In this document: in pieces, positions 1-64,000 of the stretch | How the letters are laid out: the number at the start of each line of letters is the position of its first letter | How positions within the stretch are numbered: position 1 is the stretch's first letter | From: Phycisphaerales bacterium | Lineage (GTDB): Bacteria > Planctomycetota > Phycisphaerae > Phycisphaerales > UBA1924 | DNA length: 64,000 nt | Direction of reading: 5' to 3' | Assembly (NCBI GenBank): GCA_020853815.1 | Contig: JADYYE010000130.1 | Coordinates: forward strand, 1-64,000 | Translations under genes and position numbers: made by a program | The notes under the pieces: generated by a model | Seen by the model: only the letters and a program-made list of their open reading frames with translations | Database searches by the model: none | Told to the model about the DNA's origin: nothing

Positions 1-1354
1 AAACTTCAACCGTCGCCTCGCCCCGCGCCGTCGCCCGCTCCGCCAGCGCCACGCCGAGCCGCTCGCCCGCATCGCGCCCGCTGTTCCGCGCGCGGCTCCG
101 CTCCATCACCTGGGCCGTCGCCACCGCCGCTACCAGCATCACCACACCCAACCGCGCCGGCCCGCCCAGCATGAGACCGCGCGCGATCCGCCGCCGCCCC
201 TCTCCGAATCCGCCCAGTGCGCCCCACACCACATACCCCAGCGTCGGCGGCACAAGCGTCAGCACCGGCATCGCGTAGCGCGGATTCGTCACGCCCGACA
301 GCATCAATGCGCCAACACCCAGCAGCGCGCCGAGCGTGAGCACTCGGGCGGCGTCATGCGCGATGCTCGCTTCCCGGCCCGCGTCGCGTTCCGCCCGCGC
401 CTCGCGCCCGAACACAAAGAGCATCGCCACGCCCGCAGGCATCACGCTCGCCAGCGTCGCGAGCGGAAACACCGCCAGCTTCGCGGGCCAGCCCGGACCA
501 TACAGAAAATCTCCCACGCTCTGGCGGACCACCGGCGCGACCGGATCGATCGCCATCGCCGCGATCGCGCGCTCCGCCATGAACGCCCACGCCCCGAACG
601 CCGCGACTCCCAGCACCAGCCCCGCCACCACGCTCGGGCGGAACGCCGCCCGCGCCGAGCGCGTGACCACCAAGCCCGCCATGAGCGCCGCACCGATCGC
701 GCTGACACACGCCGGCCCTTTCACGAGCAGCGCTCCGCCCGCACACAGCGCGACGCCGAGCAAGGAGGCCATCTTCGATGTCGCACCCGTTGCGCCCGCG
801 CCATCGGTGTCAGAATCATGCCCGCCCTCGCGCCGGCGCACCATCGCATCGACGACCAGCAAGCACGCCGCCTGCGTGAGCGCGTTGTTCAGCGCCTCGA
901 TCTCCGCGCTCCGCCCCACCGACCACCAGAGCGGCGTAAGTGCCTGCGCCATTCCCGCCGCCAATCCGCCCGCGCCGCCGAACCATCGCCTCGTCACGAA
1001 GAACACCACCAGCGCCGACACCGTCATCGCCGTCGCCGACACCGCCCGGGCCGAGAGCTCCGTCTCCCCCAGCACCTTCGCCGATGCCGCAACCGCCCAG
1101 AACATGCCGGGCGGCTTGCGCACATACACCCGCTCGAACATCCGCGGCACGAGCCACTCGCCACTCCGCGCCATCTCCCAGCCCGGGATCGCCCGGTGCC
1201 CCTCGCTCATCGACAAGCCGTTGGCGCCCAAGCCCACCCAATACACCGCCGAACACACCGCCACGATCAGCAGCGCCGCCCACCGCCCGCGCCGCCGCCA
1301 TTCGCGGCCTCGCGCGGGTTCCAGCCCACCAATCTCCAGATTGCCCGGATTCAC
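1..1354 (-). CDS. Membrane glycosyltransferase, GT39/ArnT-like (3' end beyond the window)
   Basis: The reverse strand reads open from about 1354 to the window edge, giving about 450 codons without a stop. The N-terminal part has a hydrophobic segment followed by a short acidic/Arg stretch around EGHRAIPGWEMA and then GEWLVPRMFE, the arrangement seen in GT39/ArnT-like transferases that use polyprenyl-phosphate sugars. Many further hydrophobic segments follow, and near the edge lies NPRYAMPVL, like the RY-P motif of this family. The inferred role is transfer of a sugar to lipid or protein on the outer face of the inner membrane. The GTG at 1354 is the best upstream start, but it lacks a clear ribosome binding site and the start is uncertain. 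Family members usually have 500-650 residues, so the C-terminus is missing. It is divergent from the M1 peptidase gene. Confidence 0.7.
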   Translation of the reverse strand, partial: MNPGNLEIGGLEPARGREWRRRGRWAALLIVAVCSAVYWVGLGANGLSMSEGHRAIPGWEMARSGEWLVPRMFERVYVRKPPGMFWAVAASAKVLGETELSARAVSATAMTVSALVVFFVTRRWFGGAGGLAAGMAQALTPLWWSVGRSAEIEALNNALTQAACLLVVDAMVRRREGGHDSDTDGAGATGATSKMASLLGVALCAGGALLVKGPACVSAIGAALMAGLVVTRSARAAFRPSVVAGLVLGVAAFGAWAFMAERAIAAMAIDPVAPVVRQSVGDFLYGPGWPAKLAVFPLATLASVMPAGVAMLFVFGREARAERDAGREASIAHDAARVLTLGALLGVGALMLSGVTNPRYAMPVLTLVPPTLGYVVWGALGGFGEGRRRIARGLMLGGPARLGVVMLVAAVATAQVMERSRARNSGRDAGERLGVALAERATARGEATVEV

Positions 1355-1615
1355 GCCGGATGGTACGGACGATCGCCGGCAACCCCCGAACTCCCCGCCT
1401 TTGGGGGTCCAAGGTCCGATCAATGCACACCGTCCACAGGCCGTCCACAAGCATCGACGCCCGGCGCGCGCAATTTGGGCAACCTACCTCGGGAACCCCC
1501 GCGTATCCCTTGGTCCAAGCCTCGCCCGCCGATATGGTGGTGGTCGGGGTGCGCCCGCGCCGAACCCGGCGGAGTACCCCCGTGGGGTTGGCTGAACGCC
1601 AAAGGGAGTGAAGAA

Positions 1616-3913
1616 ATGACCACGCGCCGGACTATTCAGACCTTGCTTTTCGCCGCCCTCGTCACCGCCTCTCCCGCGCTGGCCCAGCACGACCCTTGCA
1701 CCGATCCCGCCTGCTCCAAGGCCCGCCACCTCAAGCACCTCTGGCACGAAGGCCTCAACCCCGACGGCTCGCCCATCGTCCTGGGCGACCACGGAAACAA
1801 CGGCACGCGCGAGGCCTCCGACGCCACCGACGTCCTCCACAACAACCTCGACATCGAGCTCTTCACCTCCACCAGCGTCATCACCGGCACCAACACCATC
1901 ACCGTCAAGAGCAACGTCAACAACCTCACCCAGTTCACCATCCGACTCCGCTCAAACTTCACCATCACCTCGCTCAAGGTCGACAACGTCAACGCCACCG
2001 CCTCCGCCGTCGGCTCCTACGGCAGGCAGATCACCCTCCCCCGTGTCTACAACGCCGGCGAGGTCTTCACCGTCGCGATCGCCTACACCGGCACCGCCGT
2101 CTCGCGCGGCTTCGGCTCCATCGAGTTCACCACCCTGGGCGGACAGCCCGCCGTCTTCACCCTCAGCGAGGCCTACTTCGCCGCCACCTGGTGGCCCACC
2201 AAGGACGGCGACTTCGGCGCTTCGGGCGACAACGGCGACAAGTTCACCATGGACCTGGCCGTCACCGCCCAGAACACCCTCACCACCGCGTCCAACGGCG
2301 TGCTCCAGGGCGTCGACTCCCTCTCCGGCAACCGCTCCAAGTACCGCTGGAAGACCAACTACCAGATCGCGCCGTACCTGGTCTCCTTCGGCACCGCCAA
2401 GTACAACACCTGGTCCAAAACCTACAACTACGGCACGGGAACCATGCCCGTCACCTTCTACGTCTCACCCGGCAATGACAACGCCGGAAACCGCGCCGCC
2501 TGGGAAAAGTGCATCCCCATGATGGAGACCTACAGGACCGTCTACGGCCTGTACCCCTTCATCAACGAGAAATACGGCATCTATGAGTTCACCTTTGGCG
2601 GCGGCATGGAACACCAGACCATGACAGGCCAAAGCGGTTTCGGCGAATCCCTCACCGCCCACGAGCTCGCCCACCAGTGGTGGGGAGATATGGTCACCTG
2701 CAAGACCTGGAACAACATCTGGCTCAACGAGGGCTTTGCCACCTTCTCCGAGTGCCTCTGGGAAGAACGCAAGACCGGCACCATCAACTCCGCCGCCTAC
2801 AAGTCCGCGCTCAACGCTCGCCGCCCCGGCGATATGTCCGGTACGGTCTATGTCACCAACGTCGGCGACATGAACGTCATCTTTGACTACAACAACTCCT
2901 ACGCCAAGGGCGCGTGGGTCCAGCACATGCTCCGCGGCGTGATGGGCGACACCGACTTCTTCAACGGGCTGGCCGCCTACCGCGCCGCCTACGAAGGCTC
3001 CGCCGCCACCACCGACAACTACGCCGCCATCATGTCGGGCGTCGAGGGCGAGGACCTCACCTATTTCTTCCAGCAGTGGGTCTACGAGAACGGCGCGCCC
3101 AAGTACCAGTACGCCTATCAAAACGTCGCCATCAACGGGCAGAACTACCTCCGCCTCTACCTCAAGCAGAACCAGGTCGCGTCCTACGGCGTGTTCAACA
3201 TGCCCGTCCCCGTCCGCGTCAACCACTCCGGCGGCCCGACCAACACCAAGGTCCGCAACGACTCGCTCACCGAGCACTTCCTCATCCCCATCCCCGCCAG
3301 CGCCACCTCGATCTCGATCGACCCCGACGACTGGATTCTCAACGAAGGCAAGACCACGACGACGTATGTCCAGGGTCCGGCCAAGGTCGCGCAGGCCGCC
3401 CCGGCGCTCGGCTCGTCCACGCCCGACTCTTCCGCGCCCTCCGCGATCACCATCTACTTCAGCGACAACGTGACGATCTCCGGCGCCGACGTCTCGGTGA
3501 CTCGCAACGGCTCTCCGTTCCCCGTCACGCTCTCGTACAACTCGGGAACCCTTGCCGCCACGCTCGACGCGGGCACGTCGCTCCCCGCGGGTGAATACGT
3601 CGTCACCGTCTCCGACAACGTGAAGACCGCGACCGGCGCGATCAAGCTCGACGGCGAGATCGCCGACGCCGGCAACCCCTCGTCCCTCCCCTCGGGCGAC
3701 GGGCTCGCCAATGGCAACGCCGTCTGGGCCTTCACCATCACCCAGACCTGCCCCGCCGATTTCAACAACGACGGCTTCGTCAACGGCGACGACTACGACG
3801 CCTTCGCCAGCGCCTTCGACAACGCCGCGAACGCCGCCGACATCAACAACGACGGCTTCATCAACGGCGACGACTACGACGCCTTCGCCTCCCACTTCGA
3901 CGCGGGGTGCTGA
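1616..3913 (+). CDS. Secreted M1-family metallopeptidase with C-terminal GC-type dockerin
   Basis: The 765-residue protein starts at ATG 1616, 8 nt after GGGAG, and begins with a signal peptide ending near SPALAQ. An M1 beta domain is followed by GGGMEH at 328-333 (the GAMEN-like exopeptidase motif) and the zinc site HELAH at 349-353 with the third ligand in NEGF, E372, 18 residues later. This is the full gluzincin signature, so it should be an active zinc aminopeptidase or related peptidase. Residues of about 595-690 look like an Ig-like domain. The tail from about 713 carries two copies of an NNDGFVNGDDYDAF-type calcium-binding repeat and ends in AGC, the GC-type dockerin typical of Phycisphaerales exported proteins. 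It probably acts at the cell surface or outside. The frame stays open far upstream, but that part has no coding character. Confidence 0.9.
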   Translation: MTTRRTIQTLLFAALVTASPALAQHDPCTDPACSKARHLKHLWHEGLNPDGSPIVLGDHGNNGTREASDATDVLHNNLDIELFTSTSVITGTNTITVKSNVNNLTQFTIRLRSNFTITSLKVDNVNATASAVGSYGRQITLPRVYNAGEVFTVAIAYTGTAVSRGFGSIEFTTLGGQPAVFTLSEAYFAATWWPTKDGDFGASGDNGDKFTMDLAVTAQNTLTTASNGVLQGVDSLSGNRSKYRWKTNYQIAPYLVSFGTAKYNTWSKTYNYGTGTMPVTFYVSPGNDNAGNRAAWEKCIPMMETYRTVYGLYPFINEKYGIYEFTFGGGMEHQTMTGQSGFGESLTAHELAHQWWGDMVTCKTWNNIWLNEGFATFSECLWEERKTGTINSAAYKSALNARRPGDMSGTVYVTNVGDMNVIFDYNNSYAKGAWVQHMLRGVMGDTDFFNGLAAYRAAYEGSAATTDNYAAIMSGVEGEDLTYFFQQWVYENGAPKYQYAYQNVAINGQNYLRLYLKQNQVASYGVFNMPVPVRVNHSGGPTNTKVRNDSLTEHFLIPIPASATSISIDPDDWILNEGKTTTTYVQGPAKVAQAAPALGSSTPDSSAPSAITIYFSDNVTISGADVSVTRNGSPFPVTLSYNSGTLAATLDAGTSLPAGEYVVTVSDNVKTATGAIKLDGEIADAGNPSSLPSGDGLANGNAVWAFTITQTCPADFNNDGFVNGDDYDAFASAFDNAANAADINNDGFINGDDYDAFASHFDAGC

Positions 3914-4065
3914 ACCACGAACGCTCGGGGCGCGGAGGCTCGGCGACAGCAGCCCCGCGGCGGGGCCAGTGAGAGAGAGGCGTCGGAAAGATCGCAATAC
4001 AAGCTTGATTTGTCCTCAATGATGGGATGAGGTGCCCTAGGCATTTCCTTCAAGGAGGAAACAGC

Positions 4066-5715
4066 ATGAAAGCTCGCTCGAACCGTTGGCAATTCGCGTC
4101 GCGCCGGGGTATGTCTTCTGGGATGTCGCTCGGACTGTCAATCGTTGCGATCGCGGGGAGCGCGCTGGCCGCGCCGCCCCCGCCGTATGTCGTGGGACCG
4201 GCGGTCCAGGCGAATCCAACCGGAATCCTGTGGAAAGAGTGCGCCGTTACCAGCAACTACATGAACGACAGCGAGGTTGTGGTGTGCGCAATTGCTCCTG
4301 GCGGCGTGGCGACCGCTGTTTCGCTGAACGCGGGTGCATCGTTCATCTCAAGCGCGATGGTTCTCGGCGCTGGTGATCCAAGCCTGACCAATGTTCCGGG
4401 AAGCGGGCGAATTTGGCTGTGCGTCAAGGCGAGCGCGGACACGTTCGTGACCTACAAGGAGGCGAATGAGACTCAGGTGTGGGCGACGCCTTTCTCGGTT
4501 GGCAACGCGTACGACAAGCCTTGGATCGCCGTCGGACCTAAGGCCGGTGACCCCGGAACTCTTCGCTTTTACTCCGGTTATCTGAGGCGACACACGAGCA
4601 CCTGCACCGGAAACTACGCAAGCTTTGCAAACTGGTTCGCGATCTCGGATGATCCTGATCAGGGATCGAGCGCCTGGACCGTCACGAAGGCGAGCCCCGT
4701 CGGCGGCGTGCCATGCGACTACAGCGGCTGGGGCACAATGCCCGTCGTGCTCGACGACGGACGTGTCGTGGTGGTGACCGGCGACGCGATCAATCTGGAA
4801 GACAACGGCAAGAAGCCCTATGTGTACCGCTCGATCGACAATGGGACGACGTGGCTTCCTGAGGGCGGGCAAGGCATTAGGATTGCGCCACAACAAAGCA
4901 TCCAGGCTATTCAGGTGGGCTACGACGGCGCCGTGGCCGACGTTCCCAAAAAGATTGACAGGCGGAATTGCGCACCAACCATCGCCGTCGATCGAACCCG
5001 TACTCCGAACTGGGTCTATGTCGCTTTTTACGCAAGGGCGGTACCCGGAGACGAGACTCAGGACCTCAACACCGACCTGTACATCTGCCGGAGCACGGAC
5101 GGAGGCGCGAGCTTCGATGCGCCGGTTGCGATCACCGACTCCATGCTTGGGCTTGTGGCGCAAACCCACGGGCCAGACCAATTCGTTCCCGGACTCGCCG
5201 TGGATTGCACCGGGTCGCTCGTGGTCACGTTCTACGACAATCGCAACGACTCGGACCTCTCGCCCGGCGAGCCGTACTTGGGCGAGATGTACGACGTGTA
5301 TCTCGCCCGCATCACCAATTTCGGGCTCGCCAACATGGCGATCTCGCAGGTCCGGCTCACGCCGCAAACATTTCCGCTCGCCGACCTGCCGACCTTTGAT
5401 TACCTCGGCGACTACCAGACCATCTCGCCCGGCGGTGCGACAGCCAAATGTCTGTACGCCGCGTACATCGCGCCGGCGTTCGATTCGCAGACCCAGACCT
5501 GGAGCGTGCCGAACTGCTTTGTTCGGAAGATCACGATCGGCCCGTGCCTGGCCGACCTGAATCTGAACTCGATCGCCGACCCGGGCGATTTCGATGTGTT
5601 CGTGGATGCGTTCCTCGCCGAGGACTTGCAGGCCGACATCAACGAGAACCTGATGATTGATGAGGACGACTACGAGTCGTTTGTGGAGTCATACGATGCA
5701 CTAGAACACCTGTAG
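4066..5715 (+). CDS. Secreted sialidase/BNR-repeat-like protein with degenerate dockerin-like tail
   Basis: The start ATG 4066 is preceded by a strong AAGGAGGA at 4051-4058. The 549-residue product begins with a basic stretch and a hydrophobic signal peptide ending near GSALAA. Two Asp-box motifs, SIDNGTTW and STDGGASF, match the S-x-D-x-G-x-x-W/F pattern of sialidase-like beta-propellers, and the region between them fits a propeller fold. No catalytic Arg triad can be assigned by eye, so enzymatic activity is unproven. The C-terminus has two DxNxNxxxDxxD-type loops (DLNLNSIADPGDF and DINENLMIDEDDY), clearly related to the dockerins elsewhere in the window, but it ends in LEHL instead of Gly-Cys. 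Its base composition is visibly less GC-rich than the preceding M1 gene, which may indicate separate ancestry. It is probably exported. Confidence 0.75.
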   Translation: MKARSNRWQFASRRGMSSGMSLGLSIVAIAGSALAAPPPPYVVGPAVQANPTGILWKECAVTSNYMNDSEVVVCAIAPGGVATAVSLNAGASFISSAMVLGAGDPSLTNVPGSGRIWLCVKASADTFVTYKEANETQVWATPFSVGNAYDKPWIAVGPKAGDPGTLRFYSGYLRRHTSTCTGNYASFANWFAISDDPDQGSSAWTVTKASPVGGVPCDYSGWGTMPVVLDDGRVVVVTGDAINLEDNGKKPYVYRSIDNGTTWLPEGGQGIRIAPQQSIQAIQVGYDGAVADVPKKIDRRNCAPTIAVDRTRTPNWVYVAFYARAVPGDETQDLNTDLYICRSTDGGASFDAPVAITDSMLGLVAQTHGPDQFVPGLAVDCTGSLVVTFYDNRNDSDLSPGEPYLGEMYDVYLARITNFGLANMAISQVRLTPQTFPLADLPTFDYLGDYQTISPGGATAKCLYAAYIAPAFDSQTQTWSVPNCFVRKITIGPCLADLNLNSIADPGDFDVFVDAFLAEDLQADINENLMIDEDDYESFVESYDALEHL

Positions 5716-5819
5716 AGCGGGCGACGGACGGTGGTCCTTGCTTCCGTGCGCTGTCGTCGCTCTCGCCGGCGCGGGATCAGGTCGTGGGAGGCAGGTCCGC
5801 TCTTCCCCTTCCCCTGCTC

Positions 5820-6740
5820 TTACTCCACCTTCTTGATCACGCTCACCGCTGCATACAGCGCCGCCACCTGCTCCCGCTTCACCAGCCGCGGCGGGTACGC
5901 GCTGTTCAACGGCTGCAACCTCACCAATTCATTCCCCTCCGCGTCGGTCTCGAAATACACCCGCTTCAGCGTCGTCTCGTGGTCCGGCTCCAGGCGCGCA
6001 AAGCAATCGCTCCCGTTCTTCACCACCTTCAGCGGGCTGAACACCACGATGTCCCCCTCGCGATACACCGGCTCCATCGAGTCACCCACCACCCGCGCCG
6101 CGAACGCGTCCGCGTCCCGCACGTCCGGGCAACGCACATACTGATCCGCCACCCGCGCCGGATACCCAAGGTCCGTGAACTCACGCGGATACCCCGCCGC
6201 CACGCTGTTGATCAGCGGCACCTCCAACGCCAGACTCGCCGGCGCCAGCTCGCGCGACCCGCCACCCGCCTCCGCCGCGCCCCCCACTCCCGCCGCCGCC
6301 GCGCTCTCCGGCGGCGCGATCCGATCCACCAGCCGCGACAGCTCCCCCGAGCGGTACGTCTCGTCCAGCGCGCCGCGCACCCGCCCATCCGACCCCACCG
6401 CGCTCCCACGCACGATCTCGATCAGCCGCGCCGCCAGCTTCCGACGGCTCTCCTGCGTCGAACGCAGCGACTCCATCTCCCGCTTCACCATCGCCGGCGT
6501 CTCGTCCCAACGCGCCGCGCGGATCAGCACGCCCTCGTCCATCGACAACGCCGCCGCCAGCTCGCGCAGCACCGCGTCGGGTGGCACACGCCGCTCGTTC
6601 TCCACGCCCCACACATAGCTCTTCACCTTCCCGATCCGCTCCGCCAGTTCGTCCAGCGTCAGATCAAGCTCCAGCCTCCGACGACGCACCAGCATCCCCA
6701 CCCCTTCCGTCGTCCGCGCTACGCCTTGCTCATGCACCAT
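5820..6740 (-). CDS. Self-cleaving XRE/S24 (LexA-like) transcriptional repressor
   Basis: The 306-residue protein has an XRE-type helix-turn-helix in the first 65 residues (around LDELAERIGKVKSYVWGVE), a linker, and a C-terminal S24 peptidase domain. The nucleophile is S221 in GDSM and the general base is K259 in TLKR, 38 residues apart, as in LexA and phage CI repressors. An Ala-Gly pair at 182-183 in SVAAGYP sits where LexA-type proteins cleave themselves, so the protein looks competent for RecA-stimulated autoproteolysis. The start at 6740 is the first ATG after the divergent promoter region; ATG 6695 is an alternative. The gene faces the four-gene operon that begins at 6976, and the palindromes between them are the likely operators. 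The inferred role is repression of that operon and probably of itself, relieved by DNA damage. Confidence 0.85.
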   Translation of the reverse strand: MVHEQGVARTTEGVGMLVRRRRLELDLTLDELAERIGKVKSYVWGVENERRVPPDAVLRELAAALSMDEGVLIRAARWDETPAMVKREMESLRSTQESRRKLAARLIEIVRGSAVGSDGRVRGALDETYRSGELSRLVDRIAPPESAAAAGVGGAAEAGGGSRELAPASLALEVPLINSVAAGYPREFTDLGYPARVADQYVRCPDVRDADAFAARVVGDSMEPVYREGDIVVFSPLKVVKNGSDCFARLEPDHETTLKRVYFETDAEGNELVRLQPLNSAYPPRLVKREQVAALYAAVSVIKKVE

Positions 6741-6864
6741 GTTCCACCCCCGAACAATCCCCACCCCCCCCGACTCGGGTTGCCAAACCCCGCGCGCATC
6801 ACCGCTTTGGTGCGCAATTTCGCGGTGATACCATACATTTTCCGTCCTAACACAGTCAACCCTC

Positions 6865-6952
6865 TTGCAATCAGTTCTCGAACTGGTACAAATCTGTCTC
6901 GTGTTCATTGAATCGAGAACACGAGACCGTGTCAAGTGCTGTTCACTGAACA
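6865..6952 (+). promoter_or_regulatory. Promoter with three palindromic operator candidates
   Basis: A possible -35 TTGCAA (6865-6870) and -10 TACAAA (6887-6892) are separated by 16 bp, and the spacer holds the palindrome CAGTTC-TC-GAACTG (6872-6885). Downstream are GTGTTC-N10-GAACAC (6901-6922), which also contains TTCATTGAA, and TGTTCACTGAACA (6940-6952), perfect apart from its centre. All share GTTC/GAAC half-sites. Their position between the S24 repressor and the operon makes them likely repressor-binding sites. The promoter elements are only partial matches. Confidence 0.6.
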
Positions 6953-6975
6953 CAGAATTGTGCCAGGAGGGACCG

Positions 6976-7587
6976 ATGGACCGCCACGCCGCCCGATTCG
7001 CACTGGAACTCCCGTCCCCGCAAAGACTTGAGAACGCCGCTGAGGTCGCCGATTCCGTCCGCGACGACCTCTTCGACCCGTCGCTGGACCTCGCGTTCGA
7101 CCCGGAGAATGAACAGATCGCGGCGACTCCCGGAGACCCCGCCGACCTCCGCCGAAAACGCCGCCGCGCCTTCGCCGACCGAATGCTCGAACGGGCCATC
7201 CACCTCCAGGCACCCGACCGCACCCTCATCGAAGCCTCCTTCCGCGACTCCCTCCGCGTCGTCGAGCTGGCGGCCCTGATCCACTCCCGCGCCCCCACCG
7301 ACACCCAAGTCCGCGCCATGCGACGACGCATCCGCGCGCTCGTCCGCCGACTCCTCCATCCTCGCTTCGACTTTGTCGTCCGCGCCCTGGCCAACGCCGA
7401 GGGCATCCCCCGTGCCCCGTGGTCACCGCTCCGCGCCCGCGTCGCGCGCGAGTTCTTCCTCCAGGGACGCACCATGCGCGCCATCGCCGCCGACACCCGC
7501 CAGTCCTTCTACCTCGTCCGCCGCCATCGAGACGCCGTCGAAGCCCTCTTCGACATGCACGCCAAGCGGAGCCACGCCCATGCCTGA
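6976..7587 (+). CDS. HTH protein with sigma-region-4-like segment, first gene of terminase operon
   Basis: The 203-residue protein starts at ATG 6976 behind AGGAGG at 6965-6970. It has no family I can name with certainty. Residues of about 75-130 (around TLIEASFRDSLRVVELAALI) resemble sigma-70 region 4, with an acidic helix, a turn and an Arg-rich recognition-like helix. A second HTH-like segment follows at about 155-195 (FFLQGRTMRAIAADTRQSF). The N-terminal 60 residues are acidic and low in structure. Such proteins in phages are often late-gene activators or small DNA-binding terminase partners; either would fit here, and both are inference. Its stop overlaps the start of the ABC ATPase gene by 8 nt, so translation is probably coupled. 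Expression should be controlled by the upstream palindromes and the S24 repressor. Confidence 0.65.
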   Translation: MDRHAARFALELPSPQRLENAAEVADSVRDDLFDPSLDLAFDPENEQIAATPGDPADLRRKRRRAFADRMLERAIHLQAPDRTLIEASFRDSLRVVELAALIHSRAPTDTQVRAMRRRIRALVRRLLHPRFDFVVRALANAEGIPRAPWSPLRARVAREFFLQGRTMRAIAADTRQSFYLVRRHRDAVEALFDMHAKRSHAHA

Positions 7588-8305
7588 AGCCACGCCCAAA
7601 CCAACCCGCAACTCCGGCCTCGTCCGCGTCATCCCCACCCGCGCCGCGCCCTCCGCCAATCTCCTCCGCGCCTGCGCGCCCTTCGGGTTGGCGCTCGAGC
7701 AATCCCGCGCCCGCCCGGGCCGCGAACTCATCAACCGCGCCGCCCGCGCCGTCCTCTATCGAAGCAAACCCGGCACGATCGCGCTCATCACCGGCCCATC
7801 GGGCTGCGGCAAGTCCTCCATCCTCCGCGCGCTGGCTCGCCTCACCCCCTGCACCCGCGCGCCCGCGTCCATCCCCGCTCGCCTCGCGGCCCGCGCCGTC
7901 GTCGACGTGCTCTCCGGCCCGCTCGAAGCGCGTCTCTCCGCGCTCTCCCGCGCCGGGCTCGCCGACGCCGCCCTCCTGGCCCGCACGCCCCACGAACTCT
8001 CCGAGGGTGAGCGCCATCGCCTGCTTCTGGCGCTCACGCTCGCCCGCGCCCGCCGCGGCCAACTCATCCTCATCGACGAGTTCACCTCGCCGCTCGACCG
8101 CGCCACCGCTCGCTCCGTCGCGCTCACGCTGTCGCGCTGGGCACGGCACACCAAGCTGAAACTGGTCATCGCCTCGCCCCACTCCGACCTCCTCGAATCC
8201 CTGAACCCCGACGCCCTCCTTGAGCCGGCGCTGGACGCCTCGCGCGTCCGACTCCGCTGGCGGCAGGGAGCCACGCTTGGAGACATCACCCTGGTCGACC
8301 CGTAA
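7580..8305 (+). CDS. Soluble ABC-type ATPase (COG2401-like) without membrane domain
   Basis: The 241-residue protein starts at ATG 7580 inside the end of the previous gene. It has Walker A GPSGCGKSS with K78, an ABC signature LSEGE at 140-144, and Walker B LILIDEF with D166-E167 followed by a D-loop-like SPLD. No transmembrane segment or permease gene is nearby. The conserved elements occupy one short ABC core, as in the ABC half of COG2401 proteins, which are described as an ABC-type ATPase fused to a predicted acetyltransferase. Here the acetyltransferase-like part is the next, overlapping reading frame, so the fusion appears split. A role in DNA or nucleoprotein handling rather than transport is inferred from the terminase gene in the same operon. 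The family link is from memory of motifs, not from a search. Confidence 0.8.
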   Translation: MPEATPKPTRNSGLVRVIPTRAAPSANLLRACAPFGLALEQSRARPGRELINRAARAVLYRSKPGTIALITGPSGCGKSSILRALARLTPCTRAPASIPARLAARAVVDVLSGPLEARLSALSRAGLADAALLARTPHELSEGERHRLLLALTLARARRGQLILIDEFTSPLDRATARSVALTLSRWARHTKLKLVIASPHSDLLESLNPDALLEPALDASRVRLRWRQGATLGDITLVDP

Positions 8306-9020
8306 GCCACCGCGCCTCTCCATCACGCAGGGCACGCCCGACGACTACCACGCGCTGGCGCACCGGCACTATCGCGCCGGCACGCCCGCGACCATCGCGC
8401 TCGTCCTGGTCGCGCGCGTCCTCGTCGCGCTCGCGGACGAACATCCCGAATCGCCGCCCGCCGGCGTGCTCGTCGTCTCCATGCCCACGCTCAACGCGGG
8501 CTGGCGCGACACGGCGTTCCCCGCGCTGCGCGGCCTGTCGCGCGCCGAGCGCGCCCGCTGGATCAACGAGAACATCCGTGTCATCTCGCGCGTGATCGTC
8601 GATCCAGCGCAACGCGGCACGGGGGTCGCGACGGCCCTCGTCCGCGCGTACCTCGCCCATCCGCTCACGCGTTACACCGAGGCGATCGCCGCCATGGCGC
8701 GCTGGTCGCCGTTCTTCCGCCACGCCGGCATGAAGGAACTCGCGACCCCGGTCTGCAAGCGCGACGCGGCGCTGTCGCGCGAGCTGGCGGCACTCGGCGT
8801 GCGCGCCTGGCGCTTGATCGACGCCAAGGCCGCGAGGCGCGCCGTGCGCGACGCCGAGGTGCGCCGCGCGATCGAGCGCTGGGCGCGCGGGAGCAAGGCG
8901 ACCCGCGGCGTCGTCGGCCCGGCGTGGCAACTCGCGGTGATCGCGGCCCAGCGGCTGGCCGCCCCGCCGCGCGTGTTCGTGCATGACTCCAAAGGCAAGC
9001 TCAACCCGGAGGGCAAGTGA
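8277..9020 (+). CDS. GNAT-like acetyltransferase domain protein (partner of ABC ATPase)
   Basis: The frame has no ATG near its beginning. TTG 8277, 6 nt after AGGGAG, is the preferred start and gives 247 residues overlapping the ATPase gene by 29 nt; TTG 8220 is an alternative. The centre carries ISRVIVDPAQRGTGVATALV, matching the beta4 and Q/R-x-x-G-x-G/A acetyl-CoA loop of GNAT enzymes. The C-terminal 80 residues are Arg/Ala-rich and may bind nucleic acid or protein. In COG2401 proteins a similar domain follows the ABC ATPase in one chain, so the two products probably work as a pair. A +1 frameshift in the overlap could also make the fusion. The substrate is unknown. Its stop TGA overlaps the possible ATG at 9020 of the next frame. 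Confidence 0.65.
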   Translation: METSPWSTRKPPRLSITQGTPDDYHALAHRHYRAGTPATIALVLVARVLVALADEHPESPPAGVLVVSMPTLNAGWRDTAFPALRGLSRAERARWINENIRVISRVIVDPAQRGTGVATALVRAYLAHPLTRYTEAIAAMARWSPFFRHAGMKELATPVCKRDAALSRELAALGVRAWRLIDAKAARRAVRDAEVRRAIERWARGSKATRGVVGPAWQLAVIAAQRLAAPPRVFVHDSKGKLNPEGK

Positions 9021-9082
9021 TGGAAGCGATGAACCCGAAGGACATGAAAGCGGGAACGCAGAGGAAGCCAGTGTGGCTTGGA

Positions 9083-9230
9083 GGAGAGGAAGAAGTTTCA
9101 ACGCAGAGGCCGCAGAGTTCGCAGAGAGAGCGCAGAAACGAAGAGGGGAATGGGGAGTCAGGAGTGGGAAGTGGTGAAGCGAAGACGTTGAACTCGAAGG
9201 GCTCGAAGAGATCGAAGCGCACAAAGAGAA
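9083..9230 (+). repeat. Purine-rich low-complexity spacer (CGCAGAG type)
   Basis: This stretch is made of short variations on AACGCAGAGGC, GCAGAGAGAG and TCGAAG-AAG. It resembles other spacers in the window near 10840-10975, 53463-53505, 58090-58145 and 62561-62640. It keeps the terminase frame open, but the encoded peptide is Glu/Lys/Arg/Ser-rich and unlike any terminase N-terminus. Confidence 0.5.
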
Positions 9231-9238
9231 AGCGGGAG

Positions 9239-10828
9239 ATGGCGTCGGACGCGCCGCTGGATTCGTTGGTCGAGCCCGCGTGGGACTTTCCCGCGGATCG
9301 CGAAGCACTGGCGCGATGGCTCCACGATGTGCTGGGCGTGAACATCTCGGGCGAACCGCTGGTGCGCGGGCACGCCGCCCCGCTCGACTATGTCGCGCAC
9401 TCGTTCTTCGAGGGAACTTCGTCGCTGGCCGAGGCGCTGGCGGCCGGCACGCCCGCGACCTCGACTCCGCCGTCCGATCGCGTCGTCGACGTCGTCGTGT
9501 GGGCCAACCGCGGCGGCGGCAAGACGTTTCTCGGGGCCGTCGCCACGCTGCTCGACATGATCTTCAAGCCCGGGATCGAGGTGCGCATCCTGGGCGGCTC
9601 GATGGAGCAATCGCGCCGCATGCACGAGCACCTCCGCCGGTTGCTGGCGCGCGAGGCGATGGCGGCCCTCGTCAAGGGGCGCATCACCGAGCGGCGCGTG
9701 CGGCTGGTCAACGGTTCGGAGGTTGAGCTCTTGGCGCAGTCGCAGGCCGCGGTGCGAGGAACGCGCGTGCAGAAACTCCGCTGCGACGAGGTGGAGCTGT
9801 TCGACCCCGAGGTCTTCGAGGCCGCCCAGCTCACCACGCGCTCGCGCGAAGTCACGATCATGGGCGGAAGGTCGCTCGTGGTGCGCGGCGCGGTGGAGTG
9901 CCTGTCCACGATGCATGTGCCGCACGGCGTGATGCACCGGCTGGTGGAGGAGTGCCACGACGGACGGCGGAAGCTCTTGCGCTGGGGCGTGCTCGATGTG
10001 CTGGAGCGCTGCGACGAGCGTCACGCGTGCGAAGCGCCGGGCGAGGGCGGCGACACGAAGAAGTGCCCGCTGCTCGACGAATGCAGGTCGCGATTGAAGG
10101 AACGGGCGGCGATCCACGCCGGGCACGTCTCGATCGACGACGCGATCGGGATGAAGCGGCGCGTCGGGCTCTCGACGTGGAACGCGGAGATGCTGTCGCT
10201 GCGCCCCAAGCGGAGCGACGCGGTGCTCCCCGAGTTCGACCCCGCGGTGCACGTGGTCGATTCGCTCCCGTGGGAGCTGGAGGGCGGGCCGATCACGCGC
10301 GAGTCGCTGCTCTTTGCGCTGGGCATGGACTTTGGCTATCGCGCGCCGACCGTCGTGCTGCTGGGCGCGCAGGACGCGATGGATCGCCTGTGGATCATCG
10401 ACGAGCGCGTCGCCAGCGAGCGCGTGCTCTCCGAGCACATCGCGCGGATCCGGGGAGCGGCGTGGCCGTCGTTCGAGTGGATCGGCGTCGACCCCGCGGG
10501 CAACCAGACCGACGGGCAGACGGGCAAGAGCGCGGTGCAGGTGCTGCGCCAGGAAGGGTTCGCGGTGCGCGATCGCAAGCTTCGGCTGCTGGAGGGCGTG
10601 GACATGATCCGCGGGCGGCTGCGTCCCGCGAGCGAGACCGGGGCGCGGTTGTATGTGCATCGTCGCTGCGCGACCTTGATCTCGTCGATGGAGCGGTACC
10701 ACTTCCCGATGGACAAGCCCGAGAGCAAGGAGCCGGAGAAGGACGGGAGCGACCACGCGGTGGACGCGCTGCGGTACTTGGTGCAGAACCTGGATCGGCC
10801 GGGGGCGAGGCGGCGGAGCTGGGTGTAA
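9239..10828 (+). CDS. Phage-type terminase large subunit (TerL), ATPase and nuclease
   Basis: From ATG 9239 the product has 529 residues, the usual size for TerL. The N-terminal ATPase has Walker A ANRGGGKT at 89-96 (K95) and an acidic pair D183-E184 in LRCDEVELF. The C-terminal RNase H-like nuclease shows D364 in GMDFGY and D418 in GVDPAGN, and ends with SDHAVDALRYL, which supplies the last acidic ligand. A four-Cys cluster (ERCDERHAC and KCPLLDEC) lies between the domains and may bind zinc. TerL normally packages phage DNA through a portal, but no portal, protease, capsid or tail gene follows; the next gene is an ABC exporter. The frame is open back to 9017, but the upstream 220 nt look like a low-complexity spacer. 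It closes the operon begun at 6976. Either a domesticated enzyme or a prophage remnant is possible. Confidence 0.88.
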   Translation: MASDAPLDSLVEPAWDFPADREALARWLHDVLGVNISGEPLVRGHAAPLDYVAHSFFEGTSSLAEALAAGTPATSTPPSDRVVDVVVWANRGGGKTFLGAVATLLDMIFKPGIEVRILGGSMEQSRRMHEHLRRLLAREAMAALVKGRITERRVRLVNGSEVELLAQSQAAVRGTRVQKLRCDEVELFDPEVFEAAQLTTRSREVTIMGGRSLVVRGAVECLSTMHVPHGVMHRLVEECHDGRRKLLRWGVLDVLERCDERHACEAPGEGGDTKKCPLLDECRSRLKERAAIHAGHVSIDDAIGMKRRVGLSTWNAEMLSLRPKRSDAVLPEFDPAVHVVDSLPWELEGGPITRESLLFALGMDFGYRAPTVVLLGAQDAMDRLWIIDERVASERVLSEHIARIRGAAWPSFEWIGVDPAGNQTDGQTGKSAVQVLRQEGFAVRDRKLRLLEGVDMIRGRLRPASETGARLYVHRRCATLISSMERYHFPMDKPESKEPEKDGSDHAVDALRYLVQNLDRPGARRRSWV

Positions 10829-11023
10829 GGAGAGAGGTCAAATCGCCAAAGTTCAAATCGCCAAAGCGCGAAATCAGGAGGAGGGGGCGGAGTGGGCGTG
10901 ACAGCACATGGCCACATGGCACTGGAGCACATGGCACAAACGGAGAGGCGGAGTGGCGAAATGAAGAGGCGCAAGAGCGGAGGCGAGGCGGATTTGGCGG
11001 TCGGCCGCTACGATGCTCGCCGC

Positions 11024-13084
11024 ATGTTGTTCCGTCGCCAGAGCAGCCGATCGCGTTACGCCGAGTACATGGAGCGGCGGAAGGACCCGGCGTGGTCGTC
11101 GATGGACAAGGGCGAGGCCGCGGCGGCGGAATTGGCGCGGTCGAAGAAGCCGGGGAAGGACGACGCCAAGAAGGCGGCGAAGCTCAAGCGGACGCGCGGG
11201 TTTGCGCTCTTGTTCCGCGAGTTCTGGAGGCTTCTGGGCGGGCACCACCACATGCTGGTGCTGGCGTTGTGCACGCTGAGTTTTTCGACGGGCGTCGGGC
11301 TGATCATGCCGGCGTCGACGAAGATCACGATCGACTACATCCTGACGGACAACCCGGGGCCCACGGGCCTGCCGCGCTGGCTGACGCTGGGGCGGAGCTT
11401 CACCAGCGACGATCGGCTGAACGTGCTGTGGCTGCTGGGCGGGGCCATGGTGGCGATCACGCTGGTGAACATCGTGGTGGCGACGTGGGGTCGCTGGCAG
11501 ATGACGCGCCTGACCAAGCGGGTGCAGGCGGACATGCGACGGAAGGCGTTTGACCACGCGGTGCAGCTGCCGCTGCACCAGGTGCATCACTACAAGAGCG
11601 GCGGGGTGACGAGCATCCTGCGAGAGGACGCGGGGCAGGCGGCCGAGCTGCTCTTTTCGATGATCTACAACCCGTGGCGCGCGGTGGTGCAGCTGCTGGG
11701 GACGCTCGTAATCCTGGCGTTCGTGGATTGGCGGATGCTGCTGGGGGCGGCGGCGCTGCTGCCGGCGGTGTGGGTGAGCCAGAAGACGTGGGTGGGACGG
11801 ATCAGGCCGGTCTATCGCGACATCAAGCTGACGAGGCAGCAGGTGGACGCGCACACGACCGAGGCGTTCGGCGGGATGCGGGTGGTGCGCGGCTTCGGGC
11901 GCGGGCACGGCGAGGCGACGCGCTTCACGCTGGGGCACCACTACCTGGCGCGCCAGGAGATCCTGGTGTGGTGGTGGTCGCGGATCCTCGAGATCGTGTG
12001 GGCGCTGCTCATCCCGTGCGCGTCGGTGGGCGTCTTGCTGTACGGCGGGTCGCAGGTGATCAAGCAGAGCCTGACGATCGGCGACGTGATGATGTTCTCG
12101 ACCTACCTGCTCATGCTGCTCTCGCCCCTGGAGACGCTGACGTCGACGGCGGCGAACATCCAGAGCAACCTGGCGGGGTTCGATCGCGTGCTGGACCTGC
12201 TGGAAGAGCCGGTGGAGTTCGCGGACAGCAAGGACGGCAAGGTCGTAACGCGCGAGAACACGCGCGGGCGGATCACGATCAAGGGCGTGGAGTTCACGTA
12301 CCCCAAGGTGACGAAGACGGACGCGAAGGGGAAGGAAGTCAAGGACGAGGTGGAACGCGGGGCGGTGCTCTCCGATGTGACGCTGGACGTGCGCGAGGGG
12401 GAGACGATCGCGCTGGTGGGCCCGAGCGGGTCGGGGAAAACGACGCTGTGCAACCTCGTCGCGCGGTTCTATGACCCGACGGCCGGGAAGGTGATGCTCG
12501 ACGGCACGGACCTGCGCGAGGTCGAGATCGCGTCGTACCGGAGGTTGCTGGGCATCGTGGAGCAGGACGTGTTCCTGTTCGACGGCACGATCGCGGAGAA
12601 CATCGGGTACGGGCGGCGCGACGCGACGATGGAGCAGATCGTCGAGGCGGCGCGGGTCGCCAACGCGGACGGGTTCGTGCGCGAGCTGGAGAACGGGTAC
12701 GACACGGTGATCGGCGAGCGCGGCGTGCGCCTGTCGGGCGGGCAGAAGCAGCGGATCGCGATCGCAAGGGCGGTGCTGGCGGACCCGGTGGTGCTGATCC
12801 TGGACGAGGCGACGAGCAACCTGGACACCGAGAGCGAGGCGCTGATCCAGCGGAGCCTGACGCGGCTGATGCACGGGAGGACGTGCTTTGTGATCGCGCA
12901 CCGATTGAGCACGATCAGGCACGCGAGCCGCATCGTGGTGCTGGAGGGCGGCCGGATCGTCGAGGTTGGGTCTCACGACGAGCTGATCGCCAAGAGCGGG
13001 CGGTACGCGGCGCTGCTGCGCTTGCAGGTGGAGGGCGATCCGTGGGCGGACGAGGGCGGGGAGCAGGCGCCGAGCGTGGCGTGA
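11024..13084 (+). CDS. ABC exporter, fused membrane and ATPase domains (MsbA/lipid-exporter type)
   Basis: The 686-residue protein starts at ATG 11024. An N-terminal basic stretch of about 60 residues precedes six hydrophobic segments of a type-1 ABC exporter domain (about 70-390). The ATPase domain has Walker A GPSGSGKTT, Q-loop EQDVFLF, signature LSGGQKQR, Walker B VLILDEATSNLD and the switch His in IAHRLST. This half-transporter architecture is that of MsbA, LmrA and related exporters, which work as homodimers in the inner membrane. The substrate cannot be read from sequence; lipids or drugs are typical. The preceding 195 nt are a low-complexity purine-rich spacer, so the gene is probably not part of the terminase operon. 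A Lys/Asp-rich insert (about residues 425-445) sits in the first part of the ATPase domain. Confidence 0.9.
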   Translation: MLFRRQSSRSRYAEYMERRKDPAWSSMDKGEAAAAELARSKKPGKDDAKKAAKLKRTRGFALLFREFWRLLGGHHHMLVLALCTLSFSTGVGLIMPASTKITIDYILTDNPGPTGLPRWLTLGRSFTSDDRLNVLWLLGGAMVAITLVNIVVATWGRWQMTRLTKRVQADMRRKAFDHAVQLPLHQVHHYKSGGVTSILREDAGQAAELLFSMIYNPWRAVVQLLGTLVILAFVDWRMLLGAAALLPAVWVSQKTWVGRIRPVYRDIKLTRQQVDAHTTEAFGGMRVVRGFGRGHGEATRFTLGHHYLARQEILVWWWSRILEIVWALLIPCASVGVLLYGGSQVIKQSLTIGDVMMFSTYLLMLLSPLETLTSTAANIQSNLAGFDRVLDLLEEPVEFADSKDGKVVTRENTRGRITIKGVEFTYPKVTKTDAKGKEVKDEVERGAVLSDVTLDVREGETIALVGPSGSGKTTLCNLVARFYDPTAGKVMLDGTDLREVEIASYRRLLGIVEQDVFLFDGTIAENIGYGRRDATMEQIVEAARVANADGFVRELENGYDTVIGERGVRLSGGQKQRIAIARAVLADPVVLILDEATSNLDTESEALIQRSLTRLMHGRTCFVIAHRLSTIRHASRIVVLEGGRIVEVGSHDELIAKSGRYAALLRLQVEGDPWADEGGEQAPSVA

Positions 13085-13248
13085 AAGAGCTGGGATGGGG
13101 AGTGGGGAAGAGATGATCGTGCAACGCGGACGGCGCAGAGGGCGCGGTGGAAGGGTGGCGACGGGGGCGCGCAATTGACGGGTTGCCTGCGCGGCGCGGA
13201 GCGGATGCTGATTGGGTGAAATGGCGACGGAGCGAAGGGCGATTCGGA

Positions 13249-16062
13249 TCACTTGCTCGCTGGCGTGACGCGCTGGACGAGCGAGTTGCGTTCGGCCGCG
13301 TGCGCATCGTCGGTGTAGACGTCCGGCGCGGCGGCGGCGAGGGGCGCGAGGGATTGTGCTGGCGCGCCGGAGGATGCAAGCGTGTCAAAGGATTGCGTGA
13401 GGATCGCCGCGGCGCGGGCGCGGGCGCGTGCGCCGGCGAGTTGGTCCGCGTTGGCGGACGACGCGGTTGCGACGATCGCGCGGGCGAGTTCGGCGGCGGC
13501 GCTGGCGGCGTGTTCCTTGCCGTCCGGGAGCAGCGTGCTCCGGCACAATTCGTCGAGTTCTTTCGCGGCCGAATCGAAGATCGGCGCGGCGTTCGCGGGG
13601 TCCGCCTTGGCCCGCGCGGCGGCGAGGGTGATCCGCTTGGCCCGCGCGATCTGGTGATAGCGGTCGGCGGGCGGCTTGTCGCGCATCACGTCGTTCAGCA
13701 GCGACTGGGCCGCGTCGAACTCCCTGAGATCGATGCGGCAATTGGCGAGGTTCAGGCGCGAGGCGTTGACGTTGTCGTGGGTGGGCGCGAGGGCGCGCGA
13801 GCGGGCGGCGAGGTTGGTGGCGTGAAGTTCGGCGGCGCGGGCGAGGCCGTGTGTGCGGCGCGTCGCGTCCTTTTCCGCGCGGGCGAGGCGCCAGAGGTGG
13901 GTGGCGTACTTGTTCACGCTCGCGGCGCGGTAAGGATGGGCGGCGTCGAGCCGGAGCGCATCGCACTGCGACAGGGCGCTCTCGAAGAGCTGCGTGATGC
14001 GGGCGTCGTTCTGGCCGCGGGTCGATTCGGATTGGCTGAGGTAGGACGCGAGCGATTGATAGCCGCCGATGAGCGCCAGCGGCCGCTTGCCCGGGTTGGA
14101 GAGGTGGATGTTGATGGCTTTTTCGATGTGGTCGATCGCGCCGGCGAGGTCGCGTCGGTCGTGGGCGAGTTCGGCGAGGTCGGCGTGGGCCGCGGCGACG
14201 AGCGTCGGGTCGGCGCCCCGGGCGGCGTCCCGCGTTCGTGCGTCGAGGACTTGCGTGTAGAGCTTGAGCGCCTCGTCGTGGCGCGCCTGGAGCTTGCGGG
14301 CGTAGGCACGCACGCGGGTCGCTTCGATGGAAAGGTCCGATTCCTCGGGTGAAGGGTTCGCGGCGGAGGCCGCACTGATGATCGAATCCGCGAGCGCCGC
14401 GGCCTCGTCAAGATCGGTGGGGAGGCGGCGCTCGCACAACGCGGCGGCGAGGTTGAGGCGGGCGCGCCGCGTCTCTGGATGAGATTCGCCGAGCGCATCC
14501 GTGCGCGTGGAAAGAGCGCGGCGGAGAAGGTCGGCGGCCTGGGTAAGGTCGCCCAGCTTGGCGTAGGTCGTGCCGCGGAACTCGTCGATCGCGGCGCGGG
14601 CGAGCGGCTGCTGCGCGAAGCGCTCCGCGGCCTTCTGGTCGACATCGCGGAGAAGCTCGCGGAGGAGCGTGGTGTCAAGGCCGCGCGCGATCTCGGGGTC
14701 CAGCGAGGTGATGAGCTCTCCCGCGAAGCTCGTGGCGGAATCGGCGACGGCCTGGACCTTCACGGTCTCGGCGAGGGCCTGCTGCGCGATGGTCTTCTGG
14801 TGCTCGGCGCCGCGCCAGAACGCGGCGGAGACGACGCCCCCGGCGATGATGGCGGCCAGCGAGACGAGCGCCGCGAGGGTGGCGGCCTTGTGACGCTGGA
14901 GAACCTTGCGGATCGCGTAGACCTGGCTGTCGCGCTTGGCCTCGATGGGATCGCCCGCGAGGTAGTTGCGGATGTCGCGCGCCAGTTCGCCGGCATTTTG
15001 GTAGCGCCGCTCGCGCTCTTTGCTCAGGCACTTGAGGACGATGGTTTCGACCTCGTCGTTGATGCCGCGCTTGATGGTGCTGGGGCGCTTCGGCACTTCG
15101 TGCAGGATGCGGTCGAGCGCTTCGCGGAAGTTGCCCAGGACGTCGTAGGGGAATCGGCCCGTCAAGAGTTGGTAGAGAATCACGCCGAGCGAATAGACGT
15201 CGGTGCGCACGTCGATCTTGTCGGGGGCGCGCTCGGCCTGCTCCGGGCTCGACCAGGGGAGCGAGCCCAGGAAGTCGCCGGTCGCGGTCATCACCTGCAA
15301 TTGCTCACCCTCGATGATGTCGGTGCCCGCGCCCTTGGCCAGGCCGAAGTCCAGGATGTGCGGCTCGCCCGAGGCGTCGACGCGGATGTTGGCGGGCTTG
15401 AGGTCGCGGTGAACGATGCCGCGGAGGTGCGCCGCGTTGACGGCGTCGCAGATCTTGTGGAAGAGGGCGAGGGTGTCCTCGATGGTGCGGTCGGCGTCGC
15501 GGATGTAGTTGTCGAGGGTGTGGCCGGAGATGTAGTCCATCACGAAATAGTGCAGGCCGCCGGCGACGCCGGAGTCTTGCACCGCGACGATGTTGGGGTG
15601 GTTGAGCTGCGAGAGAACGTCGATCTCGCGCTCGAAGCGGATGCGGTCGCGCACGCCGACGAAGGGGCCTTCGCGGAGAACCTTGATGGCGACCTTTCGT
15701 TTGGTGGACTTGGAGAGAGCCTGGTAGACGACGCCCTGCCCGCCGCGCGAGATTTCGCGGAGGATCTGGTAGCCCGGGAAGATGTCGGGCGGCGGGGCGA
15801 TGGGGATGGGGGCGGGCTTCTTGCCGCGGGCGCGGGCCTGGTTGAGGGCGTCCATGACCAGGGCGTCGTCGCTGGGATCGGATGGCGGATTGGAGCTGGG
15901 CGCGTCGGGGGATGGGGCGGAGGACGGCGGCGGGCCGATGGCGTCAGGCCCACCCGAGTTCGGCCCGCTTGCGCCGCGGCCTGCCGCGCCGGAGTCACCA
16001 AGTCCCGACGAATGCGGATCGGGAGGGGTGGACGGATCGGGGTTGGAGTCGGGCGGGTTCAT
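13249..16062 (-). CDS. Transmembrane Ser/Thr protein kinase with C-terminal TPR-like region
   Basis: The 937-residue protein opens with a Pro/Ser-rich tail of about 90 residues. The kinase domain follows, with the Gly loop SRGGQGVVY, the ATP lysine in VAIKVL, the catalytic loop HRDLKPANI (H218), DFGLAK and a PEQAE substrate-loop motif, so all key residues for activity are present. One membrane segment lies near residue 400 (ALVSLAAIIAGGVVSAAFW). The remaining 500 residues are helical repeats with spaced Ala/Leu and aromatic positions, consistent with TPRs. This makes it a Pkn-type signalling kinase, intracellular kinase with a probable external sensor. It lies 104 nt downstream of an ECF sigma factor gene on the same strand; such ECF/kinase pairs are common in planctomycetes and suggest a shared signalling route. 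Confidence 0.92.
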   Translation of the reverse strand: MNPPDSNPDPSTPPDPHSSGLGDSGAAGRGASGPNSGGPDAIGPPPSSAPSPDAPSSNPPSDPSDDALVMDALNQARARGKKPAPIPIAPPPDIFPGYQILREISRGGQGVVYQALSKSTKRKVAIKVLREGPFVGVRDRIRFEREIDVLSQLNHPNIVAVQDSGVAGGLHYFVMDYISGHTLDNYIRDADRTIEDTLALFHKICDAVNAAHLRGIVHRDLKPANIRVDASGEPHILDFGLAKGAGTDIIEGEQLQVMTATGDFLGSLPWSSPEQAERAPDKIDVRTDVYSLGVILYQLLTGRFPYDVLGNFREALDRILHEVPKRPSTIKRGINDEVETIVLKCLSKERERRYQNAGELARDIRNYLAGDPIEAKRDSQVYAIRKVLQRHKAATLAALVSLAAIIAGGVVSAAFWRGAEHQKTIAQQALAETVKVQAVADSATSFAGELITSLDPEIARGLDTTLLRELLRDVDQKAAERFAQQPLARAAIDEFRGTTYAKLGDLTQAADLLRRALSTRTDALGESHPETRRARLNLAAALCERRLPTDLDEAAALADSIISAASAANPSPEESDLSIEATRVRAYARKLQARHDEALKLYTQVLDARTRDAARGADPTLVAAAHADLAELAHDRRDLAGAIDHIEKAINIHLSNPGKRPLALIGGYQSLASYLSQSESTRGQNDARITQLFESALSQCDALRLDAAHPYRAASVNKYATHLWRLARAEKDATRRTHGLARAAELHATNLAARSRALAPTHDNVNASRLNLANCRIDLREFDAAQSLLNDVMRDKPPADRYHQIARAKRITLAAARAKADPANAAPIFDSAAKELDELCRSTLLPDGKEHAASAAAELARAIVATASSANADQLAGARARARAAAILTQSFDTLASSGAPAQSLAPLAAAAPDVYTDDAHAAERNSLVQRVTPASK

Positions 16063-16166
16063 CTCGGGCGATCAGGCGTGCGTCGGCCAGGCGATCGACG
16101 GCGGGAATGCGGGCCGTGGCGTGGTCCGATTGTGAAGCGACGGGGGCGAGAGCGCGTCACGGGGAA

Positions 16167-16823
16167 TCACGACATCCGCGAAAAATACCGCGATTCCGAG
16201 CCCAGCAGTTCCCGGAGGCGGTCGTGGGCCCTCGCCCGCAGCATGTGGGTGGCACCGACCGTGCGACCCAGCGCTTCGGCGGCCTGGGCCGGGGCCTTGC
16301 CCTCCAGGTCCAGCATCCGGATGACCTGCTCATAGGCGGGCGGGAGCTGCGACAGCACGGCGTCGAGCGCGGTGTGTACCTCACCGCGGGCCGCCGCACG
16401 CGAGGGCGTGGTGCTCGTGTAGCCCAGGAGTTCGACGAGCGCGACGTAGGAATCGTCGTCGCCGCGGGCGTGGACCTGCTTGCGGGGGTCGGGGCGTTTG
16501 GCGCGTTCGAGCGCCTTGATCGCGTCGCGGAGGTTGTTGTCGGCGATGTGGGAGAGCCAGGCGAGGAACGAGCCCTCGCCCCGATCGGTGAAGCCCTCGA
16601 TCTGGAGGAACGCCTCGACGAACGTGACCTGCAGCACGTCGTCGGCGTCGAGCGACCCCTGCCACACGGGCGAGATCTTGGAAGCGACGCGTCCGCGGAG
16701 CTGCGGCGTGATGTCCTTGAGGAGCTGCGCGAGGGCTTTCTCATCGCCGCGAACGGCGGCGCGGAGCAGGTCATGCTCGCGCTGCCGTGGATCGCCGGGG
16801 GATGGGGGGGGTTGATTCGACAC
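16167..16823 (-). CDS. ECF-type RNA polymerase sigma factor
   Basis: Starting at GTG 16823 the product has 218 residues. Region 2 includes ADDVLQVTFVEAFLQIEGF and the -10-contacting WLSHIADNNLRDAI helix. Region 4 is near LPPAYEQVIRMLDLEGKAPAQ followed by the helix around TVGATHMLRARAHDRL. It thus has the two-domain ECF form, somewhat long because of a linker of about 40 residues with GDDDSYV. An ATG at 16853 would also work but would overlap the upstream OPT gene by 26 nt. With the GTG start the gene begins 4 nt after the OPT stop, so co-transcription is likely. The downstream kinase gene suggests control by phosphorylation or by partner signalling rather than by a classical anti-sigma factor, none of which is visible nearby. 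Confidence 0.88.
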   Translation of the reverse strand: MSNQPPPSPGDPRQREHDLLRAAVRGDEKALAQLLKDITPQLRGRVASKISPVWQGSLDADDVLQVTFVEAFLQIEGFTDRGEGSFLAWLSHIADNNLRDAIKALERAKRPDPRKQVHARGDDDSYVALVELLGYTSTTPSRAAARGEVHTALDAVLSQLPPAYEQVIRMLDLEGKAPAQAAEALGRTVGATHMLRARAHDRLRELLGSESRYFSRMS

Positions 16824-16827
16824 GGGA

Positions 16828-18867
16828 TTACGGCGTGGCCGCGCCGGAGCCAAAGAGTCCGATCGCCGTCGCGGTCATGGCGATGACGGCCTTGATGAGC
16901 GATTCGCCCGCGATGCAGCCCGACGCGAGCGAAACCGCGTACTTGTCCGCGTGCTTGCGGTTCAGCAGCTCCCACAGCCAGATGATGAGGGCGCCGGTCA
17001 TGAAGCCGACGGCGTTGCTATAGAAGACGACCCAGGAGAGGCCCAAGCCCATCGCGCTGGGGAGGTACCTGCGCATTTTGGCGGGCGTCACTCGCTCAAT
17101 CAGCGGGAGCAGGATGCCGACCAGGCCACCGATCAAGATGGCCCAGCGTGCGGAGACGGGAAGGAACTCGATGCCCTTGGTAAGAACGCGTGCGACGGCC
17201 TCCCAGGTGCGGGTGGCGGGGGCGGCGAACTTTTCCAGGTGCGCCTTGGAGGGCACCATGAGGAACCAGATCGGCACGATCGCCAGCGTGCCGAAGAACA
17301 CGCCGAAAAACTGCGCGAGGAACTGACGGCGCGGGTTCGCGCCCAGGAGATAGCCCGACTTGAGGTCCGTCAACAGGTCGGCGGAGGAGGACGCCGAGTT
17401 GGCGGCGATGCCCGCCGAAGCGAGATTTGGCACGATCTGGCCGGGGTGGAAGACCGCGAAGACCAGCTGCATCACCTTGCCCATCGCGCCGATGGGCGTG
17501 GTGTCGGTTTCGCCCGTGGCGCGGCAGGCGACGAGCGAAAGGACGAACGACATGGCGATGGCGATGAGGCCCGCCCACCACGAGATGTTGAACGCGACGA
17601 TCTGAACCACGAGCATGGCGATCGAGATGGGGATCAGCCCGATGATCATCCAGCGCACCGGAACCTCGATGCTCGAGTCCGTGCCGCCCGATCCGCCGCC
17701 CACGTTGGAGAAGGCGCGTCCGATGGTGCGCCACTGCATGGCGACCGCGGTAAGGCTGGCCATGACCATCAGGGCCGTCCCGCCCCACAGCGACCAGGTG
17801 GTGATGCGGAGGTGAGTGCCCGGGCCGTTGAGCTCGACGTTTTTGATGACGTTTTCGGCGGCTTGGGCCCGGTCGAAGGCGACCACGCCGTCGGGCCCGG
17901 TGATCCAGCCGCTCCCGGCGGTGGCGATGTCCTGGTGGACGAGCCAGGGGACGACCAGGAAGTGAAGGATCGAGGCGCCGATGAACATCGAGAGGCAGAC
18001 GCGCATGCGCGTGATGATGCCGGCGGCGATGAGCAGGACGCTGGGCTCAAAGCCGAAGGCGGGAACTTCCTTGCCCGCGATCTTGCCCAGGCCGTCGTGC
18101 GGCAGCATCTCGGGCAGGCGCCAGGGGAGAATCTTGTCGAGGAACGGCAGGGTGCCCTTGGGCGTGTTGAGGATGCCGACGCTGGCGCCGACGATGATGC
18201 CGCCGATCAGGGAATAGGCCTTTTCGAGCGCCTCGCGTCCCTGGGCGTACAGGCTTCGGAGAGTTTCCGCCGCCGCCACGCCGGAGGGGAATCGCAGCTG
18301 CTCGTGATTGATCATCTGGCGCTTGAGCGGGATGGCCAGGAAGACGCCCATAAGCCCGGTGCAGAGGGTGAAAACAGCGACGACCCAGACGGGGGAGATA
18401 TCCCAGGTCTTGACGGTGGCCGAGTCCTGTCCGTCGCCGGAGAGGAGGAGCAGCGCGCCGAACATGGTGGCGATGGTGGAGCCGGTGGAGTAGCCCGCCG
18501 CCGATGCGGTGGACTGCATGCAGTTGTTCTCGAGGATGGACATCTGCGAAAGACGCCCGCCGGTCAGGCCGCGGGCGGCGTTCCAGATCACGAACGACAT
18601 GACGCACGCCGTGATCGCCACGCCGAACGCCCAGCCGATGGCGAGCGTGGTGTAGAGGTTTGACGCCGCCATCAGCATGCCCAGGATGCCGCCCATCACC
18701 ACCGCGCGAAAGGTCAGCTGGGGCATCTTGTCGCCCTGGTAGACATGCTTCAGCCAGTGCGCGTCCTTTTCCTCCGGCGTCGCGCCCTCGTGCAGCGGCG
18801 GAACCGAGGAATCAAAGCCGGTCGGTGTCGTGTCAAGGGTTTCGGCGTCGTTGGAAGGTCCGGCCAT
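16828..18867 (-). CDS. OPT-family oligopeptide transporter
   Basis: The 679-residue polytopic protein starts at ATG 18867. After about 50 hydrophilic residues come many hydrophobic segments. Recognisable OPT features include PQLTFRAVVMGGILGMLMA near the N-terminus, a segment with ENNCMQSTASAAGYSTG, and LKSGYLLGANPRRQFLAQ in the second half. The family takes up oligopeptides or metal-chelate siderophores using the proton gradient; the substrate here is unknown. The size is typical of bacterial OPT proteins. The downstream sigma factor begins 4 nt after its stop, so the three genes OPT-ECF-kinase may form one transcription unit. An upstream start at 18966 is possible in frame, but that extension is Arg-rich and unlike the family. 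Confidence 0.9.
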   Translation of the reverse strand: MAGPSNDAETLDTTPTGFDSSVPPLHEGATPEEKDAHWLKHVYQGDKMPQLTFRAVVMGGILGMLMAASNLYTTLAIGWAFGVAITACVMSFVIWNAARGLTGGRLSQMSILENNCMQSTASAAGYSTGSTIATMFGALLLLSGDGQDSATVKTWDISPVWVVAVFTLCTGLMGVFLAIPLKRQMINHEQLRFPSGVAAAETLRSLYAQGREALEKAYSLIGGIIVGASVGILNTPKGTLPFLDKILPWRLPEMLPHDGLGKIAGKEVPAFGFEPSVLLIAAGIITRMRVCLSMFIGASILHFLVVPWLVHQDIATAGSGWITGPDGVVAFDRAQAAENVIKNVELNGPGTHLRITTWSLWGGTALMVMASLTAVAMQWRTIGRAFSNVGGGSGGTDSSIEVPVRWMIIGLIPISIAMLVVQIVAFNISWWAGLIAIAMSFVLSLVACRATGETDTTPIGAMGKVMQLVFAVFHPGQIVPNLASAGIAANSASSSADLLTDLKSGYLLGANPRRQFLAQFFGVFFGTLAIVPIWFLMVPSKAHLEKFAAPATRTWEAVARVLTKGIEFLPVSARWAILIGGLVGILLPLIERVTPAKMRRYLPSAMGLGLSWVVFYSNAVGFMTGALIIWLWELLNRKHADKYAVSLASGCIAGESLIKAVIAMTATAIGLFGSGAATP

Positions 18868-19014
18868 GATCGATGCTCCGAAACGGGGGCGCGGCCGAGG
18901 CCCGTGCCGCCGATTGCCGCGGGGGTATGAACAGCACAACGTAGTTGATGCAGCGCCTTCCCGCAAGACTAGGCGCGATTCGTTTGAGTTCTGTTTGTGC
19001 CCGGCCGCACCAAG

Positions 19015-20523
<1,509 letters not shown>

Positions 20524-20736
20524 CGGCAACTCCGGTCGAGGCGTGTGTATTGCATGGTATCGCAAGGATTCCGCAACAAAAAAATGCGTGACAAAATCGT
20601 GACGGGTGCTGCAACCTCGGACGCGGGCCGCCCGTAGCGACTGGCGATCTGAAATTCAACGGTGCGTTCAGCACAAGTGGTGCAGGAAACGAAGAGACAA
20701 TCGAAGAAGGCAAGGAAACGAGAGAGCGGACGGTGC

Positions 20737-20820
20737 TGTGTGCTCGCACCGTGTTGCCCGGCATGATCTGCGAAGCCCCGCGGCGTTGTGTGCTCGCGCG
20801 CGTGTGTGCCCGGATCATCT
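20737..20820 (+). repeat. Two imperfect direct repeats in the leader of the prenyltransferase gene
   Basis: Copy 1 (20737-20769) and copy 2 (20787-20820) both run TGTGTGCTCGC, then a variable GTG-rich part, then TGCCCGG, then ATGATCT or ATCATCT. The first copy sits in a hairpin, CGGTGC-N9-GCACCG (20731-20751). The repeats lie just before the terminator and may be alternative RNA stems. Confidence 0.55.
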
Positions 20821-20832
20821 CCCGGGGACGGG

Positions 20833-20869
20833 CCTGGGCGGGAGGAGAGCCCAGGCTCCCGTCTTTTTT
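20833..20869 (+). terminator. Intrinsic terminator 20 nt before the prenyltransferase start codon
   Basis: A perfect stem CCTGGGC (20833-20839) / GCCCAGG (20849-20855) is followed by TCCCGTC and six T residues (20864-20869). No complete gene on this strand ends here, so it terminates either a leader transcript (attenuation) or a small RNA. Confidence 0.65.
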
Positions 20870-20889
20870 GCGGAACCTATCGTTCCCCG

Positions 20890-21870
20890 ATGAGCGCCAC
20901 GCCCACGGCCGAGGTCCCGCCCGACGGTGCGCCCAACGCCGCGCCCCAATCAACACAAAGCGATCCGCAGAGCGGCGGCCCGTGGCACGCCCTGCGCCAC
21001 GCCCTCGCCGACATCAAGCTCGCACACTCGATCTTTGCGCTTCCCTTCGCCATCCTCGCGGCGGTGGCGGCCCGACCCGCCGGCGGATCGTGGACTTCCT
21101 TCGCCGGGCAACTCGCCATCGTCGTCGCCTGCATGGTGCTCGCGCGCACCTGGGCCATGATGATCAACCGCATCGTCGATCGAGAGTTCGACGCCAAGAA
21201 CGTGCGAACGGCCCGGCGTGCTTTGGCCGCAGGACGGATCTCGCCGACGCAGGCCTGGATCATCACGCTGGCGTGCGCCGCGATGTTCGTCGCGGCGGCG
21301 TCGCTCTTCTGGGTCTTCTTTGCGAACCCGTGGCCGACGCTCCTGTCGATCCCCGTGCTCGCGTGGATCGCGTTCTACAGCTTTACCAAGCGCTTCACAT
21401 GGCTCTGTCATGTGTTCCTGGGCGGGGCGCTGGCGGCTTCGCCCCTGGCGGCCGCGATCGCGATTGATCCCGCGTCGCTCTCGCGCACTCCCATGCTCTG
21501 GTACCTCGCGGGCATGGTGGTGCTGTGGGTCGCGGGCTTCGACGTGATCTACGCGATCCAGGACCTCGAGTTCGACCGGCGCGAGGGGCTCTCGAGCATC
21601 CCGGCGCGCCTGGGCCTGCGCGGCGCGGTGTGGACCAGCCGCGTGCTGCACGCGGGCGCGTTCACGATGCTCGTCGTTGCCTGGCGCGGCGAATCTCGCC
21701 TGGGCTGGCTCTTCGGCGTCGCGGTGGGGCTTGTGGCGGCGCTGCTCGTGCTGGAGCACCTCGTGCTCGCCCGGCGCGGCAAGGCCGGGCTCGACATGGC
21801 CTTCTTCACGCTCAACGGCGTCGTGAGCTGCGTGCTGGGCGCGGCCGGTGTCGCGGATTGGCTGAGGTGA
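20890..21870 (+). CDS. UbiA-family prenyltransferase, MqnP/UbiA type (menaquinone pathway)
   Basis: The 326-residue protein starts at ATG 20890 and has about eight hydrophobic segments. Both Mg-diphosphate motifs are present: NRIVDREFD (NxxxDxxxD) and QDLEFDRREG, in the positions expected for 4-hydroxybenzoate or futalosine-route prenyltransferases. The enzyme attaches a polyprenyl chain to an aromatic precursor at the inner membrane. Planctomycetes commonly make menaquinone by the futalosine route, so MqnP is the likelier identity, but the other mqn genes are not in this window. There is no clear ribosome binding site. The terminator and repeats just upstream suggest control by attenuation. 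Confidence 0.85.
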   Translation: MSATPTAEVPPDGAPNAAPQSTQSDPQSGGPWHALRHALADIKLAHSIFALPFAILAAVAARPAGGSWTSFAGQLAIVVACMVLARTWAMMINRIVDREFDAKNVRTARRALAAGRISPTQAWIITLACAAMFVAAASLFWVFFANPWPTLLSIPVLAWIAFYSFTKRFTWLCHVFLGGALAASPLAAAIAIDPASLSRTPMLWYLAGMVVLWVAGFDVIYAIQDLEFDRREGLSSIPARLGLRGAVWTSRVLHAGAFTMLVVAWRGESRLGWLFGVAVGLVAALLVLEHLVLARRGKAGLDMAFFTLNGVVSCVLGAAGVADWLR

Positions 21871-21941
21871 CGCTGGCTTTTGAGCGGCCACGCGGGCGCG
21901 TCGGCTTCTCCTGAGGGCCCGATCCGCGTTACCATTCGCGT

Positions 21942-22142
21942 GTGCAGGCGATCATCGATTGGATCGGCGGGTTGTATGAGCTGGCGCGGCTGGCGGTGAT
22001 CACGCGCGGGCGGCTCGGCGGCGCGTACGGGCAGTGGCGTCTTCACACGGCGTTCGGGCGCGGTTACCCGCCACGGGGCGAGATGATCCGCGCGGTGCTG
22101 GCGTATGGGCGGTGGGTGTATCGGATGCGGCGCGGACGCTAG
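21942..22142 (+). CDS. Small conserved-looking protein, 66 aa, unknown function
   Basis: A GTG-started frame encodes 66 residues with balanced composition (several Tyr, Trp and Ile) and no low-complexity stretch, unlike spurious frames in this GC-rich DNA. The N-terminal half is amphipathic (IIDWIGGLYELARLAVI) and the C-terminus is Arg-rich. I do not recognise a family. It lies 71 nt after the prenyltransferase and 58 nt before the next membrane protein, all on the same strand, so it may share their transcript. Confidence 0.5.
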   Translation: MQAIIDWIGGLYELARLAVITRGRLGGAYGQWRLHTAFGRGYPPRGEMIRAVLAYGRWVYRMRRGR

Positions 22143-22200
22143 GCTTGTGGCGTGCGCGGCGGGGCGTCGCGCGGGTCGGCTTTTTCGTGGGAGCGCGGAC

Positions 22201-22539
22201 ATGGGCGAGCAGGCGAATGGTTCCTCTAACGGCGTGAGCGGTTCGTATATGCGGGCGTTCCTGCCGGGGCTGGTGATCGGGCTGGTGGCGGGCGGGTTCG
22301 GCGGGGCGTACCTGGTGCCGATGATGTCGAGCCCGGACACGACGCCGAACGCGCATCCCGGGCCGCGGCCCGGCGCGGTGACGCCGACGGACCAGGATCG
22401 CATTCAGGAGCGGCCCGAGCAGCCCGCGACGGGCGAGGCCACGCCCGAAGAGAAGCCCACGGACAAGAAGGAAGAAGCGAAGCCCGAAGAGAAGCCCGCG
22501 GAGAAGCCCGGCGACAAGCCGGTCGAGCCGCCGAAGTAG
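22201..22539 (+). CDS. Single-pass membrane protein with Pro/Glu/Lys-rich tail, unknown
   Basis: The 112-residue product from ATG 22201 has one hydrophobic segment at about 18-40 (AFLPGLVIGLVAGGFGGAYLV). The rest is a disordered tail with repeated EEKP/EKPGDKP units. GGGAG lies 8 nt upstream of the start. Such tails often span the periplasm or wall, but no function can be assigned. It is followed by a hairpin-rich intergenic region and then the uracil-DNA glycosylase gene. Confidence 0.65.
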   Translation: MGEQANGSSNGVSGSYMRAFLPGLVIGLVAGGFGGAYLVPMMSSPDTTPNAHPGPRPGAVTPTDQDRIQERPEQPATGEATPEEKPTDKKEEAKPEEKPAEKPGDKPVEPPK

Positions 22540-22554
22540 GGGCACGGACCCGGA

Positions 22555-22576
22555 GCACCGCTCTGAAGAGCGGTGC
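22555..22576. repeat. Perfect hairpin, family GCACCG...CGGTGC, copy 1
   Basis: GCACCGCTC and GAGCGGTGC pair perfectly around a TGAA loop, followed by CACA. The flanks CGGAGCACCG and CGGTGCCAC recur in the next copy although the inner stem differs, which suggests conserved structure. Confidence 0.6.
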
Positions 22577-22622
22577 CACAACGAGACGGCCCCTGCTGTT
22601 GGGGCTCGTCGGGATCGCGGAG

Positions 22623-22648
22623 CACCGACCGCGAAGACGCGGTCGGTG
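22623..22648. repeat. Perfect hairpin, family GCACCG...CGGTG, copy 2
   Basis: CACCGACCGCG and CGCGGTCGGTG form an 11-bp perfect stem around an AAGA loop, preceded by GGAG and followed by GCAC. It lies 46 nt after copy 1 and just upstream of the glycosylase gene. Confidence 0.6.
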
Positions 22649-22689
22649 GCACGAAGAGCGGGCGGTTGCACAAGAGCGGAGAGTGGGTG

Positions 22690-23622
22690 ATGGACACGAC
22701 GAAGCTGCGGGCGATCGCGGCCCAGCACGCGGAGACGGCGCGCCTTCTGGGCGTGGACTTTGTGCCCATGTATCGCGCGGGCGGGCCGCGAGCGGGCGAG
22801 CCGGCTCCGGCGCGGACAACCGGCACGGGAGAGGGCGTCGCGGCGCGGGCCACGGTGCGAGAGGCCGGTGCGCGCGAGGCGACGGCACGGAGTTCGGCGG
22901 TGGTTGAGGTCGAGGTGAAGGAGCCGCGGGCGAGCGCCACGCGCGACGCGGATGTGATGGAGTCGGCGGGCGCGAAGGGCGTGCCGGTGGCGGGTGGTGG
23001 GGCGGGCTTGTGCGGGGAGGGCGAGCGTGATCGGGCGGCGGCGCAGCGCGAGCTGGACGAGATCCGGGCGCGGTACGAGAAGGACGCGCCGCACAAGGCG
23101 TTTGTCACGCACTTCAACAACATCGTGTTCGGCGAGGGCGATCCGTGTGCGCGGCTGATGTTCATCGGCGAGGCGCCGGGCGAGGAAGAGGACAAGACCG
23201 GGCGGCCGTTCGTGGGGCGCGCGGGGAAGCTGCTGAGCGACATGATCGTGGCGATGGGGTTGACGCGTGAGGGCGTGTACATCGCGAACGTGCTGAAGAC
23301 CAGGCCGCCCAACAACGCGACGCCGACGGGCGAGGAATGCAAGCTGTGCAAGCCTTACCTGTTCGAGCAGGTGGCGGCGATCAAGCCGGAGGCGATCGTG
23401 ACGCTGGGTCTGCCGGCGACGCGGACGGTGCTGGACACGACGGAGGCGATGGGGAAGCTGCGCGGGCGGTGGGCGGAGTTCCGCGATCCGCGCGGGCGGG
23501 TGGTGCCGGTGATGCCAACGTATCACCCGGCGTATCTCTTGCGGAACTACACGCCCGAGGAGCGCCGGAAGGTGTGGTCGGACTTGAAGATGGTGATGGA
23601 GAGGCTGGGGGCCAGGCCATAG
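22690..23622 (+). CDS. Family-4-like uracil-DNA glycosylase lacking most Fe-S cysteines
   Basis: The 310-residue protein starts at ATG 22690. The first 125 residues are a variable, Ala/Arg/Glu-rich extension. The catalytic domain has GEAPGEEED followed by TGRPFVGRAGKLL, then NVLKTRPPNN, and the C-terminal active-site motif HPAYLLR, all as in family 4 UDGs that remove uracil from DNA. Those enzymes carry an iron-sulfur cluster held by a CxxC pair, a Cys in NVVKCRPP and a later Cys. Here the CxxC is absent at the usual place before the GEAPG strand (THFNNIVFGEGDP is found instead), and the second ligand is Thr. Only the last region (EECKLCKPYL) keeps cysteines. It is therefore probably a cluster-free variant. 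It stands alone between hairpin-rich spacers. Confidence 0.85.
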   Translation: MDTTKLRAIAAQHAETARLLGVDFVPMYRAGGPRAGEPAPARTTGTGEGVAARATVREAGAREATARSSAVVEVEVKEPRASATRDADVMESAGAKGVPVAGGGAGLCGEGERDRAAAQRELDEIRARYEKDAPHKAFVTHFNNIVFGEGDPCARLMFIGEAPGEEEDKTGRPFVGRAGKLLSDMIVAMGLTREGVYIANVLKTRPPNNATPTGEECKLCKPYLFEQVAAIKPEAIVTLGLPATRTVLDTTEAMGKLRGRWAEFRDPRGRVVPVMPTYHPAYLLRNYTPEERRKVWSDLKMVMERLGARP

Positions 23623-23787
23623 GCGCTGGGCACAGGGGGGAGTCGGGAAGGGGAGTAGAGACGGAGCGACGAGGTGCGGGCGGCGGGTTCGTTGCCGAAG
23701 TGCGAGTCGTCGCAAGGCTCAGCCGGACGAATGGAACCTCTGATCAGTTCGAACCCTGGCGCGAAGATCATCTCTCTTGGCCCGGAA

Positions 23788-23810
23788 GGCCCGCCTCGGA
23801 GAGGCGGGCC
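23788..23810. repeat. Perfect GC hairpin GGCCCGCCTC/GAGGCGGGCC
   Basis: A 10-bp perfect stem with a GGA loop, followed by ACCA. It resembles the other isolated hairpins near the glycosylase and topA genes in size and GC content but has different ends. Confidence 0.55.
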
Positions 23811-24120
23811 ACCAAATACGCAGAGGTTTCGACCGACGGCTGAATCGGGTGGGTGAATGGCCGTCCGGGCGAGTTCTGGGGTTGGGGCGGTGGGGGCACG
23901 AGGTTGAGAATTTGGTGTGTGATGGAACCGCGGCGCGGATGGCGGCGAATAGCAGTGCGTCCACGCGGCCCCAAGAACCGCAATAAGGCGGTTCAGCGAG
24001 AAATTGGGGAAGATGCGCAAGGACGGCAGGGACTGAGACGGGCTTCCGAGCGACGCGAACCGGAGAGCCGAAGCGCGGAGTTGAGCCCGCGGCGTCCGGC
24101 CTGAACATGACCCCCACGAG

Positions 24121-24156
24121 ACCCGGTGCTTGGGTTGTCCTGAGTGCCGGGTTTTT
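24121..24156 (+). terminator. Possible terminator upstream of the C39-like gene
   Basis: ACCCGG (24121-24126) and CCGGGT (24147-24152) can pair across a 20-nt loop and run into TTTTT, with another T5 shortly after. The stem is short and the loop long, so this is tentative. Confidence 0.35.
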
Positions 24157-24374
24157 CATTTTTGGCACTGAACAATCGGAGTTTGGCTTTGGTCGCGGGA
24201 CCGGGAACAGGGCGGGACTGGGGTGCCCTGGACGGCGGTCGGGGTTCGGAAGGTCAAGCGTCGGTCGGTGGCAAAGTTTGGCCGGTTGATCGTGACTTCT
24301 CGCTGACAGGGTGTTGGGCGTGCCGGAACTGTTCGGCGGCCCGGTCGCACACACCTGTTTCGAGGAGAGCATCG

Positions 24375-26207
24375 ATGAACCGCACACTTTCGGCCGCCCT
24401 GGTGCTGGCCACCCTGTCGGGGACCGCCGCCGCCCAATGCAGTTCGTGGCGTTACGGCGTCCCGGACTTTGACCAGCGTCGCAGCGCGTTGGCGAGCAAC
24501 GGCAACAACTACTGCGTCCCCACGGCGCTGTTGAACTGGATGGGGTACTTCGCCAATCACGGGCTCCCCAACGCGATGGGATATTCGAGCTCGAACTGGG
24601 CCGCGTCTTCGAACTACAGCACGGTGACGAGCCGCCTGTCGTCGATGGGCAACTACTGCGACACGGACCCGGACGGCGGCACGAGCCTGGGGGACGCGGT
24701 GGAGGGGTGCGTGGACTATCTCGACGCGCGAAACGTCGGGTACCCCTTCTTCGTGTACGGGTATGCGGCGAACGACGAGTGGACGCCCTCGCCCAAGAAG
24801 ATGGCGGCGTGGATGAACATCCATGCTTTCGTGAACATGCACTACGGGCACTGGGAGTGGGACGGCGGTGAATGGGAGCGCAACGGCGGGCACGCGACCA
24901 CGCTCGTGGGCGTCTTCTCCTATTGCGGGAGCGACCCGATCGTCGGCTTCAACGATCCCTGGACGAAGAACGACGACTCGAACACGACGCAGTCGGCGTT
25001 CAAGGTCAAGTACTGGGCGCCGGAGAAACTGTTCGCCGATTACGACGGCGACGTGATGCACCGCTGGATCAAGCGCACCGACGACCCCAACAAGATCAAG
25101 GTGCTCGACAAGTACATCGTGATCTTTCCGATCGTCGCGCTAACCAACGACACGGTGGCGCACCAGGTCGACTTCTACGCCCCCAGCACGCTGAACACCA
25201 CGCCCGATTTCAATCTCAACATGAACATTGTGTCGCCCACGGGCGGCGCGATCCTCGACGCCCTGCTGCACCCCGCCGACGCGCGGGTCGTGATCGGCGT
25301 GGGCTCGGGGAGCGCGCTCCCGGCGGGGTTGTTCGCCTACGACCCTTCCGACCAGGCCACGGTGAAACTCGTCGATCTTCCCTGGGAGCCCAAGATGGTG
25401 AAGAACGACCGGCACGGGAACATCCTCGTGCTGGGCGACGGGAGCGTCCGCAAGTATCGCGTGCTGGCGGACGGGAGCGTGAGCCTGATGCAGGAACTGG
25501 CGACGCGCACGCCCTATGACGCGATGTGCGTCGACCCTTCCAACGACGACATCTACCTGCTGGACGTGGGCGGGCGCCGGCTCAAGCGATTCGACGGGGG
25601 CGACCTGCTCGGCACGCCGTACAACGGCCTGCTCCCCAGCAACATCACGATTACGGGCCTGCCATCGATCGACGTGAGCGCGGTGCAGCACAAGCCCTTC
25701 ATCACCTGGTCGGGCGGGACGCAGATCCACCGGCTCGCGCCCCTGGCGACGACGGCGGCGTGGACCATCGACACCTCGATCAGCGCCGGGCCCAACCCGC
25801 GCGCCCTCAACGTGATCGACGGCGATCGCATCACCTACTCCGCCAACGGCGTGGTTCGCGAGCTGGAGCTCGACCCCAACAACCGCTACGTGCCGACGAC
25901 CAACCCCCTTCTCAACGGGATGCCGGCCGGCGACTTCCTCTTCGTGCCGCGCTCGCAGACCAACTTCGATCCCGACAAGCACACGCTCCCGGGCTGGGTG
26001 AGCAACCCCGATCCGCAGGACGACACGCCGGAGGTTGAGCTGTGCGTCGCCGATTACAACATCGACGGGTTCGTCAACGGCGACGACTACGACCTCTTCG
26101 CCAGCGACTTCGACGCGGGGCGCTACACCGCCGACCTCAACGCCGACGGATTCTTGAACGGCGACGACTACGACATCTTCGCGTCGCACTTTGAAGAGGG
26201 ATGCTGA
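24375..26207 (+). CDS. Secreted C39-like cysteine protease domain protein with GC-type dockerin
   Basis: The 610-residue protein starts at ATG 24375 behind GAGGAGAG and has a signal peptide ending near GTAAAQ. Residues 40-200 match the C39-like papain fold: C47 in NNYCVPTALLNW, H173 in NGGHATTLVG and N193 in GFNDPW form a plausible Cys-His-Asn triad. Residues of about 290-540 contain propeller-like repeats (GNILVLGDGS, DDIYLLDVGG). The tail has two dockerin loops, DGFVNGDDYDLF and DGFLNGDDYDIF, and ends EEGC. It should be exported and anchored or assembled through the dockerin. C39-like domains include bacteriocin-leader and general peptidases; the target is unknown. A terminator follows the stop. 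Confidence 0.8.
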   Translation: MNRTLSAALVLATLSGTAAAQCSSWRYGVPDFDQRRSALASNGNNYCVPTALLNWMGYFANHGLPNAMGYSSSNWAASSNYSTVTSRLSSMGNYCDTDPDGGTSLGDAVEGCVDYLDARNVGYPFFVYGYAANDEWTPSPKKMAAWMNIHAFVNMHYGHWEWDGGEWERNGGHATTLVGVFSYCGSDPIVGFNDPWTKNDDSNTTQSAFKVKYWAPEKLFADYDGDVMHRWIKRTDDPNKIKVLDKYIVIFPIVALTNDTVAHQVDFYAPSTLNTTPDFNLNMNIVSPTGGAILDALLHPADARVVIGVGSGSALPAGLFAYDPSDQATVKLVDLPWEPKMVKNDRHGNILVLGDGSVRKYRVLADGSVSLMQELATRTPYDAMCVDPSNDDIYLLDVGGRRLKRFDGGDLLGTPYNGLLPSNITITGLPSIDVSAVQHKPFITWSGGTQIHRLAPLATTAAWTIDTSISAGPNPRALNVIDGDRITYSANGVVRELELDPNNRYVPTTNPLLNGMPAGDFLFVPRSQTNFDPDKHTLPGWVSNPDPQDDTPEVELCVADYNIDGFVNGDDYDLFASDFDAGRYTADLNADGFLNGDDYDIFASHFEEGC

Positions 26208-26231
26208 TCAACGGCACTTGAATCACGCTCG

Positions 26232-26264
26232 CGCGGCCGGGTCCACACGACCCGGTCGCGTTTT
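26232..26264 (+). terminator. Intrinsic terminator after the C39-like gene
   Basis: CGCGGCCGGGTC (26232-26243) pairs with GACCCGGTCGCG (26249-26260), with one G-T pair, around CACAC and runs into TTTT. It separates two convergent genes. Confidence 0.8.
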
Positions 26265-27709
26265 CATCGGGCGGGCCCGTCGGGGCGCAACTCGATCGCG
26301 TCGAGCCCGAAGTTGAACGCGCTCGCCAGCGGGTGCTTGGCGATCACGGTGAACGAGACTTCGTGCGTGCCCTTGGTCAGCCTCTGCCTTCCCAGCGAGA
26401 TCGGCCCGGAGGGGAGCACGATCGAGTCCGCCCACAGATCGAACGGCTGGCCCACCCGCCTCCCCGCGATCATCGCCTGCACCTGCCCATAGTCCGGCGC
26501 CAGCGTCGCGTACACGATCACGTCGTACCAGCCCTCGCGCGGCACATCGAGCTTGAAAGCGAGCGTGGCGTTCTTCTCGGCGCGGCAATAAAGCTGCGCG
26601 TGTTGGCTGAAGCCGTACCATGAGAACCCGAGCATGTCCTGGGGCGACGCATTGACCCTGGTCGCCTCGGCGATGGGGAGGGTCTCAAACTCCGCGATGA
26701 TCGAGCCTGATTTGGCGTCGGCCCCGGGCGGGCCCGCCGGACCGGACGCGGGACCGGCTCCCCCCGCGTCCTGTGCACCCTCGCGCGGCGCCTCGGGGCG
26801 CGGCGGGTCGATGCGCCCGGGCGTGTTCTGCGGCGCGGTCATGTCGAACCGCGACCGGCGCTCCAGCATCCACTTCACCGTCCTCACCTGGCGCGGCGAG
26901 AGCGTCTTGGTCGGCGAGTCGTAGTACGACATGATGTTGTCGCGGCAGATCGGCACGTCCCGCTCGCCCAGGCGCACGGCCCTGGTGTCGAGGCACGCGA
27001 TCTCGCTGATCATGGGGTCGGGCGGCGTGTCGTCGAAGGGATCGCCCGCGAAGATCAGGGGGTTGTTGTTCGCTGCCAGGAGTGCGGCGGCGGCGTCCGC
27101 GACCGTCTGGTACGAGCCCGCGAAGGTGTGGGCAAGCCCGACGTAGTGCCCCATCTCGTGGGCAAGAAGGCTGATGTTCTGGTGCCCGCACACGCCGGTC
27201 GACGCGAAGCCGCACCCCACGACGTAGTTGAGATCGCCGGACGAAAAGGAATTTCCCGTGGGTGTCGAGGCGTTCCCCCAGCGGAAGAACACGACGAGCG
27301 TTTTCGGATAGCCCGCGGCGATGCGGCGCATGTCGAGCGAGACATCGGTGAGGTCGGCGCGCTTGTCAACCCCGGCCGGCATGGTGTTGTTGATCCGCGT
27401 CGACTTCAGGTCGTGAAAGTCCTTCTCGGGGTCGAAGACAAAGCGCATTCCCGCGGGCTTGTAGACCAAATCGGCGAACTGCAGCCAGCGCGAAACCTCG
27501 TCGGGCGAGACGGGGGTCTGCCGCCGCCCGTCGTCGTCGCTGACGCGCACGGCGGTGACGCGGACGGGGGTGAGGGCGCGGGTGAGGACGTGGGTTGCGG
27601 GCGCGGCGGGCTTGCTCAGGCCGTCGGCGGGCCACGCCAACGCAGCGCCCGCGCCGAAGCCCGCGGCGGTCATGCTCGCGCACAGAGTCAGAGGGGCGAG
27701 GACTCTCAT
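26264..27709 (-). CDS. Secreted zinc metalloprotease, M43/pappalysin-like, with C-terminal beta domain
   Basis: The 481-residue protein starts at ATG 27709 with an Ala-rich signal peptide. The zinc motif [11 protein letters not shown] (HExxHxxGxxH) at about 178-188 and the Met-turn NIMSYYD at about 260 define a metzincin; the spacing and the CGHQN lead-in fit the M43 group. Four or more cysteines around the active site suggest disulfides and export. A Pro/Gly/Ala-rich linker (about 300-340) precedes a 130-residue beta-rich domain containing [15 protein letters not shown] and HEVSFTVI, similar in style to carbohydrate- or protein-binding modules. It has no dockerin and no PEP-CTERM. The gene is divergent from glnS, 84 nt away. 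The substrate is unknown. Confidence 0.82.
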
Positions 27710-27793
27710 GCCGCGAGACTACCACGCGGCCGAGCCGACGCCAGGCCGATCGCCCCCTTCCCCATCCCTAGAATCGCGACCGGAGACCACTTC

Positions 27794-29668
27794 ATGCCCG
27801 ACGAACCTCGCCACTTCCTCGAACAGATCATCGACGCCGACAACGCCTCTGGAAAGTGGGGGCAGTGGTCGCCCGCCGAATGCACGAGCGGCCAGACGCC
27901 CGGCACGTCCCGTGTCCACACCCGCTTCCCCCCGGAACCCAACGGATACCTCCACATCGGGCACGCCAAGAGCATCTGCCTGAACTACGGGCTGGCGGAA
28001 GAGTTCGGCGGGAAATTCAACCTCCGCTTCGACGACACCAACCCCAGCAAGGAAGAACAGGAATACGTCGACGCGATCAAGGAGGATGTCGCGTGGCTGG
28101 GCGGCGCCTATGAGGGCGCGTTCGGCGGCGGAATCTTCTGGGCCAGCGACTACTTTGGGCAGATGTACGCATGGGCCGAGGAGCTGGTGCAGAAGGGGCT
28201 CGCGTATGTCTGCGACCTCAACGCCGAGCAGATGAGCCAGATGCGCGGCGACCTCAAGACGCCCGCGCGCAGCCCCCATCGCGAGCGCAGCCCGCAGGAG
28301 AGCCTCGATCTCCTCCGGCGCATGAAGGCCGGCGAGTTTCCCGACGGCTCCAGGACGCTGCGCGCCAAGATTGATCTGAACTCGCCCAACTTCGTGCTGC
28401 GCGATCCCGTGATGTACCGCATCGTCCACGCGCCCCACCACAACACGGGCGACGCCTGGTGCATCTATCCGATGTACGACTGGGCCCATTGCCTTGAGGA
28501 CTCGCTCGAGGGGATCACGCACTCGATCTGCACGCTCGAGTTCCGCAACAACAGGCCGCTGTATGACTGGTTCATCAACGCGATCAACCAGGGGCGGAAC
28601 GCGGACGGATCGGGCAAGTATGGAAAGCTCGTTCATCACCCGCAGCAGATCGAGTTCGCCAAGCTCAAGCTCACCTACACCGTCATGAGCAAGCGATTCC
28701 TGCTCCAGATCGTCAAGGACGGAAAGGTTTCGGGCTGGGACGATCCGCGCATGCCCACGCTCCGCGGGATGCGCCGGCGCGGCTACACCGCCGCCTCGAT
28801 CCGCCAGCTCTGCAAGGACGTGGGCGTCACCACGCAGGACAGCGTGATCGACGTCGGGCGTCTTGAAAACTGCCTGCGCGACGAGCTGAACAAGGTCGCG
28901 CCGCGGCGGATGGGCGTGCTGCGCCCGCTCAGGCTCCGCATCGTGAACTGGGGAGAGGGCGGAGCCGCGGATCGCGTGGAGATGATGAACGCGATCAACA
29001 ACCCCGAGGACGCAAGCGCCGGCACGCGCCCCGTCGCGTTCACGGGCGAGCTCTTCATCGAGCGCGACGACTTCATGGAGAACCCGCCCAAGAAGTTCTT
29101 CCGCCTCGCGCCCGGCGCGGAGGTGCGGCTGCGCTATGGCTACTGGGTCCGTTGCGTCGACGTCGTGAAGGACGGCGCGGGCAACGTCACGGAGGTGCTC
29201 TGCACCTACGACCCGCAGACCAGGGGCGGGGACGATCCGCCCCCCGGGCCGGACGGCACGGTCCGCAAGGTCAAGGGCACGATCCACTGGGTCTCCGCCA
29301 CGCGGAACGCCAAGGCCGAGGTGCGCGTCTTCGACCGGCTCTTCAGCGCCGAAACACCCGGCGAGCGCACGGGCAGCTTCTTCGACGACCTCAACCCCAA
29401 TTCGCTCGAGGTGTTGCGCGACGCGGTGCTGGAAGAAAGCCTGGCGCACGCCGAACACGGCGAGCGGTTCCAGTTCGAGCGCCTCGGCTACTTCTGCGTC
29501 GACCAGGACAGCCGCCCCGGCGCGGTCGTCTTCAACCGGAGCGTGACGCTTAAGGACACATGGGCCAAGGAGTCGGCCAAGGACGCCGGCAAGCCCGGCA
29601 CCCCGGCGCCGCGGGGGACGCAGGGGCCGCAGGGGCCGCAGGGGCCGCAGGCGGGCGCGAAGAAGTAA
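27794..29668 (+). CDS. glnS: Glutaminyl-tRNA synthetase
   Basis: The ATG at 27794 (GGAG 8 nt upstream) gives 624 residues. The class I signatures are clear: [15 protein letters not shown] (HIGH) near residue 45 and VMSKR (KMSKS) near residue 297. NLRFDDTNP and the C-terminal anticodon-binding beta domains are typical of GlnRS. The enzyme charges tRNA-Gln with glutamine in the cytoplasm. It is about 70 residues longer than the E. coli enzyme, mainly from extra loop sequence (for example [13 protein letters not shown]) and a tail with a short collagen-like GPQ repeat. The simultaneous presence of gatC-gatA at 49 kb suggests the amidotransferase serves mainly tRNA-Asn in this organism. Confidence 0.96.
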
Positions 29669-29680
29669 GCGGAACCGCGA

Positions 29681-31348
29681 TCAGAACTGGAAGTAGATGA
29701 AGGCGGCGTTGGCGGCGGGCCAGAGGAAATAGAAGACGATCGCCAGGAGCAGGTAGATCAGCGGAAGTTTCCGCGGCGTGGTGCGGTCGAGGCGATCGTG
29801 GACGCGCCCGCGTGCGAAGCTGAGCGAGTGCAGGATGGCGAATCCGAGGAGCAGGATGGCGACCAGGGCGGGGTTGCCCGACCCGAGGCCCAGGGAGGAG
29901 AGCCCCATTCGGCCGTCGACGAGCACGAACTTCTTCACGCAGTATTCGAGCTTTGAGAAGTCGGTGATGCGGAAGATGAGCCAGCCGAGCATGACGAAGT
30001 ACATGGTGACGAACCAGCGGAGCACAGTGCCGGGCTTTGACTTGAGGGCGGCGTCGAGGGCGGGGGTGCGTTCGCAGAACCAGCGGACGAGGCGGTTGAT
30101 GCAGAGGAGCGCGCCCTGGTAGGCGCCCCAGATGGCGAAGTTCCAGGACGCGCCGTGCCAGAGCCCGCCGAGCACCATGGTGGTCATGAGGTTGGCGTAG
30201 ACGCGCCAGGGCCTGGCGCGCCCGCCGCCGAGCGGGATGTAGAGGTAATCGCGGAGCCAGGTGGAGAGGGAGAGGTGCCAGCGGCGCCAGAAGTCGATGA
30301 TGGAGGTGGAGAAGTATGGGTAGTCGAAATTGAGGGGGAGTTCCACGCCGAACATACGGCTCACGCCGCGCGCGATGTCGCTGTACCCGCTGAAGTCGCA
30401 GTAGATTTGGACGGCGAAGACGACGGTGGCGATCCAGACGACGAGGGTGGATTGCCCGGCGGGGTCGCCCAGGACGACGTCGACGAGGGGGGCGATGTTG
30501 TCGGCGACGAGGACTTTCTTGACGAAGCCGTTGAGGCAGAGGTGGAGCCCGCTGAGCATGTTGGCGCCGCGGAGGGTCCAGGGCTTGCTCAGGGTGGGGA
30601 GGAAGTTGTCGGGTCGGATGATGGGCCCGGCGACGAGGTGGGGGTAGTAGCAGACGAAGAGCGCGAAGCGGAGGAAGGAGCGTTCGGCCTGGAAGTGCTT
30701 GCGGTACACGTCGATGGTGTAGCTCATCGACACGAAGGTGTAGAAGCTGATGCCGACGGGGAGGAGCACGTCCAGGTGGGGGAGCGTGGCGTCGACCCCG
30801 AGGGCGGCCCCGAGGCCGTGCAGGCTCCCCGAGAAGAAGTTGTAGTACTTGAAGAAGCCGAGCACGGCGAGGTTGGCGACCACGCTGGTCCAGAGAAAGG
30901 CGCGGCGTCGGCGTTCCGGGTCCTTGATCCGGAAATAGAACTCATAGAAAACGGGGGCAAGAACGGCGAACGCGCTGCACGCGCCGATCGAACCCCACAC
31001 GCCGGACCACTTGGGGTCCAGAAGTTCGGCCCAGGAGAACTCCTCGGTCTGGTGCTGCACCATCGGCCAGTTGAGGCCGAGGGTGAAGAACGACCCCGCG
31101 ACCACGATCGCCGCGAGTTTCAGTCGCTGGGTCCAAGTGACCTTGATCCCGTCCATGCCCTGGGCGGCGACGAAGTCCACCTGAGACGTGACCAGGAGCA
31201 GGCTGACAAAGCGCACGTCCCACCAGGCATAGAAGAGGTAGCTGAGGGCGCCCATGAAGACGTGCTGGTGGCGGGCGCGTTTGAGCAGGGCGATGCCCGC
31301 GAGGCTCGTGAGGAAGAGGACCAGGAACTCCGGGGTCTGGAAGAGCAC
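29681..31348 (-). CDS. MBOAT-family O-acyltransferase (AlgI-like)
   Basis: The 555-residue polytopic protein begins at GTG 31348. It has about ten hydrophobic segments and the AlgI/DltB markers YCDFSGYSDIARG, NFDYPYFSTSIIDFWRRW and the active-site region LGGLWHGASWNF with the conserved His. Such proteins pass an acetyl group across the membrane to a polysaccharide acetylating partner. The gene begins 3 nt after the stop of an SGNH-domain gene, so the two are co-translated. An SGNH/AlgJ-like partner beside an MBOAT protein is the usual arrangement for O-acetylation of exopolysaccharide or cell-wall sugars. The exact polymer is unknown. Confidence 0.92.
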   Translation of the reverse strand: MLFQTPEFLVLFLTSLAGIALLKRARHQHVFMGALSYLFYAWWDVRFVSLLLVTSQVDFVAAQGMDGIKVTWTQRLKLAAIVVAGSFFTLGLNWPMVQHQTEEFSWAELLDPKWSGVWGSIGACSAFAVLAPVFYEFYFRIKDPERRRRAFLWTSVVANLAVLGFFKYYNFFSGSLHGLGAALGVDATLPHLDVLLPVGISFYTFVSMSYTIDVYRKHFQAERSFLRFALFVCYYPHLVAGPIIRPDNFLPTLSKPWTLRGANMLSGLHLCLNGFVKKVLVADNIAPLVDVVLGDPAGQSTLVVWIATVVFAVQIYCDFSGYSDIARGVSRMFGVELPLNFDYPYFSTSIIDFWRRWHLSLSTWLRDYLYIPLGGGRARPWRVYANLMTTMVLGGLWHGASWNFAIWGAYQGALLCINRLVRWFCERTPALDAALKSKPGTVLRWFVTMYFVMLGWLIFRITDFSKLEYCVKKFVLVDGRMGLSSLGLGSGNPALVAILLLGFAILHSLSFARGRVHDRLDRTTPRKLPLIYLLLAIVFYFLWPAANAAFIYFQF

Positions 31349-31351
31349 GGA

Positions 31352-32422
31352 TCAACGGCCTTTGCTGGGGGCGGGGTGTGGCGGCGGGAGTTGTTTCCCG
31401 ATGAACTCGCTGAGCTTGGCGCGTCCGGCGGCGGCGGGGTGTTGGCCGTCGGCGAAATCCTGGGCGTCGAGAAGGGCGGAGGTGTCGAGGAACAGGGCGT
31501 TGGTTGACGCCGCGAGTTCGGTCGCGAACTTCGTGAACTCCGCGGTGTCGGAATCGAACCAACCACGCGCGCGGATGTGTGGGTGGATGGGGGCCAGGAC
31601 GATGACGGGGCGCGCGCCGGCGTCGGCGAGATGTCGGACGATGCGCTGGTAGGAGTCGGGGAATCGCCCGCGTGCCAGGCGGTCTTCGTGCTCACGCTTG
31701 ATCGCCTCGATGTGGCGTTCCAATCGATCCCCGGCGATCGACGCAACCATCTGGTAGGGCGCGATCCAGTCGCCGGCGGCGGTGGAGCGGATGTTCCCGC
31801 GGCGCAGATTGTTCCGCAAGCGCTGGTAGCTTGCGTTGATGAGCCAGGTGTGGAAGTGGGCCCGCGCCATCCACTCCGAGCCGTCGAGCGTCGCATAGAG
31901 GCCGGAGGAGAGGCCGTCCGAGCGGGCGCTCAACCAGCCCTGCGGCCAGTCGCGGGGGAAATCGCCCACGCGGTACGCGGCGGCGCGATCGGCGTGCAGG
32001 TTTGCCTTGGCCGCGCCCAACTGCATGGGGCGCGAGAGCCACACGACGAGAGCGGGGCGGGCCTTGGCCAGCGACGGGGTCATGATCTCCTGGTCGATGC
32101 GGTCGCCGAAGTTCAAGGCGGCGTTGAGGACGCGCCAGCCCGGGGCGGCGGCCGCCACCGCCGACGCGTCGATCCCCTCGACGGTCAGCGAATCACCGAT
32201 GAAGACAACGGTCGGCTCGTCGGAAAGGCCTTGGTCGTAGAGCTTGGCCAGTTCGATGCACCGATCGAGGTCGGACGAGCCGGTGCCGAACTTCGGGAGC
32301 AGGAAGCCCAGCTGGAATGCGGCGGAGAATGCAAGACCGATGAGGGTGGGGATGGCCCAGAACAGAAAAGTGCGCCACGCCCCCTTGGACTCGGCCCACG
32401 CGGCGGCGACGTGGTGGGGCAT
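31352..32422 (-). CDS. SGNH/GDSL-type membrane-anchored protein, acetylation partner of MBOAT
   Basis: The 356-residue protein starts at ATG 32422. It has one N-terminal membrane segment (FLFWAIPTLIGLAFSAAF) and then an SGNH fold. Block I is FIGDSLTVEG with the nucleophilic Ser; a late DGQHPAAAG supplies the Asp-x-x-His pair. Block III NxxD-type residues are less clear. The arrangement resembles AlgJ/AlgX-like or PatB-like partners that put the acetyl group on the glycan outside the inner membrane. It is the first gene of the pair, with the MBOAT gene directly downstream. The 308 nt upstream separate it from the divergent ftsW. Confidence 0.82.
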   Translation of the reverse strand: MPHHVAAAWAESKGAWRTFLFWAIPTLIGLAFSAAFQLGFLLPKFGTGSSDLDRCIELAKLYDQGLSDEPTVVFIGDSLTVEGIDASAVAAAAPGWRVLNAALNFGDRIDQEIMTPSLAKARPALVVWLSRPMQLGAAKANLHADRAAAYRVGDFPRDWPQGWLSARSDGLSSGLYATLDGSEWMARAHFHTWLINASYQRLRNNLRRGNIRSTAAGDWIAPYQMVASIAGDRLERHIEAIKREHEDRLARGRFPDSYQRIVRHLADAGARPVIVLAPIHPHIRARGWFDSDTAEFTKFATELAASTNALFLDTSALLDAQDFADGQHPAAAGRAKLSEFIGKQLPPPHPAPSKGR

Positions 32423-32730
32423 TGTGCTCTCGGCGTTGGCGTGATGCACGGCCGCGCACTCCTGTTCGGTCGCTCTCGGCGGAACACCGCCCGGTCCCAC
32501 CGGTTCGACTTTGCGGGCCACCAGCGCCGGCGACGAACATCCTACCAAGCGATCCGCTTTGGCATCGATGCGATTTTTTCGGTTGCGGCTCGTTGCGGGC
32601 ACGAACAGGGGCCGTGCGGGGAATCGGGGTGTCCCATGCCGGGCGCCCGCCGGCACCGCGCGCCAGGCCGTGGCGAGGCGCGACGCGTCTCCTTTGTGCG
32701 CCGTCGGCCCGCCGCGCCGATAATCAGTCC
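32423..32730. other. 308-bp divergent intergenic region
   Basis: This space between the SGNH gene and ftsW contains a T6 run near 32574 and otherwise GC-rich sequence. I see no gene or well-formed hairpin; promoters for both directions are expected but not recognisable. Confidence 0.4.
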
Positions 32731-33963
32731 ATGCTGCGCCCCGGCCAGGTTGTCGCTCTGTGCGTGATCGCCCTTCTGACGGTCGGGGTGGTCATGGTCA
32801 ACTCCGCGGGCATGACCGTGCTGGCCGAGGGCGTATCACCGAGGGCCCTGCTCCTTTCGCGCGCCACCATCTACATGGTCCTGGCGGTTGCGGCGATGTT
32901 CGCGGCGTCTCGGTTGCCCCTTCGTCGCCTGGCGGGCTATTTCGGCGAGCCCGACCCCGCCTTGGCCCGCCCCGGCGCGCCGCTTTTCTCCGGCCTTTCG
33001 TTTCTCATTTCGCCGGCGGTTTTGTTCGTCGTTTTGCTGGGGTTGGTCTATGCCCCGGTGATCGGGAAAGAGGTCAACGGCGCCAATCGGTGGATCCGCC
33101 TGCCGGTGCCGGGCCTGGGCGACGCGTTGTCGGTGCAGCCGAGCGAGATCGTGAAGTGGGGCATGATCGGCGCGATCGCGTGGTATTGCTGCCGTCGAGC
33201 GCCGGTGTTGTCCCAGTTCTGGCGCGGGCTGTTCCCGGCGCTGGCGTTCACGGGCGCGATGGCGATCTTCATCGTGGTGGAGGACCTGGGCACGGGGGTG
33301 CTGGTGGTGGCCGGCTCGTGCGTCATTCTGCTGGCGGCGGGGGCGCGGTTCTGGCACTTCATGATGTTTGTGCCGCTGGGCCTGGCGGGGCTTGGGCTTG
33401 CGATCTTCAAGAGCCCGTACCGCGTGCAGCGCGTGCTGGCGTTCATGAACCCCTACGGCGACGCGGAAGGCTCCGGCTATCACATGATCCAGTCCATGGC
33501 CGCCGTCGCGGGCGGCGAGGTCTTCGGGCGCGGGCTGGGGCACGGGCAGCAGAAGTTCGGCTATTTGCCGGAGGATGAGACGGACTTCCTGTTCGCCATC
33601 GTGTGCGAGGAGCTTGGCGTCGCGGGGGCGGCGGCGGTCATCGGCGTGCTGCTGCTCTTGATCTGGACCGGGCTTGGGATCGTGAAGCGCGAGCGCGATT
33701 CGTTCCTCCGCCTGATGGGGCTTGGCATCATCGCGACGGTCGGGATTCAGGCGATCATCAACCTCGCGGTCGTCACGGGCATGGCGCCGACCAAGGGCAT
33801 CGCGCTCCCGCTGGTCAGCCGCGGCGGATCGGGATGGATTCTGACGGCGTTTTCGCTGGGCCTGCTCTGGGCGATCGATCGCACGCAGTCGCGCTCGCTG
33901 TTGGCGGGCGATGAAGAGGGTGTGATCGAGACTCCGAGCGTGCCGCCAACGCCGGCCGCGTGA
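32731..33963 (+). CDS. ftsW: Peptidoglycan glycosyltransferase of the FtsW/RodA (SEDS) family
   Basis: The 410-residue polytopic protein starts at ATG 32731. SEDS features include GKEVNGANRWIRLPVPGLG, QPSEIVKWG in a membrane helix, EDLGTGVLVV, the loop GRGLGHGQQKFGYLPEDETDFLFA and the final VSRGGSGWI. SEDS proteins polymerise lipid II into peptidoglycan. The direct overlap with murG by one base favours FtsW over RodA. The tail of about 25 residues after the last helix is acidic. Peptidoglycan synthesis is thus probably intact in this planctomycete. Neighbouring dcw genes other than murG are absent. Confidence 0.92.
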   Translation: MLRPGQVVALCVIALLTVGVVMVNSAGMTVLAEGVSPRALLLSRATIYMVLAVAAMFAASRLPLRRLAGYFGEPDPALARPGAPLFSGLSFLISPAVLFVVLLGLVYAPVIGKEVNGANRWIRLPVPGLGDALSVQPSEIVKWGMIGAIAWYCCRRAPVLSQFWRGLFPALAFTGAMAIFIVVEDLGTGVLVVAGSCVILLAAGARFWHFMMFVPLGLAGLGLAIFKSPYRVQRVLAFMNPYGDAEGSGYHMIQSMAAVAGGEVFGRGLGHGQQKFGYLPEDETDFLFAIVCEELGVAGAAAVIGVLLLLIWTGLGIVKRERDSFLRLMGLGIIATVGIQAIINLAVVTGMAPTKGIALPLVSRGGSGWILTAFSLGLLWAIDRTQSRSLLAGDEEGVIETPSVPPTPAA

Positions 33964-35099
33964 TGACTGGCGATCAATCCAACCGAGCCTTTGTCTTCGC
34001 CGGCGGCGGAACCGGCGGGCACATCTTTCCCAACCTCGCGATCGCGGAGCAACTCGAATCGCTGCTTGGCCGGCGTCCGCGCTGCGTCTTTGCGGTGTCG
34101 GCACGCCCGCTCGACGCGCAGATCCTCAGGGATGAATCGCGCGCGTTTGAGGTGATCCCCGCCGAGCCCTTCGTGCTCAGGCCGCGCGGATTCCTGAAGT
34201 TTCTGAACTCGTGGGGAAGGTCGGTGCGGGCGGCGCGCGTGCTACTCCAGAAGCTCAAGCGCGAGCACGGGCGGGTTGATGTGGTCGCCACGGGCGGGTT
34301 TGTTTCCGCGCCGGTGGCCCAGGCGGCCCGGGTGGAGCGCGTGCCCGTCACGCTCGTGAATCTCGACGCGACGCCGGGGCGCGCCAATCGCTGGATTGCG
34401 CGTCACGCGGTACGGGTGTTCACGGCGGCGGAGGCGCCGGGGGTTGATTGGCCGGTGATCCGGCCGCTGGTTCGCGCGGCGGCGACGGCGCCGGGAGATG
34501 CCCGCGCGTGCCGCGCCAGGCTCGGGCTCGATCCCGATCGCCCGGTGCTGTTCGTCACGGGCGCGAGCCAGGGCGCGGGAACGATCAACAAGCTCCTCGT
34601 CGCGCTGATCGAACGGCACGCGCCGGATTTCGTCGCCCGCGGCTGGCAGGTGATCCATCAGACCGGGCCGCGGACGGATGCCAAGGACATCGAGAACTCG
34701 CGCGGCGCGATGAAATCGGCGGGGATCCTCGCGATCGTCGAGGCTTTTTTCCGCGAGATGGGCGTGGCGTGGGGGGCGGCGGACCTTGCGATCAGCCGCT
34801 CGGGCGCGGGGAGCGTCGCCGAGGCGTGGGCCAACGCCACGCCGAGCGTCTTCCTGCCGTACCCATACCACAAGGACCAGCACCAGCGGGCGAACGCGGC
34901 GGCTCTGGTTCGCGCGGGCGCGTGCGTGGTCGAGGACGACCTGATCGACCCCGAAAAGAACGCGGGGCGCGCGGGCGCAACGCTGCTTGAACTCATGCGC
35001 GACGACGCGAAGCGCGAGGCGATGCGGGCGGCGCTGAAGTCTCTCGGCCCGGCGGACGGCGCGAACACCGTGGCGCGGGCGCTGGTGGGCGAGCGGTAA
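33963..35099 (+). CDS. murG: UDP-GlcNAc:undecaprenyl-pyrophosphoryl-MurNAc-pentapeptide GlcNAc transferase
   Basis: The ATG at 33963 uses the last base of the ftsW stop (TGATG), so translation is coupled. The 378-residue GT28 enzyme has the N-terminal GGGTGGHIFP loop for lipid I, RGFLKF and ATGGFVSAPV segments, and the C-terminal UDP-GlcNAc region with VTGASQGAGTINKLL, SRSGAGSVAEAWA and LPYPYHKDQHQRANA. It converts lipid I to lipid II at the inner membrane surface. Length and motifs are normal for MurG. Together with ftsW it makes a two-gene piece of the division/cell-wall cluster. Confidence 0.95.
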   Translation: MTGDQSNRAFVFAGGGTGGHIFPNLAIAEQLESLLGRRPRCVFAVSARPLDAQILRDESRAFEVIPAEPFVLRPRGFLKFLNSWGRSVRAARVLLQKLKREHGRVDVVATGGFVSAPVAQAARVERVPVTLVNLDATPGRANRWIARHAVRVFTAAEAPGVDWPVIRPLVRAAATAPGDARACRARLGLDPDRPVLFVTGASQGAGTINKLLVALIERHAPDFVARGWQVIHQTGPRTDAKDIENSRGAMKSAGILAIVEAFFREMGVAWGAADLAISRSGAGSVAEAWANATPSVFLPYPYHKDQHQRANAAALVRAGACVVEDDLIDPEKNAGRAGATLLELMRDDAKREAMRAALKSLGPADGANTVARALVGER

Positions 35100-35133
35100 C
35101 TCGTCAACGTTTTTTCCCATTACACTCTTCGTC

Positions 35134-35571
35134 ATGTCCACGCCCGACGAGCACGACCTTGCCGCACTGCGTGCGTATCTCGCCGAGCGCGACGTCGCGT
35201 GCCCCTCGTGCGGCTACAACCTGCGCGGCCTGCAATCGCCCGCGTGCCCGGAGTGCAACCAGGCGCTCAAGCTCCAGGTCGGATTGGCCGAGCCGCGGCT
35301 CGGACATTTCATCGCCGGGCTCGTCGGTCTGGCGATGGGGTTTGGGTTCTGCCTGATCGTGGGAGCGTGGGGGCTGTTTGAGGCGCCGCGGACCGCGATG
35401 CTCATTCCGCTGGGCGCGGGCGTGATCGTGCTGGGTCCTGCGCTGCTGATCTGGGTTCGGTGGCGGGGCAAGCTGCGCCGCGCGACCGATGCCGCGCGTA
35501 CCACAACGGTGATCGCGGCGTATGTGCTCTCGGCGGTCTTCGTTTCGTGGTTCTTGGCGCAGGCGAAATGA
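35134..35571 (+). CDS. Zinc-ribbon membrane protein of planctomycete CxxCxYxLxGL type
   Basis: The 145-residue protein starts at ATG 35134. A zinc ribbon at about 24-42 (CPSCGYNLRGL then CPECN) is followed by two or three hydrophobic segments (GLVGLAMGFGFCLIVGAWGL and later ones). Four other genes in this window carry a related ribbon with membrane segments, so this is a family expansion. The function is unknown; the ribbon probably faces the cytoplasm and binds zinc. It lies 34 nt after murG and may be transcribed with it. Confidence 0.75.
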   Translation: MSTPDEHDLAALRAYLAERDVACPSCGYNLRGLQSPACPECNQALKLQVGLAEPRLGHFIAGLVGLAMGFGFCLIVGAWGLFEAPRTAMLIPLGAGVIVLGPALLIWVRWRGKLRRATDAARTTTVIAAYVLSAVFVSWFLAQAK

Positions 35572-35572
35572 A

Positions 35573-35596
35573 ACACGGGCCCTTGCGAGCCCGTGT
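35573..35596. terminator. Bidirectional terminator-like hairpin between convergent genes
   Basis: ACACGGGC (35573-35580) and GCCCGTGT (35589-35596) form an 8-bp perfect stem around CCTTGCGA. T-tracts are weak on both sides. It lies directly after the stop of the zinc-ribbon gene and 30 nt before the end of the convergent gene. Confidence 0.55.
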
Positions 35597-35626
35597 GTTC
35601 TGTGTCGCTTGTTCGTTCTCGCTCGC

Positions 35627-37012
35627 TTACCCGCGCCGTCTGCGCGAGAAGCCCATCGCCACGACGCCGAGCACGATCGCGCCCGGCGCGGGAACGCCTT
35701 GCACGCCCACGATCAGCCCAGCGCCGTAGTTCAGCTGCGTGTAGTTCGGGTCGAACAGCACGTCGTCGTCGGTCGCGAGGCGGAACGAATCGCCGGACGC
35801 GAGCGTGAAATTCACCGCGACCTCCGGCAGCCCGTCGTTCATCGCGATGAACTGCACGAGCTGCGAGTCCGTCAGCGGCAGTTCCAGCATGCCGCCGATC
35901 GTGGTGGAGGGGATCAGGAAATCACCCAGGTCGATCCCGCCCAGCGTGATGCGCACGGGCGAATCGGGCGCGAAGGTCGACTCGGAGTACGAGACATAGA
36001 ACCTCGGTTGCACCGCCCGGACCTGGTTGGGGTCGTCGATGACGAGGTCCTCCTTCAGGTCGCGCCAGTAGTCGTTGTCCATGAGCAGCCCGAGCGAGGT
36101 CGCCCCGCCGTTCGTGATGAGTTCGCCCTGCTTGGGCGTGTTGGGGATGGCGTTGACCTGGTACTTGAAGTCCTTGGTGTCGCGCACGCCGTGGGTCTCG
36201 AGGAAGATCGACGCGGTCTGTTTTCCCTTGTCGGCGCCCATGGCGGTCTTGTAGCCCTCGAGTTCGCTCTTGAAGTTCTCGTAGGTTCCGTTGCCCGCGA
36301 AGTCGATGCCGTCAAATGTCTGGGCCTTGGTGTTGTGCTGGTAGAGCTTGAGGCTGTCATAGCCCTTGCCCTTCATGGCGAGCCACATCTCCTCGACGGG
36401 GCGCGTGTAGAGTTTCGACAAGTCGCCGCCGAACACCAGCGCGTGCTTCTTGTTGGTGCCCGCGTTGATCTTGAGCTGGTCGTCGGCGCCGTTGCCCTTG
36501 GCGGACTGCGGCTTCTCGTTGTACAGGCGGGCCGGGTCCTTCTCCACGTCGGCCTTGGCCTTGTCGTGCAGGTCCTTCACCTTCGGATCGCCGGCGCGGA
36601 GCTGCTTCACGAGATACGGCGTGTAGCCGCCGAAGTAATAGTCCTTCTTGGAGTGCTTGAGACGCCCGGGCGGATCGGCGTCCTTGCTGGACCCGATGTC
36701 GGTGGACTTGGTCTTGCCGTCGTCGGAGGTGCCGAGGAAATAGGGGATGGTCAGCTTGAATTTCGGGTCGGTCGCCAGGTCGATCATCGCGCCGGAATAG
36801 CAGGCGTCGAGGAAGAAGTTGACCTGCTGCGCATCGCCCAGGTTGTCGTTGAGAAGCTTGTTGAGCTTGATCGCCGAGAGCACGTCGTTGCCCTCCGCGC
36901 GCTTGTTCCAGAACATGTAGCCGGTCGTGATCGCCTTCTGCTGCGCGTGGGCACGGCCCGCCAAGCAGAGCAGCGCGCACGCCACCGCCGCAACGTTTCG
37001 CGTCGTCCTCAT
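35627..37012 (-). CDS. PEP-CTERM protein with caspase-like motifs in reversed (permuted) order
   Basis: The 461-residue protein has a signal peptide (CALLCLAGRAHA) and ends in VPAPG, a hydrophobic helix and RRRR, a PEP-CTERM sorting signal. Shortly after the signal peptide lies VNFFLDACYSGAM with C71, the catalytic-Cys strand of caspase/gingipain/C13-like peptidases, followed by FLGTSDD and FGGYTPYLVKQL, like the C-terminal half of that fold. Only later, from about residue 191, comes ALVFGGD with KGYDSLKLY and then IFLETHGVRD with H274, which resemble the N-terminal half and catalytic His. In normal members His precedes Cys by about 40-60 residues. The order here suggests a circular permutation, or two incomplete domains. 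Residues 320-430 look beta-rich. It is probably exported and processed at the C-terminus. Confidence 0.75.
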   Translation of the reverse strand: MRTTRNVAAVACALLCLAGRAHAQQKAITTGYMFWNKRAEGNDVLSAIKLNKLLNDNLGDAQQVNFFLDACYSGAMIDLATDPKFKLTIPYFLGTSDDGKTKSTDIGSSKDADPPGRLKHSKKDYYFGGYTPYLVKQLRAGDPKVKDLHDKAKADVEKDPARLYNEKPQSAKGNGADDQLKINAGTNKKHALVFGGDLSKLYTRPVEEMWLAMKGKGYDSLKLYQHNTKAQTFDGIDFAGNGTYENFKSELEGYKTAMGADKGKQTASIFLETHGVRDTKDFKYQVNAIPNTPKQGELITNGGATSLGLLMDNDYWRDLKEDLVIDDPNQVRAVQPRFYVSYSESTFAPDSPVRITLGGIDLGDFLIPSTTIGGMLELPLTDSQLVQFIAMNDGLPEVAVNFTLASGDSFRLATDDDVLFDPNYTQLNYGAGLIVGVQGVPAPGAIVLGVVAMGFSRRRRG

Positions 37013-37248
37013 GGTCGCTCTCCTGATTCACCAACCGATCGAGGCGGCGTCCGAATCGACACCGAAGGGGAGGCCGCGTCGCAGAAACACCGATCAGCCC
37101 CGGTCCGTCGCGCCAGTCTACCGGACGCGTCGCGCAGAAGAAAGACAAGACGCGAGCTTCGCGCGCATCGTCCCACGGATTTCATGTTTTTTCACGGACA
37201 CCGGAGTGCGGGATCGGGATTGGCGCGGACATCCGCAGGTCACGGAGA

Positions 37249-37632
37249 TTACTCGCGCTTCAAGCCCTGCGCGCCCGCCAGCAGTCCGCGAACATAGCGG
37301 TGAACCTGCCTGAATTTCTGACGCCGCAGCTCGTTCTCAACACCCTCTGCGCCAAGAGAGAACGCGCCTCCCTGAAGGTACCGGGCCTTCATGGATTCGT
37401 TCTGAAGTCGGTGGTATGGCTGCCAAAGCGCGCGGTGACGCTCTTTGATGTAGAGCTCTCTCTGCTGATGGGTGTTGTTGTGGCGTCCTTCGGCCTCGAA
37501 AGCCGCTTCCACAACATGAAGCGCCGAATAGAAGAGCGCAACGGAAGCCCAATCCGGAAACTGGTGTCGCAGATGCCGGTAGGCTTCCAGGTGCCGGAGC
37601 GCCGCCGCGATGTGCTGCTTACGCGTCGGCAC
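37249..37632 (-). CDS. HEPN-like protein, putative RNase/toxin
   Basis: The GTG at 37632 gives 127 residues, mostly helical. The segment WASVALFYSALHVVEAAF is the typical second helix of HEPN-like domains, and RHNNTH at 50-55 fits the R-x4-H motif of HEPN ribonucleases. A following KARYL-like segment also occurs in such proteins. HEPN domains are found in toxin-antitoxin and defence systems, where they cut RNA. The gene overlaps the end of the upstream gene by 14 nt, so the two form one unit. The assignment rests on motif reading only; an inactive structural HEPN is possible. The DNA is less GC-rich than neighbouring core genes. Confidence 0.6.
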   Translation of the reverse strand: MPTRKQHIAAALRHLEAYRHLRHQFPDWASVALFYSALHVVEAAFEAEGRHNNTHQQRELYIKERHRALWQPYHRLQNESMKARYLQGGAFSLGAEGVENELRRQKFRQVHRYVRGLLAGAQGLKRE

Positions 37633-38068
37633 GGTAAATCGTCCGCGCGGTCGCCGGATCGATAAACGCCGCGAGCCCGTCTGATTCCGTCGCCCGGAGC
37701 AAGAGCCACGACAGCCTGAGGCCGTTCTTCTCGAATGACTCGATATCCAGTTCCGACATCGCGTCGTGGAGCGAGCCTCCTCGATCTTCGTCCCTGGCGG
37801 TCACCAGGACCATGATGTCGTCCATTCGCGGCGACACCACACATGACGCGACCCGATGATCCTCGCACCAGCGACGCAGTCGGTAAACCCAGCTCGCGAT
37901 ATCTTCACCGATCTCGCGTTCCCGATCCTGTCCTTGAACGAATCGTTTCGCCGCAGCGGTCGCCTGAGATTGGGTCAGAATGAAAACCCCAAAGTCGTCG
38001 GCCGAGAACTTGACCGGGAGCGAAGAGCCCGAGCTGATGTGCAGCATGGGTTCCTTGCGCGACTCCAT
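37619..38068 (-). CDS. Unknown protein, first gene of HEPN cassette
   Basis: The ATG at 38068 has GGAAGGA 7-8 nt upstream and gives 149 residues; the in-frame ATG 38089 lacks such a site. The protein has no signal peptide or membrane segment. A hydrophobic strand DDIMVLVTARDED and a later LRLSWLLLRATES suggest an alpha/beta domain. It does not show the GSx10DxD motif of the MNT nucleotidyltransferases that usually pair with HEPN. I do not recognise a family. Its position as the first gene in an overlapping pair with a HEPN-like protein makes it a candidate antitoxin or regulator. Confidence 0.6.
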   Translation of the reverse strand: MESRKEPMLHISSGSSLPVKFSADDFGVFILTQSQATAAAKRFVQGQDREREIGEDIASWVYRLRRWCEDHRVASCVVSPRMDDIMVLVTARDEDRGGSLHDAMSELDIESFEKNGLRLSWLLLRATESDGLAAFIDPATARTIYRADA

Positions 38069-38124
38069 GGACTTTCCTTCCGACACCATGAATCAGTATA
38101 GGTGCTCCGGCGCGAACCCGCGTC

Positions 38125-39183
38125 TTACTGATCGTGCCCGGCGTATTCGGGCATCTTGTGCCCGGCGTCGCGCAGGGTCTTCTCGCGCTTCGCGATCTCA
38201 AGGTCGTTGTCGACCATCATGGCCGCCAGCTGCTCGACGGTGGTCGTGGGCACCCAGCCGAGCTTGGCCTTGGCCTTGGCGGGATCGCCCAGGAGCAGGT
38301 CGACCTCCGCGGGGCGCAGATAGCGCTGGTCGAACGCGACGAAGTCCTTGTAATCCAGCCCGACGTGGCTGAAGGCCAGCTCGCAGAACTCGCGCACGCT
38401 GATCGTCTTCCCGGTCGCGATGACGTAGTCGTCAGGCTTTTCCTGCTGGAGCATCATCCACATCATCTTGACGTAGTCGCCCGCGAAACCCCAGTCGCGC
38501 TTGCTGTCGAGGTTGCCGAGGAAGATCTTGTCCTGCAGGCCCAGCTTGATGCGTCCCACGGCCCGCGTGATCTTGCGGGTGACGAACGTCTCGCCGCGGC
38601 GCGGGCTCTCGTGGTTGAACAGGATGCCGCACGACGCGTGCATCCCGTAGCTCTCGCGATAGTTCACGGTCGCCCAGTGGGCCATCATCTTCGCACAGGC
38701 GTAGGGCGAGCGCGGGTAGAACGGCGTGGTTTCCTTCTGCGGCGTCTCGACCACCTTGCCGTACTGCTCCGAGCTCGACGCCTGGTAATAGCGGACCTGC
38801 TGCCCACTCTCGTGGCTGAACTCGCGCACCGCCTCCAGCAGCTTCAGCGCACCCATCGCGACGGTCTCCGCGGTGTAGATCGGCAGGTCGAACGACACGC
38901 GCACGTGCGACTGCGCGCCGAGGTTGTACACCTCGTGCGGGCGGACCTCGCGCATGAGCTTCGAGAGGTTGTTGGCGTCGCACAGGTCGCCGTAGTGCAG
39001 CTTCAGCTTGCCGCCCTTGACGTGGGGGTCGAGGTAGATGTGGTCGATGCGCCCGGTGTTGAAGCTCGAGCTGCGCCGGATGATGCCGTGGACCTCGTAG
39101 CCCTTCTCGATGAGGAACTCGGCGAGGTAGGAGCCGTCCTGACCGGTGATGCCCGTGATCAATGCACGCTTGGGGGTCGCCAT
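38125..39183 (-). CDS. gmd: GDP-mannose 4,6-dehydratase
   Basis: The 352-residue protein starts at ATG 39183. It has the extended SDR fingerprint [12 protein letters not shown], the catalytic tyrosine and lysine in [10 protein letters not shown], and GMD-specific stretches such as [13 protein letters not shown] and [16 protein letters not shown]. The enzyme converts GDP-mannose to GDP-4-keto-6-deoxymannose, the first step towards GDP-fucose or GDP-rhamnose for surface glycans. The size matches the family. The fucose synthase gene is not in the window. The HEPN cassette lies 56 nt downstream on the same strand but looks unrelated. Confidence 0.95.
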
Positions 39184-39567
39184 GACGCTTGCCTTTCGTT
39201 CGTCGCACCCACGGGCCGAAGAGACCGCATGGTCAGGTTTCCGTCCGGGGCCGCTCGCGCCGCCCCGCCGGAATTTCCGCTTGCTGAACCGAAATCCTAG
39301 GGCTCGACTTTCGTCGGCCCGGGTCCGGCCCAACCGAGGAACTCCGGGACTCGCTCTATCGACCCAAGACGCCCTCAAGTTCGGCGAAAGCCGCGCCGAT
39401 GCCGGTTATTCCCGGACTTCCGGGCGCGAGTCGGACGATCTTGGGTCCGGTTGCGAAGCGCGGGCCGGCCGGTCAATCCCGGAGGCCAGTCGATTCCTTC
39501 CAAAATCCGTACTACTTGACAAGCGCTCGGCCCGATCATTTCCTCTGCCTTCCGACAGGACCCTTGC
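39184..39567. other. 384-bp divergent intergenic region (gmd / topA)
   Basis: Apart from the possible topA promoter at 39516-39544 I see no supported element. Short frames here lack coding features. Confidence 0.4.
39516..39544 (+). promoter_or_regulatory. Possible sigma-70-type promoter of topA
   Basis: A perfect TTGACA at 39516-39521 is followed after 17 bp by TTTCCT at 39539-39544, a poor -10 match, 23 nt before the topA start. Confidence 0.35.
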
Positions 39568-42384
39568 ATGGCGAAACGAGCCTCTTCACGTTCAGCGAAA
39601 TCGGCCGCCCAGGCGGGCGAGAACACCCCATCCAAGGTGGAAGCGCCCGCCGCGCCAGCATCGCGCGGCCGAGGTCGATCGCGCGGTCCTTCACGCGGGC
39701 TGGGCTATGTCGCCGGCGCCGCCAAGGGCAAGTCATTGGTCATCGTCGAGTCGCCCAGCAAGGCCAAGACGATCAACAAGTATCTCGGGCGCGACTATGT
39801 CGTGCTCGCCAGCGTGGGCCACGTCCGCGACCTTCCGAGCAAGAACCCCAAGGGTGTCAAGAGCCCGGTTCCGGGGGTTGATCTTGAGCACAAGTTCCGC
39901 CCGACCTATGAGATTCTGCCCGGCAAGGAGAAGGTGATCGCGGACCTGAAGCGGGCCGCCAAGGACGCCGACCAGGTCTGGTTCGCCACCGACTTGGACC
40001 GCGAGGGCGAGGCGATCGCGTGGCACCTGGCGCAGGAACTGCAGATCCCCAGCGACAAGGCGCGGCGGGTGATGTTCGCCGCCATCACCAAGTCAGAGAT
40101 CGATCGCGCGTTCGGCAATCCGCACCCGATCGACGAAGACCGCGTCAACGCGCAGCAGGCGCGCCGAATCCTGGACCGCATCGTGGGCTACCAGGTGTCG
40201 CCCATGCTGTGGAAGAAGGTGGCGCGCGGGCTGTCGGCCGGGCGCGTGCAGTCCGTCGCCGTCCGATTGGTCGTCGAGCGCGAGCGTGAGATTCGCGCCT
40301 TCATCCCCGACGAAAACTGGGAAATCCACGCGGACCTGGCGCTGGGCGAAGCCAAGGCACGCGAGCTTGGGCCGCAGTACGACTCGTTTGCGCAGAGCAA
40401 GGACGAGAAGGGCAATACGCCCTCGATCAAGGCGCAGGTTTCGTGGCTGAGCGAGCGCTCGTGCATCCGCGCCGAGCTGGTCGAGGTGGACGAGGCGAAG
40501 TTTGACCTCTGCACGCCGGGCCCGGGCGATCAGGCGCGGTTCGCGCGTCCCACGCCCTGGGCGCCGGTCGAGCGCGCGTGCTGGATCGCCACCGCCGCGG
40601 GCCTGGTGCAGATCAAGGGCGACATCACGGACGACCCCAAGGGGCGCGGCCCGGCCCGCTGGGTCCGCACGATCCGCGGGAACGCCAATCCCGCCACGGC
40701 GTACAGCGTCAAGTCGATCGAGACCGAGCGTCGCTCGCAGCGTCCGCCCGGGCCGTTCATCACCTCGACCCTGCAGCAGGCCGCGTCCAGCCGCCTTGGC
40801 TTCGGCGCGCAGCGCACGATGCGGGCCGCCCAGCAGCTGTATGAAGGTGTCGATGTTCCGGGCGAGGGCCCGGTCGGCCTCATCACCTACATGCGTACCG
40901 ACTCGACGCACCTGTCGGGCGATGCGCTGCAGATGGCCCGCGACTACATCGGCAAGTCCTTCGGGCCCAAGTACCTCCCGGAGAAGCCGAACTTCTTCGC
41001 GTCGTCGAACAAGGGCGCGCAGGAGGCCCACGAGGCGATCCGCCCGACCAATCTGAACTATCCGCCGTCGCGCGTCGCAGGTGCCCTCACCCCCGACCAG
41101 CTCAGGCTCTACACGCTGATCTGGAACCGCTTTGTCGCGTGCCAGATGGCCAATGCGCAGTGGGACGCGACGACTGTCCTTCTCTCCGCCGGCGGCGGGG
41201 CCAACCAGCCCACGCTCACGTTCCGCGCGGGCGGGCGCACGCTCGTGTTCGACGGCTACCTCAAGGTCGCGGGCGTTCCCCATGACGACGACGAACAGAC
41301 GCTCCCGCCTTTGAAGCAGGGCCAGGTGCTGAACCCGCTGGGCGTGCGCGTGGAGCAGAAGTTCACGTCCCCGCCGCCGCGTTACAGCGAAGCCTCGCTG
41401 ATCAAGACGCTGGAAAAGGAAGGCATCGGCCGCCCCTCGACCTACGCGTCGATCATCGGCGTGATCCAGGACCGCAAGTACGTCGAGCAGCTCCAGCGAC
41501 GCTTCCACGCGACCGACCTGGGCGAGGTCGTCACCGACAAGCTCGTCGAGGGCTTCCCCGAGATCATGGACGTCGGATACACGCGCGAGATGGAATCACT
41601 CCTCGACAAGATCGAGGAGGACCACCTCGACTGGATCAAGATGCTCCAGGACTTCTACGGCCCGTTCCAGAAGAGCCTGAAGAACGCGCTCACCACGCTC
41701 ACCCACGCCAAGGCCGAGACCGTCCCCGCGCCCAAGGAATACCGGTGCGCCAAGTGCAACTCCGACCTCGTCTATCGATTCGGCAAGAACGGGCGCTTCC
41801 TGTCGTGCAGCCGCTACCCGGATTGTGATTACGCCAGCCCCGTCGATCGCGAGGGCAAGCCGCGCCCCGCGGCCGAGGGCGTCAACGTCGCGTGCCCCAA
41901 GTGCGGGAGCGCGATGACCAAGCGCACCGGTCGCTTCGGCGTGTTCCTCTCCTGCACGCGCTACGGCGACAAGTCGAGCCCATGCACGGGCATCCTGAAT
42001 CTCGACCGCAAGGGCAAGGTGCAGGCGCCCTCGCCGCCGCCGCTCGTCACCGACCTTCCCTGCCCGACGTGTCAATCGCCGATGAACCTGCGCAACGGCG
42101 TGCGCGGGCCGTGGCTCGGCTGCTCGCGCTTCCCCAAGTGCCGCGGACGCGGCAAGTGGGCGGAGGTTGCCGAGGCGCGCCGGAAGGAACTCGAGGCGGC
42201 CCTGGCCCAGCACGACAAGGCCAACCCCGTCGCGATCATCCGCACGCTCGACGGCAAGGCGCTCACCGACGCCAAGGGCAAGGCGCTGAACGACGCGCCG
42301 ACGATCGACCAGCTCTCGCAGGACGGGCAGGCGCCGGACGAGGCGTCGCCGGTCGAGGTCGGCGGGAACGACGAGGCGGCGTGA
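39568..42384 (+). CDS. topA: DNA topoisomerase I with three C-terminal zinc ribbons
   Basis: The 938-residue protein starts at ATG 39568. After a basic tail of about 45 residues the Toprim domain has E61 in VIVESPSKAKTI and D142/D144 in DLDREGE. The active-site tyrosine is Y441 in ITYMRTDST. Three zinc ribbons follow near the C-terminus, each with CxxC and a later C pair (CAKC, CPKC and CPTC). This type IA enzyme relaxes negative supercoils. Length and domains are normal for a bacterial TopA; the first 45 residues and the last 80 are extra Ala/Lys/Asp-rich stretches. Confidence 0.96.
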   Translation: MAKRASSRSAKSAAQAGENTPSKVEAPAAPASRGRGRSRGPSRGLGYVAGAAKGKSLVIVESPSKAKTINKYLGRDYVVLASVGHVRDLPSKNPKGVKSPVPGVDLEHKFRPTYEILPGKEKVIADLKRAAKDADQVWFATDLDREGEAIAWHLAQELQIPSDKARRVMFAAITKSEIDRAFGNPHPIDEDRVNAQQARRILDRIVGYQVSPMLWKKVARGLSAGRVQSVAVRLVVEREREIRAFIPDENWEIHADLALGEAKARELGPQYDSFAQSKDEKGNTPSIKAQVSWLSERSCIRAELVEVDEAKFDLCTPGPGDQARFARPTPWAPVERACWIATAAGLVQIKGDITDDPKGRGPARWVRTIRGNANPATAYSVKSIETERRSQRPPGPFITSTLQQAASSRLGFGAQRTMRAAQQLYEGVDVPGEGPVGLITYMRTDSTHLSGDALQMARDYIGKSFGPKYLPEKPNFFASSNKGAQEAHEAIRPTNLNYPPSRVAGALTPDQLRLYTLIWNRFVACQMANAQWDATTVLLSAGGGANQPTLTFRAGGRTLVFDGYLKVAGVPHDDDEQTLPPLKQGQVLNPLGVRVEQKFTSPPPRYSEASLIKTLEKEGIGRPSTYASIIGVIQDRKYVEQLQRRFHATDLGEVVTDKLVEGFPEIMDVGYTREMESLLDKIEEDHLDWIKMLQDFYGPFQKSLKNALTTLTHAKAETVPAPKEYRCAKCNSDLVYRFGKNGRFLSCSRYPDCDYASPVDREGKPRPAAEGVNVACPKCGSAMTKRTGRFGVFLSCTRYGDKSSPCTGILNLDRKGKVQAPSPPPLVTDLPCPTCQSPMNLRNGVRGPWLGCSRFPKCRGRGKWAEVAEARRKELEAALAQHDKANPVAIIRTLDGKALTDAKGKALNDAPTIDQLSQDGQAPDEASPVEVGGNDEAA

Positions 42385-42395
42385 TGACCGCGTGC

Positions 42396-42423
42396 CACCG
42401 ATGTCGGCCTTGCGACATCGGTG
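42396..42423. repeat. Perfect hairpin CACCGATGTCG/CGACATCGGTG downstream of topA
   Basis: An 11-bp perfect stem with a six-base loop, starting CACCG and ending CGGTG like the copies at 22.5 kb but with a different inner stem. It is 12 nt after the topA stop and could also act as a transcription end. Confidence 0.6.
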
Positions 42424-42446
42424 CGTCGTCGTCGACACCGAAGAAT

Positions 42447-42466
42447 CACCGCCAGAGGCGGCGGTG
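42447..42466. repeat. Hairpin CACCGCC/GGCGGTG downstream of topA
   Basis: A 7-bp stem followed by CCCAAC, of the same CACCG...CGGTG class, 24 nt after the previous one. The paired layout mirrors the two hairpins before the glycosylase gene. Confidence 0.5.
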
Positions 42467-42532
42467 CCCAACGAACCCGCGCCCCGCGCCCGGCGTTGAC
42501 TCCAACATCACCCCGCTGCTTCCGGTGCTCGC

Positions 42533-42934
42533 ATGAAGACCTCGCACGTCTTTCTCCTCGTCGGCCTCTTTGTCGTGTGCGACGCGATCGTGATCGGCTC
42601 GCTCATCGCCTGGATGGGCTCGTGCCTGCGCGAGATCCCCGCGAAGTTTCCGTTCAAGCCGTCGCTCCCCGGCGCGGTGCGTCGGGAGTTCCAGAGCTTT
42701 CACATCGACCTGTTCGGCGTGGGCTGGGGCTATCACGTCGAGGTCGACGAGGACCACCTGCACCTCTTTCCCGCCAAGATGGAGCGCTGGCTGGGCGTCA
42801 CGCCCGCGAGCATCCCGTGGGGCGCGATCAAGCCGGTCTCGACGGGTCGCTGGCGCTGCCGCGTGAAGATCGACAAGTGGGACGTCAGCGGGCCCAAGTG
42901 GTGCCTGGAACTTGCGGGCAAGCGCGGAACATAG
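42533..42934 (+). CDS. Small single-pass membrane protein, unknown, 133 aa
   Basis: The product from ATG 42533 has an N-terminal membrane helix (VFLLVGLFVVCDAIVIGSLIA) and a C-terminal beta-rich part of about 85 residues with several Trp and Lys-Trp pairs (RWRCRVKIDKWDV, KWCLELAG), reminiscent of a small PH-like barrel. I do not recognise a family. It follows topA by 148 nt with two hairpins between, so it is probably expressed separately. Confidence 0.65.
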   Translation: MKTSHVFLLVGLFVVCDAIVIGSLIAWMGSCLREIPAKFPFKPSLPGAVRREFQSFHIDLFGVGWGYHVEVDEDHLHLFPAKMERWLGVTPASIPWGAIKPVSTGRWRCRVKIDKWDVSGPKWCLELAGKRGT

Positions 42935-43231
42935 CCCGCCACCCGCCCAGGGGTGCCCCGAGCACCCGGTGATTCATACGGATTCCGCTTGATATCCGGG
43001 CGAAGAGATGGGTAGAAAGCGGAAGGATGGGAAGGCCTCCGGGGGCCGGCGGACCACCCAGGTCGCCCGGATTTCAGTTGGAATCGTTGTCACCCGGCCT
43101 TCTCTTCATTTGCCGTTCGAGCGGATTCGCCTGGAGTCAAGCTTCGGGCGGAGCGCCCCGGCGATGGGTGATGAGGAATGGGCGACGGGAAGCCGTGCCG
43201 CTCGAATCGAAACCGCTCCTGGCCCCGGGGC

Positions 43232-44260
43232 TTACACCCGCCCCGCCAGCTCGCGGCACCACTTCACCGTCTCCGCCAGCCCCGCGTCCACCGTCGTGAA
43301 CGCCTCGTACCCCAGCACCTCGCGCGCCCGCGAAATATCCGCCAGCGAGTCCTTCACATCCCCCGTCCGCGACGGCTCAAACACCGGCGTCACGCCCTCC
43401 ATCCCGCACAACGCCGCCAGCTTTTGCGACAGCTCCAGAATCGACACCCGCGCCCCGCCCCCGATGTTCATCACCTCGCCCTTGAGCACCCGCTCGCACG
43501 CACCCGCCAGAAGCGTCCCCAAAACCGCGTTCCCGACATAGGTCATGTCGCGCGTCTGGCGGCCATCCCCATAGATCACCGGAGGCATGCCCTCCAGCAG
43601 CCGCTTGATCATCGCCGGCACCACCGCCGCGTACTGGCTCTCGGCGCTCTGCCGCGCCCCGAACACGTTGAAGTATCGCAGGCTCGCCGTCGACAGCCCG
43701 TAGCTGTGCGCCCACGACGCCATCAGGTGCTCGCCCGCCAGCTTCGAAGCCGCGTAAGGCGACAAGGGCGACGCCACCATCGTCTCGACCTTCGACGCTC
43801 CGCGCTGATCCCCATACGCCGACGAGCTCGCCGCGAACACCACCCGCGCCGAACCCGCGTTCCGCGCCGCCTCCAAAACCCGCAGCGTCCCCGTCGCGTT
43901 CACCGACCACGTCCGCTGCGGCTCCTTGATGCTCCGCGGCACGCTCCCGATCGCCGCCAGGTGAAACACCGTCGCCGCCGCCGGCGCATCGTCACGCCCC
44001 GAGATCGCGTCGCGCAGCGCGTCATCGTCCAGGATCGAACCGTGGACAAACCGAACCCGCCTGGGCTCAAGGTCGATCAGCTCCGCCACGTGCCCCACAT
44101 CCGAGCTCGACAGATCATCGATCACCGTGATCGACGCCCCCAGCGAGAGCAACGCGTCCAGCAAGTGCCCGCCGATGAACCCCGCCCCGCCCGTCACGCA
44201 CACAGCGCGGCCCTCATAAAACCGCTTCAACCGCGCCACCGCCTCGCTCGGAAGTTTCAT
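43232..44260 (-). CDS. NAD-dependent sugar-nucleotide epimerase/dehydratase (GalE-like SDR)
   Basis: The ATG at 44260 gives 342 residues; a GTG directly before it is possible. The Rossmann motif TGGAGFIGGHLLDALL and DDLSSSDV mark an extended SDR, with FHLAAIGSVPRSI, SSSAYGD and the catalytic pair in YAASK. LRYFNVFGARQ is typical of UDP-glucose 4-epimerase and UDP-glucuronate epimerase-like proteins. It should interconvert or modify nucleotide sugars for surface polysaccharide. The substrate is not determined by sequence alone. It is close to gmd and topA, and to the Kelch-like dockerin gene upstream, but no clear operon is formed. Confidence 0.88.
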   Translation of the reverse strand: MKLPSEAVARLKRFYEGRAVCVTGGAGFIGGHLLDALLSLGASITVIDDLSSSDVGHVAELIDLEPRRVRFVHGSILDDDALRDAISGRDDAPAAATVFHLAAIGSVPRSIKEPQRTWSVNATGTLRVLEAARNAGSARVVFAASSSAYGDQRGASKVETMVASPLSPYAASKLAGEHLMASWAHSYGLSTASLRYFNVFGARQSAESQYAAVVPAMIKRLLEGMPPVIYGDGRQTRDMTYVGNAVLGTLLAGACERVLKGEVMNIGGGARVSILELSQKLAALCGMEGVTPVFEPSRTGDVKDSLADISRAREVLGYEAFTTVDAGLAETVKWCRELAGRV

Positions 44261-44333
44261 CACACAAACAGAATACCGATCGCCCCTTCAACCACAAGTC
44301 CCGACCCGATCCCGAGTATCCAACCCCAACCCC

Positions 44334-46655
44334 TCAGCACCCCGCGTCAAAGCCGATCGCGAACAGGTCGTAATCCTCGACGTTGACAAGCCCGTCGGAG
44401 TTCACGTCCGCCTCCGCCCGCCCCGCGTCAAACGCGTCCGCGAACCCGTCGTAGTCGTTCCCGTTCACGAACCCGTCGCAATCAAAGTCCGCGGCACAGA
44501 TCCGCAGCACCACCGCCTCGCTGGTCGCCATGCCCCACGGATTGGAGACCACGCAGCGCACACGCAGACCCGGGCTCGCCACCGCGCCGTCGAGCGACAG
44601 ACGAAGCTCGCCCGTCCCCGCGCCCGCGACATCAACTTCCCCGCCCGCCAGCGCCATCGCGCCGTCCAACAGGTTGACCCACGCGCCCGGCGACGTCTCC
44701 ATCTGCCAGCGATACACCAGCCTCGCCGTGCCGCCCGCCGCGAGCGAGAACACCGCCGACCCCGTGGGGCACGCCGTGCGCGACACCGGCTGCGCCGTGA
44801 TCGACGCGCCAGAGACCGGGCCGAAGCACCATGTGCGATCGTCGAGCCGGTTGACCACATTGCCGCCAAAGACGACACACGCCCCGCGCACCGGGTCATA
44901 CACCATGGCGTGGTAGCACCGACGCGGCGGCGCGACGACCATCCGCTGCGTCCACTGGTCGCCGTCCCACTCCCACAAATCACTCACCGCGTTGAAGGTC
45001 GCCGCTCCTCCATAGAGAACGCTCACGTCCCGCGCCGAGTCATACGCCATCGTGAATCCGATGCGCGCTGTCGGACCCTGGCTCGTGCGAAAGAGCCACT
45101 CATGACCGTTCCACTCCCATGTATCAACGGGAAAGTCCGGGTACTTCGTGATCCCGCCGAACATCACCATAACACCCCGCGCCGAGTCGTACGCCGCGCC
45201 GTGGTTGTAACGCTTGGCCGGCCCGAACTGATCTCGCGGCTCCCACGTGTTCCCGTCCCACTCCCAAGTATCTTCCTTCGCCGAAAGACCATCCACCCCA
45301 CCAAACAGCACCACGCATCCGCGCCGAGTGTCGTACACCAGAGTCGTCAACCATCGCCGTGGTGGCCCGTCGTTTGAACGAAGCGTCCATGCCGCGCCGT
45401 TCCACTCCCAAGTCTCCGCGCTGGTATTGCCGGACGCGTTGTTGCCGCCAAAGAGCACGGTCACATTCCGAGTGGTGTCGTACGCCATGACATGTCCGAA
45501 ACGCCCGGACGGCCCCGTCACCTCGCGATTCGACCAACTCTCCCCGTCCCATTCCCAGGTGTCGGCCGCCTGGTGAGCAAGGCCACCCACCTCCCCCCCA
45601 AACAACACCGTCACGCCCCGCGAAGAGTCGAAGGCCATCGCCGATTGGTCGCGCGCCGACGGAGCGGTCGTCCTTCTCTGGGTCCATGCCGCCCCGCTCC
45701 ATTCCCACGTCTCGTCCGTGGAGTCGGTCCTCGTCGCGCCCGCGGTCATCAAAACGACGCCACGCCGTGCGTCAAACGTCAGTGAGTGCATCCACCTTCC
45801 TTCGGGAACTCCCGTCGCAACCAAGGACCACCCACCCCCCTTCCACTCCCACGTCTCCCCGTCCGGCGCACCGTCGTGCCCGCCAAACAACACCGTCACG
45901 CCCCGCGCCGCGTCGTACGCCATCGCGTGATTCCAGCGCGCCGTCGGGCCAAGCGTCGCACTCAGAACCCACTCGCTCCCGTTCCACTCCCACGTCTCCC
46001 CGTTCCGCCCCGCCGTCGTCTCGCCGCCGAACAGCACCGTCACGCCACGCGCCGCGTCATACGCCATCGCGTGCCGATCACGCGCCGACGGCCCGCTCGC
46101 CACCCGCTGCCGCCACGTCTCTCCATCCCATTCCCATGTTTCATCGTGCAGTGTGTACAGCCCCGAGCGCCCTCCGAAGAGCACCGTCACTCCCCGCGCC
46201 GAGTCGTACACCATCGCGTGATACGCGCGCCCGCTCGGCCCGGCCACCATCCGCCGCGTCCACACCACCCCGTCCCATTCCCACGTCTCGTCGCTCCACC
46301 CTCCCGACGACGTCGTCGCGCCGCCGAACAACACCGTGACGTGCCGCGCCTCGTCATACGCCATCGCGTGCGCCGCCCGCGGCGACGGACCCGGGCCCGC
46401 CCAACGCAGCGTCCAGTCCCGTCCGTCCCACTCCCAGGTCTCGCCGTTGTAGCCGTCCAGCGTCGACCCGCCGAAAAGCACAAGCACGCCCCGCGCCGAG
46501 TCATACGCCGTCGCGTGCAACGTCCGCGCCGTGATCCCGTACATGCAACGCCAGGCCAGTGTCTGCCCGAACACCGGCGTCGGCACAAGCATCAGCCACA
46601 CCGCCGCCAACACCATCCCGATGCGGACCGCACGTCCAAACAGCGCATTCATCAT
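44334..46655 (-). CDS. Secreted Kelch-like 12-repeat protein with GC-type dockerin
   Basis: The 773-residue protein starts at ATG 46655 with GGGAGG upstream and a signal peptide ending near PTPVFG. It contains twelve repeats built on H-A-M-x-Y-D-x-A-R-x-V-x-V-L-F-G-G, each followed by ETWEWxGxxW, the pattern of Kelch-like beta-propellers; two six-bladed propellers would fit. An Ig-like region of about 110 residues follows. The C-terminus has the two dockerin loops DGFVNGNDYDGF and DGLVNVEDYDLF and ends AGC. It is likely exported and surface-associated, for binding rather than catalysis. The repeats are very similar to one another, suggesting recent internal duplication. Confidence 0.85.
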   Translation of the reverse strand: MMNALFGRAVRIGMVLAAVWLMLVPTPVFGQTLAWRCMYGITARTLHATAYDSARGVLVLFGGSTLDGYNGETWEWDGRDWTLRWAGPGPSPRAAHAMAYDEARHVTVLFGGATTSSGGWSDETWEWDGVVWTRRMVAGPSGRAYHAMVYDSARGVTVLFGGRSGLYTLHDETWEWDGETWRQRVASGPSARDRHAMAYDAARGVTVLFGGETTAGRNGETWEWNGSEWVLSATLGPTARWNHAMAYDAARGVTVLFGGHDGAPDGETWEWKGGGWSLVATGVPEGRWMHSLTFDARRGVVLMTAGATRTDSTDETWEWSGAAWTQRRTTAPSARDQSAMAFDSSRGVTVLFGGEVGGLAHQAADTWEWDGESWSNREVTGPSGRFGHVMAYDTTRNVTVLFGGNNASGNTSAETWEWNGAAWTLRSNDGPPRRWLTTLVYDTRRGCVVLFGGVDGLSAKEDTWEWDGNTWEPRDQFGPAKRYNHGAAYDSARGVMVMFGGITKYPDFPVDTWEWNGHEWLFRTSQGPTARIGFTMAYDSARDVSVLYGGAATFNAVSDLWEWDGDQWTQRMVVAPPRRCYHAMVYDPVRGACVVFGGNVVNRLDDRTWCFGPVSGASITAQPVSRTACPTGSAVFSLAAGGTARLVYRWQMETSPGAWVNLLDGAMALAGGEVDVAGAGTGELRLSLDGAVASPGLRVRCVVSNPWGMATSEAVVLRICAADFDCDGFVNGNDYDGFADAFDAGRAEADVNSDGLVNVEDYDLFAIGFDAGC

Positions 46656-46847
46656 GGCTTGGGCCTCCCGATCCGCGCGCCGCCAAGTCCCACCAACCAC
46701 TCACCGCCGAGCGAGCGCGATCCTCTTCCCCCCACATCGGACCTTCACGTCTACCCCCATGAAAGTGCGACGACGGGTAATCACCCGATCCCCGCCGCCG
46801 TTCTCAACTCCTCACACCCGCACGCTCCCTTCCCGCGCCCCTTCCCC

Positions 46848-46879
46848 AAAAACACAACCGGGCCCCTCGCGGAGCCCGG
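46848..46879 (-). terminator. Intrinsic terminator of the metal-binding lipoprotein gene
   Basis: Read on the reverse strand, CCGGGC (46874-46879) pairs with GCCCGG (46858-46863) around a 10-nt loop and is followed by TTGTGTTTTT. It is 28 nt past the stop of the gene at 46907. Confidence 0.7.
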
Positions 46880-46906
46880 CTGGAATCATCGCTGATCGCG
46901 ATCAAC

Positions 46907-47278
46907 TTATTTGGCCTTGGCCAGGGCCGCGCTCTTCGCGTCGGCGCCCATCGCCTCGAACTTGCCCACGCAGCCGGCGCAGCAGAAGCCGACCGACTGG
47001 CCGTTGAAGCTCACGGTCTTGGCGTCGGCCGGAAGGGCCTCGCCGCTCACCGGGCACTTGGTGTTCACCGGCGCCGCGCCGCCGCCCTGCTTGGCCGCCT
47101 TGGCCTTGCACGCGTCGCACATCTTGCCGTCCTTGCAGTCCGGGCAAGCCTTGTCCGTGCACGCCGCCGTGTCCTTGCACTCCGCGCCGTCTTTGCACTC
47201 GCCCTTGTTGCTGTTCACCGAGCACGCCGCCAGGCTCATCGCGCTGACCGCGGCCAACATCGCAAAGATCTTCTTCAT
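46907..47278 (-). CDS. Cys-rich lipoprotein with YHS/TRASH-like metal-binding domain
   Basis: The 123-residue protein starts at ATG 47278 with a lipoprotein signal peptide and lipobox SLAAC at 15-19. A Cys/Lys-rich segment (ECKDGAECKD, CPDCKDGKMCDACK) is followed by CPVSGEALPADAKTVSFNG and FCCAGCVGKFEA, which matches the YHS/TRASH pattern of small heavy-metal-binding domains. It probably binds copper or another soft metal at the outer face of the membrane. The gene is monocistronic with its own terminator. Confidence 0.78.
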   Translation of the reverse strand: MKKIFAMLAAVSAMSLAACSVNSNKGECKDGAECKDTAACTDKACPDCKDGKMCDACKAKAAKQGGGAAPVNTKCPVSGEALPADAKTVSFNGQSVGFCCAGCVGKFEAMGADAKSAALAKAK

Positions 47279-47604
47279 TCGCGTTCCTTCCAGGTCTTCT
47301 AGATGCGTCCGCCGGCCCGCACGAGCCGGTCAATTCCCACAATCAGCATTCTACGCCGCCGCACCGACCTTTGTTCGCACACCCCGCCCCAGCCAACCTC
47401 ACCCCGACCACCTCGGCTTCATCGGCCGCCTCGCGTTTGATCGTGATTTGTTCGGCCTCTCAAATCCGTCTCTATATCTCTCCGCCTTGCGCGTTGTTTG
47501 TCGTGCGCTTGGTCTCCGTCGAGCAAGCTGGGGCACGAGTCGAAGCGCGGCGGGTCGCCCGCGACAGCAGTGCTCCTCGCACACGCGCCACCCCGCACGC
47601 CCCC
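47279..47604. other. 326-bp intergenic region
   Basis: No supported gene, hairpin or repeat is seen apart from the ribosome binding site of the lipoprotein gene at the left end. Confidence 0.4.
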
Positions 47605-48420
47605 TCAACTCGTGTGCTCAACGCGCCTCTTCAGCGCGCCCACTCCGCGCGCCCGCGCCTCGCCGCATTCCGGGCAGCGCTCGATCGCGGCCGCGCCGAA
47701 CTCATACCCGCACGCGACACATTGCCCGCGCGCGATGCGCCGGGCCGCACGCCGCCGCCACGCGCCGATCGTGACCGACGGCAGGGCGTTGAGTGTGATC
47801 GCAAGAACGCCGAGCGAGAGCGCGTTGTGGAGAAAACCCCATGGATACACCAGCGTCTTCGTCCATTCGTCGAGCGGCAAGGGCCGCGTACCGAACTTTT
47901 CGTTGGCCGTCTCGTTCCACAGCCGCACACAATCGAGCGCGGCGCGCTTCGTCGCTCCGTCAACCGGCGCACCCGAGAGCTCGCCAGGCCGCAGGAGTTC
48001 CACTCGCACCCACTCGGTTCGGGATCTCCACGTTGGCGCGTACGTCCATCGTGATGACCAATCGGTCCCGCTTAGGACGCGAAAGCAAGTGTTCTCTTCG
48101 TCCTTGACCGCCGCCAGAATGTCGCCCCAGCTCGAGACCTCCACATGCATGACTTCGAGCGGTGACCCATCCCGGTGGTCGACCACAAACGCCTCTCTCA
48201 TGTAGATCTGAGGATTCTTGCCAAGGTCGATCAACAGAAAGTAACGGATCGCCTGTCCGACAGCGGACGATCTCGCGTCCCGTCTCCCCGCGATACACCA
48301 CAAGTCACCCGCGAAATACAACAGCCCCACCAACACAACCCACGGCCTGCGCGCCGCCCGGAGCCCGCGTGCGAGCCGTGCCGCGATGCGCGAAACAAGT
48401 TTGGTTCCTCGCTCGTTCAT
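47605..48420 (-). CDS. Two-helix membrane protein with C-terminal zinc ribbon
   Basis: The ATG at 48420 overlaps the previous stop (ATGA), so translation is coupled to the gene at 48417. The 271-residue protein has a membrane helix at about 27-47, a soluble region of about 150 residues containing two SSW and SRW segments, a second membrane helix (NALSLGVLAITLNALPSVTI), and a ribbon CVACGYEF then CPECG near the C-terminus. The layout copies that of the upstream gene: helix, exterior domain, helix, cytoplasmic ribbon. The function is unknown. Confidence 0.75.
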   Translation of the reverse strand: MNERGTKLVSRIAARLARGLRAARRPWVVLVGLLYFAGDLWCIAGRRDARSSAVGQAIRYFLLIDLGKNPQIYMREAFVVDHRDGSPLEVMHVEVSSWGDILAAVKDEENTCFRVLSGTDWSSRWTYAPTWRSRTEWVRVELLRPGELSGAPVDGATKRAALDCVRLWNETANEKFGTRPLPLDEWTKTLVYPWGFLHNALSLGVLAITLNALPSVTIGAWRRRAARRIARGQCVACGYEFGAAAIERCPECGEARARGVGALKRRVEHTS

Positions 48421-49142
48421 GCGTGCTCGCCCGGCTGTTCTCGACTCGGTTGCTCGGTCGCCGCCGTGATTGCGTCGCACGGGATGAACTCGCCGCACTC
48501 CGGGCACGACTCCTGTTGCAATCCCGCGATCGAGTATTCGCACTTCGGACACACGCCGCGCCGAAGCCGTTCGATCCACGCGCGCTCGCGTGCCGCGGCG
48601 CGAGCCTCGTAGACAAAGCGCACGATCGAAAGCGGCACTGTCACGATCAGCAGGAGAAGCAGCGCGTTGAACGCCACTCCCGGCCACGAGATGTGCCAGT
48701 CCATGTGCGGGTCGGAGATCATGCCGACATGGCCCGTGTTCAGGCTCCACTGATACAACGCCTCTTGGATCTCGGCAAGGTCCTTCGCCGAGGCCGGGGC
48801 CATTCCGGGAAAGACGTACGCCGAGATTCTGGTCTGCCTCCGCTCGACGAATGTCCCGGGTGCAACCTCAGAGCCCCGACCTCGAATCACGTTCACCGAA
48901 AAGACACGCGACGATGGCGTCGTGCCCAGCGACTCCGCGACGCTCCAATTTGGATCAGCGAGCGTGAACGCGACTAACAGCGACCCGTTCTGCTCATACA
49001 CCATGAAGGGCAGCGGCGTTGGGCCGGTGCGGCCACGACCCGGAGCGCCCAGCACCATGAGATAAAACAACACAATCGCCGCCACGATGCCCCAGCCGGG
49101 CCGCGGCAACCACCTCACCCACCTTGGCATCTTCGCGTCCAT
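48417..49142 (-). CDS. Two-helix membrane protein with C-terminal zinc ribbon (paralogous layout)
   Basis: The ATG at 49142 gives 241 residues. A membrane helix at about 14-33 (GIVAAIVLFYLMVLG), an exterior domain of about 120 residues, a second helix (GVAFNALLLLLIVTVPLSIV) and the ribbon CPKCEYSIAGL then CPECG follow each other exactly as in the downstream gene. The pair probably forms a complex in the membrane. The gene is divergent from gatC. The function is unknown. Confidence 0.75.
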   Translation of the reverse strand: MDAKMPRWVRWLPRPGWGIVAAIVLFYLMVLGAPGRGRTGPTPLPFMVYEQNGSLLVAFTLADPNWSVAESLGTTPSSRVFSVNVIRGRGSEVAPGTFVERRQTRISAYVFPGMAPASAKDLAEIQEALYQWSLNTGHVGMISDPHMDWHISWPGVAFNALLLLLIVTVPLSIVRFVYEARAAARERAWIERLRRGVCPKCEYSIAGLQQESCPECGEFIPCDAITAATEQPSREQPGEHA

Positions 49143-49221
49143 GGCCTCACCGGATCGCCAGCCTACACGTTGTACGCGTCCGGCGCGGGGAGGTTGCTCC
49201 GCCCCGCGTACCATCCCGCCG

Positions 49222-49533
49222 ATGCACGAGCACCCCATCTCCATCGAGCATGTCCGGAAGATCGCCGCCCTCTCGCGCCTGGCGATCACCGACGACGAGG
49301 CCGCGGCGTATCAGCACGACCTCGCCAAGGTGCTGGGATACATCGATCGCCTGAGCCGGCTCGATCTCTCGGGCGTGGAGCCCCTGGTCAACGTCGGCGA
49401 CGTGCGCGACCGCACCCGCGCCGACGAGCCGGGCCCGACGCTCCCCACGCGCTCGCTCTTGGACATGGCGCCCGAATCGTTCGAGGGCTTCGTCAAGATT
49501 CCCAAGGTGCAGGGCGACGGGGGTGGCGCGTGA
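49222..49533 (+). CDS. gatC: Asp/Glu-tRNA(Asn/Gln) amidotransferase subunit C
   Basis: The 103-residue protein starts at ATG 49222. It has the GatC features IEHVRKIAALSRLAITDDE, then VLGYIDRLSRLDLSGVEPL and a C-terminal VKIPKV. GatC clamps GatA to GatB in the amidotransferase that turns Asp-tRNA(Asn) or Glu-tRNA(Gln) into the amide form. Its stop overlaps the gatA GTG start by four bases. Confidence 0.93.
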   Translation: MHEHPISIEHVRKIAALSRLAITDDEAAAYQHDLAKVLGYIDRLSRLDLSGVEPLVNVGDVRDRTRADEPGPTLPTRSLLDMAPESFEGFVKIPKVQGDGGGA

Positions 49534-51008
49534 GGTCGGCCCGCGACATCGCCCGCGCCGTCGCGGCACGGGAGATCACCGCCGAGAGCGTGACGCGCGA
49601 ATCGCTGGGCGTCATCGACCGCGACAACGCGCGCCTCAACGCGTTCACCCAGGTCTTTCACGATTTCGCGCTCGCGCAGGCGCGGCGCGTCGACGCCGAC
49701 ATCGCGTCGGGCAAGCCGGCCGGCCCGCTCGCCGGCGTTCCGATCGCGCTCAAGGACAACATCTGCCTCTCGCACGGCAAGACGACCTGCGCCTCGCGCC
49801 TGCTCGAGCACTACCACAGCCCATTCGACGCGACCGCGGCACGAAAACTCATCGACGCCGGCGCGGTGATCGTCGGCAAAGCCAACCTCGACGAATACGC
49901 GATGGGCTCGAGCACGGAGCACTCGATCTTCGGCCCGACGCGCAACCCGCACGACCTGTCGCGCGTGCCCGGCGGAAGCTCGGGCGGTTCCGCCGCCGCC
50001 GTCGCCGGCGGGATGGTGCCCATCGCTATCGGCTCCGACACCGGCGGCTCGATCCGCCAGCCCGCGGCGTTCTGCGGCCTGGTCGGCGTGAAGCCGACCT
50101 ATGGACGCGTGTCGCGCTTCGGTCTGGTCGCGTACGCGTCGAGCCTCGACCAGATCGGCCCGCTGGCGCGCGACTGCGCCGACGCGGCGCTGGTTCTTGA
50201 TGTGCTGTGCGGCAAGGACGAGCACGACGCCACCAGCGCCGACCTGCCCGGGCCGAATGCGCTCGGCACGCTCGACGAGCCCGTGCCCGAGCTGGTGCTC
50301 GGCGTGCCCACGCAGGCGTGGAGCCCCGCCAACCACGCGGGCGTGACGAGCGCGCTCAAGAACACGATCGCGGCCTGCCAGAAGCTCGGCGCGAAGATCG
50401 TCGACATCGACCTGCCGCTCTCGGACTACGCCGTTGCGGCGTACTACATCGTCGCGCCCGCCGAGGCCTCGAGCAATCTCGCGCGGTTCGACGGCGTGCG
50501 CTACGGGCGACGCGCCCAGGGCACCAAGGACCTCACCGACATGCTCTGCAAGAGCCGGCGCGAGGGCTTCGGCCCCGAGGTCCGCAAGCGCATCATGCTC
50601 GGCACGCATGTGCTCTCGAGCGGCTACTACGACGCGTACTACACCACGGCGCTGAAGGTGCGCCGGCGCGTGAAGGACGATTTCGACACCGCGTTCCGCG
50701 CGGGCTGCCACGCGGTGCTGATGCCCACCACGCCCGGGCCGGCGTTCATGATCGGCGAGAAGATCGGCGACGCGCTGGCGATGTACATGGAGGACGTGTA
50801 CACGGTCGGCATCAACCTCGCCGGTCTCCCGGCGCTCTCGATCCCCGCGGGGAGCGTGGCGGCGGACGGGGACGGAGGGGGCGCGGTGACGCTCCCGATC
50901 GGCGTGCAGCTCGTCGGGCAACCCTTCGAAGAGTCCGAACTGATGCGCATCGCGCGGATGCTGGAGTGTTCGCGCGAGTATGCGGCGGGGCGCGCGGGGG
51001 GCGTGTGA
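49530..51008 (+). CDS. gatA: Asp/Glu-tRNA(Asn/Gln) amidotransferase subunit A
   Basis: The GTG at 49530 sits in the GTGA overlap with gatC and gives 492 residues. The amidase signature is complete: KDNICLSHGKTTCAS, the Ser-cis-Ser region GGSSGGSAAAVAGGM, and SDTGGSIRQPAAFCG with VGVKPTYGRVSRFG. GatA releases ammonia from glutamine for the transamidation on GatB. No gatB lies in the window, so the subunits are split. Because glnS is present, the complex more likely serves tRNA-Asn. The next gene begins inside its stop codon. Confidence 0.95.
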   Translation: MRSARDIARAVAAREITAESVTRESLGVIDRDNARLNAFTQVFHDFALAQARRVDADIASGKPAGPLAGVPIALKDNICLSHGKTTCASRLLEHYHSPFDATAARKLIDAGAVIVGKANLDEYAMGSSTEHSIFGPTRNPHDLSRVPGGSSGGSAAAVAGGMVPIAIGSDTGGSIRQPAAFCGLVGVKPTYGRVSRFGLVAYASSLDQIGPLARDCADAALVLDVLCGKDEHDATSADLPGPNALGTLDEPVPELVLGVPTQAWSPANHAGVTSALKNTIAACQKLGAKIVDIDLPLSDYAVAAYYIVAPAEASSNLARFDGVRYGRRAQGTKDLTDMLCKSRREGFGPEVRKRIMLGTHVLSSGYYDAYYTTALKVRRRVKDDFDTAFRAGCHAVLMPTTPGPAFMIGEKIGDALAMYMEDVYTVGINLAGLPALSIPAGSVAADGDGGGAVTLPIGVQLVGQPFEESELMRIARMLECSREYAAGRAGGV

Positions 51009-51493
51009 GCGATGGGCCAACACTCCGCGAGTTGCTCGCGGCGCACGACGTTCCGTGCGACCGCTGCCGGTACAACCTGCGCGGGCAGACGGGCGAGACA
51101 TGCCCGGAGTGCGGGCGCGCGATCAACGTCGATCGCGTGCGCGCCGTGATCGAGGCCCGCGCCTGGCGCGAGCGGCGCATGCCGGGCGACAGGCTGGTCA
51201 TGGCCGGGCTGGTCGGCTCGCTGCTCGGGCTCGGCTATGCCGCGGGCGCGATCGGCACGCTGGTGCGCGTGATGATGTCGGAGCTTGCAACGCCGGTGCG
51301 CCTGGTGCTGGAGCTCACGCTCTGGCCCCTGGTCGCCGCGTATCCGCTGCTGGCGTGGGTGTACCTGACGCGAACCGCGTGGATCGAGCGGCGCTCGCGC
51401 CGCGCGAAGCTCGCGCTGGCGATCGCGGCGTGGAGCCTCGCGCCGCTCGACGTGCTGCTGGTGCTGGCGCCGCTCTTCCTGCTGGTGAGATAA
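51005..51493 (+). CDS. Zinc-ribbon membrane protein coupled to gatA
   Basis: The GTG at 51005 overlaps the gatA stop (GTGA). The 162-residue protein has an N-terminal ribbon CDRCRYNLRGQ then CPECGRAI at about 18-38 and three hydrophobic segments after it (LVMAGLVGSLLGLGYAAGAI and two more). It is a close analogue of the gene after murG at 35134. The function is unknown; its coupling to gatA is probably positional. Confidence 0.75.
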   Translation: MSDGPTLRELLAAHDVPCDRCRYNLRGQTGETCPECGRAINVDRVRAVIEARAWRERRMPGDRLVMAGLVGSLLGLGYAAGAIGTLVRVMMSELATPVRLVLELTLWPLVAAYPLLAWVYLTRTAWIERRSRRAKLALAIAAWSLAPLDVLLVLAPLFLLVR

Positions 51494-51593
51494 GAGAAGG
51501 CGCTGGGCACGAGGCGCTGGTGAAGAGAACACGCAGGGGCGACGAAATGGCATGGGAACAGGGGCTGGCGCGGGTTCGTGTCACACAGCTCGA

Positions 51594-52427
51594 TCATTTC
51601 GGCACGCGGGCAAGCACGACCCGGCGCTGATCCTCGTCCAGCACGGCGCACACCTGCAGCAGCAAGCGCTTGTGATCGTCGCCGGAAGGCTGGTGCAGCG
51701 TCGCGGTGTCGAACTCTCGCGCGATCTCCGCCAGGCGATCGTCCTGCGAACGGGACAGCACGAGCCCGCTGGTCATGGCGCGCACCAGGAGCGCTCCGCT
51801 GTTTCCAAGGCCGTCGACCGCGAGCCGGATTTCCTCGCCCAGCACCGCAAGCCGATGGCGCGCACCGATGATGGTTCTCTCGAGCGTGGTCGGCTCGCGC
51901 CCGCCGGTCGCCTGGTGGAACACGGCGTCCCAGTACTCGCGCATCATCGCGTCGAACCGGTCGCGCTCGGCCGCGCCGAGCACGGGCGAGATTTGTTCCC
52001 ACAGCGACGGGCCTTCGATCGCGGGGCGGAACGCCTGCAGCGCCGCCGCGATGATCCACGCTTGTTCCATGGCGGGCGTGCCGTCACCGGCGCCGCGCGC
52101 CCGGAGCACCAGGTCGATGTGGTCGGCGACAAGCCGATCCAGCAGTTCTCGGTGCGCGATGATGATGTGATCGACCTTGCGGCGGGTCGCTTCGTCGAGC
52201 GAGAGCTTCGCGACCGCGACGCGCTCGGGCGTGAACTCGACCGGGCGGAGATTGCCCGTCATGTCGCGTTCAACGATCGACGGATGATCGTCGCGGATCG
52301 TCGGGCCGGCGAGCGGTTGTGTCGCGGGTGGCTCGTCCGCGAGCCCGGCAGCCGCGTACAGCGCCGCCGCGCACAAGCCTGTCGCGCACAGGGCTGCCGC
52401 GCCGAATACAAGAATGTATTTCATCAT
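51594..52427 (-). CDS. Secreted helical protein, paralogue of upstream gene
   Basis: The ATG at 52427 overlaps the upstream stop (ATGA). The 277-residue protein has a signal peptide of about 30 residues. The rest is helical, with RPVEFTPERVAVAKLSLDEA near the start and a final AVLDEDQRRVVLARV. It matches the upstream protein segment by segment (TPEEAAVALLKL and GILDEQQRTAI). The ends resemble the LTxxQ motifs of Spy/CpxP-type periplasmic proteins, but this is weak. The function is unknown. Confidence 0.7.
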   Translation of the reverse strand: MMKYILVFGAAALCATGLCAAALYAAAGLADEPPATQPLAGPTIRDDHPSIVERDMTGNLRPVEFTPERVAVAKLSLDEATRRKVDHIIIAHRELLDRLVADHIDLVLRARGAGDGTPAMEQAWIIAAALQAFRPAIEGPSLWEQISPVLGAAERDRFDAMMREYWDAVFHQATGGREPTTLERTIIGARHRLAVLGEEIRLAVDGLGNSGALLVRAMTSGLVLSRSQDDRLAEIAREFDTATLHQPSGDDHKRLLLQVCAVLDEDQRRVVLARVPK

Positions 52428-53356
52428 TCACCCCGGAATCGTTTGATGATGGCGGTGCGCTGCTGCTCGTCGAGGATGCCGAGGATCTTAAGGAACAGGC
52501 CCTCGTAGCGCTTGTCGTCTTCCTTGAGCGGGGCCTCGGCCGCCTCGGAGTCGATGATCTCGCGCACGCGGGCCTTCTGCGCGTCGGAGAGGTTCAGGTC
52601 CTTGAGCACGAACTCGGCGATGAGGCGGCCCGACTTCACGCCGCGCTCGAACGCGCGCCCGATCTCGCCCACGAACGCCTGCAGCCTTTCGCCCGCGACG
52701 ATCTCGAACCGCCCGCGCTTCTTGCCGTCTTCGTTGGGGATGTTCTTGCCCTCTTCGACCAGCGCGTTCCAGTAGTTGGTGACGAGACGCTCGAACTCCG
52801 CACGCTGGTCCTCGGGGAGCAGCGCCTTGACCTGATCGAAGAGCGTGCCGTCCTTCCACACCGCGTTGAGCTTCTGGAACGCCTCGAGACCGAGCATGAG
52901 CTGGTCGCGCTTGTTGTTGGTCTTCCCCGCGGTGTCGAGCTTGGTGAGCAGGTCGAGGTTGCCGGTCACGAACTCCTCGATCGCCTTGCCGCGCCTGGCG
53001 AAGAGCGCGTCGACCCGCTCCTTGGCTTCGCCGCTGAGTTTCAGGAGCGCCACGGCCGCCTCCTCGGGCGTGGTTTCAAGACGCCGGACCGTGCCGTTGA
53101 AATCGGACGAGACCAGCGACGGCGCTGACTGCGTCGGCGCGTCGATCTTCGGGCCGCCGAGCGGATTGGCGGCGGGTTGCGACGACGGCGGGGTCGGCGG
53201 CACCTTGGCGGGTTGTTTGGATGGCGTCTCGGGCAGCGCGTTCTGAGCCAGCGCGTCGGGCACAACGCCCATCGCGGCGGCGGCCACGACGGCGAACAGC
53301 GTGATTCCCCGGGAGGGCTTGGCGGTACGTTGGAGGGACGTGCGATCGAGCTTCAT
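52424..53356 (-). CDS. Secreted helical protein with Pro/Ser/Thr linker
   Basis: The 310-residue protein from ATG 53356 has a long signal peptide (about 38 residues) and a linker rich in Pro, Ser and Thr up to about residue 75. The helical domain contains LSGEAKERVDALFARRG, LPEDQRAEFERLVTNYW and LNLSDAQKARVREI, a repeating L-xxx-Q-R/K pattern. It lies directly upstream of, and translationally coupled to, its paralogue. Both should act together in the periplasm. I do not recognise the family. Confidence 0.7.
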   Translation of the reverse strand: MKLDRTSLQRTAKPSRGITLFAVVAAAAMGVVPDALAQNALPETPSKQPAKVPPTPPSSQPAANPLGGPKIDAPTQSAPSLVSSDFNGTVRRLETTPEEAAVALLKLSGEAKERVDALFARRGKAIEEFVTGNLDLLTKLDTAGKTNNKRDQLMLGLEAFQKLNAVWKDGTLFDQVKALLPEDQRAEFERLVTNYWNALVEEGKNIPNEDGKKRGRFEIVAGERLQAFVGEIGRAFERGVKSGRLIAEFVLKDLNLSDAQKARVREIIDSEAAEAPLKEDDKRYEGLFLKILGILDEQQRTAIIKRFRGE

Positions 53357-53462
53357 GCAGCACCCCGCGTGAATGGACCCATGTGAAGCCTTGGGAACCG
53401 CGCCGACGCGATTTCATTGTCCGCTGTGAGGCTCGCGTTCGCAAGGTGAATCGACGCGGGGC

Positions 53463-53505
53463 ACTCACCACGGAGGGACACGGTGGGGCACGGAGGGGAC
53501 GAGCA
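53463..53505 (+). repeat. Low-complexity ACGGAGGG-type spacer
   Basis: CACCACGGAGGGACACGG and GGGGCACGGAGGGG repeat the motif found near 62563, between two genes on the reverse strand. Confidence 0.45.
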
Positions 53506-53571
53506 CCACAACACGCCGGCGCAGACCGCCGGGCCACCCAAGAACCCTCGCTCGCGCTTCGGGCTCGTGGG

Positions 53572-53823
53572 TCAGAACCTCGTCACCCAGAAGAGCATCG
53601 CGCCAAGGACGAGCGCGATCGCCACGACGATCCAGACGGGCGAGCGCTGGTCCGCGGGGTCGCCGATGGCGTGCCCGCACTTCCAGCAGATCTCGACGTC
53701 GTCGTGAATCTCCGTGCCGCAGGCCGGGCACGACGTGGTCACGCCCGAGAAGCGATCAATGTCGTCGGTGGATGGTCCGTCGTCGAGGGGTTGTGTGCCA
53801 CGCCGCCGCGTGTTGCCGGCCAT
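53572..53823 (-). CDS. Small zinc-ribbon membrane protein, 83 aa
   Basis: The ATG at 53823 gives 83 residues with a ribbon CPACGTEIHDDVEICWKCG at about 32-50 and a C-terminal helix (WIVVAIALVLGAMLFWV). It is a tail-anchored type of ribbon protein, differing from the other four in ribbon form and order. The function is unknown. Confidence 0.7.
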   Translation of the reverse strand: MAGNTRRRGTQPLDDGPSTDDIDRFSGVTTSCPACGTEIHDDVEICWKCGHAIGDPADQRSPVWIVVAIALVLGAMLFWVTRF

Positions 53824-53855
53824 GCGGGAAGTTTACCACGCGGTGTTGCGTGCGC

Positions 53856-54401
53856 CTAATCAATCGCGGCGGCCCAGCCGAGGGCGTCGGCCTTGATGAG
53901 GAGCAGGAGACCCACGCCTCCGGTTATCACACCGACCACCGAGAACCACGCGGCGCGGCGGCGTTCCCGCCCCCGACGCAGCGTCGCGGGGTCCGCCGCA
54001 ACGTCGGGCAAGGGAACACAGCGGCACGACGCGATCGCGCCGACCAAGTGTCGTGCCGCCAGAACGCCGATGCAGACATAACTCAGCAGGCGCGTTATGC
54101 CGAAGGGCGTGGGCGCGATCCAGCAGACAACGGACAGGGCGGCCAGAACAAGGGCGGCTTTCGACCCGGGGAAGGACATTCGTGCCGCCGCGACGCACCC
54201 GATGAAGCACGCAGCGGCCCCGGCGAACAATGGCGTGCCAATGCGTTGGTGCTCCGCGGGCGAGTTGTCGAGCGAGGCCAGATGCCGGAAGAGAAACCAC
54301 AGGCCGACGCCGGAGAGCGCGAGAACGGCGAGCACGCCCGCGGCCAGGCGCGGATCGAAGCGGAAGCCCGGCTTGTCCGCGGGTGACTGGACGCTGGTCA
54401 T
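53856..54401 (-). CDS. Multi-pass membrane protein, 181 aa, unknown
   Basis: The ATG at 54401 gives 181 residues with about five hydrophobic segments (LAAGVLAVLALSGVGLWFLF; GVITGGVGLLLLI at the end). There is no zinc ribbon. It lies 21 nt downstream of the SpoVR gene and 32 nt upstream of the ribbon gene on the same strand, so the three may share a transcript. Confidence 0.65.
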   Translation of the reverse strand: MTSVQSPADKPGFRFDPRLAAGVLAVLALSGVGLWFLFRHLASLDNSPAEHQRIGTPLFAGAAACFIGCVAAARMSFPGSKAALVLAALSVVCWIAPTPFGITRLLSYVCIGVLAARHLVGAIASCRCVPLPDVAADPATLRRGRERRRAAWFSVVGVITGGVGLLLLIKADALGWAAAID

Positions 54402-54422
54402 GCACGTCTCCGACGTGTGAGC

Positions 54423-55958
54423 CTACACGATCATGTGGGCCGGCGGCGGGGTGTCCTCGCTCACGCGCTCCTTCTTCGGGCGATCGTCGGGCTGTTCGAG
54501 CGAGACGAGGTACATCTCCTCGTTGATGCGCGCCTGCAGGTGCACCGGACGCCCCCAGAGCAGGCGGAGCGAGCGGAGGACCTCGACGGCCTTGCCCGCG
54601 TCGACCTCCAGCCCGCTGAAGCGGTGCGCCAGGAAGAGCTCGCCGCGGTTCAGGTAGTTGGCGTCGACGACGTAGATGAACGGCTGGCCCATGTTGGTCA
54701 GGTGGTGGAGCAGCGTGGTCTTGACGCGCTGGAAATCGCGCGACACGACCTTCAGCTCGCCGGTCTGGGGGTCGCGCTTGTGCTGGTACATGCGGTGCTT
54801 CTCGACGAACTCGGGCGTGAGGAATTCGTCGATGAAGTTGACGTCGTTGTAGATGCGACGCACCTCGAAGATCTTGTCGCGTCCCTTCATGGACTTGTCG
54901 TCGAAGCGCTCCTTGGCGCCGATGGAGTCGAGTCGCTCCCACGCCGGGCCGTGCTGCCCCATGTTCCAGCGGCGTTCGATGTCCTTGTACAGCTCGACGC
55001 CGATCTTGTAGGGGTTGAAGCCGCCCGGCGGCATGTGGACAACGCCCGAGTGCTGGTCGGCGTAGTGGACGATCTCTCGGGCCTCCAGGAAGTGCTGGGT
55101 CATGAGCTTGGAGTGCCAGTAGGTGGCCCATCCCTCGTTCATGATCTTGGTCATGCCCTGGGGCGAGAAGTAGTACGCCTCGTCGCGGATGATCGAGAGG
55201 ATGTCCTGCTGCCACTCTTCGAGCGGCGCGTAGCGCAGCAGGAACTGGAGAACGTCGCGCGTCGGCTCCTTGGGGAACTTGGCCTTGGCGGCCTTCTGCT
55301 TCTCTTCGTGCTCGCGGCGCTGGCGCTCCATCTCCGCGCGCGGGTTGACGAACGGGTCCATGTAGTCCTTGGCGGGCAGGCGGTCGGGCGTGAAGGCCTC
55401 GGGCTCGCGCGCCTTGCCGGCGTACGCCTCGCGCTGCACGAACATCGAGTGCGGGTCGATCAGGTGCTCGATCGTGAGGCACAGGTCAAGGAATCGCTCG
55501 ACGGTGTCCTGGCCCTGGCGCTCCACGTGGCGGCGCACGCGCGTCGCGTGGTTGGCCATCTGGTCCATCATCTTGCGGTCGGTCTTGCCGAACCAGAAGT
55601 TGTTCTTGAAGAAATCGGCGTGTCCATAGACGTGGGCCATCACGAGCTTCTGATCGGTGACGGCGTTGGACTCTTGCAGGTAGGCGTAGCAGGGCTCGTT
55701 GTTGATGACCATCTCGTAGATGCGCCCGAGCCCGTAGGCGTCGCGCTTGCTCAGGCGCTCGTACTCCATGCCCCACTTCCAGTGCGGGAAGCGGGTGGGG
55801 AAGCCGCCGTACGCGGCAATCTGGTTCATGGTGTCGAAGGGAAGAACCTCGAAGACGACTTCGGGGAAGTCCAGGCCGTATTCGGCGGCCTTGGCCTTGA
55901 TGCGCTGCATGTGGTCGAGCAGCTCGCGGGAGAGATCGGTGTTGGGGGTGCTGGGCAT
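54423..55958 (-). CDS. SpoVR family protein
   Basis: The 511-residue protein starts at ATG 55958. Segments such as EVLPFDTMNQIAAYGGFPTR, FPHWKWGMEYERL, YEMVINNEPCYAYL, MAHVYGHADFFKNN and EGWATYWHSKLM are those of SpoVR/YcgB proteins. In enterobacteria and others SpoVR stands with a YeaH/YhbH protein and the kinase PrkA; here neither is present in the window. The biochemical function is not established in general; roles in stress and sporulation-like survival have been proposed. The length is normal. Confidence 0.93.
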   Translation of the reverse strand: MPSTPNTDLSRELLDHMQRIKAKAAEYGLDFPEVVFEVLPFDTMNQIAAYGGFPTRFPHWKWGMEYERLSKRDAYGLGRIYEMVINNEPCYAYLQESNAVTDQKLVMAHVYGHADFFKNNFWFGKTDRKMMDQMANHATRVRRHVERQGQDTVERFLDLCLTIEHLIDPHSMFVQREAYAGKAREPEAFTPDRLPAKDYMDPFVNPRAEMERQRREHEEKQKAAKAKFPKEPTRDVLQFLLRYAPLEEWQQDILSIIRDEAYYFSPQGMTKIMNEGWATYWHSKLMTQHFLEAREIVHYADQHSGVVHMPPGGFNPYKIGVELYKDIERRWNMGQHGPAWERLDSIGAKERFDDKSMKGRDKIFEVRRIYNDVNFIDEFLTPEFVEKHRMYQHKRDPQTGELKVVSRDFQRVKTTLLHHLTNMGQPFIYVVDANYLNRGELFLAHRFSGLEVDAGKAVEVLRSLRLLWGRPVHLQARINEEMYLVSLEQPDDRPKKERVSEDTPPPAHMIV

Positions 55959-56145
55959 GGCACACCAGTTATCGGCGCTTCCGGGGGTCTATTCGAGCAA
56001 GGCCCGGCCAGAGGTTCGCAAATCGCGCCGCACGTCCTCACCCGGCAGGCCCGAGAAAAGGGGGTCTTCCGCCTCCCGGCACGGTTTTCGCAACCGGCGC
56101 GCGTCTGGCCCATAGGATTCCCCGCACTCGAAACGGAGGAATCCC

Positions 56146-58086
56146 ATGCGCACTGGTCGGATGCTGTCGGGCGTGTTGGCGTTGGTCGTGCTGGCGGGAA
56201 CGGCCACGTTGTCCCTGGCCCAGGAATCCAAAGCCGTCGGCTCGGTCTCGGGCAAGACGGCCCTCAAGAGCGGCTCCCCCACCATCGAGCAGTTCCTGAA
56301 GATCCGCACGCCGGGCTCGGCGACGATCGCGGCGGACGGCTCGATGTACGTCCGTGACTGGCCGGACGGCGTGTGGCAGCTCTACCGCGTGCCCGCCGAC
56401 CAGGTCGGCAAGTCTTCGGTCGGGCAGAAGCTCACGGACTTCAAGGACGGCCTGTCGGGGTACTCGCTCTCGCCCGACGGCAAGGCCGTGCTGCTCTTCC
56501 ACGCCGTGGGCGGCAACGAGAACACGCAGATCTCGCTGCTGAAGCCCGAGGGCGGCTTCAAGCCGCTGGTCGAGAACCCCAAGGTGCAGTACGCCGTGAA
56601 CGCGTGGCTGGACGACAGCTCGGGGTTCATCTTCACGGGCAACGACAAGAGCCCGAGCGACTTCTACATCTATCGCTACGACCTGGCGGACGGCAAGGTG
56701 ACCCAGCTCCTCTCCAAGGAAGGGAGCTGGTCGGCCGGCGACGTGACCAAGGACGCCAAGCGCTACCTGGTGGCGCAGTACCGGTCGATCTCCGACAGCA
56801 GCGTTCACGAGCTCGACGCGACCACGGGCAAGCTGACCGAGCTTTCGGTCAAGCCCAAGGAGGGCACGTCGGCCAACGACGTCGTCGGCTACATGCCCGG
56901 CGAGAAGAGCGTGCTCCTGCTGACCGACGCCGACGCCGACGTGAAGAAGCTGGTGCTGAAGGACCTTGCGACGGGCGCGGTGAGCGAGCCGATCAAGGAG
57001 CTGGCGGGCTTCGAGCTCGACGGCGCGGGGATCGATCACGAGCGGAATCGCCTGATCGTGTCGGTCAATCGCGACGGCTACGGCGAGGCGTCGGTGTACG
57101 AACTGCCGAGCTTCAAGAAGATGGCGCTCCCCGACATCCCCAAGGGCGTGGTGTCGATCGGCGACACGCGGAAGGGGCGCCTGAGCTACACCCTGAGCAA
57201 CGCGCAGACGCCGGGCCTCACCTACACGATCGACAAGGCCGGCGACGCGCCGCGCCAGAACACCTTCACCGACACGCAGGGGATCGACCTCTCGGCGTTC
57301 CCGCTGCCCAGGCTGGTCAAGTACACCAGCTTTGACGGGCTGGAGATCCCGTCGTTCCTCTGGACGCCACCGGGCTACAAGGAGGGCACGCCGATCCCGT
57401 TCGTCGTGAACTATCACGGCGGCCCGGAAGGCCAGCACCGCCCGACGTTCAGCGCACTCACGCAGTTCCTGCTGAGCCGCGGCTACGGCGTGATGCAGCC
57501 CAACGTGCGCGGGAGCACGGGCTACGGGCGCAAGTTCCACATGATGGACGACTACAAGAAGCGCTGGGACAGCGTGAAGGACGGCGTGGAGGCCGCCCGC
57601 TGGCTGGTGAAGAACAACTACTCGTCGCCGGGGAGGATCGCGGCGTACGGCGGGAGCTACGGCGGGTTCATGGCGGTCGCCACCATCGTCGATGACGGCG
57701 CGTCGAAGGACCGCGTCTTCGGCGCCTCGGTCAACGTCGTCGGCATCGTGAACATGAAGACGTTTCTGGAGCAGACGGCCGGCTATCGGCGCAAGCTGCG
57801 CGAGGTCGAGTACGGCCCGCTCTCGGACCCCGAGTTCCTCGCCAGCGTCTCTTCCATCAACCGCATCGACGACATCAAGGTGCCCATGATGATCGCCCAC
57901 GGCCTGAACGACCCGCGCGTGCCGGTCGGCGAGGCCATGCAGCTGGCGGTCGGCCTCCAGCAGCGCGGCTTCGACCCCGAGCTGGTCTTCTGCCCCGACG
58001 AGGGGCACGGCTTCGCCAAGCTCTCCAACCGCCTGCTCTTCAGCGATCGCATGGTCAAGTTCCTCGATCGAACGATCGGGAAGTAG
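56146..58086 (+). CDS. Secreted S9-family (prolyl oligopeptidase-like) peptidase
   Basis: The 646-residue protein starts at ATG 56146 after GGAGGA and has a signal peptide ending near TLSLAQ. An N-terminal propeller of about 370 residues (SPDGKAVLL, GFIFTGNDKSP) is followed by an alpha/beta-hydrolase domain with S504 in GGSYGGFM, D589 in GLNDPRVP and H621 in DEGHGF, the complete Ser-Asp-His triad. It is a typical S9 oligopeptidase or dipeptidyl peptidase exported to the periplasm. A terminator lies about 110 nt downstream. Confidence 0.93.
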   Translation: MRTGRMLSGVLALVVLAGTATLSLAQESKAVGSVSGKTALKSGSPTIEQFLKIRTPGSATIAADGSMYVRDWPDGVWQLYRVPADQVGKSSVGQKLTDFKDGLSGYSLSPDGKAVLLFHAVGGNENTQISLLKPEGGFKPLVENPKVQYAVNAWLDDSSGFIFTGNDKSPSDFYIYRYDLADGKVTQLLSKEGSWSAGDVTKDAKRYLVAQYRSISDSSVHELDATTGKLTELSVKPKEGTSANDVVGYMPGEKSVLLLTDADADVKKLVLKDLATGAVSEPIKELAGFELDGAGIDHERNRLIVSVNRDGYGEASVYELPSFKKMALPDIPKGVVSIGDTRKGRLSYTLSNAQTPGLTYTIDKAGDAPRQNTFTDTQGIDLSAFPLPRLVKYTSFDGLEIPSFLWTPPGYKEGTPIPFVVNYHGGPEGQHRPTFSALTQFLLSRGYGVMQPNVRGSTGYGRKFHMMDDYKKRWDSVKDGVEAARWLVKNNYSSPGRIAAYGGSYGGFMAVATIVDDGASKDRVFGASVNVVGIVNMKTFLEQTAGYRRKLREVEYGPLSDPEFLASVSSINRIDDIKVPMMIAHGLNDPRVPVGEAMQLAVGLQQRGFDPELVFCPDEGHGFAKLSNRLLFSDRMVKFLDRTIGK

Positions 58087-58192
58087 AACGAGGCATCGGG
58101 CATCAGGCATCAGGGAAGAGACGGAGAGACGCAGAGACGACGTGAGGAGAAGACGGGAAGTCGCCCGAGGAACGAGCATGTGCGCATGGTTC

Positions 58193-58219
58193 AAGCCCCC
58201 GAGAAATGGGGGGCTTTTT
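58193..58219 (+). terminator. Intrinsic terminator downstream of the S9 peptidase gene
   Basis: AAGCCCCC (58193-58200) pairs with GGGGGCTT around GAGAAAT and runs into TTTTT. The spacer before it (58090-58145) is of the purine-rich GAGACGCAGAG low-complexity type. Confidence 0.8.
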
Positions 58220-58316
58220 CTTGGCTTGGTGGCGAGTCCCGGGCGCCGAGGGCGGATTCAGTTCAAGCGCCGCACCTTCCCATTGCCCATTGCCCTTTGC
58301 CCATTGCCGCCTGCCT

Positions 58317-59903
58317 TCAGTCCTTCACCACCGACATCACGGAGATAAGGAGTGTGAGGACGGTGGCGTTGTGGAGACAGTGGGCGGTCATGGGGGCCAG
58401 GAGCGACCCGCGCCACTCGCGCATCATCGCGAAGTTGAAGCCGAGCGTCATGAGCGGGATCGTGAGCAGCACGGGCACGGGGTGGATGATGCCGAAGACG
58501 AAGGCCGAGCCGAGGGCGGCGAGCACAACGCCGACCGTGCCACGCAGGTGACGGAAGAGCACGCCGCGGAAGAGTGATTCCTCGACGATCGGGGCCCAGA
58601 CGGTGGCCATGAAGAAGAGGATGGCCATCTCGAGGCCGGAGGATTGCCCGATGCGATCAAAGAGCGGGTTGGAGGGCGGGGCGGGCTTGTGCCCGGTCAT
58701 CTGCGTCACGATCGCCTGCTGAACCACGAGCAGCACCAGCGCCAGAAGCACGCTGACAAAGAACAGGGGCAGGCCCGCGAGGTAGCCGGCGATGCCCGCG
58801 CCGACCTCGCGGAACACGCCGCGGCCGGTGTTCCAGCCCATGTCCTGGCGCAGGCCGGCGAAGCTCCGCCCGCGCGTGAGGACATAGAGCGGGACCAGGG
58901 CCAGGAGCCAGTGGGCCAGGAGCGACGCGGGCCCGATCCAGTCGGTGTTCGCGCCGCGTGATCTCAGGAACTGCTCCAGGAGCGCGGTGCCCAGCGCGAG
59001 CACGAGAAAGGCCAAGAGGAAGAGCGCGAAGGCCTCCAGGTACGCGCTCCCTCCGCGCGCCGGCGCGCGGAACGTGGCGCGGACCGATCGCTTCATGAGC
59101 TTGATGATCGCGATGATGAAGAGCGTGATGCCCGCCAGCGCTCCGACAACGAGCACGAGCATGAACGCGCCCATGATGGCCAGGAGACGACCGCCGCCGG
59201 AAAGGAGCGGCGCGCGGGCGGGGTCTTCGTCCTTCAGGCCGTGCGTGAGCGCGATCTTGCCGAAAAAGCCGTGGTTCTTGCCCAGCGCGTCGCGTTGCTC
59301 CTGCGTGAGTTCCGCGGCCCGCCCTTCGTAGATGAGGTTCAGCGACTGGATGTCCTTGCGCAGCGCGTCCTTGGCCTCGTCGGTTGGTGCGGCGGGATTT
59401 GACGCGGGGTTGGGCGCCGGGGTTGTCGCAGGGTCCGGCGGTGCATCGAGTTCGGCGGTGACTTTTTCGAGCCTGGACTTGGCGGCGTCGGTGTTGCTGA
59501 GTTCCCCTGCGGCGATTGCGGCCCACACGCGATCGGTCGGCGTGCCGAGCTTGGCCTGCTCGTCGACGAACTCGGCGTACATTTCGACCGGCGCGCCGGG
59601 GCTGGCGGCCTTGAAGAACAGCCCGAGCTTTACGAACAGGCGGCCCATGAGGTCGACCTCGTCCGAGCCGTGGATGATCGCGGCGGACTTGGGGTCGGGC
59701 GCCGCGGCCGGCGCGTGGTCAAGGCGCTGCACCACCGCGACTGCGATCGTCAGGATCGCGACCAGCAGCAGCGCGACGGAGCGACGACCGGGCGAGCCCG
59801 GGTCGGGGAGCCGATCGGTGGCGACGGGCGGCGTGGGGGGCGTGCCGTCGAGGACCGCGGCCGGTGTCGGATGGGAAAACGGGTTGGGCGGGAATTCGGG
59901 CAT
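58317..59903 (-). CDS. CPBP family intramembrane metalloprotease (long form)
   Basis: The 528-residue protein starts at ATG 59903. A membrane helix near residue 50 is followed by a soluble part of about 170 residues and then eight or so helices. The CPBP (ABI) motifs are complete: EESLFRG (EExxxR), FGIIHP (FxxxH) and HCLHNA (HxxxN), which bind the catalytic zinc inside the membrane. Members process prenylated or other membrane proteins. The N-terminal 220-residue extension is unusual and may be periplasmic. Confidence 0.9.
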   Translation of the reverse strand: MPEFPPNPFSHPTPAAVLDGTPPTPPVATDRLPDPGSPGRRSVALLLVAILTIAVAVVQRLDHAPAAAPDPKSAAIIHGSDEVDLMGRLFVKLGLFFKAASPGAPVEMYAEFVDEQAKLGTPTDRVWAAIAAGELSNTDAAKSRLEKVTAELDAPPDPATTPAPNPASNPAAPTDEAKDALRKDIQSLNLIYEGRAAELTQEQRDALGKNHGFFGKIALTHGLKDEDPARAPLLSGGGRLLAIMGAFMLVLVVGALAGITLFIIAIIKLMKRSVRATFRAPARGGSAYLEAFALFLLAFLVLALGTALLEQFLRSRGANTDWIGPASLLAHWLLALVPLYVLTRGRSFAGLRQDMGWNTGRGVFREVGAGIAGYLAGLPLFFVSVLLALVLLVVQQAIVTQMTGHKPAPPSNPLFDRIGQSSGLEMAILFFMATVWAPIVEESLFRGVLFRHLRGTVGVVLAALGSAFVFGIIHPVPVLLTIPLMTLGFNFAMMREWRGSLLAPMTAHCLHNATVLTLLISVMSVVKD

Positions 59904-60074
59904 GTTGAATCATCGGCAGGAAGTACTCACGGAACAGAATCGACAGCCCGCTTACGACGCTCGGGGGCCTCTGGGCAGTCAATTCTCGCGACAAAGCTAC
60001 AAAATGGACCTTGTTCGCGTATCCGGGAGGGGGTTGCGCCGAATAGCTATAGTGTCAATCGAGGGGTACTAGAC

Positions 60075-60737
60075 GTGACGACTCTGCTGGGCACAGGTTC
60101 ATACGGCGTTCAGGAAGCATCTCGCTTCGCCGAGGTGAATTCGCGCACAGCGAGTCGCTGGCTAGTTGGTGCGGGCAAGGATCGGCGGGGCAAGTTTCTT
60201 TCGTCGGACATCCCTACCGTGCGGGGACGATTTGCCCTGTCGTTTTTAGACCTGGTCGACCTGTTGGTCGTTGGGCGATTCCGCGAAGAGGGGGTTTCTC
60301 TCCAGACGGTGCGCCAAGTCTATTCTCGCCTGCAAAGGGATCTCGATACACCCCATCCGTTCTGCCATCGTCAACTTCTGACGGACGGGCGGACGGTCTT
60401 TATGCACACGTTGACTGGGATGGGCGACCACCACCTCGAAGAGGTGTTGACCGGCCAACGCGCCATGCCTGAAATCCTCGAGCCGTATCTAAGGCAGATC
60501 GAGTATTCCAATGACTCGAATACGGCGATGCGATGGAACATCGCGAGAGGCGTTGTACTCGACCCGTCACGCGCATTTGGAAAACCGGTTGTGGCCAGCG
60601 AAGGCACGACCACGTTCGCGATTGCTCGCGCCTATTGGGCAAACGCAAAGAACGTCGATTTGGTCGCCGATCTCTTTCGCATCTCGCCGGAATCGGTGAG
60701 ACTTGCTGTCGATTTCGAACAGAAGTACGCAGCCTGA
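60075..60737 (+). CDS. Antitoxin-like HTH protein with DUF433-like C-terminus
   Basis: The GTG at 60075 (GAGGGGT upstream; TATAGT at 60048-60053 may be its -10) gives 220 residues. The first 40 look like a MerR-type HTH (EASRFAEVNSRTASRWL), and residues 170-220 (RAFGKPVVASEGTTTFAIA, SPESVRLAVDFEQKY) resemble DUF433, a wHTH fold common in antitoxins of VapB45 type. The stop overlaps the start of the toxin-like gene (TGATG). The DNA is clearly less GC-rich than the flanks, so the pair was probably acquired. It should bind DNA and neutralise the partner. Confidence 0.72.
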   Translation: MTTLLGTGSYGVQEASRFAEVNSRTASRWLVGAGKDRRGKFLSSDIPTVRGRFALSFLDLVDLLVVGRFREEGVSLQTVRQVYSRLQRDLDTPHPFCHRQLLTDGRTVFMHTLTGMGDHHLEEVLTGQRAMPEILEPYLRQIEYSNDSNTAMRWNIARGVVLDPSRAFGKPVVASEGTTTFAIARAYWANAKNVDLVADLFRISPESVRLAVDFEQKYAA

Positions 60738-61168
60738 TGGACTTCTTCATCGACCGAAATGTGCCAGAGCGTCTGGCGCGAATGCTCGATTGCTACGACC
60801 GCGAGAACACGGTCGTTTATCTTGACGACAAGTTCGACAAGACCACCCCCGATACGGAGTGGCTCCGCGAAATCTCCAAGTGGTCGCCGATACCCGCCGT
60901 GATTTCGGGCGACGGTCGCATCCTGAAGAACCCTGCCGAGCTGCAGGTACTTCGAGATTCGCCCCTTTCGTTCTTCCTCTTTGCCGCAAGCTGGAGCGAC
61001 CTGCCTTGGTCGGAGCGGGCATGGAAAACGGTCAAGGTTTGGCCACACATCGTCTTGGCATCGACTCCGCGTAAACCATCGATCTTTGAGATCCCTGTCT
61101 CGGCCTCAAAGGTTGAGCTTGTCTGCACAACTTCGGAATTGGGAAGACAGAAACCCAGAAAATCATAG
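60737..61168 (+). CDS. VapC45-type PIN-like toxin
   Basis: The 143-residue protein starts at ATG 60737. It begins MDFFIDRNVPERLARML, the first strand and helix of VapC45/DUF5615-like PIN domains with the first acidic residue, and has ISGDGRIL for a later one. DDKFDKTTPDTEWL supplies more acidic residues. PIN domains are Mg-dependent RNases. The gene is co-translated with the antitoxin-like gene. The C-terminal 40 residues have no clear match. GC content is low for the window. Confidence 0.72.
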   Translation: MDFFIDRNVPERLARMLDCYDRENTVVYLDDKFDKTTPDTEWLREISKWSPIPAVISGDGRILKNPAELQVLRDSPLSFFLFAASWSDLPWSERAWKTVKVWPHIVLASTPRKPSIFEIPVSASKVELVCTTSELGRQKPRKS

Positions 61169-61210
61169 GGTACCCATCCATTCTACAAACAGGCATCTTG
61201 GGGCGTTTTC

Positions 61211-61238
61211 TTGACCACGGATTGGCATGCCCTATGCT
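61211..61238 (+). promoter_or_regulatory. Probable promoter of rplM-rpsI
   Basis: TTGACC (61211-61216) and TATGCT (61233-61238) are separated by 16 bp, five and four matches to the sigma-70 consensus. Confidence 0.55.
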
Positions 61239-61252
61239 TCTTTCCCTCTTGT

Positions 61253-61274
61253 CCCGGGCTTCGGATGGCCCGGG
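61253..61274 (+). promoter_or_regulatory. Leader hairpin CCCGGGC/GCCCGGG upstream of rplM
   Basis: A 7-bp perfect stem with an 8-nt loop about 15 nt after the predicted -10, near the 5' end of the transcript, with no T-tract. It may be a regulatory or stabilising stem. Confidence 0.45.
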
Positions 61275-61477
61275 CTCTGATGGAAAACATGTCGGCCCCG
61301 CGAACACAACCGTGAACGCGAAGGCCGGCCCGCCCCGCCCGGTAGGCGGCGAGCAGCGCGGCGTCGCGTGACCCGGAGCGTGGATTCGCTCGTCTGGGCC
61401 GCCCGGCATCGCGGGAACTTCATCGTTCGGTTCGGGCGCTTCGGCGTGTCGGGTCGGGCGAGTGTCGGAGGTGTCGG

Positions 61478-61915
61478 ATGATGCGTCGGGACACATTTTT
61501 GGCCAAGCCCGGGACGATGAAGAAGACCTGGCGCGTGGTGAACGCGGAGGGCGTGCCGCTGGGGCGTCTGGCCGCCGAGGTGGCGATCGTGCTGATGGGC
61601 AAGCACCGCCCGGACTACACGCCGCACGTTGATTGCAGCGACTTTGTCGTGGTGACCAACGCCACGAAGGTGGGCCTGACGGGTCGCAAGGCCGAGCAGC
61701 GGATGAAGCAGCGCTACACGGAGTATCCGGGCGGCCTGAAGATGGAGAGCTACGGCTCGGTGCGTCAGCGCAAGCCGGAGAAGCTGGTGCAGGACGCCGT
61801 GCGTCGCATGATGCCCAAGAACCGCATGTCGCGGATGGTGCTCAAGAACCTGATGGTGTATCCGGGCGCGGAGCATCCGCACGCGGACAAGAACCCCGTG
61901 GCGATCAAGATCTAA
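61478..61915 (+). CDS. rplM: 50S ribosomal protein L13 (uL13)
   Basis: The ATG at 61478 (or the next at 61481) follows GGAGGT and gives 145 residues. KKTWRVVNAEGVPLGRLA, then MGKHRPDYTPHVDCSDFVVV, MKQRYTEYPGGLK and the final AEHPHADKNPVAI are conserved L13 sequence. It is followed after 55 nt by rpsI, the usual bacterial order. Confidence 0.97.
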   Translation: MMRRDTFLAKPGTMKKTWRVVNAEGVPLGRLAAEVAIVLMGKHRPDYTPHVDCSDFVVVTNATKVGLTGRKAEQRMKQRYTEYPGGLKMESYGSVRQRKPEKLVQDAVRRMMPKNRMSRMVLKNLMVYPGAEHPHADKNPVAIKI

Positions 61916-61970
61916 CCCGCACAATCCCGCCCCGGCGGCGCTCGCCCCGGGGTGAATGAAGAGGCCATCG

Positions 61971-62441
61971 ATGGATACGACGACTCCCAGCGAGAACACC
62001 CGTCCGATCAAGACACCCAAGCCCGCGGACAAGCGCGGCTGGTGGTGGGGCACCGGCCGCCGCAAGACCGCCGTCGCCCGCGTGCGCCTGCGCCCCGTGA
62101 CGGGCCAGCCGAAGTTCACGATCGTCCGCCCGGACGACAAAACCAAGTCGGTGGAAGAGTTCTTCACCGAGGCCCGCGATCGCGCGGACTGCTACGCCGC
62201 CCTCAAGGCGACCGGCGGCGAAGGCCGCTTCGAGGTCATCGCCCGCGTCCACGGCGGCGGGTTCATGGGCCAAGCCCAGGCCATCCGCCTCGGCGTCGCC
62301 CGCGCTCTTGTGGCGATGGACCCCGCGCTTGACCCGGTGCTCCGCGACCTTGGCATGCTCACCCGCGACGCCCGCGAGGTCGAGCGCAAGAAGTACGGCC
62401 AGGCCGGCGCCCGTCGTCGCTTCCAGTTCTCCAAGCGTTGA
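61971..62441 (+). CDS. rpsI: 30S ribosomal protein S9 (uS9)
   Basis: The ATG at 61971 (AAGAGG upstream; ATG 61956 also possible) gives 156 residues. GTGRRKTAVARVRL near the start, GGGFMGQAQAIRLGVARAL in the middle and the basic end KKYGQAGARRRFQFSKR are typical for S9. The first 30 residues and a short insertion (PDDKTKSVEEFF) are longer than in E. coli. A terminator follows 70 nt later. Confidence 0.96.
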   Translation: MDTTTPSENTRPIKTPKPADKRGWWWGTGRRKTAVARVRLRPVTGQPKFTIVRPDDKTKSVEEFFTEARDRADCYAALKATGGEGRFEVIARVHGGGFMGQAQAIRLGVARALVAMDPALDPVLRDLGMLTRDAREVERKKYGQAGARRRFQFSKR

Positions 62442-62511
62442 TGTTGGAGCGGCCAAGCCGCTTCACCTCTCGCTCCGATTTGGAAGGCGCGACAATCTGG
62501 ATCGATCTCTC

Positions 62512-62541
62512 AAAGCCCCTCGCGTTGCGGGGGGCTTTTTT
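62512..62541 (+). terminator. Intrinsic terminator of the rplM-rpsI operon
   Basis: AAAGCCCC (62512-62519) pairs with GGGGCTTT (62531-62538) and runs on in T residues to 62541. Confidence 0.85.
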
Positions 62542-62560
62542 GATAGAGTTTCGGGGGAGT

Positions 62561-62760
62561 TCACCACGGAGGGACACGGAGATTCACGGACGGGTGGATT
62601 CAACGCAGAGACACGGAATCACAGAGGACACATACGGGGTGAAGGCAATCGGGAAGCGAGGTCTGGGTGTGTGCCGCACGAAGCCCGATCGCCACTGCCG
62701 TCTTCCGCGGTTTGCTCTCCGTGCCCCTCCGTGTTGCTCCGCGGTGAATGATTCTGGCTT
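62561..62760 (+). repeat. Low-complexity CACGGAGGGACACGG-type spacer
   Basis: The 200 bp after the terminator carry ACCACGGAGGGACACGGAG, AACGCAGAGACACGG and, in the other orientation, CTCCGTGCCCCTCCGTG. The same motifs occur at 53463 and, in variant form, at 9083 and 58094. No gene is supported within it. Confidence 0.5.
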
Positions 62761-62781
62761 TGGGTCTTGGGCGACGTGCTG

Positions 62782-63666
62782 ATGGCGGGGAGCGGGATTC
62801 AGGCTGTGTCGGAATCAGACGCCAGGGCGATGGCCCGGCGCGAGTGGTTCATTCGGCGCTGGCAGGGGCTGATCGGGCGTGCCCGCTCGTGGAAACCTCG
62901 CCCGCCGCGGATGCCTTCGCCGCGCCTGCGCCGCATCTTCCTGATCGGCGCGACGATTTTCATCTCGCTGGTCGCGGTGCTGGTGCTGCTGGGCATCTCG
63001 CTGACCAACGCGCGCCCGCCGTGGTGGCGGAGCGTGAACGCGGGAGATCCGCGGACGATCGCGCTGGCCGAGGAGATCGAGGGGGCGGTGACGCGTCAGC
63101 TTTCGCTCCAGCGTGAGACCGACACGTCGCCGGTGGTTCCCGGCGGGCCGCAGTGGCGCAGCCGCGAGTGGAGCGTGGCGATTTCCGCGTCGGACGCGAA
63201 CGCGTGGCTTAACGCGCGCCTGCCTCAGTGGCTGGCGAACCGCGCCGACGAGATCCGCTGGCCACGCGAGGTCGCGGAGGTGCAGGTCGATTTCAACGAC
63301 GGCAAGATCGCGGTGGGCGCGCGGGTCGTCGCGTCGGGGCGCGAGCAGGTGCTGTCGGCCACGCTGGTGCCCGAAGTCCGTGCCGACGGAACGCTGTGGA
63401 CCAACGCGACGTGGCTCCACGCGGGCCAGCTCCCCGTGCCCGCGTCGTGGATCATCGCGCGCCTGCTCGACCCGGCGCGCAGCGTGCTCCCCGAGGAAGT
63501 GCGCGATATCCCAGAGGCGCGCGAGATGTTTGCGGCGTTCGACGGACAGGGCCCGCTGATCGCGTCGCCGGTGGTGAAGCTCGGCGACGGGCGGCGCGTG
63601 CGCCTGCTCAAGGTCCGGCCGCGCGATGGCCGCCTTGAAATCACCTGCCGAACGGAGTGGAAGTAG
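62782..63666 (+). CDS. Single-pass membrane protein, unknown, 294 aa
   Basis: The ATG at 62782 gives 294 residues. A basic N-terminus of about 50 residues precedes one membrane helix (IFLIGATIFISLVAVLVLLG) and a soluble C-terminal domain of about 210 residues, probably outside the inner membrane, with SREWSVAISASDANAWLNAR and VQVDFNDGKIAVGARV, a pattern seen in lipid-binding-like beta domains. I do not recognise a family. Confidence 0.7.
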   Translation: MAGSGIQAVSESDARAMARREWFIRRWQGLIGRARSWKPRPPRMPSPRLRRIFLIGATIFISLVAVLVLLGISLTNARPPWWRSVNAGDPRTIALAEEIEGAVTRQLSLQRETDTSPVVPGGPQWRSREWSVAISASDANAWLNARLPQWLANRADEIRWPREVAEVQVDFNDGKIAVGARVVASGREQVLSATLVPEVRADGTLWTNATWLHAGQLPVPASWIIARLLDPARSVLPEEVRDIPEAREMFAAFDGQGPLIASPVVKLGDGRRVRLLKVRPRDGRLEITCRTEWK

Positions 63667-63689
63667 ACCCGACTGGTCCCGCAAAGCAC

Positions 63690-63715
63690 ACGGCCCGAGC
63701 GGATGCCCGGGCCGT
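63690..63715. terminator. Hairpin between convergent genes
   Basis: ACGGCCCG (63690-63697) and CGGGCCGT (63708-63715) form a perfect stem without a T-tract between two convergent genes. Confidence 0.5.
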
Positions 63716-63779
63716 GCGTGAAATCATGTCATGTCGTGATCGAACGCACGAGGGCGTCGATCGTCGCCATCGAAGACGA

Positions 63780-64000
63780 TCAGCGGCGACGACGGCCGGC
63801 GATCAGGCCACCCAGGCCCAGGAGCGCCAGGCTCGAGGGGGCGGGGACTTCGTAGAGGCGGAGCGAGAGGTCCGAGCCGAGGTCGAGCCAGCTGGCGCCC
63901 GCGTCGGGCGACCAACGGCCGACGAAGTCGGCGGTCGCGGTGATCCAGGCCCAGTCGCTGCCGAGGCCGGTGGAGTTGGTGATGCTGACCCAGTACTGGG
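63780..64000 (-). CDS. PEP-CTERM sorting-domain protein (5' part beyond the window)
   Basis: On the reverse strand the window edge is open down to the stop at 63780. The last 25 residues are VPAPSSLALLGLGGLIAG followed by RRRR, an exact PEP-CTERM arrangement: VPxP, hydrophobic helix, basic end. The part before it reads SDWAWITATADFVGRWS and SDLSLRLYE, a beta-rich exported domain. Proteins of this kind are exported and processed by an exosortase. The function is unknown. Confidence 0.8.
   Translation of the reverse strand, partial: QYWVSITNSTGLGSDWAWITATADFVGRWSPDAGASWLDLGSDLSLRLYEVPAPSSLALLGLGGLIAGRRRR

Follow-up and report, generated by a model that had tools for sequence, protein, structure and literature searches.

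Gene transfer agents (GTAs) confirmed to date are few and come mostly from Alphaproteobacteria, and how widespread they really are has yet to be settled (PMC11841831). In Caulobacter, control of the GTA lies with RogA, a LexA-like repressor that acts through activators (PMC9632790). In the open-access literature we found no described GTA in Planctomycetota, nor any report on COG2401 that dealt with this phylum. Here we analysed a stretch of 64,000 nucleotides (the window) from a Phycisphaerales bacterium with a draft genome of 4.5 Mb (G000), one of a little-known group that lives in water and soil. We consider it likely that the window carries one half, the genes for control and packaging, of a two-locus GTA that is passed on vertically in the class Phycisphaerae.

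The locus consists of an S24 repressor gene divergent from a row of genes specifying an HTH protein, an ABC ATPase, a GNAT protein and a terminase large subunit (TerL), and all five genes were confirmed by the open reading frames of the window together with Pfam and PHROG matches (Table 1). The original prediction, made from the DNA alone, had described a self-cleaving repressor, a palindrome-rich promoter region and four collinear genes with overlaps of 8 and 29 nt, and each of these features was found. The HTH and ABC genes overlap by 8 nt, and the GNAT gene starts with a TTG at 8277 and overlaps the ABC gene by 29 nt. The repressor contains Ala182-Gly183, S221 and K259, and the Ala-Gly site with the catalytic Ser and Lys is kept in 33 of 34 S24 homologues, which places these proteins with the autocleaving S24/LexA type. 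The Walker A, Walker B and LSxG motifs are invariant among homologues of the ABC protein, and the acetyl-CoA loop (R-G-x-G) is nearly invariant among those of the GNAT protein. The HTH protein of the window itself has no profile match; homologues from other orders match Sigma70_r4 at 2.9e-10 and 1.8e-7, and the gene is co-conserved with the operon in almost all of 40 loci. Between the divergent genes lies the wTACCAWACA element, which an iterative matrix detected in the majority of the 34 S24-HTH intergenic regions compared; the sequence of the palindromes is not kept in the other genera inspected.

Table 1. Features of the control-and-packaging locus (window coordinates).
Feature	Position	Strand	Evidence and remarks
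S24/LexA-like repressor	5820..6740	-	306 aa; HTH and peptidase S24; PF00717 5.5e-18, HTH_31
Promoter-region element ATACCATACATTTTCC, consensus wTACCAWACAtwwacC	6828..6843	+	Candidate operator or promoter element
Palindromes, candidate repressor sites	6872..6952		CAGTTCtcGAACTG 6872-6885; TCTCGTGTTC..GAACACGAGA 6897-6926; TGTTCAcTGAACA 6940-6952
HTH protein	6976..7587	+	203 aa; homologues are double sigma-70-region-4-like HTH proteins
ABC ATPase lacking a transmembrane domain, COG2401-like N-terminal half	7580..8305	+	PF00005 1.4e-10; phrog_11143 5.8e-24; phrog_293 1.6e-21
GNAT-like acetyltransferase, COG2401-like C-terminal half	8277..9020	+	phrog_886 1.5e-13
Probable non-coding stretch	9021..9238		Third-position G+C; place of ParB-like/TerS-like genes in other families
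Terminase large subunit (probable start)	9239..10828 (ORF from 9017)	+	PF17289 2.9e-8; phrog_5653 9e-13

TerL contains a Walker A motif (residues 162-170), the DE pair (257-258), motif III (297-298), and the nuclease residues D438, D492 and D579/D583; a motif of four Cys residues (C332, C338, C350, C356) links the two domains. With few exceptions, these ATPase, nuclease and Cys residues are invariant in 40 relatives, in agreement with the intact ATPase and nuclease residues noted in the original prediction. Because third-position G+C is 0.66 in 9021-9238 (about the first 222 bases of the ORF) versus 0.92 in the remainder, and homology to TerL starts only at about residue 92 of the ORF, the true start is probably the ATG at 9239 and not 9017. 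The bases ahead of it are probably non-coding filler where other families have ParB and TerS, clusters c5 and c4, which were found in the f3-f6 loci. The filler is a CGCAGAG-type low-complexity sequence between GNAT and TerL, and its open frame probably arose by chance.

To define how widely the locus is kept, we searched for TerL and found it in 113 of 150 relatives, nearly always in one copy. The best 80 matches in a public genome collection were nearly all labelled as Phycisphaerales or other Planctomycetota. In a scan of the phylum, the ten genomes sampled from other Phycisphaerae orders all matched, at about 1e-141 or better, and beyond these same-class genomes similarity fell to 1e-65. 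Comparison of 40 loci of 10-18 kb each showed the order S24 / HTH - ABC - GNAT - TerL in almost all, and outside the window's family two extra genes precede TerL, one ParB-like (phrog_723, 9e-14) and one for a small protein with weak TerS matches. The genes downstream of TerL are host genes, some of them common to several families. No portal gene adjoins TerL in any of the 40 mapped loci, which is not the arrangement of an ordinary prophage. In almost all of these loci the five genes stay together without an adjacent portal, a check that the original prediction had called for; the outcomes that would have told against that prediction, loci always lying inside complete prophages or a gene order that is not conserved, did not occur. 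At the same-class loci L318 and L322, TerL stands alone near dnaA, without ABC or GNAT within about 9 kb.

The prediction had also held that the operon lacks capsid genes. This is true of the 64-kb window, which contains no head genes, and not of the genome, since portal, scaffold and capsid genes form another conserved operon at a locus of their own, usually tens of kb off. An SPP1-type portal (PF05133) occurs once per genome in 20 of the 21 genomes that bear the module, G000 included, versus 2 of 14 controls. Next to it lies an SU10-type major capsid gene (PF17236, 3e-88), found in 106 of the 150 relatives and in none of the 14 controls, and one head-locus member has a scaffold match (PF06810, 1e-8). 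The head operon is compact and comprises portal, scaffold, SU10-type major capsid, a protein of ~215 aa and small genes of connector-like or tail-like type, some with weak tail-collar-like and DNA_circ_N-like matches; the locus also has an adaptor gene and, in some families, lipoprotein-like and LamG-like genes after the capsid. Across 40 mapped genomes the portal was present in all and the capsid in 39 (interrupted in four of these), and no terminase was found at the head locus. Contigs C199 and C172 carry the head genes of G000. In G241 the portal ORF is short and is not adjoined by a capsid cluster. The identified neighbours at both loci are host genes (ferredoxin, phosphomannomutase and aminopeptidase, for example), and no recognised replication or integration genes were found at either locus among the flanking ORFs identified. 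Purifying selection is strong on TerL (dN/dS 0.11-0.18, with 0.18 against the same genus), portal (0.13-0.17) and capsid (0.04-0.10).

Neither a tail sheath nor a tape-measure match above the cut-off was found in any of the 21 module-bearing genomes, and the best weak match, a tail protein in G241, was assigned by inference to another prophage. No lysis gene was recognised. The particle may have a short tail, no tail at all, or one that has diverged too far. Other head genes were considered as partners of TerL and rejected. HK97-type portals (PF04860; 9 of 61 relatives, 5 of the 21 module-bearing genomes) and capsids (PF05065; 7 of 61) behave as patchy or multicopy prophages, and lambda-type portals are likewise patchy or multicopy and prophage-like. 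The latter reach up to seven copies per genome (in G005, G023, G100, G101, G108, G112 and others), a sign that a different kind of prophage is abundant in Phycisphaerales.

In 11 of the 106 capsid-bearing genomes, G000 included, the capsid gene is split at one and the same point; in G000 its parts lie on C199 and C172 (L331, L361), and in G001, a member of the same genus, the gene is intact. We read six of the insertions in full (L354-L358 and L360, from G115, G039, G020, G088, G005 and G089). Each is ~11 kb long, and most are bounded by inverted repeats of the CCCGTCTGA / TCAGACGGG type. They encode a large serine recombinase, an AAA protein and a protease-capsid fusion (Mu gpT-like), with restriction-modification-type cargo in at least four of the six and a trypsin-like protease in one. 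The insertion looks like a satellite that disables the particle by occupying the capsid gene.

Several lines of evidence indicate that the packaging and head loci are complementary, linked and co-inherited. TerL and capsid occur together in 100 of the 150 relatives and are both missing from 31; 13 have TerL only and 6 capsid only (Fisher p=5e-16, relatedness ignored). With regard to linkage, the median distance between TerL and the head genes is 43 kb in the 42 genomes with both on one contig, 34 of which have them within 100 kb, and the combined p for closeness in single-contig genomes is 1e-8, again with relatedness ignored. The trees of TerL, portal and capsid follow host families, each grouping the window's family as one, and are correlated (Mantel r 0.74-0.79; 0.56, 0.24 and 0.67 inside the window's family). 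The stretch between the loci contained no gene conserved in at least three of the compared genomes. One genome on a single contig, G109, has TerL without the SU10 capsid and also without the SPP1 portal.

We found no operator shared by the packaging and head loci. The wTACCAWACA element was rejected for this role, being present upstream of the packaging operon and not convincingly upstream of portals. A palindrome upstream of the G000 portal, CTTTGGTGCGCACCAAAG, seemed to recur in the S24-HTH region but was likewise rejected as an operator, because the genome has 56 copies of it, mostly in pairs about 158 bp apart, which marks it as a dispersed repeat. The repeat is MITE-like (e.g. C199:2905-3080, C83:4573 and C256:98520-98695 in G000), and the window has a 12-base partial match to it at 6805-6816.

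The nearest full-length viral TerLs are just 30-34% identical to the window type, and in two viral contigs a TerL of about 30% identity is directly followed by a portal. Salmonella phage SSU5 and Pseudomonas phage phiK7B1 have consecutive ParB-like, ABC and GNAT genes, and in phiK7B1 this row continues with TerL and then the portal. Since the phiK7B1 row and these two viral TerLs run on into a portal, the packaging operon has the look of an entry module from a phage packaging region, severed just ahead of the portal. In the IMG/VR contigs L031-L044 the ABC and GNAT domains are fused (COG2401-like), and each of the contigs read, L033, L040 and L042, has a ParB-like gene immediately upstream.

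From a packaging half and a capsid half that are inherited together, we infer that these bacteria probably make virus-like particles carrying their own DNA. The S24 repressor would silence the packaging operon until DNA damage activates RecA, which would trigger repressor self-cleavage at A182-G183; induction by damage is probable from the self-cleaving type of the repressor, as seen in its conserved autocleavage residues. The likely activator, comparable to those through which RogA acts, is the sigma-r4-like HTH protein. Heads would assemble with portal and scaffold, and TerL would thread host DNA into them and cut it, helped by the ABC and GNAT proteins and, where retained, by TerS and ParB-like proteins; our guess is that ABC, GNAT and ParB prepare or select the DNA end. 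To judge from the genes present, portal, scaffold, capsid and TerL should suffice for a DNA-filled head. Such a particle would hardly propagate itself, because neither locus has recognised replication or integration genes or contains the other locus, and this fits the definition of a GTA-like element. The packaging and structural genes appear to have been kept, as indicated by the conservation of TerL, portal, scaffold and capsid and by dN/dS below 0.2 for TerL, portal and capsid; inheritance is vertical and apart from viral homologues, as judged from the trees and the low viral TerL identity; and the genes lie at two loci outside any one prophage.

The packaging operon might instead have been domesticated alone, as a DNA-translocating or DNA-cutting machine for repair or chromosome processing, with the head locus a separate matter. 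The 13 genomes with TerL and no capsid, one of them a single contig, would fit such a machine, as would the solitary TerL of some genomes (within the 9 kb inspected) and the missing shared operator. However, the two loci strongly co-occur, are linked on the chromosome and have correlated trees, and the head locus has no terminase and the packaging locus no portal; all of this speaks against such a machine, which we regard as unlikely. Somewhat more doubtful still is that the capsid operon forms an encapsulin-like nanocompartment, either free of DNA or specialised, or else a particle that kills, and not a GTA. The failure to find a tail sheath or tape measure and the lipoprotein-like and LamG-like genes after the capsid in some families are compatible with this, but unless DNA is packaged it is hard to explain why purifying selection has kept a portal, a scaffold and a TerL whose nuclease and ATPase residues are invariant.

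Every part of the system has phage homologues, as would be expected if leftovers of an ordinary prophage happened to be common in the clade or if prophages had integrated repeatedly and independently. Nevertheless, single copy number, constant gene order and common host neighbours across families, together with intact active sites, dN/dS <0.2 and family-level monophyly, make this origin very improbable, and the real prophages of these genomes (lambda portal, HK97 portal and capsid) are patchy or multicopy. Phage satellites also combine S24 control with a terminase, and a defence or satellite island that hijacks incoming phages would look similar in this respect; it is scarcely credible, given that no integrase or cargo was seen at either locus and that inheritance is vertical across the class. 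The ABC protein matches defence models just via general ATPase similarity, and the defence module entertained in the original prediction found no support. Its suggestion of a domesticated, conserved locus other than an ordinary prophage was supported by order- and class-wide synteny, single copy and purifying selection. The TerL tree that it called for recovers the window's family and correlates with the portal and capsid trees, and of its readings gene transfer is the best.

The two-locus system is accordingly GTA-like and of apparently separate origin. A fuller proposal, that it is a class-wide GTA which arose independently, would be the first in Planctomycetota, is under SOS control, has a short tail or none, is aided in packaging by ParB, ABC and GNAT, and is parasitised at a fixed capsid site by a defence-carrying element, is tentative, and all of its parts together are rather less than probable. 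If true, GTA systems arose and persisted beyond the known groups, here as complementary split operons across a class of Planctomycetota, which would explain why phage-finders miss them, and the unexplained ABC-GNAT pair would gain a place beside DNA packaging.

The Phycisphaerae system resembles RcGTA and the Caulobacter GTA (Rhodogtaviriformidae and relatives; PMC9662315, PMC9632790) in its phage-derived head and packaging genes, vertical inheritance and scattered loci, and the Caulobacter GTA also in having a LexA-like repressor, although RogA lacks some key autocleavage residues, and the Phycisphaerae repressor keeps its own. In contrast to the HK97-type portal and capsid of RcGTA, the conserved genes here are an SPP1-type portal (PF05133) and an SU10-type capsid (PF17236), which sets the system outside Rhodogtaviriformidae. 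It further differs from these GTAs in its host phylum, in that a tail was not found, and in having two complementary single operons with ABC, GNAT and ParB in the packaging one. FpGTA of Faecalibacterium (PMC12946183) is similar in being GTA-like and podovirus-like with two operons about 125 kb apart; it belongs to another phylum and has packaging evidence, whereas the Phycisphaerae system is known from genes alone. SSU5-like phage-plasmids and Nickievirus phages share the consecutive ParB-like, ABC and GNAT genes, upstream of TerL in phiK7B1, but SSU5 and phiK7B1 are complete viruses, the latter with a portal adjoining TerL, whereas here there is no virus genome and the head genes lie elsewhere. 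Finally, COG2401-type ABC ATPase-acetyltransferases have the same two domains and, in the viral contigs read, a ParB-like neighbour, whereas in the window the two domains are specified by separate, overlapping genes.
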